A stretch of 36,842 nucleotides of DNA from Syntrophobacterales bacterium (lineage in GTDB: Bacteria; Desulfobacterota; Syntrophia; Syntrophales; UBA2210), in assembly GCA_021163105.1 (NCBI GenBank), contig JAGGXJ010000121.1, positions 1 through 36,842 on the forward strand, in the 5' to 3' direction. Both the position numbers and the translations under genes were made by a program. The notes below the pieces were generated by a model, which made no database searches, was not told the DNA's origin, and worked only from the letters and a program-made list of their open reading frames with translations. Of the stretch, positions 1-36,842 are shown one piece after another. Within the stretch, counting starts at the first letter, position 1; every line of letters starts with the position of its first letter.

Positions 1-179
1 AAGGAATCAAATGTCATGCTTTGGTGGAAACAACCGATTCTTGCATCCCAATCTGTGTCGGAACTTCAAAATACTCAGCCTATTCACCTGAGTGGTTACG
101 GTAGCAATGCAAAGAGAGCGTGAAGGAGATACGGGTAAGTTTTGTGTATATCAGAATTACGGGCACCTCCTTTGTTTTG
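1..179. other. Non-coding left edge
   Basis: This stretch lies downstream of the minus-strand htrA gene. I see no open frame of useful length, no tRNA-like fold and no clear hairpin followed by a T-run. It could include the distal end of a neighbouring gene or leader that starts outside the window, but nothing here supports a specific call. Confidence 0.4.
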
Positions 180-1667
180 TTATTTTCGGATTACGGCAAA
201 AAACTTTGACTTTCCTCTCTGTATGAGCACAAGAACGGTATCCGCGGACCCTGCCTTTGCCATTACATGCTGATAATCTTTCAACGAAGAGATCTCCGAT
301 TTGTTAATCCTCCGTACAATATCCCCCGTTTGTATACCTGCCTCATCCGCCGGGCCGCCATTTTTCACCTGTGCGATAATGACTCCTGTTATATTTGGAA
401 GTCCGAGATGCTCCGCGATTTCAGGCGTTATTCCCTGGACGGTCATCCCGAAAAACTCCCCGATCTCTTTGGATTCCACCCCGACTTGTTCTTTGCTCTC
501 CGGGCGTTCCGTCACTTTAACTGTAAAGGTCTTTTTCTTGCCGTCCCGCAATACTTTGATCTTCACCTTCTCGCCCACGGCAACACCCGCAATTATTTTT
601 ATAAGCTCATGCGTATTTTTGACAATTTTCCCATCAATCTCAACAATAACATCCCCGGCTTTTATGCCTGCCTTCTCCGCGGGATCTCCCTTAAATACAT
701 CAGAGACAAGGGCTCCTTCTGCCGTTTTCAGTTTAAGGTTTTTGGCAATGTCTTCCGTTATTCCCTGTACGGAAACACCAAGCCAGCCGCGTACCACTTT
801 TCCCTTTGTTCTAAGGTTTGGCAGAACATCCTTTGCCATGTCTATGGGTATGGCAAAGCCTATCCCCTGCCCTTGGGCAACAATAGCCGTATTTATTCCG
901 ACAACCTCTCCATCCAGGCTGAAAAGGGGGCCCCCACTGTTCCCGGGATTGATGGAGGCATCCGTCTGTATAAAATCATCGTAAGGCCCGGCACCTATAA
1001 CCCTCCCCTTGGCGCTCACGATCCCCGCTGTTACTGTCTGAGAAAGACCAAATGGATTTCCTATCGCGATAACCCAGTCTCCGACGCGCAGTTTTGAGGA
1101 ATCGCCAAGTTTGACAACGGGCAGGCCATTGTCAGGTTCAATTTTAAGCAGGGCTATATCCGTATTTTTGTCCCTGCCCTTTACCGTGGCATTGTATTCC
1201 TTTCCACTCGACAATTTGACTACGATCTTATCGGCTTTTTCAACCACATGATTGTTTGTAAAAATATATCCATCCTCACTGATGATAAAACCGGATCCAA
1301 GGCTTCTCTGTTTGAATTCTCTCTCCGGCATATCGCCGAAAAACTTTTTGAAAAAGTCGTCTCCACCAAAAAATCTATTAAACCGCGGGTCATTTAAAGG
1401 AGATCTGAATCCTCCGGAAGTTATGGTCTTTGTCGTGCTGATATTTACAACCGCGGGTTTCAGCCTTTCCACCAGATCAGCAAAAGACGAAGGCGCTCCC
1501 TTTATCATACTTTCCGTTGAAGCCGCCATGGCTTCATGAGAAGATACCTTTAGGGATACGGTAGAAAAATGTATGGTTTCTACAAGAGAAACCATAAAAA
1601 CCGCTACAAGAAATGACACCAGAACCAATAGAAACCTTTTTCTTTTTTTTGCTTTTTCAGAATTCAT
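180..1667 (-). CDS. Periplasmic serine endoprotease, HtrA/DegP-DegQ family
   Basis: The protein degrades or refolds misfolded envelope proteins. It has a basic N-terminus and one hydrophobic segment (about residues 11-30) that acts as a signal peptide or anchor. A trypsin-like domain follows, with the catalytic triad His140 (in TNNHVV), Asp170 (in NTDIALL) and Ser244 (in GNSGGPL). Two PDZ domains follow at about 295-385 and 405-490. The length of 495 residues and the protease-PDZ-PDZ order fit DegP, DegQ or MucD. A phenylalanine- and glycine-rich linker (about 83-120) before the catalytic domain corresponds to the LA loop region. The ATG at 1667 has a strong ribosome site (AGGGAGGG) just upstream. 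The gene lies 48 bases after the upstream minus-strand hydrolase gene, so the two could be cotranscribed. The family is certain; the exact paralogue is not. Confidence 0.95.
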   Translation of the reverse strand: MNSEKAKKRKRFLLVLVSFLVAVFMVSLVETIHFSTVSLKVSSHEAMAASTESMIKGAPSSFADLVERLKPAVVNISTTKTITSGGFRSPLNDPRFNRFFGGDDFFKKFFGDMPEREFKQRSLGSGFIISEDGYIFTNNHVVEKADKIVVKLSSGKEYNATVKGRDKNTDIALLKIEPDNGLPVVKLGDSSKLRVGDWVIAIGNPFGLSQTVTAGIVSAKGRVIGAGPYDDFIQTDASINPGNSGGPLFSLDGEVVGINTAIVAQGQGIGFAIPIDMAKDVLPNLRTKGKVVRGWLGVSVQGITEDIAKNLKLKTAEGALVSDVFKGDPAEKAGIKAGDVIVEIDGKIVKNTHELIKIIAGVAVGEKVKIKVLRDGKKKTFTVKVTERPESKEQVGVESKEIGEFFGMTVQGITPEIAEHLGLPNITGVIIAQVKNGGPADEAGIQTGDIVRRINKSEISSLKDYQHVMAKAGSADTVLVLIQRGKSKFFAVIRK

Positions 1668-1715
1668 TTAATCCCTCCCTATTTTTTCAAGAGTCCTTTT
1701 TGAAATGGTCTCTTA

Positions 1716-2519
1716 TTATTCTTTCTTTACGGTATTTGTAAGCTCGCCGACATCTTCAATGGAAACCGTAATAATATCACCGTCTTTAAGAAATATCGGC
1801 GGGATTCTTGTAAAGCCCACGCCCTCCGGTGTTCCCGTCAGTATTACCGTGCCGGGCAAAAGAGTCATAGAATAGCTGAGATTGCTAATTATCGCAGCTA
1901 TGTCGAAAAGCATGTCTGACGTATTAGAGTCCTGCATGATCTCCCCGTTTAGTATCGAACACACCCTCAGACGGTTCGCGTTTGCTACCTCATCCTTTGT
2001 CACCAGATATGGCCCTATCGGGCAAAAGGTGTCAAAGCTTTTCCCTCTCGCCCACTGTTTCTTCTGTTTGTGAATCTGCCAGTCACGAGCGCTTATATCG
2101 TTGGCACAGGTATACCCCAGCACATATTTTTCAGCCTCATCAGGAGAAACGTTTTTTGCTTTTTTGCCAATTATTACGGCAAGTTCTGCTTCGTAATCCA
2201 CTTCGTCAGGCCCCGCGGCGGGAAGTAATATCGATGCGTTGTGGCCGATCACGCTGCTTGTTGCCTTAAGAAACATTACCGGCAATTCAGGATGTCCTAC
2301 ACCCGTTTCATCGGCATGTCTCCCATAATTCAAACCAAGGGCGACTATGTTCGGCGGAGAGATGGGTGCCAGAAGCTTCTCTATGCGTTCCACCCTTCCT
2401 GATATTTCAATATCCCCGAAGATATCACCTTCAATAACCTTTGCCTCTTCCCGCATCTCGGGATCAAACACTCCTGTTAGTCTTTCCCCGCTCTGCGAGA
2501 GAAATCTTATGATCTTCAT
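1716..2519 (-). CDS. Fumarylacetoacetate hydrolase family protein
   Basis: This 267-residue protein belongs to the FAH/HpcE/FAHD1 superfamily of metal-dependent enzymes. These cleave or decarboxylate acylpyruvates, or isomerise 2-hydroxyhepta-2,4-dienedioate. The N-terminal 55 residues resemble the small domain that often precedes the catalytic fold. The metal ligands appear as Glu110 and Glu112 (in DYEAELAVI) and Asp141 (in CANDISARD). A conserved Lys160 (in ARGKSFDTF) and the late block around LTGTPEGVGF are also present. The substrate cannot be deduced from sequence, since acylpyruvase, oxaloacetate decarboxylase and catabolic hydrolase functions all share this fold. The ATG at 2519 follows a GGTGGAG ribosome site. 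The upstream side is occupied by a MITE-like repeat. Confidence 0.93.
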   Translation of the reverse strand: MKIIRFLSQSGERLTGVFDPEMREEAKVIEGDIFGDIEISGRVERIEKLLAPISPPNIVALGLNYGRHADETGVGHPELPVMFLKATSSVIGHNASILLPAAGPDEVDYEAELAVIIGKKAKNVSPDEAEKYVLGYTCANDISARDWQIHKQKKQWARGKSFDTFCPIGPYLVTKDEVANANRLRVCSILNGEIMQDSNTSDMLFDIAAIISNLSYSMTLLPGTVILTGTPEGVGFTRIPPIFLKDGDIITVSIEDVGELTNTVKKE

Positions 2520-2554
2520 TCTCCACCTTCTTCATGATTTCCAGCTACTATAAA

Positions 2555-2697
2555 TGATCCTGTTGATTAATGGTCTTTTCGCCCAGTCTCTGCGTTACGC
2601 TCAAAAAATAATCCTCGAAATATCAACTATATGTCTGTGGTTATTTTTTTCGCATGCCTTGATCTTGAACGAAAATCCTCATAATCTAACAGAATCA
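2555..2697. repeat. MITE-like inverted-repeat element, copy A
   Basis: This 143-base intergenic element is bounded by imperfect inverted ends, TGATCCTGTTGATTAATG (2555-2572) and CATAATCTAACAGAATCA (2680-2697). Its outer arms of about 49 and 46 bases match a second copy at 18122-18236 with only a few differences. The centre differs: here it is a 48-base stretch whose ends, AAAAAATAA and TTATTTTTT, can pair. The right terminal TCA, read on the minus strand, is the TGA stop codon of hldD. No transposase gene is present, so the element would be non-autonomous. It may also act as a transcript 3' end for hldD. Confidence 0.75.
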
Positions 2698-3672
2698 TAG
2701 ATGTTTTTCATCCTTTTCCAGATAATTTATCACATAGTCCGAAACAGCATCTTCAAGCGGGGAAAACTGTACGGGACAATCCATCGACAGGAGTTTATCC
2801 ATTTTTGCTTCGGTAAAATACTGATACTGCCGCCTGACCAGTTCGGGCATCTCTATATATTCGATACCGGGCTCAATACCCATCGCGGCAAATACCGTCC
2901 CTGTCAGATCATTCCATGTCCTGGCATGACCTGTTCCGAGATTGAATATTCCTGTAACGTCCCTGTTTTCAAGAAGCCACCAGATCACCTCCGCGCAATC
3001 TTTCACATAAATAAAATCTCTCTTTTGCTCGCCGTCGCGGAAATCAGGCCTGTAAGATTTGAACAGTTTTACCTTTCCCGTTTCTCGAATCTGTCCAAAA
3101 GATTTGTGAATAACGCTTCTCATATCCCCCTTGTGATATTCATTAGGCCCGAAGACATTAAAAAATTTTATCCCTGTAATCTTTTTTTCCAGTCCATTCC
3201 TCAACATCCACAAGTCGAATAACTGTTTGGAATAACCGTACATATTTATGGGGCGAAGTTCCGGGGTTACGCCATTATCATCGGAGAACCCCTTAGAACC
3301 ATCACCATATGTGGCAGCACTGCTCGCATAGATGAAGCGGGCATTCTTCTCAACGGCCCACTGTGCCAGCTGGGTGGTGTAACGATAATTATTCTCCATC
3401 AGATAGTCCGCATCCCTCTCCGTTGTTGAAGAACATGCACCCATATGGACAATGGCCTCAACATCAAAGGGCACCTTATCATCAAGAATCAGTTCAAGAA
3501 AATCATCCCTGTCCAGATAATCCACAAACCTTCTGTTTACAAGGTTCCGCCATTTTACGGAAGTCCCGAGACTGTCAACAACAACAATATCGTCAAACCC
3601 TTGCGTATTAAGCTTCCATACAACGGCGCTACCTATAAATCCCGCTCCTCCTGTTACTACAATCATTTGCAT
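2695..3672 (-). CDS. hldD: ADP-L-glycero-D-manno-heptose-6-epimerase
   Basis: HldD converts ADP-D-glycero-beta-D-manno-heptose to the L-glycero form, the last step in making the heptose precursor of the LPS inner core. The 325-residue protein is an extended short-chain dehydrogenase with the dinucleotide motif GGAGFIGS at residues 8-15. The active-site YxxxK pair is Tyr145 and Lys149 (in MYGYSK), and a serine-rich block (ASSAATYG) carries the third catalytic residue. Family-typical blocks such as KFFNVFGPNEYHKG and RDFIYVKD are present. ATG codons at 3672 and 3666 are both possible. The AGGA ribosome site is better spaced for 3666, which would give 323 residues. The stop codon is supplied by the terminal TGA of the adjacent repeat. 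The gene implies an LPS-bearing Gram-negative cell. Confidence 0.95.
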   Translation of the reverse strand: MQMIVVTGGAGFIGSAVVWKLNTQGFDDIVVVDSLGTSVKWRNLVNRRFVDYLDRDDFLELILDDKVPFDVEAIVHMGACSSTTERDADYLMENNYRYTTQLAQWAVEKNARFIYASSAATYGDGSKGFSDDNGVTPELRPINMYGYSKQLFDLWMLRNGLEKKITGIKFFNVFGPNEYHKGDMRSVIHKSFGQIRETGKVKLFKSYRPDFRDGEQKRDFIYVKDCAEVIWWLLENRDVTGIFNLGTGHARTWNDLTGTVFAAMGIEPGIEYIEMPELVRRQYQYFTEAKMDKLLSMDCPVQFSPLEDAVSDYVINYLEKDEKHL

Positions 3673-3723
3673 TTCCTATAATATCGGTAGGTATTTTTCT
3701 TTATTGCTTTAATTTAAAAAAGT

Positions 3724-3752
3724 AAACTAAGTTCCAAATAAGCTAATGTCAA
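3724..3752 (-). promoter_or_regulatory. Putative sigma-70 promoter for hldD
   Basis: On the minus strand a perfect TTGACA -35 box (3752-3747) is followed after 17 bases by a weak -10 box TAGTTT (3729-3724). This places a start about 50 bases before hldD. The -35 match is strong and the -10 is only partial. Confidence 0.4.
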
Positions 3753-3843
3753 GTTTTTTATATCGTTTACTGCCAGGGGTTTGAAAATAGATAATTCATC
3801 GTTTTCGTGATAGCGTTTTTCATTGAACATTCAAAATCCAAAT

Positions 3844-4602
3844 TTAAACAGTTTCTTTCGAGTATCCGATCTTTCCCTTTCCATACAGATCGACCTGATG
3901 GCATATGCCACGGATTATTTTCACATCCCTGGCAAGCAGTTTTGTCCTCGAAAAGAGGTGTCTCACATTTGTCATCCAGTAATCAGGATTCTGGGCCTTT
4001 ATAAAACCTATACGCACAAATATCTCCCCTAAATGTTCATACATTGCCTCCATCTCCGCCAGAGTAGCAAGTTTCGGGGTAAAAACGGAAGTGACTTCAG
4101 CGCGCGCGGTAAAAATTTCATAACAAATGATCATCACCGCATGTGAAAGATTGATTGATTTCAGTTCTTCTGATGTGGGAATCTTTACCAGCAAATCGCA
4201 ATATTTAAGCTCGCTATTCGTAAGGCCCCTGTCTTCAGGGCCAAAAAGCAGTGCTACTCTGTTGTTTTGAGATATATCAGCAATCTCTTCGGCCATTTTT
4301 CCCGGATATATCATTGACCTTTTAAGATTTGTATCTCCTGACCTGCCGGTTGTTCCAACTATATGATTAAAGGGGGCGAGCGCAAGATTCAGCCTGTCAA
4401 AATATTGAATTTTTTCCACGATATCCAGAGCAAAATGTGTTGCCAGCTGCTCAATTTTTTTCCTGTCGGCATCCAGGGGATTGACGACGATAATACTGTT
4501 TATCCCCATATTTTTAGCGCACCGGGCAACTGCCCCGATATTGCCCGGATGTTTCGGCCCGTTAAGCACTATCGTCAGGTTTTCCATCTTTGCCTTTTCC
4601 AA
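3844..4602 (-). CDS. TrmJ-like tRNA/rRNA 2'-O-methyltransferase (SPOUT family)
   Basis: The protein is a SpoU-class SPOUT methyltransferase of the TrmJ/TrmH group 1 type. It would transfer a methyl group from S-adenosylmethionine to a ribose 2'-OH, for TrmJ at tRNA position 32. The three family motifs are visible: the N-terminal block with HPGNIGAVARCAKNMG, the central FGPEDRGLTN, and the C-terminal IPTSEELKSINLSHAV that forms the SAM-binding trefoil knot. A helical C-terminal extension follows, as in TrmJ. The TTG at 4602 has a GGGAGAG ribosome site. An in-frame ATG at 4587 has AAAAGG upstream and fits the usual short N-terminus equally well. The gene is divergent from rsmG, and this is where minus-strand genes give way to the plus-strand origin cluster. 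RNA target not provable from sequence. Confidence 0.88.
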   Translation of the reverse strand: MEKAKMENLTIVLNGPKHPGNIGAVARCAKNMGINSIIVVNPLDADRKKIEQLATHFALDIVEKIQYFDRLNLALAPFNHIVGTTGRSGDTNLKRSMIYPGKMAEEIADISQNNRVALLFGPEDRGLTNSELKYCDLLVKIPTSEELKSINLSHAVMIICYEIFTARAEVTSVFTPKLATLAEMEAMYEHLGEIFVRIGFIKAQNPDYWMTNVRHLFSRTKLLARDVKIIRGICHQVDLYGKGKIGYSKETV

Positions 4603-4738
4603 TTTATCTCTCCCGTCCTGTTTATGGTTGCATAAAATCTGCTCTTATTCTAATATTCACGTTCAGCTGTATACTATATCACAAATTGCCCGGGTCTGTC
4701 ATGACGGCCCATCCTTGAATTCTGTGAGCCGGTTACAA

Positions 4739-5401
4739 ATGGAAAAATTTAAAGATATAATCTCCAAGGCCTCCGGGGATATCGGCATAACACTCATCGA
4801 TCATGAGATAGATCTTTTAATGAGATATTCCGAGGAACTGCTTCTCTGGAATAAAAAAATGTCTCTTGTCTCAATAAAATCTCCTCTCGACATACAAAAA
4901 CACTTCGTTGATTCTCTGACAGTCACAAACTTTATAAAAAATGAGAATTCAAGGCTACTGGATATAGGAACTGGAGCCGGGTTGCCCGGTATTCCGCTGA
5001 AGATAAAAATGGAGTCACTCCATGTTACTCTCCTGGATTCATCCCGGAAAAAGGCCTCTTTTCTCAAGAGCACCATCCGCAAGCTCGAACTCAGCAACAT
5101 CTCGGTCGTAAACAGCAGGGCGGAATCGTTAACACATGAGGAAAATTATAGGGGGCTTTTTGATATCGTAATATCCAGGGCTGCCTTTAAAATTCCTGCT
5201 TTTCTCACATTGGGAGAATATTTTCTGTCTACCGGCGGCACATTGATAGCCATGAAAGGGAAGAATGCGGATGACGAACTTGGAGAGGCTGCGGATGCTA
5301 TAAGGAAAACGGGTTTCGAATTGACATATTGCCATGCAATAAAACTTCCGATAACAGGTGAATCAAGAAAAATTCTCTGTTTCAACAGGCGTTTGGCATA
5401 A
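4739..5401 (+). CDS. rsmG: 16S rRNA (guanine527-N7)-methyltransferase
   Basis: RsmG (GidB) methylates G527 of 16S rRNA. The 220-residue product carries the family signature WNKKMSLVSIKSPLDIQKHFVDSL near residues 37-60 and the SAM-binding loop DIGTGAGLPG at 75-84. A conserved acidic position (LLDSSRKKASFL) and the VVNSRAES block follow. The open frame extends 86 codons further upstream, but that extension is hydrophobic, unlike the family and antisense to trmJ. I therefore start at the ATG at 4739, although the ribosome site there is weak. rsmG commonly lies next to parA-parB near bacterial origins, often after mnmG. No mnmG is visible here. Confidence 0.93.
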   Translation: MEKFKDIISKASGDIGITLIDHEIDLLMRYSEELLLWNKKMSLVSIKSPLDIQKHFVDSLTVTNFIKNENSRLLDIGTGAGLPGIPLKIKMESLHVTLLDSSRKKASFLKSTIRKLELSNISVVNSRAESLTHEENYRGLFDIVISRAAFKIPAFLTLGEYFLSTGGTLIAMKGKNADDELGEAADAIRKTGFELTYCHAIKLPITGESRKILCFNRRLA

Positions 5402-5452
5402 GCAGATAAACAAGAATCGCAATCAGGTGACAAGGGTTCTCGCTCCAAATTA

Positions 5453-5480
5453 TTGCTTCTAAAATATCCCTTTATATGAT
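5453..5480 (+). promoter_or_regulatory. Putative promoter for parAB
   Basis: TTGCTT (5453-5458) and a good -10 box TATGAT (5475-5480) are separated by 16 bases in the AT-rich gap between rsmG and parA. The -10 matches five of six consensus bases and the -35 three of six. It would give a leader of about 45 bases before parA. Confidence 0.35.
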
Positions 5481-5533
5481 AGTGTATTTTAGTTAGTTTG
5501 TTTCTCAAAGTCCGCGAAGGAATTACCTAAAAA

Positions 5534-6304
5534 ATGAGAAAAGTCATATGTATAGCAAACCAGAAGGGGGGGGTCGGCAAAACAACAACGGCTATCAACC
5601 TGTCGGCTTCTCTGGCTGTTGCGGAAAGAAAAACCCTTCTGATAGATTGTGACCCACAGGGAAATGCCACAAGCGGCGTCGGCATAGACTCTTCTGCTAT
5701 AACCGAGAAAAATCTTTACTATGCCTTGGTTCAGGGCTCTTCATTTGAAAAGGTCGTATTTAAGACACAAATCCCCTCTCTCGACATTATCCCCTCCAAC
5801 CCGGATCTGATCGGCGTGGAGGTAGAGTTTGTATCGCTAAGCAACCGGGAAAAACAACTGAAAAACTTTTTAAAAAAAATTGACTCCTCTTATGAATTTA
5901 TTATAATCGATTGTCCGCCTTCTCTTGGGTTTTTGACTGTTAATGCCCTTGTCGCATCCGATTTGCTCATAATTCCACTGCAATGCGAATACTTCGCGCT
6001 GGAAGGACTGGGACATCTACTAAACAACATTAAACTTGTGCAGGCAAGGCTTAATCCGTCCCTGTCGCTGGGTGGCATATTGCTTACCATGTTCGACCAA
6101 AGAAACCGGCTTTCCCATCAGGTAGCCGATGAAGCCCGGGAATTTTTCGGGTCCAACGTATTTAAAACCATTATACCAAGGAATGTGAGGCTTTCCGAAA
6201 GTCCAAGTCATGGATTGCCTATTATACTTTACGATATAAAATCCCGCGGTGCCATTTCATACATGGCGCTGGCAAAAGAGATTATGACTAACGGAAGGAT
6301 ATAA
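5534..6304 (+). CDS. parA: Chromosome partitioning ATPase ParA (Soj)
   Basis: ParA is a deviant-Walker ATPase that, with ParB bound to parS, segregates newly replicated origins. In some bacteria it also modulates DnaA. The 256-residue protein starts directly with the deviant Walker A motif KGGVGKTT at residues 11-18. It has the Walker A' block LIDCDPQGNATSG and Walker B block IIDCPPSLGFLTVNAL. The short N-terminus is typical of chromosomal Soj, as opposed to plasmid ParA with an added HTH. The ATG at 5534 follows AAGGA at a long spacing. The stop overlaps the parB start by one base (TAATG), so the two are translationally coupled. An eight-G run falls exactly in the Walker A codons. Confidence 0.95.
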   Translation: MRKVICIANQKGGVGKTTTAINLSASLAVAERKTLLIDCDPQGNATSGVGIDSSAITEKNLYYALVQGSSFEKVVFKTQIPSLDIIPSNPDLIGVEVEFVSLSNREKQLKNFLKKIDSSYEFIIIDCPPSLGFLTVNALVASDLLIIPLQCEYFALEGLGHLLNNIKLVQARLNPSLSLGGILLTMFDQRNRLSHQVADEAREFFGSNVFKTIIPRNVRLSESPSHGLPIILYDIKSRGAISYMALAKEIMTNGRI

Positions 6305-7164
6305 TGTCTAAAAAAAACGCATTGGGAAAGGGGCTCGGCGCCATATTCACCGACCTTATGGATGACCCCTCCGACAAACCAAATTTCGCAATGTGCGGAA
6401 TCGAGGAATTATCCCCAAACAGATTCCAGCCCAGAAAGAGCTTTGATGGGAAAGAGCAAAAAAATCTTGCGACATCCATCAAAAAAAATGGCATCCTGCA
6501 ACCGATTGTTGTGAGAAAGGTTGAGTCGGGTTATGAAATTATCGCGGGGGAACGCAGATGGAGGGCGGCCCAAACCGCGGGATTAATGGATGTACCGATT
6601 ATTATCAGACATAATGCAGAAGATGTCGACGTGGCTGAACTGTCTCTCGTGGAAAATATACAGCGCGAGGAATTGAATCCCATAGAAGAATCGGAGGCAT
6701 ACCAGGCCCTCATTAAAAAATTCCGCTTTTCCCAAGACGAAATATCATCACGGGTAGGCAAGGACCGGTCAACCATAGCAAATTCCCTTCGCCTGCTTAA
6801 TCTTCCCGGAGAGGCAAAAAATGCGTTGATAAAAAAAGATATTTCCGCCGGACACGCGAGAGCCATTCTGTCGGTTGATTCGCGGGAAAAGCAGATCTAC
6901 CTTTTAAAGGAAATCGCAAGGAAAAAACTCAGCGTCAGGGAAACTGAAAAATTGGCAAAATCAATTGATTCCTACCTTAAAAAGAAAAAAAAGGTGAAAA
7001 AAGATATATACATTACGGATCTTGAAAATAAAATATCTGAAAAATTGATGGCAAAGGCAAACATAAAACAGTTGAGCGTTGGTGGTGTTATAGAAATTAG
7101 ATTCTCATCCTCAGATGATCTGGACAGGTTATTGAATGTGATTATGGATGGAGATATTAAGTAA
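6304..7164 (+). CDS. parB: Chromosome partitioning protein ParB (Spo0J), CTPase and parS-binding protein
   Basis: ParB loads on parS sites and spreads as a CTP-dependent clamp around the origin. The 286-residue protein has the basic N-terminal KKNALGKGLGAIF tail that contacts ParA. The N-terminal CTPase domain includes Box II GERRWRA (about 82-88) and the VENIQREELNPIEE block. A helix-turn-helix covers about 143-168 (SQDEISSRVGKDRSTIANSLRLL), and a C-terminal dimerisation domain follows. It overlaps parA by one base and ends 90 bases before dnaA. I found no sequence matching the canonical parS palindrome TGTTTCACGTGAAACA in this window by eye. Confidence 0.95.
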   Translation: MSKKNALGKGLGAIFTDLMDDPSDKPNFAMCGIEELSPNRFQPRKSFDGKEQKNLATSIKKNGILQPIVVRKVESGYEIIAGERRWRAAQTAGLMDVPIIIRHNAEDVDVAELSLVENIQREELNPIEESEAYQALIKKFRFSQDEISSRVGKDRSTIANSLRLLNLPGEAKNALIKKDISAGHARAILSVDSREKQIYLLKEIARKKLSVRETEKLAKSIDSYLKKKKKVKKDIYITDLENKISEKLMAKANIKQLSVGGVIEIRFSSSDDLDRLLNVIMDGDIK

Positions 7165-7212
7165 GTAAAAATGGTATTACTACTACAACCCTGTGTAGTT
7201 AGAAAAGTTCCA

Positions 7213-7242
7213 TTAACAGTTGTTGATAACATTGTTTATAAA
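7213..7242 (+). promoter_or_regulatory. Putative dnaA promoter with a DnaA box in its spacer
   Basis: TTAACA (7213-7218, five of six consensus bases) is followed by TATAAA (7237-7242) at 18 bases, or TTATAA (7236-7241) at 17. The DnaA box at 7221-7229 lies between the two hexamers, which would suit autorepression by DnaA. Transcription would then start only a few bases before the TTG codon, implying an almost leaderless mRNA. The promoter call is therefore tentative. Confidence 0.3.
7221..7229 (-). promoter_or_regulatory. DnaA box upstream of dnaA
   Basis: TGTTGATAA is the reverse complement of TTATCAACA, a common DnaA-box variant, and is the same sequence as the box in the dnaA-dnaN gap but on the other strand. 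It sits 26 bases before the dnaA start. Confidence 0.6.
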
Positions 7243-7251
7243 GGTTGATAA
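7243..7251 (-). promoter_or_regulatory. Second, one-mismatch DnaA box overlapping the dnaA ribosome site
   Basis: GGTTGATAA differs by one base from the box at 7221-7229. It has the same orientation, and the two centres are 22 bases (two helical turns) apart. It overlaps the AAGG at 7241-7244 that serves as the only visible ribosome site of dnaA. Tandem boxes in phase suggest cooperative DnaA binding. Confidence 0.4.
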
Positions 7252-7254
7252 TAA

Positions 7255-8589
7255 TTGGAATCATTCTGGAATGAAGGTATTGAAATAATTAAGAAAAAGG
7301 TTAGCCAGCAAAACTTTGAAACTTGGATAAGACCTATCGGGTTTGTTTCGCTGGAGAACAATAATGTTCTTCTGGGCGTGCCCAATAAGTTCTTTAAGGA
7401 CTGGCTTGTCGAAAACTACATCGACCTTATCAGTAATTCTCTCTCGGAGGTATCCGGCACTGATGTAGATATAAAATTCGTTGTAAATAAATCGGAGAAA
7501 CCTGATATATCGCACAATATCAGTGTAAAAAACACGGTTAAAAACAGGCTTGTGCGATTACATTCCTCTCTTAATTTAAATTACACCTTTGAAAGATTTG
7601 TTGTGGGGTCATCTAATCAGTTTGCTCATGCAGCAGCTCTTTCTGTGGCAGAACAACCGGCGCATAATTACAATCCCCTGTTTATTTATGGCGGTGTTGG
7701 TTTGGGGAAAACACATTTGATAAACTCTATAGGTATTCACACCCTTTCTTTATATCCGCAGAAAAATATACTCTACGTATCCGCGGAAGAGTTCATGAAT
7801 GAAATGATATATTCTATCAGATACGATAAGATGTCGAATTTCAGGGAAAAATACAGGAAGATAGACTCCCTTCTTATTGACGATATCCAGTTTATGGCAG
7901 GAAAGGAAAGAACTCAGGAAGAGTTTTTTCACACCTTTAACACCCTTCACGACTCGGGAAAGCAGATCGTTGTTACGAGTGATAAATTTCCAAAAGAAAT
8001 ACAGAATCTTGAAGGGCGGCTTCGATCAAGGTTTGAGTGGGGACTTATAGCCGATATTCAACCGCCGGATATAGAAACAAGAATAGCGATTATAGAAAAG
8101 AAGGCACAGGAAGGTAATATTGATATATCAAATGATATCGTCCGTTATATAGCTTCCGTGGCGGACTCAAACATAAGGGAATTGGAGGGTATATTAACAA
8201 GAATAGCCGCCTATTCCTCCCTCACGGGAAGGGAAATAAAAATAGATATCGCAATGGATGTTATAAGAAATTTACTTAAACACGGGACAAGAAGAGAAAT
8301 AACCATAGATGAAATTATAAAAGCGGTTGGTAAAAAATTTAATCTCAGAGTGGGGGATATAAGATCTCGAAAGAAGAATAAAAACCTTGTACTTTCACGC
8401 CAGGTTGTAATGTATCTCTCAAGAAAGCTGACTAGTAACTCTTTTCCGGATATAGGGACAAAGATGGGGGGAAGAGATCATTCAACAGTTATCTATTCTA
8501 ATAATAAGATAAAAAAGATGATGGAAAAAGATTATAAAATAAAAGAAGTGGTGGAAGAATTAGAGGTGATTCTACAAACCGGGCATTAA
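7255..8589 (+). CDS. dnaA: Chromosomal replication initiator protein DnaA
   Basis: DnaA binds DnaA boxes, oligomerises with ATP and opens the origin. The 444-residue protein has domain I (about 1-75, starting with the typical FWNEGIEIIKKKVSQQNFETWI), a short linker, and the AAA+ domain. That domain has Walker A GGVGLGKT at 146-153, Walker B LLIDD at 206-210, the sensor and arginine-finger region around GRLRSRFEWG, and IRELEG. Domain IV has the DNA-contacting GGRDHSTV motif at 405-412. The start is a TTG at 7255. The conserved N-terminus begins there and no upstream ATG fits. It is flanked by DnaA boxes on both sides, which with dnaN directly downstream marks the origin. Confidence 0.97.
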   Translation: MESFWNEGIEIIKKKVSQQNFETWIRPIGFVSLENNNVLLGVPNKFFKDWLVENYIDLISNSLSEVSGTDVDIKFVVNKSEKPDISHNISVKNTVKNRLVRLHSSLNLNYTFERFVVGSSNQFAHAAALSVAEQPAHNYNPLFIYGGVGLGKTHLINSIGIHTLSLYPQKNILYVSAEEFMNEMIYSIRYDKMSNFREKYRKIDSLLIDDIQFMAGKERTQEEFFHTFNTLHDSGKQIVVTSDKFPKEIQNLEGRLRSRFEWGLIADIQPPDIETRIAIIEKKAQEGNIDISNDIVRYIASVADSNIRELEGILTRIAAYSSLTGREIKIDIAMDVIRNLLKHGTRREITIDEIIKAVGKKFNLRVGDIRSRKKNKNLVLSRQVVMYLSRKLTSNSFPDIGTKMGGRDHSTVIYSNNKIKKMMEKDYKIKEVVEELEVILQTGH

Positions 8590-8649
8590 CATCTTATTAA
8601 GTATACTTTAGGAAAATATGGTTAGGAAAATACAGGAGTTTAATATGTT

Positions 8650-8658
8650 TTATCAACA
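8650..8658 (+). promoter_or_regulatory. DnaA box of the unwinding element
   Basis: TTATCAACA differs from the TTATCCACA consensus by one base, at a position where variants are common. It is nine bases upstream of the trio repeats and points toward them. Confidence 0.65.
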
Positions 8659-8660
8659 AA

Positions 8661-8689
8661 TTAACAGCTACTACTATTATTACTATATT
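8661..8689 (+). promoter_or_regulatory. Putative dnaN promoter overlapping the DnaA-trio
   Basis: TTAACA (8661-8666) and TATATT (8684-8689), each one base from consensus, are separated by an optimal 17 bases. The spacer is essentially the DnaA-trio. The predicted start near 8696 leaves a short leader with an AAGGATAGG ribosome site before the dnaN ATG at 8727. Confidence 0.5.
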
Positions 8690-8726
8690 TTCTAATTAAA
8701 AAATTTTTTTAAGGATAGGTGAAAAA

Positions 8727-9836
8727 ATGAATTTTTCGATCAAAAGAGATATTTTTTTAAATGGTATTCAAAAAACTTTGGGAATTGTAGAAAGAAAAAC
8801 AACTCTTCCGATTCTTAATAATATTTTAATTCAAACGGAATCGGAACAAATTAAAATAGTGGCTACCGACAGAGAGATAGGTTTAATTTCATATTGTGAT
8901 GCTAAAATTATAACTCAAGGGAAAATCACGGTTGCTGCCAGAAAACTATTTGAAATGATAAGAGAGATTGAGGGAGATATTATAGAATTTGAGGTAATGG
9001 AAAATAACTGGGTAAACGTAACGTGCGGTAAGGTAATATATAAAATACCGGGTATATCTGCTGATGATTTTCCTGAAGTTTTGGATATTGAAAATATAAA
9101 AACTCTCAAAATAAAATGCAGTGTATTGAAAAATATAATAGACAAGACATTTTTTGCTATTTCCAATGATGAGATGAGGCCGAACCTGAATGGAATATTT
9201 TTTAAGGTGACAGACGGGAGAATCAATGTGGTTGCAACAGATGGTCACAGGTTATCTCTTGTTAATGTACCTTTAGAGAGTGATTTAGGAGATACTGTTG
9301 ATGGGATAATAATACCCAGGAAGGGAGTATCTGAGATAAGAAAGCTTATTGAAGATGGTGATTCTGTCGATATGTGTGTAATTGAAGGTGTATGTGTAAT
9401 CAGGAAGAACAATACCATCTTAAGAATAAGTCTTATCGACGCGGAATATCCGGATTACAAAAGAGTTATCCCGGAAAATGGAGGAGTGGAAATACAGCTG
9501 GACAAAAATCAGATACTTCATTCCCTTAGAAGGATGAGTGTAATGTCTACCGAAAGGTTTAGTGGAGTGAAAATAGAGGTTCATGACCAGAGAATGGTGT
9601 TAACTTCAACCAACCCGGATGTTGGGGAGGCAAAAGATGAAATAGATGTGTCGTATAGTGGAGATATGTTGGAGGCGGGTTATAATGTCAGATATCTTAT
9701 AGACGCCATGGAGCCTGTTGTGGAGAATATAATATCTTTTAAAATAAGAGGAGATGAGGGTCCAGGAATTATCGGATCCGCAGGCAACAGTGATTATATG
9801 TGTATAGTAATGCCTGTAAAATTAAGAAAGGATTAG
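8727..9836 (+). CDS. dnaN: DNA polymerase III beta subunit (sliding clamp)
   Basis: The beta clamp is a ring-shaped dimer that tethers DNA polymerase III and other partners to DNA. The 369-residue length is standard and three repeated clamp domains can be followed. The start is RDIFLNGIQKTLGIVERKTTLPILNNIL-like. The middle carries the typical RPNLNGIFFKV and ATDGHRLSLV blocks, and the end is the conserved YMCIVMPVKLR, which lines the peptide-binding pocket. The ATG at 8727 is preceded by AAGGATAGGTG. The gene follows dnaA across the origin and is followed eleven bases later by gyrB, with no recF between. Confidence 0.96.
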   Translation: MNFSIKRDIFLNGIQKTLGIVERKTTLPILNNILIQTESEQIKIVATDREIGLISYCDAKIITQGKITVAARKLFEMIREIEGDIIEFEVMENNWVNVTCGKVIYKIPGISADDFPEVLDIENIKTLKIKCSVLKNIIDKTFFAISNDEMRPNLNGIFFKVTDGRINVVATDGHRLSLVNVPLESDLGDTVDGIIIPRKGVSEIRKLIEDGDSVDMCVIEGVCVIRKNNTILRISLIDAEYPDYKRVIPENGGVEIQLDKNQILHSLRRMSVMSTERFSGVKIEVHDQRMVLTSTNPDVGEAKDEIDVSYSGDMLEAGYNVRYLIDAMEPVVENIISFKIRGDEGPGIIGSAGNSDYMCIVMPVKLRKD

Positions 9837-9841
9837 ATTAG

Positions 9842-12256
<2,415 letters not shown>

Positions 12257-12327
12257 TTTTAGGGATAATTAAGAGGATTCCCACCACTGAACACACACCC
12301 TGAATAGATAGAAAGGTTTTTAAAAAT

Positions 12328-14808
12328 ATGGATCAGTTGTTCCAGAAAAACATACCGGTAACGATAGAAGATGAAATGAAAAAGTCCTACATGGAATACG
12401 CGATGAGTGTAATTGTAGGACGCGCAATTCCCGATATCAGGGATGGCCTGAAACCGGTTCACAGAAGAGCGCTGTTCGCCATGTCTGAGCTTGGGAACAG
12501 ATGGAACAGGCCCTATAAAAAATCTGCAAGAATAGTAGGCGATATTATAGGTAAATACCATCCTCATGGAGACACGGCTGCGTATGATACCGTTGTCAGA
12601 ATGGCACAGGATTTCTCCATGAGATATCCGCTCATTGACGGTCAGGGAAATTTCGGATCTATTGATGGAGATCCGCCCGCCGCCATGCGTTATACAGAGA
12701 TCAGGATGGAGAAGATGGCGGAAGAGCTTCTCTCGGACCTTGATAAGAATACCGTTGATTTTGTTCCGAACTACGACGGGTCTCTTGATGAACCGATGGT
12801 TCTTCCCGCTAGGATTCCCACCCTTCTTCTGAACGGGTCGTCAGGAATAGCGGTTGGTCTGACAACCAATGTCCCCCCCCATAACCTTACCGAACTTGTT
12901 GATGGGATAATAGAGCTTATCCATAATCCGGAACTTTCGGTTGACGATCTTATGGCATTTGTAAAGGGTCCGGATTTTCCCACTGCCGGATTTATTAATG
13001 GCAGAGACGGCATAGTTTCCGCCTACCGTACAGGGCGTGGAATCATCAGGCTCAGAGCGCGTGCCATCATTGAACGAAACGCCAGAAACGACAGGGAGAG
13101 CATTATTGTTACAGAACTGCCCTACCTTGTTAACAAGGCAAATCTTATAGAAAAAATATCCGAGCTGGTAAAGGAAAAGAAGATAAGCGGTATAGCCGAT
13201 TTGAGAGACGAATCAGATCGCGAAGGAATGAGAATAGTAATAGAGCTCAAAAGGGATGAGATATCCGGGGTTATTATCAATCAGCTCTATAAACACACCC
13301 AGATGGAATCGACATTCGGTATAATCATGCTGGCCATTGACCGAGGACAGCCAAGGCTTATGAACCTTAAGGAAATCCTCGGTAAGTTTATCGATTTCAG
13401 AAAAGAGGTGATTACCAGAAGAACAATGTTTGAGCTGTCCAAAGCCAAGGAGAAACTGCATATCCTGGAAGGGTTCATCATTGCTCTCGACAACATAGAC
13501 GAAGTCATAGCGATTATTAAGGCATCACAAACTGCGAAAGTGGCCTCCGAAGAGTTAATGGCACGATTCGGCCTGAGTCAAGAGCAGACCAAGGCAATCC
13601 TGGAAATGAGACTGCAAAGACTGACCGGTCTGGAAAGGGATAAGATACGGGAAGAGCATATAGAGATATCAGCCCTTGTTAAAAAGTTGGAAGGCATACT
13701 CGCGGATTCTCAGAAGATACTCAATATCATTATAGGGGAACTGGAAGATATACAAAAACGATATGGAGATGTCAGGAGGACCGAGATAGTCTTGAGCAAT
13801 ACGGATATCGGGATTGAAGATATGATTGTGGAAGAAGATATGGTTGTTACCATATCACACCAGAATTATATAAAGAGAAATCCGGTGAGTCTGTACAGAA
13901 GCCAGCATCGCGGCGGGCGCGGGAAAGTCGGTATGGGTACAAAAGAGGATGACTTTCTTGAAAGGATGTTTATAGCCTCGACACACAGCCATATCCTGTT
14001 TTTCACTAATCTGGGGCGTGTATACTGGTTGAAAATATACCAGATTCCCCAAGCTGGAAGAGCCGCGAAGGGCAAGGCGATAGTTAATCTCATAGGAGTA
14101 TCTAAGGATGAGAAAATTACGGCGGTTCTTCCCGTAAAGGAGTTTGTCGAGGATAAATTTGTTATAATGGCAACCAGGCGGGGAATTATCAAAAAGACAG
14201 ACCTTATCGCCTACTCCAACCCGAGAAGCGGTGGTATAATTGCGCTTACCCTTGACGAAGGAGACGAACTGATCGATGTTAAGCAAACCAATGGAGACCA
14301 GGATATTTTCTTGGGCGCCAGGAAAGGCAACGCGATCCGATTCAACGAGAAAAATGTCCGTGCCATGGGAAGAACAGCCCGTGGAGTAACCGGCATTAGA
14401 ATAGCACAAGATGATGAAGTGGTTGGTATGGAGGTGTTAAGTGACAACAATTCCATCCTGACCGTTTCGGAAAACGGATTCGGCAAGAGGACTGAGATTT
14501 TGGAATATCGCCTTCAGTCACGGGGTGGAAAGGGAATTATTAATCTCAAGACCACACCGAAGGTGGGTTTTGTGACACGCATAAAACAGGTCACCGGCGA
14601 TGAGGATATTATGCTGATCAGCAACACCGGTAATATTATACGGCTTGGTGTTAATGAAGTTTCACTTCTGCACCGCAGCACGCAGGGAGTTAAACTGATA
14701 GATCTGGACGATGAAGAAATGCTTGTGGGCTTGGCAAGAGTGGAACGCGAAGATCCTGATATGCATGAAGAATTACCCGGCGAGGAGTCAGGGGTGTTTG
14801 AATTTTGA
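12328..14808 (+). CDS. gyrA: DNA gyrase subunit A
   Basis: GyrA cuts and rejoins DNA and wraps it for supercoiling. The 826-residue protein has the breakage-reunion domain with catalytic Tyr122 (in AAMRYTE), the same number as in Escherichia coli. Its quinolone-determining region reads [10 protein letters not shown], so position 83 is threonine and 87 aspartate. Thr at 83 occurs naturally in several phyla, so I infer nothing about resistance. The C-terminal beta-pinwheel starts with the GyrA box QHRGGRG at 526-532, which distinguishes it from ParC. The protein ends in an acidic tail ([13 protein letters not shown]). The gene lies 71 bases after gyrB. An eight-C run falls in the conserved TNVPPHN codons. 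Confidence 0.97.
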
Positions 14809-14830
14809 TGCAGGACACACCGTGAACCGA

Positions 14831-14846
14831 TAACCGTAAACGGTTA
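14831..14846. other. Short stem-loop after gyrA
   Basis: TAACCG and CGGTTA form a six-base stem with a TAAA loop 23 bases after the gyrA stop. It is not followed by a T-run, so it is not a convincing Rho-independent terminator. Confidence 0.25.
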
Positions 14847-14906
14847 CAATAATAAGCACAAACCCGGCTTGTTGCCAGGAATAAAATTAAGGGAGGGTGA
14901 CAAATC

Positions 14907-15707
14907 ATGAAAAAATGGGTGATAATAGCAGGTGTCGTAATTGTCGTTGTCACAGTTTTAGTTGTAGTGCTCCTCTCGAATCTCGGGCCTGTGATAAAAA
15001 CGGCTGTTAACACATATGGGCCGAAAATAACAAAGACAGATGTTCATCTGTCAAATGTTGATGTTTCTCTGCTGTCCGCGCAAGCAAAGATCAAGAAATT
15101 CTATTTAGGAAATCCGGCCAGATTCAAATCCCCGGAAGCCATGACAGTTAAATCCATTTTTATTAATATGGATGAAAAATCGGTGCTCGAAGATCCCATC
15201 ATAATTGAAAAAATCGAAGTAGTTACCCCTGAAATTACATATGAAAAGATGGGAAGGACAGACAATTTTCAGGCTATCCTGAACAATATAAAAAGAACGG
15301 CCGGAGCGGAAAAAGCGTCAGAAAAAAAAGCCGCGGGGAAAAGCAAGGGGAAAAAGATAATAATAAAGGATTTCATAATCAGGGACGGAAAAATCAAACT
15401 GGTTACATCAATACTCGGAGGAGAAGGGATCTTCTCACCGTTACCGGACATACACCTCAAGAACATAGGCCAGAAAAAAGGAGGCGCATCACCCGTGGAG
15501 GCGCTTAAGGAGATATTTGCAACACTATACGCAAAGATTATTTCCCCTGACGTTATGGATGCCTTCAACAACCAGCTCAAGGAACTGGGTTCCAGTATTG
15601 ATGCAGCCGGAAAGAGTATCACGTCTCAAGCCGAAACCGCGGGAGAGGGTATCAAGAAAGAGACCGACTCCCTGAAGGGCAAGATAAAGGGACTTCTGGG
15701 GGATTAG
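14907..15707 (+). CDS. AsmA-like membrane-anchored protein of unknown function
   Basis: The 266-residue protein has one N-terminal transmembrane segment (about residues 4-25, very valine-rich) and then a periplasmic part. Its opening (KITKTDVHLSNVDVSLLSAQAKIKKFYLGNP, then FKSPEAMTVKSIFINMDEKSVLEDPIIIEKIEVVTPEITYE) has the cadence of the AsmA/DUF748 superfamily. In those proteins such beta-repeats form bridge-like lipid-transfer folds. It is far shorter than AsmA or TamB, so it would be a minimal member. A Lys/Ala-rich linker (about 130-155) and a C-terminal amphipathic helical stretch follow. The ATG at 14907 has a strong GGGAGGGTGA ribosome site. The family placement rests on pattern resemblance only. 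Confidence 0.7.
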   Translation: MKKWVIIAGVVIVVVTVLVVVLLSNLGPVIKTAVNTYGPKITKTDVHLSNVDVSLLSAQAKIKKFYLGNPARFKSPEAMTVKSIFINMDEKSVLEDPIIIEKIEVVTPEITYEKMGRTDNFQAILNNIKRTAGAEKASEKKAAGKSKGKKIIIKDFIIRDGKIKLVTSILGGEGIFSPLPDIHLKNIGQKKGGASPVEALKEIFATLYAKIISPDVMDAFNNQLKELGSSIDAAGKSITSQAETAGEGIKKETDSLKGKIKGLLGD

Positions 15708-15813
15708 AATTGTCCGGTGTGGTGAACGGTCTCTGTGTTTCCTGATATATGGAGAAGCCACAGAGCCTTCAGAGGAGTGAGTACCTCCAGTTTTTCAATC
15801 AGAACATCAACGC

Positions 15814-16107
15814 TTACGTTAAATTGTGTGTACCAAGCTTCTCACATTTTTCCACATCTTCCAGGTCCCAGGCAAGCAGGGCGGGCCATTCCCGGATACG
15901 CGCCGACTCGAACTCATCGCTTTTAAAAACCTCATGAAGGAGCGACATCTCCTGACTTGTGAAGTGTCCCTCCATTTCTTCGCCGGTAACGGTAAGCAAG
16001 ACATCCAATGACATAAGGTTCTCTTCAATCACAGTCGAAAGGCTTTTTGTCTTCCGTTTGATGATACCCTCTAGGTATTCTGATATGTAAACGTTAAACG
16101 TCTCCAT
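15814..16107 (-). CDS. Hypothetical 97-residue helical protein
   Basis: I do not recognise this protein. The open frame runs to 16197, but the ATG at 16107 has an excellent AAGGAGAG ribosome site five bases upstream, so I take 97 residues. It begins METFNVYISEYLEGIIKRK and looks mostly alpha-helical and acidic, with a tryptophan-containing C-terminal part (REWPALLAWDLEDVEKCEKL). The first 25 residues resemble the beta-strand and helix start of ribbon-helix-helix proteins, but the rest does not. It is alone on the minus strand between two plus-strand units. A convergent arrangement with the AsmA-like gene and a divergent one with archease make it an independent transcription unit. Confidence 0.6.
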   Translation of the reverse strand: METFNVYISEYLEGIIKRKTKSLSTVIEENLMSLDVLLTVTGEEMEGHFTSQEMSLLHEVFKSDEFESARIREWPALLAWDLEDVEKCEKLGTHNLT

Positions 16108-16242
16108 GGACTCTCCTTGTCTGTATGATATGTCTGAGGCACGGAGTGTAACAGGTCTCATTATTGATAGCAATGCGAACCGGCACGGGGCTTCCATTCC
16201 TCAGGTAAGTGGTCTATACTTGAAAAACAAAAGGTATCCGAT

Positions 16243-16686
16243 ATGAATAAAAAGAGAAATCGGGTGGCGTTCCCACCTTATAGAATATTTGACCATACGG
16301 CCGATCTGGGAGTGGAGATATATGGGATAAATGAGAGAGACCTCTTTTGCAATGCAGCCTTTGCTGTTTTTGATATAATGACCGATATAAACCTTGTACA
16401 TGCAAGGAAAGAAAAAGAAATTTTTGTTGAAGGCGGCGATCTGGAGGAACTTCTGGTAAATTTTCTCAGAGAGATGTTGTACCTGTACAATGGAGAAGGT
16501 TTGTTATTGAAAGAATTTGTAATTTCCGTAATGGACAACTTTCACATAAAGGGAATAGCAAAAGGGGAGCTGTTTTCGCGAGCAAGACACCGTATGAATA
16601 TTGAGATAAAGGCGATTACCTATCATTGGGTAGAGATAAGAAAAACCCGAGAGACATGGATTGGGAGGGTTATTTTCGATGTCTGA
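16243..16686 (+). CDS. Archease, activator of the RNA ligase RtcB
   Basis: Archease speeds guanylylation and turnover of RtcB. The 147-residue protein opens with the family motif FDHTADLGVEIYG (acidic metal-binding residues). It continues with LFCNAAFAVFDIMTD, the LEELLVNFLREMLYLY helix and the C-terminal EIKAITYHWVEI block. The last eight bases overlap the start of rtcB, so partner proteins are translationally coupled. The ATG at 16243 has a modest AAAGG site. The pairing with an RtcB whose key residues match the archaeal enzyme makes the call secure. Confidence 0.93.
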   Translation: MNKKRNRVAFPPYRIFDHTADLGVEIYGINERDLFCNAAFAVFDIMTDINLVHARKEKEIFVEGGDLEELLVNFLREMLYLYNGEGLLLKEFVISVMDNFHIKGIAKGELFSRARHRMNIEIKAITYHWVEIRKTRETWIGRVIFDV

Positions 16687-18124
16687 TATTAGAATTGAAA
16701 AACTTGATGAATTTCGCTGGATCATACCACCTGCGGGTGGCATGCGTGTTCCCGGGATTATCTATGCCGATGAACGGATGATGAAAAGTCTAGAAAAAGA
16801 TGAAAGCCTCGGGCAGGTTGCCAATGTGGCACATCTCCCGGGTATCATCAGACATTCCCTTGCCATGCCTGATATACACTGGGGCTATGGGTTTCCCATA
16901 GGTGGTGTCGCCGCCTTCGATATGGAAGACGGGATTATTTCTCCGGGAGGGGTGGGGTATGACATAAACTGCGGTGTTCGCCTGATGGTGACAAATCTCC
17001 AATTTGGTGAAATTAGAGAACGGTTAAAAGATCTTGTTATTGCCCTTTTCAGGGATATACCTGCCGGTGTGGGATCTGAAGGTCCCATTGAACTTTCTCC
17101 CGATGAAGAAAAAAGAGTGTTGCGGGAAGGCGCCGGATGGGCAGTCAAACTTGGGTATGGCTCCGGGGGCGATCTGGTGACTATCGAGGATGGCGGCAGG
17201 ATGGAGGGGGCGGATCCCTCCTGCGTGAGCGAGCGGGCACTTGAAAGGGGCAGAAGACAGTTGGGAACACTTGGCTCCGGGAACCACTTCTTGGAGATAG
17301 AGGTTGTGGACAAGATCTTTGACAGAAAAATTGCCTCCACATTCGGGCTGATGGCAGAGGGACAGGTTGCTGTCGCCATTCACACGGGATCCCGGGGTTT
17401 TGGACATCAGGTGTGCGATGACTATCTTGCAAGGATGGTGAAGCGCAGCAACAAGCTGGATTTTCCACTGCCTGACCGGCAGCTGGCCTGCGCGTACATT
17501 GCCTCTGATGAGGGGAAGGAATATATGTCTGCCATGGCATGCGCCGCTAATTACGCCTGGGCGAACAGACAAATACTGACGCACTGGACCAGACAGATCT
17601 TTGAAAAAACGTTGCATATGTCTCCACGCGAAATAGAAATGCGGCTAGTTTATGATGTATGTCACAATATTGCGAAGATAGAGGAATTTCCTGTAGCGAG
17701 CAGGAAAAGGAAGGTGTGTGTGCACCGTAAGGGGGCCACGAGGGCTTTGCCTCCCCAACATCCTGCCCTGCCGGACGTGTATCACGAGGTGGGCCAGCCG
17801 GTACTGATACCCGGGGATATGGGCACAGGATCCTATGTGCTCGCGGGAGCAGAAAAGGCCTTTGAAGAAACATTCGGCAGCTGCTCTCATGGTGCCGGAC
17901 GGGTGATGAGCCGTGGCAGGGCGATAAGGGAGAGCCGAAACAAATCAATAGTAAAAGAAATGGCCGATAGAGGTATTGTGATCATGGCTGCCGGGGAAAA
18001 GACAATTCGTGAAGAGATGCCTGACGCGTATAAGGATATGGAAGACGTGGTGAACATTGTCCATCGGGCTGGCCTGTCCAGAAAGGTCGCGAGGCTCAGG
18101 GCCGTAGGGTGCATCAAGGGATGA
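16679..18124 (+). CDS. rtcB: tRNA-splicing/RNA-repair ligase RtcB
   Basis: RtcB joins RNA 2',3'-cyclic phosphate (or 3'-phosphate) and 5'-OH ends using GTP and Mn2+. I start at the ATG at 16679, nine bases after GGGAGGG and overlapping archease. An upstream TTG at 16661 would destroy that site. The resulting 481 residues carry metal ligands Asp95 and Cys98 (in YDINCGVR), His203 (GNHF), His235 (AIHTGSRG) and His329 (VCHN). The guanylylated His404 is in SCSHGAGR. Length and most of these numbers match the well-studied Pyrococcus enzyme. No RtcR regulator or RtcA is nearby, so control is unlike the E. coli rtc operon. The stop TGA is formed by the first bases of the downstream repeat. Confidence 0.95.
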   Translation: MSDIRIEKLDEFRWIIPPAGGMRVPGIIYADERMMKSLEKDESLGQVANVAHLPGIIRHSLAMPDIHWGYGFPIGGVAAFDMEDGIISPGGVGYDINCGVRLMVTNLQFGEIRERLKDLVIALFRDIPAGVGSEGPIELSPDEEKRVLREGAGWAVKLGYGSGGDLVTIEDGGRMEGADPSCVSERALERGRRQLGTLGSGNHFLEIEVVDKIFDRKIASTFGLMAEGQVAVAIHTGSRGFGHQVCDDYLARMVKRSNKLDFPLPDRQLACAYIASDEGKEYMSAMACAANYAWANRQILTHWTRQIFEKTLHMSPREIEMRLVYDVCHNIAKIEEFPVASRKRKVCVHRKGATRALPPQHPALPDVYHEVGQPVLIPGDMGTGSYVLAGAEKAFEETFGSCSHGAGRVMSRGRAIRESRNKSIVKEMADRGIVIMAAGEKTIREEMPDAYKDMEDVVNIVHRAGLSRKVARLRAVGCIKG

Positions 18125-18236
18125 TTCTGTTGATTAATGGTCTTTTCGCCCAATCTCTGCGTTATGCTCAATCCCGATAGAATCGGGATTGCATATCTTG
18201 ATCTTGAATAAAAATCCTCATAACTCAACAGAATCA
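18122..18236. repeat. MITE-like inverted-repeat element, copy B
   Basis: This 115-base element has ends TGATTCTGTTGATTAATG (18122-18139) and CATAACTCAACAGAATCA (18219-18236), inverted relative to each other. Both arms match copy A at 2555-2697. The centre is a perfect nine-base hairpin, AATCCCGAT/ATCGGGATT (18170-18178 and 18182-18190), in place of the 48-base centre of copy A. Its first three bases are the stop codon of rtcB. AGATG directly after the right end is also shared with copy A, so the unit may extend a few bases. Confidence 0.75.
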
Positions 18237-18449
18237 GAGATGAATACGGTGAAAGAACAGATGCGGGACCATCTGGAATAGTGTTTCCGGGTTCAGTTGT
18301 AACCAATACTTGACAAAAGATAGAATATGATTAACTTGAATTAACGATCCGGAAAACCGGTGGAGGAACAATCTGTTTTTGTTCGGACAGCCGGGTATTT
18401 GGATAGTCGTAAGCTGGATTTGTAAATTTTGAGGAAAGGAAAGAGAATT
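18237..18449. other. Non-coding gap before trxB
   Basis: After the repeat, about 210 bases carry no credible gene. A perfect TTGACA (18310-18315) is followed only by a poor -10 (TAACTT, 18332-18337, spacing 16), so it is a weak promoter candidate for trxB. A small CCGG-AAAA-CCGG hairpin occurs near 18343. Confidence 0.35.
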
Positions 18450-19415
18450 GTGTCTGATATAAATATCCCGGAAAATACCTATGATGCTATTATTGTCGGA
18501 GGAGGGCCCGGCGGACTTACCGCAGGGTTATATGCGGCCAGGGCCGATATGAAAGTGTTGCTGCTGGAAGGAAATGCCCAGGCGAGTCAGATAACAATGA
18601 CGGATATGATAGAAAATTACCCCGGTGTTTCTGAGATCAGTGGTTTTGAACTTAACAAAACATTCAAGAAACAGGCGGTCTCGTTCGGCTTGGAGATCAG
18701 ACCGGAACAGGTAGACCGCATAAACAGAAAAAAATCAGGAGATGTTGAAGGATGGGAGGTTATTACCGATAGCGATACCTATCGGACTCTTTCCGTAATT
18801 GTTTCTACGGGAGCATCCTGGAGCAGCCTGGGAGTACCGGGGGAACAGGAGTTTGTCGGCAGAGGGATATCATACTGTGCCACTTGTGATGCTCCCTTTT
18901 ACAGGGACAGGGAAGTTGCCGTGATTGGAGGCGGAGATACCGCTATCCAGGAAGCCCTCTATTTGACGAAATTCGCATCAAAGGTTACAGTCATTCACAG
19001 AAGAGACCGCCTGCGCGCGGCAGCCATACTTCAACAGAGGGCCTTTGCCAACGAAAAAATTACATTTGCCTGGGATTCTACCGTGGAAAAAATATTGGGG
19101 GAAGATGGTGTAACCGGGGTAAAAATAAAGAATGTGAAAGAGCCTGGCAGGCATGAAGAAATTTCTGTTGACGGCGTTTTTATTTTTGTTGGTCTTGTTC
19201 CTAATACGGATTTTATCAAAGAGGTTGTTAATCTGGACAATGGCGGATATATTATTACAGACAGTGATATGAAGACATCGGCTGGAGGTGTCTTTGCGTG
19301 TGGAGATTGCATCAGCAAATCCCTGAGGCAGGTGGTGACCGCTTGCGGCGATGGAGCGACGGCCGTGCACAGCGCCTTGCTGCATGTTGATGAACTGAAG
19401 GGACAGGTATACTGA
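18450..19415 (+). CDS. trxB: Thioredoxin reductase (NADPH), TrxB family
   Basis: TrxB passes electrons from NADPH through FAD to thioredoxin. The GTG at 18450 is preceded by AAGGAAAG at good spacing and gives 321 residues. A TTG at 18429 would add seven residues but lies over the ribosome site. The FAD-binding GGGPGGLTAGLYAARA is at about 18-33 and the redox pair is Cys143-Cys146 (CATCD). The NADPH-binding GGGDTA is at 160-165 with HRRDRLRA at 183-190 indicating NADPH. The C-terminal FAD block FACGDC is also present. Ferredoxin-dependent relatives share the fold, but the HRR motif argues for NADPH. An FmdB-like gene follows 25 bases later. Confidence 0.93.
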   Translation: MSDINIPENTYDAIIVGGGPGGLTAGLYAARADMKVLLLEGNAQASQITMTDMIENYPGVSEISGFELNKTFKKQAVSFGLEIRPEQVDRINRKKSGDVEGWEVITDSDTYRTLSVIVSTGASWSSLGVPGEQEFVGRGISYCATCDAPFYRDREVAVIGGGDTAIQEALYLTKFASKVTVIHRRDRLRAAAILQQRAFANEKITFAWDSTVEKILGEDGVTGVKIKNVKEPGRHEEISVDGVFIFVGLVPNTDFIKEVVNLDNGGYIITDSDMKTSAGGVFACGDCISKSLRQVVTACGDGATAVHSALLHVDELKGQVY

Positions 19416-19440
19416 ATAATCATTCCTGAGGAGAAAAGAA

Positions 19441-19635
19441 ATGCCGATCTATGAATACGTCTGCGAAAATTGTGGCAGTAAATTTGAATTAATCCGGTTC
19501 GCGAGTGACAATGATAACGATATAGAGTGCCCAGGGTGTGGTGAGAAAAAGGCAGAGAAGGTCGTGTCCTCCCCTGTAGCTTCATGTGGATCCGGTCAAT
19601 CCTGCTCGGGAGGGGGGGCATCTCCCTTCACCTGA
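19441..19635 (+). CDS. FmdB-family zinc-ribbon protein
   Basis: This 64-residue protein starts MPIYEYVCENCG, the hallmark of FmdB-type regulatory or zinc-ribbon proteins. Four cysteines (8, 11, 30, 33) in two CxxC pairs form the metal site. A Gly/Ser/Cys-rich tail with Cys49 and Cys55 follows. It has a GAGGAGAAAAG ribosome site and is close behind trxB. A role with the reductase is possible but unproven. The family name comes from an amide-regulon protein, and most members have no known function. Confidence 0.85.
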   Translation: MPIYEYVCENCGSKFELIRFASDNDNDIECPGCGEKKAEKVVSSPVASCGSGQSCSGGGASPFT

Positions 19636-19646
19636 GGCTGATCCAT

Positions 19647-19664
19647 ACCCCGACGGGTCGGGGT
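19647..19664. repeat. CCCGA palindrome, copy 1
   Basis: ACCCCGA and TCGGGGT form a seven-base stem with a CGGG loop twelve bases after the FmdB stop. Only a short T-poor sequence follows, so it may protect the mRNA end more than terminate transcription. It is one of four related palindromes in the window. Confidence 0.5.
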
Positions 19665-19974
19665 TAACATTTAAGGACCATCTCTCGGTTAGTTGTATTC
19701 GATTAAGTCAGCAAGCATAAATAACTCATACATCTTGCTTGTCCTTTTACTTGTTTTCTGTGTTGTGCCAAAGCTTACATAACTTGTTATGAGCACTTCA
19801 ACACGCCTTGAAAACAAACAAAATTACGGCGCAATCTGTATAACTTATTTATTCTTGATTCCTAAGGCAAAATAAATACATTATCTACAATTAATACCAG
19901 AGGGCTCAAGAGCCAAGGATTCAAATGAAAAGAAGGAAGACAACCATTAATTACATTAGGGGTTTTATTCACAA

Positions 19975-19996
19975 TCCCGACGAGTCGGGGCGTTTT
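19975..19996 (+). terminator. CCCGA palindrome, copy 2, with T-run
   Basis: CCCGA-CGAG-TCGGG (19976-19989) is followed by GCGTTTTTT. This gives the form of a small Rho-independent terminator on the plus strand. It shares a 14-base identical string with the palindrome inside epmA. It is far from any upstream stop codon, about 340 bases after the FmdB gene, so terminator function is uncertain. Confidence 0.4.
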
Positions 19997-20132
19997 TTGC
20001 GCAGATGTTAGTATAATCTCCAAAAAATTTGGAAAACAGATTATATGAAAACCATGATAATCTGTGTTTATCTGTGTCCACTTAAATCTTTGTTCTTTCA
20101 ACAGTGAACAGTTATCAAAATCCATTATCGCC

Positions 20133-20161
20133 TTGACACGCAACGACATTTTTGAGATAGT
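20133..20161 (+). promoter_or_regulatory. Putative promoter for the CoA-transferase gene
   Basis: TTGACA (20133-20138, perfect) and GATAGT (20156-20161, four of six) are 17 bases apart, about 50 bases before the ATG at 20212. Confidence 0.4.
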
Positions 20162-20211
20162 CGCCTGCGAGGAAAACGGTTATTCCCCTAAATTAATTGA
20201 GAAAATTGGCT

Positions 20212-21426
20212 ATGAAGGCATTAGAGGACATAAGAGTTGTCGATTTAGGCCATGTATTGGCAGCGCCGACTTGTACGATGTTTCTGGCAGATCTTGGGGC
20301 CGAGGTGATCCATGTTGAACCGGCCCACGGGGACGACTCAAGGGAATTCGGACCTTTTGCCGGTGAACGGGATAAAAACCGAAGCGGTTATTTTGTAAGC
20401 CTCAACCGCAATAAAAAGAGCCTGGTTTTGGATTTGAAAAGTGATAAAGGAAAACAAATACTGACAAAACTTATCAAAAAATCAGATGTAATTGTGGAGA
20501 ATTACAGACCAACAACGATGAAAAAACTTGGGTTCAGCTGGGAGGCTATTAAAGAAATAAACCCGAGAATTGTCTATGCTTCCATTTGTGGTTTCGGACA
20601 TGATTCCCTTTCCGGCTATGATACCCGGCCGGCCTATGATATGGTCGCCCAGGGTTACAGCGGTCTCATGAGTATCACGGGACCGGAAGGGGGTCCTCCA
20701 TGCAGGGTGGGATCCTCTGTCGGGGATATAATTGCCGGTCATCAGGCGGCCATCGGAATACTTGCCGCATTAATCAATCGTGAAAAAACGGGCAGGGGAC
20801 AACACTATGATGGCTCTATGGTAGATGGCCTGTTTTGCATGCTGGAAAACGCCTCTGTCCGATACACTCTCACGGGCGAAATTCCCTGTTCTCTGGGAAG
20901 CGCACATCCCTCTATCGTTCCGTTTCAGGCTTTTAGAACAAAGGATGAAGCCTGGTTCATAGCAGCTATCGGGAATGATGCCCTGTGGGCCAAATACTGT
21001 AAGGTGATAGAAAGGGAGGATTTGACCAATGATCCCAGATTCAGGACAAATCCCCTCAGGACAAAAAACAAAACAGAACTCATTCCTGTTCTCGATGTTG
21101 AAATGGCAAAGAAAACGAGACAGGAGTGGTCCGCCATTTTTGATACAGCAGCTCTTCCCTATTCTCCAATCAATAACATGAGGGAGATATGTGAAGATCC
21201 ACATATCAAATATCGAGGGATGCTTGTAGAAATTGACCAGCCACGCGCGGGTAGAATGAAAATTGCCGGTTCGCCTATTCATTTGTCTGAAACGCCGGGG
21301 AAAGTTTATGCACCCGCTCCGCTTTTGGGAGAGCATTCGGAAGAGGTGTTGAAAGACATTCTCGGGTATTCTCAAGAAGAAACTGACAAGCTGAAAAAGA
21401 AGGGAATTATCAATAACGAAGTGTGA
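20212..21426 (+). CDS. CaiB/BaiF family (class III) CoA-transferase
   Basis: Class III CoA-transferases move CoA between carboxylic acids through an aspartyl-CoA thioester. The 404-residue protein has the N-terminal family block LEDIRVVDLGHVLAAPTCTMFLADLGAEVIHVEP. The probable catalytic Asp172 is in SSVGDIIAG, and LNRNKKSLVLDLKSDKGK and FGPFAG-type blocks are present. The small C-terminal domain holds TKKTRQEWSAIFDTAALPYSPINN. The ATG at 20212 has a weak GAGAA site, but an in-frame TTG at 20197 has none. The substrate is not readable. The neighbouring carboxyltransferase suggests a short acyl-CoA pathway (for instance methylmalonyl-, succinyl- or glutaconyl-type acids). Confidence 0.92.
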   Translation: MKALEDIRVVDLGHVLAAPTCTMFLADLGAEVIHVEPAHGDDSREFGPFAGERDKNRSGYFVSLNRNKKSLVLDLKSDKGKQILTKLIKKSDVIVENYRPTTMKKLGFSWEAIKEINPRIVYASICGFGHDSLSGYDTRPAYDMVAQGYSGLMSITGPEGGPPCRVGSSVGDIIAGHQAAIGILAALINREKTGRGQHYDGSMVDGLFCMLENASVRYTLTGEIPCSLGSAHPSIVPFQAFRTKDEAWFIAAIGNDALWAKYCKVIEREDLTNDPRFRTNPLRTKNKTELIPVLDVEMAKKTRQEWSAIFDTAALPYSPINNMREICEDPHIKYRGMLVEIDQPRAGRMKIAGSPIHLSETPGKVYAPAPLLGEHSEEVLKDILGYSQEETDKLKKKGIINNEV

Positions 21427-21476
21427 AAGTGTTAAAATAGGATGAAACGGTTTTCCGGGGACAGAAGGCACCGAAT

Positions 21477-21492
21477 ATGGAAATATTTCCAT
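21477..21492. promoter_or_regulatory. Perfect 16-base palindrome, possible operator
   Basis: ATGGAAATATTTCCAT is fully self-complementary and is flanked by GACAG (21460-21464) and CTGTC (21493-21497), which can also pair. It lies between the CoA-transferase stop and the carboxyltransferase start, where a dimeric regulator could act. No matching regulator gene is adjacent. Confidence 0.35.
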
Positions 21493-21590
21493 CTGTCGCA
21501 TTACGATTGCCGGTTTGACAGAACCAGCGCCATGAATAATATGGCTGAAGGTGTGTGCATAACAACTATTAATACGAAAGGAAGGTAGAA

Positions 21591-23144
21591 ATGGGAGTTA
21601 CAGAAGATAAAATCAGGGAATTTGAAGAATTAAGAGACAATTTATTGACCATGGGCGGAGAGAAAGCTGTTCAAAAACAGCATGACAGGGGAAAGCTGAC
21701 AGCTCGAGAGAGAGTCGACCTGCTTTTCGACAAAGGCACCTTTCAGGAAGTACAATTGTTTGTGAAGCACCGTTCTGCCCTGTTTGGAATGAACAAAAAA
21801 GAGATCAAGGCGGATGGCGTTGTTACCGGTTTTGGCAAGGTTAATGGCCGTACTGTTTTTGTGGCCTCCCAGGATTTTACCAGTTCCGGTGGCAGTCTTG
21901 GCGAAATGCACGCCAAAAAGATATGTAAAGTTATGGATATGGCAATGGACGCCAAAAAGCCTTTTATTGCCTTAAATGATTCGGGAGGAGCGCGTATTCA
22001 GGAGGGAGTTCCATCTCTGGAAGGGTACGGGGGAATTTTTTATCGCAACACAATCGGGTCAGGGTATATCCCCCAGATCGCGGTAATGATGGGGCCGACT
22101 GCTGGAGGAGCTGTTTATTCACCGGCTCTTACGGACTTTGTGTTCATGGTTAAAGAGACCAGCCATATGTATATAACCGGGCCGGATGTAATTAAGGCGG
22201 TTATCGGCGAGCAAGTTACGCATGAAGATCTCGGTGGTGCCATAGCCCATGCGACAAAAAGCGGTGTTTGTCACGTTGCTACGGAAAACGATGAGGACTG
22301 TCTCAACAAGGTGAGGGATTTATTGTCCTATCTTCCGGATAGTTGCCATAGCCCCCTGCCTGTCAAAGAGTGTACAGACAGTCCCGACAGAGAATGCCCG
22401 GAACTGGATACTATCGTTCCCGATAGAGCAGCGCGTGGTTACGATATGAAAAAAATTATCATGTCAGTTGCGGACAATAATGAGATGTTCGAATCCCATG
22501 AGCTTTGGGCACAGAGTGTCACAGTGGCCTTTATCAGGATTATGGGAAAACCTGTCGGTGTTATTGCCAATAATCCAAAGTTCTCCGCAGGTGTCCTGGA
22601 TTACAAGGCTTCCGACAAGGCGGCACGGTTTATCAGGTTCTGCGACGCTTTCAATATACCGCTTCTAACTTTTGCCGATGTCCCCGGATATATGCCCGGA
22701 ACGGAGCAGGAATGGGCGGGTATTATTACACACGGGGCCAAACTGCTTCACGCGTATTCTGAAGCCACTGTACCTAAGATTACCGTGGATGTCCGCAAGG
22801 ACTATGGTGGAGCTTACATTGGTATGTGTTCCAAGTCTCTTGGAGCTGACTATGTTATGGCCTGGCCTACCGCGCAAATAGCTGTAATGGGTGCGGAAGG
22901 AGCATGCAACATAATCTACCGTAAGGAGATCTCTGGTGCCGGGGATCCGGAAGCCAAACGTAAGGAACTGGTCGCAGCCTATGAAAAGAAATTCAACAAT
23001 CCATATTTTGTGGCAGAATTAGGGATTGTTGATGAGATTATTGCGCCAAGGGAAACAAGGAAAAGGATTGTGGCCCTCCTTGAGACATTCAAGGATAAGG
23101 TCGAAGTAAGACATCCTAAAAAACACAGCAATATTCCGCTGTAG
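21591..23144 (+). CDS. Biotin-dependent acyl-CoA carboxyltransferase subunit (MmdA/PccB type)
   Basis: This 517-residue crotonase-fold protein is the carboxyltransferase part of a biotin enzyme: propionyl-CoA carboxylase, methylmalonyl-CoA decarboxylase or transcarboxylase. It opens with the family block KQHDRGKLTARERVDLL. The N-half has the acyl-CoA oxyanion loop NDSGGARIQEG and GPTAGGAVYSPALTDFVFM. The C-half carries FADVPGYMPGTEQE, DVRKDYGGAYIGMCSKSLGADYVMAWPTAQIAVMGAEGA and the biotin-side glycine loops. No biotin carrier, biotin carboxylase or membrane decarboxylase subunit lies in the window, so the complex must be completed elsewhere. AAGGAAGG precedes the ATG. Together with the CoA-transferase it suggests a propionate or methylmalonyl route. 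Confidence 0.92.
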   Translation: MGVTEDKIREFEELRDNLLTMGGEKAVQKQHDRGKLTARERVDLLFDKGTFQEVQLFVKHRSALFGMNKKEIKADGVVTGFGKVNGRTVFVASQDFTSSGGSLGEMHAKKICKVMDMAMDAKKPFIALNDSGGARIQEGVPSLEGYGGIFYRNTIGSGYIPQIAVMMGPTAGGAVYSPALTDFVFMVKETSHMYITGPDVIKAVIGEQVTHEDLGGAIAHATKSGVCHVATENDEDCLNKVRDLLSYLPDSCHSPLPVKECTDSPDRECPELDTIVPDRAARGYDMKKIIMSVADNNEMFESHELWAQSVTVAFIRIMGKPVGVIANNPKFSAGVLDYKASDKAARFIRFCDAFNIPLLTFADVPGYMPGTEQEWAGIITHGAKLLHAYSEATVPKITVDVRKDYGGAYIGMCSKSLGADYVMAWPTAQIAVMGAEGACNIIYRKEISGAGDPEAKRKELVAAYEKKFNNPYFVAELGIVDEIIAPRETRKRIVALLETFKDKVEVRHPKKHSNIPL

Positions 23145-23192
23145 TAATCAACCGAAAAGCACGGACATCACTGTCTGTGTGAGCATAATCCG

Positions 23193-23225
23193 GATTGATA
23201 CGACCTGCCTAAGGCCGTATCAATC
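23193..23225. terminator. Bidirectional terminator between convergent genes
   Basis: GATTGATACG (23193-23202) and CGTATCAATC (23216-23225) form a ten-base stem, extended by CCT/AGG after one mismatch, with a five-base loop. The following CTCTGTTTAAAA is only moderately T-rich. It lies between the plus-strand carboxyltransferase and minus-strand purH and probably ends both transcripts. Confidence 0.6.
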
Positions 23226-23285
23226 CTCTGTTTAAAAAACCCGGTTAAACCTGAATAGCTCCGGCAACAGTTTCCTGCCGTGAGT

Positions 23286-24851
23286 CTAATGCCTGAAATG
23301 TCTCCTGCCCGTAAAGATCATGGCGATGTCGTGTTCATCCGCGGCCTTTATGGTTTCTTCATCGCGTATCGATCCGCCGGGCTGTACGATAGCCATAACA
23401 CCCGCCTCTGCCGCCATGTCAACACCGTCCCTGAAGGGAAAGAAGGCATCAGACGCGAGCACGGTTCCCTTTGTGGGCAGATTTGCCTTCATTTTTGCCA
23501 GATGCACCGAATCCACCCTGCTCATCTGTCCCGCGCCGACCCCGACCAGCTGGTCTTTTGTCGCGAAAACTATGGCATTGGATTTCACATTCGTAACCAC
23601 TCTCCATGCAAAATCAAGCGCCTGGTATTCCTCTTTCGTGGGCGTTCTTTTGGTTGCCACCTCCGCCTTTATGATGTCGTCTCTGCCGGGATCTCTTTCC
23701 TGTACGAGAAGACCTCCCGCGACTCTTCTGAAATCGAGATCAGCTGATTGAGTTCCGGATGGCGCCGGAATTTCCAGCAGTCGCACATTCTTCTTCGCGG
23801 TCAATATATCAAAGGCGTCTTTATCAAATTCGGGCGCGATAATGACCTCCAGGAAGGTCTTGGCGAGTTCCTGCGCCGTTTCCATATCAACGGGCCTGTT
23901 GAAGCTGACAATGCCGCCGAAGGCAGATACCGGGTCGGTTGCCATAGCCTTGACATACGCGTCTTTAAGCTTGCTGTCTGATGTTGCGGCGCCACATGGA
24001 TTAGAATGTTTCATGATGACGGCGGTCGGCAGGTCGAAGCCGCACGCCATCTGCCATGCCGCGTCGCTGTCCATGATATTGTTGTAGGACAGCTCCTTGC
24101 CGTGCAACTGTTTCGCTGATGATATGGATGAAACGGGTGCGTTTTTTTCTCTGTAGAAGACCGCATCCTGATGGGGATTTTCCCCGTATCTCAGATCCTG
24201 AGCCCTGTCAAACTGCATGGTGAAGGTGTCCGGGAACTTTTTCATGCCGCCTGTTTTCTCTATAGTCCCGAGATAGTTGGATATGGCTCCATCATAGCGT
24301 GCCGTAAGCTGAAAGGTCTTTGTCGCTAAGGCGAAGTTTGTCGCTTCGGATATCATCCCCCCGGTCTCGTTCATTTCTTCTATGATTTTGGGGTAATCTT
24401 CCGGATCGGTGACAACGGACACAAAGCGGTGATTCTTCGCCGCCGCCCGCAGCATGGTGGGCCCTCCTATATCTATATTCTCAATGGCATCCTCCAGCGT
24501 GCAGCCTTCCTTTGCTACCGTATCTTCAAACCGGTAGAGATTGATGACAACCATGTCTATCATGTCTATACCATGCTCCCGTGCCGATTTTACATGGCCA
24601 TCATTATCCCGCAGGGCGAGCAGGCCGCCATGAATCTTCGGATGAAGAGTTTTCAGCCTGCCGTTCATCATCTCCGGGAAACCCGTATAATCCGAGACGT
24701 CGGTGACATCTATGCCGGCATCTCTCAATTGCGCGGCCGTTCCACCTGTAGAAAGTATTTCCACACCAGATTTTTTCAGTTCCGCCGCGAAAGCAACGAT
24801 CCCTTTTTTATCCGTTACACTTATTAAAACCTTTTTTATCCTGTTGCTCAT
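23286..24851 (-). CDS. purH: Bifunctional AICAR formyltransferase / IMP cyclohydrolase
   Basis: PurH performs the last two steps of de novo IMP synthesis. The 521-residue protein has the N-terminal MGS-like IMP cyclohydrolase domain (about 1-150: KVLISVTDKKGI, STGGTAAQLRDAGI, LKTLHPKIHGGLLA). The AICAR transformylase domain follows, with the diagnostic KHSNPCGAA block, LRYGENPHQ, and SDAFFPFRDGVD near the end. The conserved C-terminus (MIFTGRRHFRH) is complete. The ATG at 24851 is three bases after the purD stop, and its AAGGGGAC ribosome site lies in the end of purD, so the two are translated from one mRNA. Confidence 0.97.
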   Translation of the reverse strand: MSNRIKKVLISVTDKKGIVAFAAELKKSGVEILSTGGTAAQLRDAGIDVTDVSDYTGFPEMMNGRLKTLHPKIHGGLLALRDNDGHVKSAREHGIDMIDMVVINLYRFEDTVAKEGCTLEDAIENIDIGGPTMLRAAAKNHRFVSVVTDPEDYPKIIEEMNETGGMISEATNFALATKTFQLTARYDGAISNYLGTIEKTGGMKKFPDTFTMQFDRAQDLRYGENPHQDAVFYREKNAPVSSISSAKQLHGKELSYNNIMDSDAAWQMACGFDLPTAVIMKHSNPCGAATSDSKLKDAYVKAMATDPVSAFGGIVSFNRPVDMETAQELAKTFLEVIIAPEFDKDAFDILTAKKNVRLLEIPAPSGTQSADLDFRRVAGGLLVQERDPGRDDIIKAEVATKRTPTKEEYQALDFAWRVVTNVKSNAIVFATKDQLVGVGAGQMSRVDSVHLAKMKANLPTKGTVLASDAFFPFRDGVDMAAEAGVMAIVQPGGSIRDEETIKAADEHDIAMIFTGRRHFRH

Positions 24852-24854
24852 CTT

Positions 24855-26183
24855 TTATTGTCCCCTTATCTCTTTCATATGCTGAATTCTCTTATTTATC
24901 AGTTTCTTTGTTCCAATATCAGGCCGGTGATCTATCGGACCCTTTATCGACACTATCGCTCCTTCCGCTATCTTCTCGGCGCTGTCCAGGTTGTCGGATA
25001 TTCCCACCACACCGATCGCCCTTGATGATGTCATGTAGAGGCCGTCTTCTTTTTTGTCGACAGAGGAATAATATAAATTTACATCCTTTGTGTCCAACAC
25101 TTCGATCTTCGAAGAGGTGGAGTCTGCGTCCGGGTGATCCGCGGGAAGCCCATATCCCATGGGGACAATGTATTTACAGACAGTGGCCTTGTTCTCGAAT
25201 TCGATATCCATGTCCTTAAGAGTTCCGTCGATAACGGCCCTGCAGATATCCACAAAATCCGTTTTCAGGAGAGGGAGAATATTCATGGCCTCCGGATCGC
25301 CAAACCTCGCATTGTACTCCAGCAGCCTGACACCGTCTCTTGTCACAATAAACCCGCCGTACATTACGCCCTTGTAGTATTCACCGGTCTCCAGGTAGAT
25401 TGCCTCCGCAACTCTCCGTGTAATAGCAAGACCCTCTGCCACATCCGCCTTTTTCAGAAAAGGAAGGGAGTGATCTTCAACAGAATATGAACCCATTCCT
25501 CCCGTGTTCGGACCCCTGTCACCTACAAACCTCCTTTTGTGATCCTGTACGGGAGGAGTAGCCACGACAGTTACACCGTCGCACAGGCATTGCAGTGAAA
25601 ATTCCTCACCCTCGAACCTTTCTTCAACCATTACGGAAGGATGTTTCTCCAGAATCTTTTCGCATTGTTCGATTGCCTCGTCCTTTGTCTGGAAGTGGTC
25701 CCCCTGTACCATAACGCCTTTGCCGCCGGTGAGGCCGTCTGGTTTTACTACGACGCCGTCAAGAGGGGCGATGAACTCTTCGATTCCCTCAAGAGAGGAG
25801 AATGTCCTGAACTGTGGATTTCCGGGGATGTCATATTTTTCCAGCAGATTTCTTGTGAAGGCCTTTGAGGTTTCCAATCGAGCAAGGCTCTTTGTCGGAC
25901 CCACGGATGGAATGCCCTCATTTTTCAGGAAATCGACAATGCCGTTGTTCAGGGGATCTTCAGGACCTATTATCGCGAAATCTATGGTGTTTTCCATCGC
26001 GAACCGGCCGATCTCTTCCCGGTTATCATAGCCTGTTGTCAGCACCTCTTCTGAGAGAGACGCAATGCCGGGGTTGTTGGATTTCATGCAGGAAAAGAGC
26101 GCGATATCGTGAGCCGATCGTTTTACCGTTTCCGCTATTACATGCTCCCTGGCGCCGTTTCCGATTAACAGTACTCTAATCAT
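24855..26183 (-). CDS. purD: Phosphoribosylamine-glycine ligase (GAR synthetase)
   Basis: PurD joins phosphoribosylamine and glycine with ATP, the second step of purine synthesis. I start at the ATG at 26183, which has a GGAGGAAG site and opens with MIRVLLIGNGAREH. The longer frame to 26288 runs through the promoter. The resulting 442 residues contain the ATP-grasp fold with VVKPDGLTGGKGVMV, VEERFEGEEFSLQ, PVQDHKRRFVGDRGPNTGGMGSY and RFGDPEAM. The middle of that series is the phosphate- and magnesium-binding core. It is slightly longer than usual in the C-terminal part (about 350-400), which could be a local insertion. It forms a two-gene operon with purH. Confidence 0.96.
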   Translation of the reverse strand: MIRVLLIGNGAREHVIAETVKRSAHDIALFSCMKSNNPGIASLSEEVLTTGYDNREEIGRFAMENTIDFAIIGPEDPLNNGIVDFLKNEGIPSVGPTKSLARLETSKAFTRNLLEKYDIPGNPQFRTFSSLEGIEEFIAPLDGVVVKPDGLTGGKGVMVQGDHFQTKDEAIEQCEKILEKHPSVMVEERFEGEEFSLQCLCDGVTVVATPPVQDHKRRFVGDRGPNTGGMGSYSVEDHSLPFLKKADVAEGLAITRRVAEAIYLETGEYYKGVMYGGFIVTRDGVRLLEYNARFGDPEAMNILPLLKTDFVDICRAVIDGTLKDMDIEFENKATVCKYIVPMGYGLPADHPDADSTSSKIEVLDTKDVNLYYSSVDKKEDGLYMTSSRAIGVVGISDNLDSAEKIAEGAIVSIKGPIDHRPDIGTKKLINKRIQHMKEIRGQ

Positions 26184-26220
26184 ATCTTCCTCCGCTGTCG
26201 ATTTTACGGTAAAACTTGCA

Positions 26221-26249
26221 ATTATACTCAAAAAGTATATGTTCGCCAA
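26221..26249 (-). promoter_or_regulatory. Promoter for purD-purH
   Basis: On the minus strand TTGGCG (26249-26244, four of six) and a perfect TATAAT (26226-26221) are exactly 17 bases apart. The start would fall about 30 bases before the purD ATG. No purine riboswitch or PurR-like palindrome is seen in this leader. Confidence 0.6.
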
Positions 26250-26357
26250 ATATCTTTCAGGGTGGGTTGGATTGAGGAGCGCAACCAAGCCGGCATATAT
26301 TCACAGAGGAAATTGCCCAGTTAAAATTCTCACATCCATGAAACTGGAAGGGAAATA

Positions 26358-26651
26358 TCATACCTTCATTTTTTTTATCTTGTTGTGAAGGGTATTCCTG
26401 TTTATACCAAGAAAATCGGCCGCGGCGGTTTTTACATTATTGGAGCGTCTCATCGCAATTTTTATCAGGGCCTTTTCGACCATCGACAGGACTTCGTCAT
26501 ATACCCCATCCCCATCTCTACTGTTTTTCCTGCAACCAAGAATCGTAACGACCTTGTCAAGCCTCTTTTCGAAAAACTCTTCTATAAGGGGGAAAGTCGA
26601 CTCATCAACTTCTTCGCTGATTACTGCTCTGATCGATTCCCGCTTGCCCAT
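26358..26651 (-). CDS. Fis-family helix-turn-helix protein
   Basis: The 97-residue protein ends in the Fis-type HTH: VEKALIKIAMRRSNNVKTAAADFLGINRNTLHNKIKKM (about 57-95), the same domain that closes NtrC-type regulators and Fis. The N-terminal 50 residues are acidic and have no receiver or AAA+ domain, so this is a stand-alone small DNA-binding protein. An AAAGGAG site precedes the ATG at 26651. It may be a Fis-like nucleoid protein or a specific regulator. Position after moaC and the PH-domain gene suggests one transcript. Confidence 0.8.
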   Translation of the reverse strand: MGKRESIRAVISEEVDESTFPLIEEFFEKRLDKVVTILGCRKNSRDGDGVYDEVLSMVEKALIKIAMRRSNNVKTAAADFLGINRNTLHNKIKKMKV

Positions 26652-26682
26652 AAAACGCTCCTTTGAGGCATATAAAACAGTT

Positions 26683-27195
26683 TCAGATAATCTTCAGGAC
26701 AATTGCTCCCAGAAGAATAATAAACGCAACCCATGCGGACACTATATCTGATATCCTTTTTACCGGATGATCGATAACAGTCTGAACGCCCTCTTCAACC
26801 TTTTCCTGATCGACATACCGGACAACATCTTTCACAAGAGAGGTAAAATCCCCGTGGGAGTTGGCCAAGGTATGGAATCCTCTCGTGGTGGTCAGCAACA
26901 GATAAACCTTCTTATGCAAAGCCATAACATCTACATTGGTAATATCTTCCCATCGGAGCTGCTTTACCCTGAAAAGTTTTCTTATCCTGATACCCTCATC
27001 CCCAATAGTTGTCTTGCGCCGGGCTGATCCAAAAACAATACAAAGAGTGAGAGCAAATATAAGAAAAAGGATCACGGGTTCAGCAGGAAAAACCCTGTTA
27101 AAAACAGATGTTATCAGTAACACAAGGAGAAGCAGGGAGTCCAGAAAAATAGGGAGGAAAAAACCCGGCCTCGTTTTATAGGTGCTTGAACTCAT
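26683..27195 (-). CDS. PH-domain-like membrane protein of unknown function
   Basis: The 170-residue protein has two N-terminal transmembrane segments (about 13-32 and 40-56) and one C-terminal segment (about 150-169). Between them lies a soluble part with the bacterial pleckstrin-like pattern TTIGDEGIRIRKLFRVKQLRWEDITNVDV. There the I-rxxxL-W-DI blocks form the strands of the bPH fold. Function is unknown for the family. It starts six bases after the moaC stop and its ribosome site AAGGAAAGAG lies in moaC, so the genes are coupled. Confidence 0.7.
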   Translation of the reverse strand: MSSSTYKTRPGFFLPIFLDSLLLLVLLITSVFNRVFPAEPVILFLIFALTLCIVFGSARRKTTIGDEGIRIRKLFRVKQLRWEDITNVDVMALHKKVYLLLTTTRGFHTLANSHGDFTSLVKDVVRYVDQEKVEEGVQTVIDHPVKRISDIVSAWVAFIILLGAIVLKII

Positions 27196-27201
27196 AGTTA
27201 A

Positions 27202-27678
27202 TTACTCTTTCCTTGCAAAAACCCCACTTTTGCCCCCACTTTTTTTAAGGAGTTTTATATCGGACAACACAATCGCCCTGTCTGCAGATTTGCACATATC
27301 ATATATTGTGAGAGCAGCCACACTTACCGCCGTTATGGCCTCCATCTCCACGCCCGTTCTGTTGAAGGTTCTGACCCTTGCAGTAATGGTTATTTCGCCC
27401 TTCTCAATATCACTCGAAAAATCGATGTCAATCCCGGTAAGCTCAAGTGGATGACACATCGGGATAATATCGCTTGTCTTCTTGGCAGCCATGATTCCGG
27501 CAATCTTTGCGGTGGTGTAGACATTACCCTTTGAAACACCTCCCGATTTAACAGCCCTTACAGTGTCAGGTCTCATCAGTGCCCTGCCGCTGGCAACAGC
27601 CTCCCTCAGGGTGAGATCCTTAGCAGTTACATCGACCATCTTCGGCCTGTTATTTTCATCCAGATGCGTAAATTCCAT
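27202..27678 (-). CDS. moaC: Cyclic pyranopterin monophosphate synthase (MoaC)
   Basis: MoaC makes cyclic pyranopterin monophosphate in molybdenum (or tungsten) cofactor synthesis, following MoaA. I start at the ATG at 27678, five bases after GGTGAGGG. A GTG at 27690 would lie inside that site. The 158 residues have the family features MVDVTAKDLTLREAVASG, MCHPLELTG (catalytic-site His76), NRTGVEMEAITAVSVAALTIYDMCK with Asp127 and Lys130, and IKLLKKSGGKSG. No other moa gene is nearby. The cofactor is needed for formate dehydrogenases and related enzymes, which suits an anaerobe. Confidence 0.95.
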   Translation of the reverse strand: MEFTHLDENNRPKMVDVTAKDLTLREAVASGRALMRPDTVRAVKSGGVSKGNVYTTAKIAGIMAAKKTSDIIPMCHPLELTGIDIDFSSDIEKGEITITARVRTFNRTGVEMEAITAVSVAALTIYDMCKSADRAIVLSDIKLLKKSGGKSGVFARKE

Positions 27679-27750
27679 TGTAACCCTCACCGTTCAACAG
27701 GAGAAAAACTAACACAGCCCGTCTGTTCAGTCAAGGGAGTTAAATATTCT

Positions 27751-27817
27751 GTTACTGCAATATGATAGGGAGATATCATATTGCAACTCAGGGGTGACAT
27801 AATCATATTGCAGTAAC
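27751..27817. promoter_or_regulatory. Cluster of three inverted operator-like sites upstream of the liv operon
   Basis: TGCAATATGATA (27756-27767) and TATCATATTGCA (27774-27785) form a perfect 12-base inverted repeat around six bases. A third arm, ATCATATTGCAGTAAC (27802-27817), is the exact 16-base complement of the first extended arm at 27751-27766. Two alternative pairings therefore compete. No T-run follows. The cluster ends 18 bases before the -35 box of the liv promoter and lies in the divergent gap with moaC, so it is best read as regulator binding sites. Confidence 0.6.
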
Positions 27818-27835
27818 AAAAGAAAATTTTTTGTC

Positions 27836-27864
27836 TTGACACCCAGCTTTGTTTTCTCTATCTT
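27836..27864 (+). promoter_or_regulatory. Promoter for the liv/acyl-CoA ligase operon
   Basis: A perfect TTGACA (27836-27841) is followed after exactly 17 bases by TATCTT (27859-27864, four of six). Transcription would start near 27871, leaving a leader of about 120 bases before livM with no clear terminator or riboswitch fold. Confidence 0.65.
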
Positions 27865-27993
27865 GGACCAATATTACAGAAAGGAAAAATTTTTCTATTC
27901 CAAAACTCCGAACTTAACGCTTAATGCGACAGTCAGGTTTCCGGCTAACATACAAACCCTTTTCAGAAAAGGATGGAAGGTAGGGGTGTCTTT

Positions 27994-29064
27994 ATGGATA
28001 TGAAGCGAGAGTATTACGAGGACATCGAACTTATCGGAAGCGGTGTTGTTCTTTTCTGGTCCGCGGCATTTCTGATTTTTCTCTTCACCCTTCCCATCTA
28101 CATGCCGAACTATTACATCTATCTCCTGAATATCATAATAGTCAACGTGATACTTGCAGTGGGGCTTAATATCCTCGTTGGATACACCGGCCAGATATCA
28201 CTGGGACATGCCGGATTCTTTGCGATAGGGGCATATGGAACGGTCTTCCTGATGACGCATTTTCAGATTCCTTTTGTCTTTGCCCTTCCGCTGGCGGCTT
28301 TTATCGCGGCATTTTTTGGTTTTATCCTCGGCCTGCCGGCATTGAGACTGGAGGGTCCTTATCTTGCGATCGCGACCCTTGGTTTTGGTCTGGCTATCAT
28401 GCATGTTATAGGCACATGGGATATCTTTGGGGGCAGGATGGGACTCCATGCCCCGCCCCTGGATCTGGGAATACCGAAGATGGGCTTCAGCTGGGTGCTG
28501 GAGTCCGATGTCAGCATGTACTATCTGATACTGATTATCGCCGTTATAATGATAGTGAGCGCCATAAATCTCATGAAGACGCGCGTAGGAAGGGCATTTG
28601 TCGCAATAAGAGACAGCGATATCGCGGCGGAAGTGATGGGCGTAAATCTCACAATCTACAAGACCCTTGCCTTCGCGATAAGCGCATTTTACGCGGGGAT
28701 AGCGGGTGGGCTGTTCGCGTTTGTATGTGGCTTCTTCGATCCCTTTACCTTCAATATGATACTTTCCATTGTATTCCTCGTTATGGTGGTTGTCGGCGGG
28801 CTTGGCTCAATCCTTGGCGCGATTATGGGCGCCACACTGATAACCTACCTGCAGTACGATTTGCTGAAAAATGTATCTGAGACCCCCTACCTGGGAGACT
28901 TTCTTATCTCTGTTTCCAGAAAATGGTTTACCGTAATCGGTCTGGAGAATTTCGGGAGTATAGCGCTTGGACTTATAATGATAGGCATAATCATATTCGA
29001 GCCACTCGGCATGTATGGCGTGTGGATAAGAATAAAGAAATACTGGATGACGTGGCCCTTTTAA
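27994..29064 (+). CDS. livM: Branched-chain-type ABC transporter permease, LivM family
   Basis: LivM is one of two membrane subunits of a Liv/Hyd-type importer. I start at the ATG at 27994, which follows AGGGGTG. The earlier ATG at 27973 has no usable site. The 356-residue protein has about nine to ten hydrophobic segments. The family block VNVILAVGLNILVGYTGQISLGHAGFFAIGAYG appears in the first third, and FVAIRDSDIAAEVMGVNL, the cytoplasmic coupling helix that docks the ATPases, in the second half. A permease as first gene, before LivH, differs from the E. coli livKHMGF order. Substrate may be a branched amino acid or another carboxylate. Confidence 0.92.
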   Translation: MDMKREYYEDIELIGSGVVLFWSAAFLIFLFTLPIYMPNYYIYLLNIIIVNVILAVGLNILVGYTGQISLGHAGFFAIGAYGTVFLMTHFQIPFVFALPLAAFIAAFFGFILGLPALRLEGPYLAIATLGFGLAIMHVIGTWDIFGGRMGLHAPPLDLGIPKMGFSWVLESDVSMYYLILIIAVIMIVSAINLMKTRVGRAFVAIRDSDIAAEVMGVNLTIYKTLAFAISAFYAGIAGGLFAFVCGFFDPFTFNMILSIVFLVMVVVGGLGSILGAIMGATLITYLQYDLLKNVSETPYLGDFLISVSRKWFTVIGLENFGSIALGLIMIGIIIFEPLGMYGVWIRIKKYWMTWPF

Positions 29065-29115
29065 CCCTGTTGTTTTAAAAAGGGACATTTTGCAAAGATC
29101 TCAAATGGAGAGAAT

Positions 29116-29988
29116 ATGATAGGACAACTAATAGTTGAAGGTCTGGCGATAGGGGCCTGCTATGGTCTGATGGCGATAGGCGTGGTGATCATATATAAGA
29201 CGTCCGAGGTGGTCAACTTCGCGCAGGGAGAGATGGCAATGTTTTCAACATTCATAGCCTATCATATCCTGTCATACTATCACTACCCGTTCTGGTTGGC
29301 CCTTATCATCACCATGGTATTTGCGATCCTGCTCGGTATGTTTATCGAATTTGCCTTTCTTCGTCCCGCCAAGGAACCCACTGCCCTTGGGCTTATCGTG
29401 ATTACTCTTGGAGCTGAAATGCTCCTCATGGGACTGGCGGGGTGGAAATGGGGTGCGGAACAGAAGTACTTTGAAATCCCCATGTCGTTCAATGTTACCC
29501 ATGAACCGATAAAGGGGGTTATCATAAGTGACTGGGCAATCGGCGTTTTTGTCATAGCTGCCATTCTTATGACGCTCCTTTATCTTTTCTTCAAATATAC
29601 CCGAGTTGGTGTGGCAATGAAAGCTACCCAGCAGAATAAAAATGCCGCCAAGATCATGGGTGTCCGTGTGGAACGGATGTTTTCCCTTGCATGGGGCTTG
29701 AGCTCGCTCATGGGGGCTATCGCTGCCATGTTTTTTGCCTCGAGAGCAACGCTGGATCCCAATTTCATGATGGAACCATTTCTCAGGGCATTTGCAGCCG
29801 CAGTTCTTGGCGGGCTGATGAGCATCCCGGGTGTTCTTATAGGAGGCGGGCTGCTCGGACTGATTGAGAATTTCTTTGGCTACGTGTGGCCTGAATGGAA
29901 ACCGATCGTTGCTTTTCTTGTGATTGTGCTTGTTCTCTGTGTTCGTCCAAGCGGTCTTTTTGCGAAGCATTATATAAAGAAAGTGTAG
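29116..29988 (+). CDS. livH: Branched-chain-type ABC transporter permease, LivH family
   Basis: The 290-residue membrane subunit pairs with LivM. It begins with the family pattern IVEGLAIGACYGLMAIGVVIIYKTSEVVNFAQGEMAMF. It has about eight hydrophobic segments and the coupling block MKATQQNKNAAKIMGVRVERMFSLAWGLSS. The C-terminal region around AFAAAVLGGLMSIPGVLIGGGLLGLIENF matches the family. A GGAGAGA site precedes the ATG. A gap of 51 bases separates it from livM, and only four bases separate it from the next gene. Confidence 0.92.
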   Translation: MIGQLIVEGLAIGACYGLMAIGVVIIYKTSEVVNFAQGEMAMFSTFIAYHILSYYHYPFWLALIITMVFAILLGMFIEFAFLRPAKEPTALGLIVITLGAEMLLMGLAGWKWGAEQKYFEIPMSFNVTHEPIKGVIISDWAIGVFVIAAILMTLLYLFFKYTRVGVAMKATQQNKNAAKIMGVRVERMFSLAWGLSSLMGAIAAMFFASRATLDPNFMMEPFLRAFAAAVLGGLMSIPGVLIGGGLLGLIENFFGYVWPEWKPIVAFLVIVLVLCVRPSGLFAKHYIKKV

Positions 29989-29992
29989 CGAA

Positions 29993-30490
29993 ATGCGGGT
30001 TCACGACATAACGCCGCAGGACAATTATGGGTGTAAGTTGAAAAATTCAACTCTTTGCGTAAAAAGCCTGGTTGTTTTACTGCTCTTGTCCATTTTTCAG
30101 GGTTGTAGCTTTACAGGAGAAAAGTTAGGGCTTTTTCTCGAAAAGCCCCGTATAGAAAAATCTGTTGAGAGGTATTTTGCCGCCGAGATCAAGAGGGATT
30201 TAAAGAAAGTTTATGATTGCCTCGCCCCTTCTTCGATATATCGTTCCACACACACTTATGGAGAATATCTGGAACAGGTACAGGATTCGCCTGTCAGGAT
30301 AAAGGATTACCACATTCTGAACATACACGATCTGAGAGGCAACCACGACAAAGCTAAATATTCCAAAATAGAAAAATTTGTGCGCGTTGAGGTAGACGTA
30401 ACGCTGTTGTATGGCGATACGGATGAAACCATGGAGGTCAATCAGGAATTTACATTTATAAAGGAAGGAGGAGAGTGGCACAAAGGCTGA
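29993..30490 (+). CDS. Small lipoprotein with NTF2-like domain
   Basis: I do not recognise a named family. From the ATG at 29993 the protein has 165 residues. A TTG at 30038, after GGGTG, gives a more normal signal peptide (KNSTLCVKSLVVLLLLSIFQGC) and may be the true start. The cysteine at residue 38 after FQG is a plausible lipid-attachment site, though the lipobox is not ideal. The mature part (SVERYFAAEIKRDLKKVYDCLAPSS, then VEVDVTLLYGDTDETMEVNQEFTFIKEGGEWHKG) resembles SnoaL/NTF2-like folds, with a cone that could bind a small ligand. Its position between the permease and binding-protein genes suggests a part in transport at the membrane. Confidence 0.75.
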   Translation: MRVHDITPQDNYGCKLKNSTLCVKSLVVLLLLSIFQGCSFTGEKLGLFLEKPRIEKSVERYFAAEIKRDLKKVYDCLAPSSIYRSTHTYGEYLEQVQDSPVRIKDYHILNIHDLRGNHDKAKYSKIEKFVRVEVDVTLLYGDTDETMEVNQEFTFIKEGGEWHKG

Positions 30491-30672
30491 AATTTAAACA
30501 ATGAGTTCTTTGCAAAATGTTCAATTTTGTTCGAGGTCAAAGCGTGTGAAATTTTTACCCGCAGGAATACATGGAGTATTTTGAGAATTGAAGTTTGAGC
30601 GCAACGTAGAGATTGAGCAAAAGGGGGCGTTTTACAACTGTCTCGCAATACATGGAAAGAAGGAGGAATATT

Positions 30673-31869
30673 ATGAAGATCAAGAGAACATTGTTTGCAG
30701 TAGCACTGGCGATTGTCTGCATCTTTGTATTGGCTGTTGACGCTTCCGCTGGCAGACCGGGTTTTGACAAGAAGGAGATCAGGATAGCGCAGTGGGGACC
30801 TCAGACAGGACCGGCGGCGCCATGGGGTTCGGTGGCTAGGGGCAGCGCCATCCCTTTCAATCTTGTCAATGAAGAGGGTGGTATCCACGGGAGAAAGATC
30901 AAGTATTTTATTCGGGATGATCAGTATAACCCAGCACAGACCAAGGCAGTGGTCAAGGAACTGGTCGAGCGCAAGGGGATCTTTGCCTTTGTTGGAGGAG
31001 TTGGCGGCGCCTGTGGGATGGCTGTTAAAGACTACCTCGCAAAGAACAAGGTTATCCTGTTCAGTCCGTCCACAGCGATTACCGAATATGTAGTTCCAAC
31101 TCAAAAATATCTTTTTGCCACATATCCGCTTTATCAGGACGAGGGAAGCATTATCACAAAGTATCTTGTGGAGAAAATGGGATTCAAAAAAATCGGATTT
31201 TTCTACCAGAACGACGCGTACGGTAAGAACGGGCTGGAAGGGTGTAAACAGCGGCTTGCCACCTATGGGATGAAACTTGTGGCAGAGATACCGGTTGAAC
31301 CAGGAGAAAAGGATCTTGCGTCCCAGATGCTGAAGTTCAAGAAATCCGGCGCCGAAGCAGTCATTCTGTGGGTCAATCCGACTACAGCTGTTATATCCCT
31401 GAAGACCTGCGCTACCATAGGGTACAAACCGCAGTGGGTATCGTCCAATACGCTTTCAGATTATCCCCTCATGTACAAGATTTCTGGAGGTCTGTTTGAA
31501 GGAGTGATAACCGGAGCTTTTGCACCACCACCTGATTCTGATGACCCCCTGCTGACCAAATACCGTGAAGCGGCTAAGAGGATGGTTCCGGAAGAGAGAT
31601 GGGGAACATTCTTCATGGCTGGTATTCTCTTTGCGGAACCTCTGGTTGAAGCCCTGAAACGTGTAGGGCCGAATCTGAGCACGGAGGCCTGTCTGAAAGA
31701 ATTAAATTCCCTTAAAGATTTCAAGGGGATAGGCCCGGTAGTTAATTTTAACGAGAACTGCCATCAGGGAACGGACTCTGTTCAGATCCAGAAATGCGGA
31801 CCGGGAGCATCCTATATCCTGCTCCAGGACTGGACGCCTAATGATCTGGCAACATGGAAGAAGAAATAG
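30673..31869 (+). CDS. livJ: Periplasmic substrate-binding protein of Liv-type ABC transporter
   Basis: This protein captures the substrate for the LivHMGF importer. The ATG at 30673 has an ideal AAGGAGG ribosome site. The frame extends upstream to 30613 but that lacks a site. The first 26 residues are a signal peptide ending ASA. The 398-residue precursor has the type I periplasmic-binding fold (Peripla_BP_6): EIRIAQWGPQTGPAAPWG, GGIHGRKIKYFIRDDQYNPAQTKAVVKELVE, GFFYQNDAYGKNGLEG and GVITGAFAPPP. Such proteins bind branched amino acids, amides, urea, or aromatic and aliphatic acids, so the ligand is open. The long leader (about 180 bases) after the lipoprotein gene may hold its own signals. 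Confidence 0.92.
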   Translation: MKIKRTLFAVALAIVCIFVLAVDASAGRPGFDKKEIRIAQWGPQTGPAAPWGSVARGSAIPFNLVNEEGGIHGRKIKYFIRDDQYNPAQTKAVVKELVERKGIFAFVGGVGGACGMAVKDYLAKNKVILFSPSTAITEYVVPTQKYLFATYPLYQDEGSIITKYLVEKMGFKKIGFFYQNDAYGKNGLEGCKQRLATYGMKLVAEIPVEPGEKDLASQMLKFKKSGAEAVILWVNPTTAVISLKTCATIGYKPQWVSSNTLSDYPLMYKISGGLFEGVITGAFAPPPDSDDPLLTKYREAAKRMVPEERWGTFFMAGILFAEPLVEALKRVGPNLSTEACLKELNSLKDFKGIGPVVNFNENCHQGTDSVQIQKCGPGASYILLQDWTPNDLATWKKK

Positions 31870-31907
31870 AAATCTTCTTTGAAAAATAAACAGTTAGATT
31901 AGATTAC

Positions 31908-31957
31908 GGCGCAGGCCTCTGCAGGTTATCCCGGTGGGGTTCTGTGCGGCCTGCGCC
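31908..31957 (+). other. GC-rich stem-loop between livJ and livG
   Basis: GGCGCAGGCC (31908-31917) and GGCCTGCGCC (31948-31957) pair perfectly over ten bases around a 30-base loop. A second small hairpin CAAAAA/TTTTTG follows (about 31962-31979). Such a stem after a binding-protein gene can stabilise its mRNA and cut read-through, so that more binding protein than transporter is made. It is 38 bases after the livJ stop. Confidence 0.6.
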
Positions 31958-32018
31958 CGATCAAAAACGTCGATTTTTGCATGATCAAGACTAAATAATG
32001 TGAGGGGTAACTCTGATA

Positions 32019-32798
32019 ATGTCTCTCTTCAAGGTTGAAAACCTCAGCATAAGTTTCGGTGGTCTCAAAGCGGTGGATGACGTTAGTTTTGAGGTCGAGA
32101 GAAACTCAATATTTTCCATAATCGGTCCCAACGGGTCAGGCAAGACCACCATTTTTAATCTGATAAGCGGCATATATAAACCGGACTCAGGGAGGATTCT
32201 TCTGGAAGGTGAAAACTTGGTGGGCTATCTGCCGGACAAGATAGCAAAAAAAGGTATAGCACGCACCTTTCAGAACATAGAGCTTTTCAAGCATGCAACC
32301 GTTATGGACAATTTGATGCTGGGACGGCACATACACATGAAGACCGGTGTGTGGAGCGGAGCCACAGCCACCCTGTTCGGCAGGAAGTCCAGGGCGGCGA
32401 AAGAGGAGATAAAAAACAGGGAATTCGTGGAAAAGATAGTCGATTTCCTTGACCTTCAGGCTGTGAGAGACCAGTTTGTAGCCAATCTTGCCTATGGGAG
32501 GCGAAAGCTCGTGGAGCTGGGCAGGGCGCTGGCCCTGGAACCCTCCATACTTCTTCTGGATGAACCATCCGCGGGGATGAATACCGAAGAGAAGGGAGAT
32601 TTGAACATCTGGATCAAGGATATACAGGAAGTATATAAGATTACAATTCTGTTGATTGAACATGATATGAACATGATCATGGGCATTTCCGACCGGATAC
32701 TTGCGATAAATCAGGGAAAGAAAATCGTGGAGGGGTTGCCTCAGGATGTGCAGTGTCATCCTGAAGTCATAGAGGCCTATCTCGGGGAGGAAGGATAA
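32019..32798 (+). CDS. livG: ABC transporter ATP-binding protein, LivG family
   Basis: LivG is one of two ATPases driving the importer. The 259-residue protein has Walker A GPNGSGKT at 36-43, Q-loop at FQNIELF, signature LAYGRRK at 157-163 (a LivG-typical variant of LSGGQ), Walker B ILLLDEP at 177-183, and the switch histidine His215 in IEHDMN. The family block SISFGGLKAVDDVSFEV is at the start. The ATG at 32019 has AGGGG at a loose 12-base spacing. Its stop overlaps the livF start by one base (TAATG), giving a coupled pair of ATPases. Confidence 0.94.
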   Translation: MSLFKVENLSISFGGLKAVDDVSFEVERNSIFSIIGPNGSGKTTIFNLISGIYKPDSGRILLEGENLVGYLPDKIAKKGIARTFQNIELFKHATVMDNLMLGRHIHMKTGVWSGATATLFGRKSRAAKEEIKNREFVEKIVDFLDLQAVRDQFVANLAYGRRKLVELGRALALEPSILLLDEPSAGMNTEEKGDLNIWIKDIQEVYKITILLIEHDMNMIMGISDRILAINQGKKIVEGLPQDVQCHPEVIEAYLGEEG

Positions 32799-33592
32799 TG
32801 CTTAAGGTAAAGAACATAGAGACATGGTACGATCTGATAAGGGCTCTGCACGGGATATCCTTTGAGGTAAAAGAGGGCGATATAGTAACCCTCCTTGGCT
32901 CTAACGGAGCGGGAAAGACAACCACGCTGAAGAGTATCATGCAGATACTCGAAGATAATGACCAGCCCGAGAAAGGTTTCATAGAGTTTCTCGGCGAAAG
33001 AATTGACAGGAAGGATACCGAAGAGATCGTTCGTATGGGCATAAGCTATGTGCCGGAAGGAAGAGAGGTGTTTCCTGAACTGACCGTTCTGGAGAACCTC
33101 CAGATGGGCGCCTATACGAGGAAAGACAGGAGAGAGATAAAGAAGGATATAGAAGATGTGTTCAGGCATTTTCCCATACTCAGAGAGAGACAGAAACAAG
33201 AGGCTGGATATATGAGCGGGGGTGAGCAGCAGATGCTGGCCATTGGGAGAGCGCTGATGAGCCGCCCAAAGCTTCTGATGCTGGATGAACCATCTCTGGG
33301 CCTGTCCCCTCTTCTCACAAAGCAGATATTCAACATCATACGGGATATCAACAAAGGAGGAGTGACAATCCTGCTCGTTGAACAGAATGTCAATATGGCC
33401 CTGAAGTACGCGGACTTTGCCTTCCTGATGGAAAGTGGCAGAATAGTGCGCGCCGACAAACCGGAAGTGCTGCTCGAAGATGAGGATGTAAAGAGGTTTT
33501 ATCTTGGGATTGACACCGAAGAGACAACTGCTGATGGATACAGAAAGGCTCAGTCATCCAAGAGATATAGAAGAAAAGTCAGGTTCCGCTGA
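32798..33592 (+). CDS. livF: ABC transporter ATP-binding protein, LivF family
   Basis: LivF is the second ATPase. The 264-residue protein has Walker A GSNGAGKT at 34-41, signature MSGGEQQ at 139-145, Walker B LLMLDEP at 159-165, and the glutamate-rich switch LVEQNVNMALKYAD. The family block VPEGREVFPELTVLENLQMGAY is present. A basic C-terminal tail (about the last 25 residues, with KRYRRKVRFR) exceeds the usual end near DVKRFYLG. This may be an addition or altered reading into the gap. It starts one base inside livG. Confidence 0.93.
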   Translation: MLKVKNIETWYDLIRALHGISFEVKEGDIVTLLGSNGAGKTTTLKSIMQILEDNDQPEKGFIEFLGERIDRKDTEEIVRMGISYVPEGREVFPELTVLENLQMGAYTRKDRREIKKDIEDVFRHFPILRERQKQEAGYMSGGEQQMLAIGRALMSRPKLLMLDEPSLGLSPLLTKQIFNIIRDINKGGVTILLVEQNVNMALKYADFAFLMESGRIVRADKPEVLLEDEDVKRFYLGIDTEETTADGYRKAQSSKRYRRKVRFR

Positions 33593-33624
33593 AAACACGA
33601 AATTTACCGGGAGCGAATAATACT

Positions 33625-35421
33625 ATGCAAGCAAACACCCTGCCCAAGGCCCTTGTCAATATAGCCGGGAAACAGCCCGACAGGATCGCATTGAGGATGA
33701 AAGATTTTGGCATCTGGCGTGATATTACATGGAAACAGTACCTGGAAAATGTGAAATTCACAGCGCTGGGCCTGAACAGTATCGGGGTGAAAAGGGGTGA
33801 GCATGTTGCCATTATCGGTGAAAATAAGCCGGAATGGCTTTATTCAGCGTTCGGAGTGATGTCTCTGGGCGCCACCTTTGTGGGTGTTTACACTACTAAT
33901 CCCGCAAAGGAATGTGAATATGTGGTTGGACATTCGGATTCGGTCGTATTTATCTGCGAGGATGAAGAACAGATGAACAAGGCCTTTATCTTCAGGAAGA
34001 ACACTCCCAATCTGAGGAAGATTATCGTGTGGGATATGGAAGGCCTCAGGGGTCTTGAAGACCCGATGGTGATCAGTTTCGACAAGATTATGGAGATTGG
34101 CAGAGAAGCTGGCATGGAAGCCCCTGCCCTCTACGACACCCTTGTGAAAGAGGGAAAACCGGAGGATATAGCCGGAATCATCTACACCTCCGGGACAACG
34201 GGTCCTCCGAAGGGGGCGATGCTCCATCACGAGGGTTATCTGTGGGTGGGCGAGCAGGCAGCCAAGGTAACGACAGCCAGCGTAGATGATGAGTCCATAT
34301 CGTTCCTCCCCCTTAATCATGTGTATGAGCAGATCTTTGACATGATGATGCATATGACCGTGGGACATACAGTGAACTTTACCGAAAACACGGATACTGT
34401 GATGAACGATATGATGGTTGTTTCTCCCACAATATTTCACGCTGTACCCCGGATATGGGAGAAATACTATTCCGCTATCGTGCTGAAAATGGCTGATGCC
34501 ACATGGTTCAAGAGGACCGTCTACGGGCTGGCGGTGAAAATCGGCGCAAAGTACAATAACCTCAGACTTGCCGGAAAGAAAATACCATTGCCGCTATATG
34601 TCGGTTACCAGCTGGCATACTTCTGTGTCTTCTGGAAGCTCAAGGAAAGACTGGGTTTTGACAGAACCCGTCTGGGATTTTCCGGCGCCGCTCCCATATC
34701 TCATGATATCCTCAAGTTTTTCCAGAGCATCGGCATACCGATTCGTGAGGGATACGGCATGACGGAGACATCGGGGGTTACCCATATGGGGGGTGAATTC
34801 GACTTCAAGCTTGGCGCGGTGGGGAAGGCCCTGCCGGGGACCGAGGTAAAAATAGGAGAGAGTGGTGAGATTATTGTCAGGCACAAAGGCATTTTTAAAG
34901 GATATTACAAGGATGAAGAAAACACGAAAGAAGCCCTCGAAGATGGCTGGATGCATACAGGGGATGTCGGAGAGATCGATGAAGATGGGTATCTCAAGAT
35001 AACGGACAGACTGAAAGACCTGATCATCACGGCGGGAGGCAAGAATATCGCCCCCCAGTATATCGAGAATCTGTTGAAATTTTCGCCCTATATCAATGAC
35101 TCCGTCGTTATTGGGGACAAGAGAAAATACCTGACGGCCATAATCGTGATCGACGAGGAAAATGTCGTGAAGTTCGCCCAGGACGCAAAGGTTCAGTTCA
35201 CCACATTCGCGACACTTACGAGGACGGAAGAGGTCACAGATCTCATACAGCAGGAGATTAACAAGGTGAACGGACAGATGGCCAAGGTGGAGAATATCAG
35301 AAAATTCAAAATCTTGGACAAAAAACTTTATACTGAAGATGGTGAAGTGACCCCTACCATGAAGGTCAAAAGAAAGTCGATAAACGAACAATTTGCCGAT
35401 CTCATAGAATCAATGTATTAG
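33625..35421 (+). CDS. AMP-forming acyl-CoA ligase (long-chain fatty acid-CoA ligase type)
   Basis: The enzyme activates a carboxylic acid with ATP and CoA through an acyl-adenylate. The 598-residue protein has the P-loop-like YTSGTTGPPKG at 187-197, GYGMTET at 376-382, the TGD block at 445-447, the hinge region DRLKDLIITAGGKNI at 461-475, and a late catalytic lysine near Lys580 (in PTMKVKRK). Its length and C-terminal block TPTMKVKRKSI match the FadD15/long-chain family more than acetyl-CoA synthetases. Being last in a Liv transporter operon, it probably acts on the imported acid. The ATG follows GGGAGCG. It meets epmA tail to tail with eleven bases between the stops. Confidence 0.93.
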   Translation: MQANTLPKALVNIAGKQPDRIALRMKDFGIWRDITWKQYLENVKFTALGLNSIGVKRGEHVAIIGENKPEWLYSAFGVMSLGATFVGVYTTNPAKECEYVVGHSDSVVFICEDEEQMNKAFIFRKNTPNLRKIIVWDMEGLRGLEDPMVISFDKIMEIGREAGMEAPALYDTLVKEGKPEDIAGIIYTSGTTGPPKGAMLHHEGYLWVGEQAAKVTTASVDDESISFLPLNHVYEQIFDMMMHMTVGHTVNFTENTDTVMNDMMVVSPTIFHAVPRIWEKYYSAIVLKMADATWFKRTVYGLAVKIGAKYNNLRLAGKKIPLPLYVGYQLAYFCVFWKLKERLGFDRTRLGFSGAAPISHDILKFFQSIGIPIREGYGMTETSGVTHMGGEFDFKLGAVGKALPGTEVKIGESGEIIVRHKGIFKGYYKDEENTKEALEDGWMHTGDVGEIDEDGYLKITDRLKDLIITAGGKNIAPQYIENLLKFSPYINDSVVIGDKRKYLTAIIVIDEENVVKFAQDAKVQFTTFATLTRTEEVTDLIQQEINKVNGQMAKVENIRKFKILDKKLYTEDGEVTPTMKVKRKSINEQFADLIESMY

Positions 35422-35432
35422 AAAGCAACAGA

Positions 35433-36359
35433 TTATAGCTCTTCAGGCGTGAAGGTCACCACGTCGTCTATTGACGCACTATCAGTAAAGAGCATGGCGA
35501 GGCGATCCACACCAAGGGCAGTCCCCGAAGACTCAGGCATATCGGTCAGTTCCGATAGAAACTTTTCGGGCATGGGGTAGGAGGATTTGCCTGATTCACG
35601 GCGGTTTTTCTGTTCTTCTTCAAAACGCGCCCTCTGCTCCGCCACGTCGGTCAGCTCCGAGAACGCGTTGGCCAGCTCAAGTCCACCCATATACAGCTCA
35701 AACCGCTCCGCCACTTGGGGATCCGTTTTTTTCACCCTCGCTAATGCACCCAGAACGACAGGGTAATCATACAGAAATACAGGTCTTTTTATTCCGACGA
35801 GTCGGGGTTCGATTTCGCTTACCATGATTTCGTCAAAGAGGTCGTTTTCCAGCGCCTTTTCCATCGATACAGAGGAATAACGTCTGAAGGCATCTTTTAC
35901 AGAGATCCTTTCCCATGGCGTCTGTATATCGATCTCTCTTCCGCGGTAGTTGATCTGTTCCGCATGGCCCAGGTTGTGAGCAACATGGATGATAAGCTCT
36001 TCGCACTCTTCCATCATCCAGAAGTAGTCAGCGCCGCTTTTGTACCATTCGAGAAGTGTAAATTCCGGGATATGTAGAGGTCCCCGCTCTCCGCCGCGAA
36101 AGCACCTGGTAATCTGAAATATTCGTGGATATCCGGCGGCCAGCAACCGCTTCATGCATAGCTCGGGTGATGTGTGAAGGTACCAGCCGTCCGAGGGGAT
36201 GGCATCAATGTGGCATTCCGGAGCGGGGCCGGGGATCCTGGAGGGTGTTTCCACCTCCAGATAGTCTCTGTCTATAAAGAACCCGCGTATCGCTTGGATC
36301 ATCGCGGCGCGGATGTGAAGGGCGTTTTTTTTACGCGCAAGTTTCCAGTTTATGTCCAT
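35433..36359 (-). CDS. epmA: EF-P lysine aminoacylase EpmA (GenX/PoxA/YjeA)
   Basis: EpmA is a LysRS-like enzyme that attaches (R)-beta-lysine to a conserved lysine of elongation factor P. The 308-residue protein is only the class II aminoacyl-tRNA synthetase catalytic domain, without the anticodon-binding domain of LysRS. Motif 1 is around DYLEVETPSRIPGPAPECHI, motif 2 in FQITRCFRGGERG and HIPEFTLLEWY, and motif 3 in SGTALGVDRLAMLF. The conserved FLYDYP and FELYMGGLELANAFSELTD blocks are present. It overlaps efp by one base. A CCGACGAGTCGGGG palindrome lies in its coding region (35794-35807, encoding PRLVG). No EpmB aminomutase gene is in the window. Confidence 0.95.
   Translation of the reverse strand: MDINWKLARKKNALHIRAAMIQAIRGFFIDRDYLEVETPSRIPGPAPECHIDAIPSDGWYLHTSPELCMKRLLAAGYPRIFQITRCFRGGERGPLHIPEFTLLEWYKSGADYFWMMEECEELIIHVAHNLGHAEQINYRGREIDIQTPWERISVKDAFRRYSSVSMEKALENDLFDEIMVSEIEPRLVGIKRPVFLYDYPVVLGALARVKKTDPQVAERFELYMGGLELANAFSELTDVAEQRARFEEEQKNRRESGKSSYPMPEKFLSELTDMPESSGTALGVDRLAMLFTDSASIDDVVTFTPEEL
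35793..35808. repeat. CCCGA palindrome, copy 3, inside epmA
   Basis: CCGACGAGTCGGGG within coding DNA shares 14 identical bases with the intergenic copy at 19977-19990. It is read in frame as PRLVG, just before the conserved RPVFLYDYP block, so it does not disrupt the gene. Chance is possible for such a short string. Confidence 0.4.
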
Positions 36360-36841
36360 TATTCTTTGACGCGTGTAAGATACTCGCCTGTGCGTGTATC
36401 GATTCTTATTTTTTCTCCTTCTTCGACAAAGGGAGGCGCTTGAAGAGCATAGCCTGTTTCCACTTCAATTGGCTTGGTTCTTCCCGTGACGGAATCCCCC
36501 TTCGCCCAAGGCTCCGATTTGGTGACTGTAAGGTCCACGAAATTGGGGAGCGTGATTCCGAGCGGCTTCTCTCCGAAAAAAAGGATTTCCACGTCCAGGT
36601 TATCAGACATGTAGTTTTTCGCATCACCGACCTGGCCTTCTGTCAGATAGACCTGTTCATATGTTTCCGCGTCCATGAAACAGTACTGGTTATCTTCCTC
36701 GTAGAGATACTGCATCTTTTTTTCCTGGAGATTGGCTGGTTCGAACGTCTCCACGGAACGAAAGGTACGTTCGAACTGGTTTCCATTGATCATGTTTTTG
36801 AGCTTACATCGATAGAGGGATTGTCCCTTGCCGGGTTTTGA
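36359..36841 (-). CDS. efp: Elongation factor P, 3' part (5' end outside window)
   Basis: EF-P rescues ribosomes stalled at polyproline. The frame is open to the window edge. Although an ATG occurs at 36793, reading continues upstream through KPGKGQSLYRCKLKN, so that ATG is internal and the gene runs off the right end. The lysine in PGKGQ (36827-36829) is the residue that EpmA modifies. The rest shows the EF-P domains FERTFRS, MQYLYEEDNQYCFMDAETYEQ, the PNFVDL strand and the C-terminal RIDTRTGEYLTRV. About 161 of the usual 185-190 residues are visible. The stop overlaps the epmA start by one base (TAATG). Confidence 0.95.
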   Translation of the reverse strand, partial: SKPGKGQSLYRCKLKNMINGNQFERTFRSVETFEPANLQEKKMQYLYEEDNQYCFMDAETYEQVYLTEGQVGDAKNYMSDNLDVEILFFGEKPLGITLPNFVDLTVTKSEPWAKGDSVTGRTKPIEVETGYALQAPPFVEEGEKIRIDTRTGEYLTRVKE

Positions 36842-36842
36842 A

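Follow-up and report, generated by a model that had tools for sequence, protein, structure and literature searches.

A probable DnaA-trio unwinding element between dnaA and dnaN in a Syntrophales-type bacterium and the box-to-trio register of its relatives

The window, the whole stretch of 36,842 nucleotides analysed here, comes from an assembly of 2.01 Mb in 154 contigs and carries dnaA and dnaN together with genes for partition and DNA gyrase. The features considered are as follows.

5534-7164, plus strand: parA and parB, origin-proximal partition genes
7210-7218, plus strand: upstream DnaA box CCATTAACA, weak
7221-7229, minus strand: upstream DnaA box TGTTGATAA
7233-7241, minus strand: upstream DnaA box TGTTTATAA
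7243-7251, minus strand: upstream DnaA box GGTTGATAA
7255-8589, plus strand: dnaA, TTG start (TIGR00362, E 3e-166)
8650-8658, plus strand: DnaA box 1, TTATCAACA, predicted anchor of the unwinding element, read directly and found at the same place in relatives
8658-8666, plus strand: degenerate tandem DnaA box 2, AAATTAACA, from comparison with relatives
8667-8670, plus strand: spacer GCTA, from alignment on the tandem boxes; its last three bases double as a trio here
8668-8685, plus strand: six YTA triplets, CTACTACTATTATTACTA (CTA CTA CTA TTA TTA CTA)
8686-8713, no strand assigned: A/T tract TATTTTCTAATTAAAAAATTTTTTTAAG, putative unwinding region past the trios, with A/T-rich columns in relatives
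8727-9836, plus strand: dnaN (TIGR00663, E 1e-87)
9848-14808, plus strand: gyrB and gyrA

The dnaA-dnaN gap is 79% A+T and doubles as the leader of dnaN. Box 1 has one mismatch to the DnaA-box consensus TTATCCACA and is followed by a linker of 9 bases, AATTAACAG (8659-8667, direct read), and then by the triplets, which on the bottom strand give the DnaA-trios 3'-GAT GAT GAT AAT AAT GAT-5' (four GAT and two AAT). Box 2 shares one base with box 1, which sets the pitch of the pair at 8 bp, the value conserved in relatives; it has 4 mismatches to the consensus and is recognisable only by comparison with them. A preliminary description made from the sequence had named the box, the nine bases, the six trios and the A/T tract (8650-8713), and a direct read shows it to be correct to the base; the gene profiles and coordinates likewise agree with its placing of the element between dnaA and dnaN, with parAB and gyrBA as neighbours. 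It had also seen only one near-consensus box on this side of dnaA, which is literally true, as the gap holds no other DnaA box with up to 2 mismatches, with the weaker box 2 overlapping the one it saw. An RNA or structured leader in the gap was considered as a separate candidate and dropped (no Rfam match; DNA fold z -1.5). Elsewhere in the window, 2 kb downstream of gyrA, genes for archease and the RtcB tRNA-splicing ligase are adjacent and overlap, forming an RNA repair pair (16243-18124).

The nearest DnaA records belong to metagenome bins labelled Deltaproteobacteria, Syntrophales and Syntrophaceae, with identities from 93% down to 60%. Judged by these sequences the host is a member of the Desulfobacterota, as had been proposed, and more precisely of a Syntrophales-type lineage. 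An end-to-end alignment of the window DnaA with the 8btg chain from B. subtilis (E 2e-142) shows identity at 8 of 9 checked positions (E183, N187, I190, R202, K222, E223, E228 and R264 in B. subtilis numbering), which cover the trio-binding ISM residues and the arginine finger. The exception is N196, whose contact in B. subtilis is with the third base of the trio; the window protein has an aspartate, D191, in its place. Two of the assemblies compared each carry two full-length DnaA genes. Those of G035 (C75 and C217) share 84% and 66% identity with the query, those of G025 (C26 and C291) 64% and 46%, and they may represent contamination or true paralogues.

The run of six YTA triplets is the sole run of at least four YTA on either strand of the 36.8-kb window. 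Throughout the 2.01-Mb assembly the pattern YTATCMACA-N(0-20)-(YTA)4 has a single match, at the 8650 element, and its reversed control has none. Dinucleotide shuffles of the gap produced six YTA in 0 of 5000 cases and five in 5. Such shuffles often contain six NTN in a row, so that the evidence resides in the YTA sequence and not merely in the middle A of each trio.

For comparison, the dnaA-dnaN gaps of 111 loci were extracted and pooled with that of the window; removing those 90% or more alike left 83, mostly from Syntrophales. Of these non-redundant gaps 67 have a box matching at least 8 of 9 positions, followed at a distance of up to 16 bp by three or more YTA out of five; shuffled gaps reach a mean of 1.1 and a maximum of 3, and reverse complements 0. 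With four or more YTA required the count is 47 (shuffles 0), and with all five it is 17, against 0 in the control. The gaps that lack the pattern include some contig ends, loci of second DnaA copies and lineages whose trios have diverged. The conservation in relatives that the preliminary description had set as a check was thus borne out. In other Desulfobacterota families (loci L154-L217) a box with at least three of five YTA occurs in 36 of 64 gaps, a count made without a shuffle control. A strict pattern of box, box, spacer and trios, TATCMACANATNMACANNNN(YTA)3, was scanned over 395 Desulfobacterota genomes and gave 7 matches, a figure that measures specificity and not prevalence; all 7 lie in dnaA-dnaN gaps, and the reversed control gave 0. 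That the gap is A/T-rich and serves as the dnaN leader could favour a reading in which the triplets are a chance A/T-rich repeat, or a promoter or leader feature of dnaN, with no role in the origin, but the shuffle and reverse-complement controls, the uniqueness in the genome and the conserved register described below all argue against it, and we regard it as extremely improbable.

Some relatives carry a further array of opposite orientation. At loci L141-L146 and L148-L153 of Desulfobacterota family f59 (for example in genomes G097, G132, G165, G220, G266 and G288), and at L101-L103, an inverted array, TAGTAGTAA and similar, lies between the YTA array and dnaN. It was seen in 6 of the 6 family f59 genomes read, with per-genome shuffle P values between 0 and about 0.12, and ranges from a run of only two in G266 to as many as eight TAG in G288; a search for a mirrored DnaA box gave nothing convincing. 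The trios of the two arrays could face each other on opposite strands, and the inverted array could be a loading site of DnaA or helicase for the second strand, or might simply form a hairpin in the leader of dnaN. Other Desulfobacterota families (L159, L162, L166 and L208) have weaker runs of inverted TAR, TAGTAATAG and similar, on the side of the trios that faces dnaN.

The register of the element was obtained from an alignment anchored on the tandem boxes alone, the trios being left unused. A tandem pair at 8-bp pitch is found in 66 of the 83 non-redundant gaps, the typical second box of the relatives being (A)TATCAACA. The box-anchored alignment shows a period-3 conservation of five trios at a fixed spacing of 4 bp: the starts of the two boxes are 8 bp apart, and the first trio stands 4 bp past the second box and 12 past the first, behind a 4-bp spacer that usually contains G/C. 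For trios 1 to 5 conservation is strongest at the middle base (T, or A on the bound strand; 1.47, 1.54, 1.11, 1.16 and 1.37 bits), followed by the third base (1.37, 1.08, 1.11, 0.94 and 0.78 bits) and the first (0.54, 0.68, 0.44, 0.21 and 0.95 bits). In the published nucleobase-capture structure of B. subtilis, capture takes in bases one and two of the trio, with the third pointing away (PMC10721633). The strong conservation of the middle base agrees with this structure, while that of the third base is not accounted for by capture alone.

In the window the first of the six YTA stands 9 bp from box 1 and 1 bp from box 2, where the register of the lineage is 12 or 4, an offset of exactly one trio (three bases). 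The window can consequently be read either as a GCTA spacer with five trios, or as a spacer of 1 with six trios, and the last five (8671-8685) sit in the conserved register of the lineage. A more apt description seems to be two tandem boxes of which the second has decayed, a 4-bp spacer, five conserved trios and one optional trio within the spacer. The nine-base linker of the preliminary description was therefore right in length but contains the degenerate second box, and its six trios, present as YTA triplets, resolve into five in the lineage register and one in the spacer.

A different view is that the element is a single-box one shifted by one DnaA protomer, box 2 having decayed and the CTA at 8668-8670 being a true trio, so that six trios are loaded from box 1. 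The six trios are indeed unbroken, whether box 2 is taken as the reference (spacer of 1) or box 1 (spacer of 9); L003, the 93%-identical relative, has GTTA in place of GCTA and so likewise a YTA there; and the ACAG-CTA form recurs in at least four other gaps (L012, L072, L101 and L102). In B. subtilis, moreover, unwinding survived a deletion of 3 bp and was slowed by one of 1 bp (PMC6669920). However, two relatives of the same genus keep the weak box 2 and yet have ATTC (L005) or GTTC (L006) at this place, so that only five trios are needed. We consider the single-box reading possible but lean against it. That in this genus box 2 is decaying and an extra trio has arisen from the spacer is a doubtful proposition; if true, the hand-over from double-stranded to single-stranded DNA would be shifted by exactly one DnaA protomer, and the locus would be a natural variant testing whether trio register or trio number matters.

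Predicted DnaA boxes flank dnaA on both sides, at 7210-7251 and 8650-8666, and a convergent pair of boxes upstream of dnaA is found in 62 of 82 relatives. The cluster at 7210-7251 is probably the second half of a bipartite oriC, a site of dnaA autoregulation, or both. As relatives share this upstream cluster, the origin is not evidently minimal; the earlier suggestion that it might be is unsupported, and a bipartite oriC melting on the dnaN side is probably the likelier arrangement. Such a layout is known in B. subtilis, H. pylori and C. difficile (PMC7561715; PMC8235120). The conserved cluster, together with a short TTACTACTA run at 7176-7184, might also be taken to mean that the true melting site lies upstream of dnaA, the downstream element being secondary. 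But this run, dropped as a candidate trio array, lacks a DnaA box on its 5' side, and most relatives of the same genus or family do not have it; a three-YTA run arises in 9% of dnaA-dnaN gap shuffles; both the A/T tract and the long trio array are downstream; and C. difficile also melts on the dnaN side (PMC7561715). Upstream melting is accordingly rated as very improbable.

A GC-skew minimum at the element had also been anticipated. The cumulative minimum of the window lies at 5103, 3.5 kb to the left of the element, where gene orientation flips; minus-strand genes at 23-28 kb turn the skew negative again. Because skew here tracks gene orientation, the window minimum was not used to position the origin. 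Skew at third codon positions of the coding strand is about zero for rsmG, parA and parB and positive from dnaA on, which weakly fits a switch between parB and dnaA. In a complete genome of the same order (G052, dnaA at 176-1507), 20 samples of 20 kb place the cumulative minimum at the start, that is at dnaA, and the maximum near 1.76-1.94 Mb, approximately mid-chromosome. The expectation thus held in the complete relative, and in the window itself the minimum lies elsewhere and is confounded by orientation.

According to a survey of bacterial origins (PMC8287927), a BUS (basal or bacterial unwinding system) comprises a DnaA box with no more than 2 mismatches to TTATCCACA, a spacer of 0-16 bp to the first trio and an unbroken run of three or more 3'-NAN-5' trios, with GAT preferred; a tandem second box is optional (57% of predicted cases), and a BUS was predicted in 1755 of 2070 surveyed origins (85%). 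With one mismatch in box 1, a spacer of 9 bp or 1 bp and six trios, the element falls within this definition, and the likeness to the element first described in B. subtilis, already pointed out, stands. The B. subtilis BUS (incC/oriC2) consists of DnaA-boxes 6 and 7, GGCC and six DnaA-trios; as in the window if box 2 is counted, overlapping tandem boxes are followed by a spacer, trios and an A/T tract in the dnaA-dnaN gap (PMC8235120), and the trio-contacting DnaA residues are conserved. For the trio part, the only one compared, the published B. subtilis strand is CTACTATTACTTCTACTA (PMC10201434) against CTACTACTATTATTACTA here. The window differs in having one good box downstream of dnaA, a degenerate box 2 followed by G + CTA instead of GGCC, and D in place of N196. 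Helicobacter pylori oriC2, with boxes ts1 and ts2, a GC-rich spacer and DnaA-trios, likewise belongs to a bipartite oriC around dnaA with the DUE and trios in one half (PMC8235120), but its box consensus differs and ts1 and ts2 abut without overlap. Clostridioides difficile oriC2 shares the bipartite layout and the dnaA-dnaN gap, where it melts, and has the trio run 5'-CACCTACTACTATTACTACTATGA-3' (PMC7561715); unlike the window, it has many more predicted boxes and belongs to the Firmicutes.

We identify the element as the BUS of a chromosome origin with a probability of about 0.93; the skew minimum at 5103, the poor box 2, the N196 to D change, the division of the assembly into 154 contigs, which limits the reading of its own skew to the window, and the failure to find any parS with up to 3 mismatches near parAB in the window were counted against this reading. 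Other species provide the model for DnaA binding, melting, helicase entry and loading, looping and autoregulation, and by analogy DnaA would bind double-stranded DNA at the anchor box (8650), aided by the weak overlapping box 2, and an ATP-DnaA oligomer would grow from the boxes onto the bottom strand. A pair of protomers would capture the G or A and the middle A of each trio (3'-GAT/AAT-5'), the stretched strand would separate, and melting would extend into the A/T tract at 8686-8713 as the place of helicase loading. The cluster at 7210-7251 would probably act as the other half of the bipartite oriC and may regulate dnaA too.

The literature searched contained nothing on DnaA-trios together with 'Desulf' names. 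The element type is already known, and its occurrence in a Syntrophales-type lineage appears to be new; neither this nor the five trios of the Syntrophales set, in fixed register from the box, would surprise a replication specialist. The comparison provides a supported BUS, at the strength given above, for an uncultured lineage of Desulfobacterota, and the element would place oriC in genomes that are too fragmented for skew analysis.
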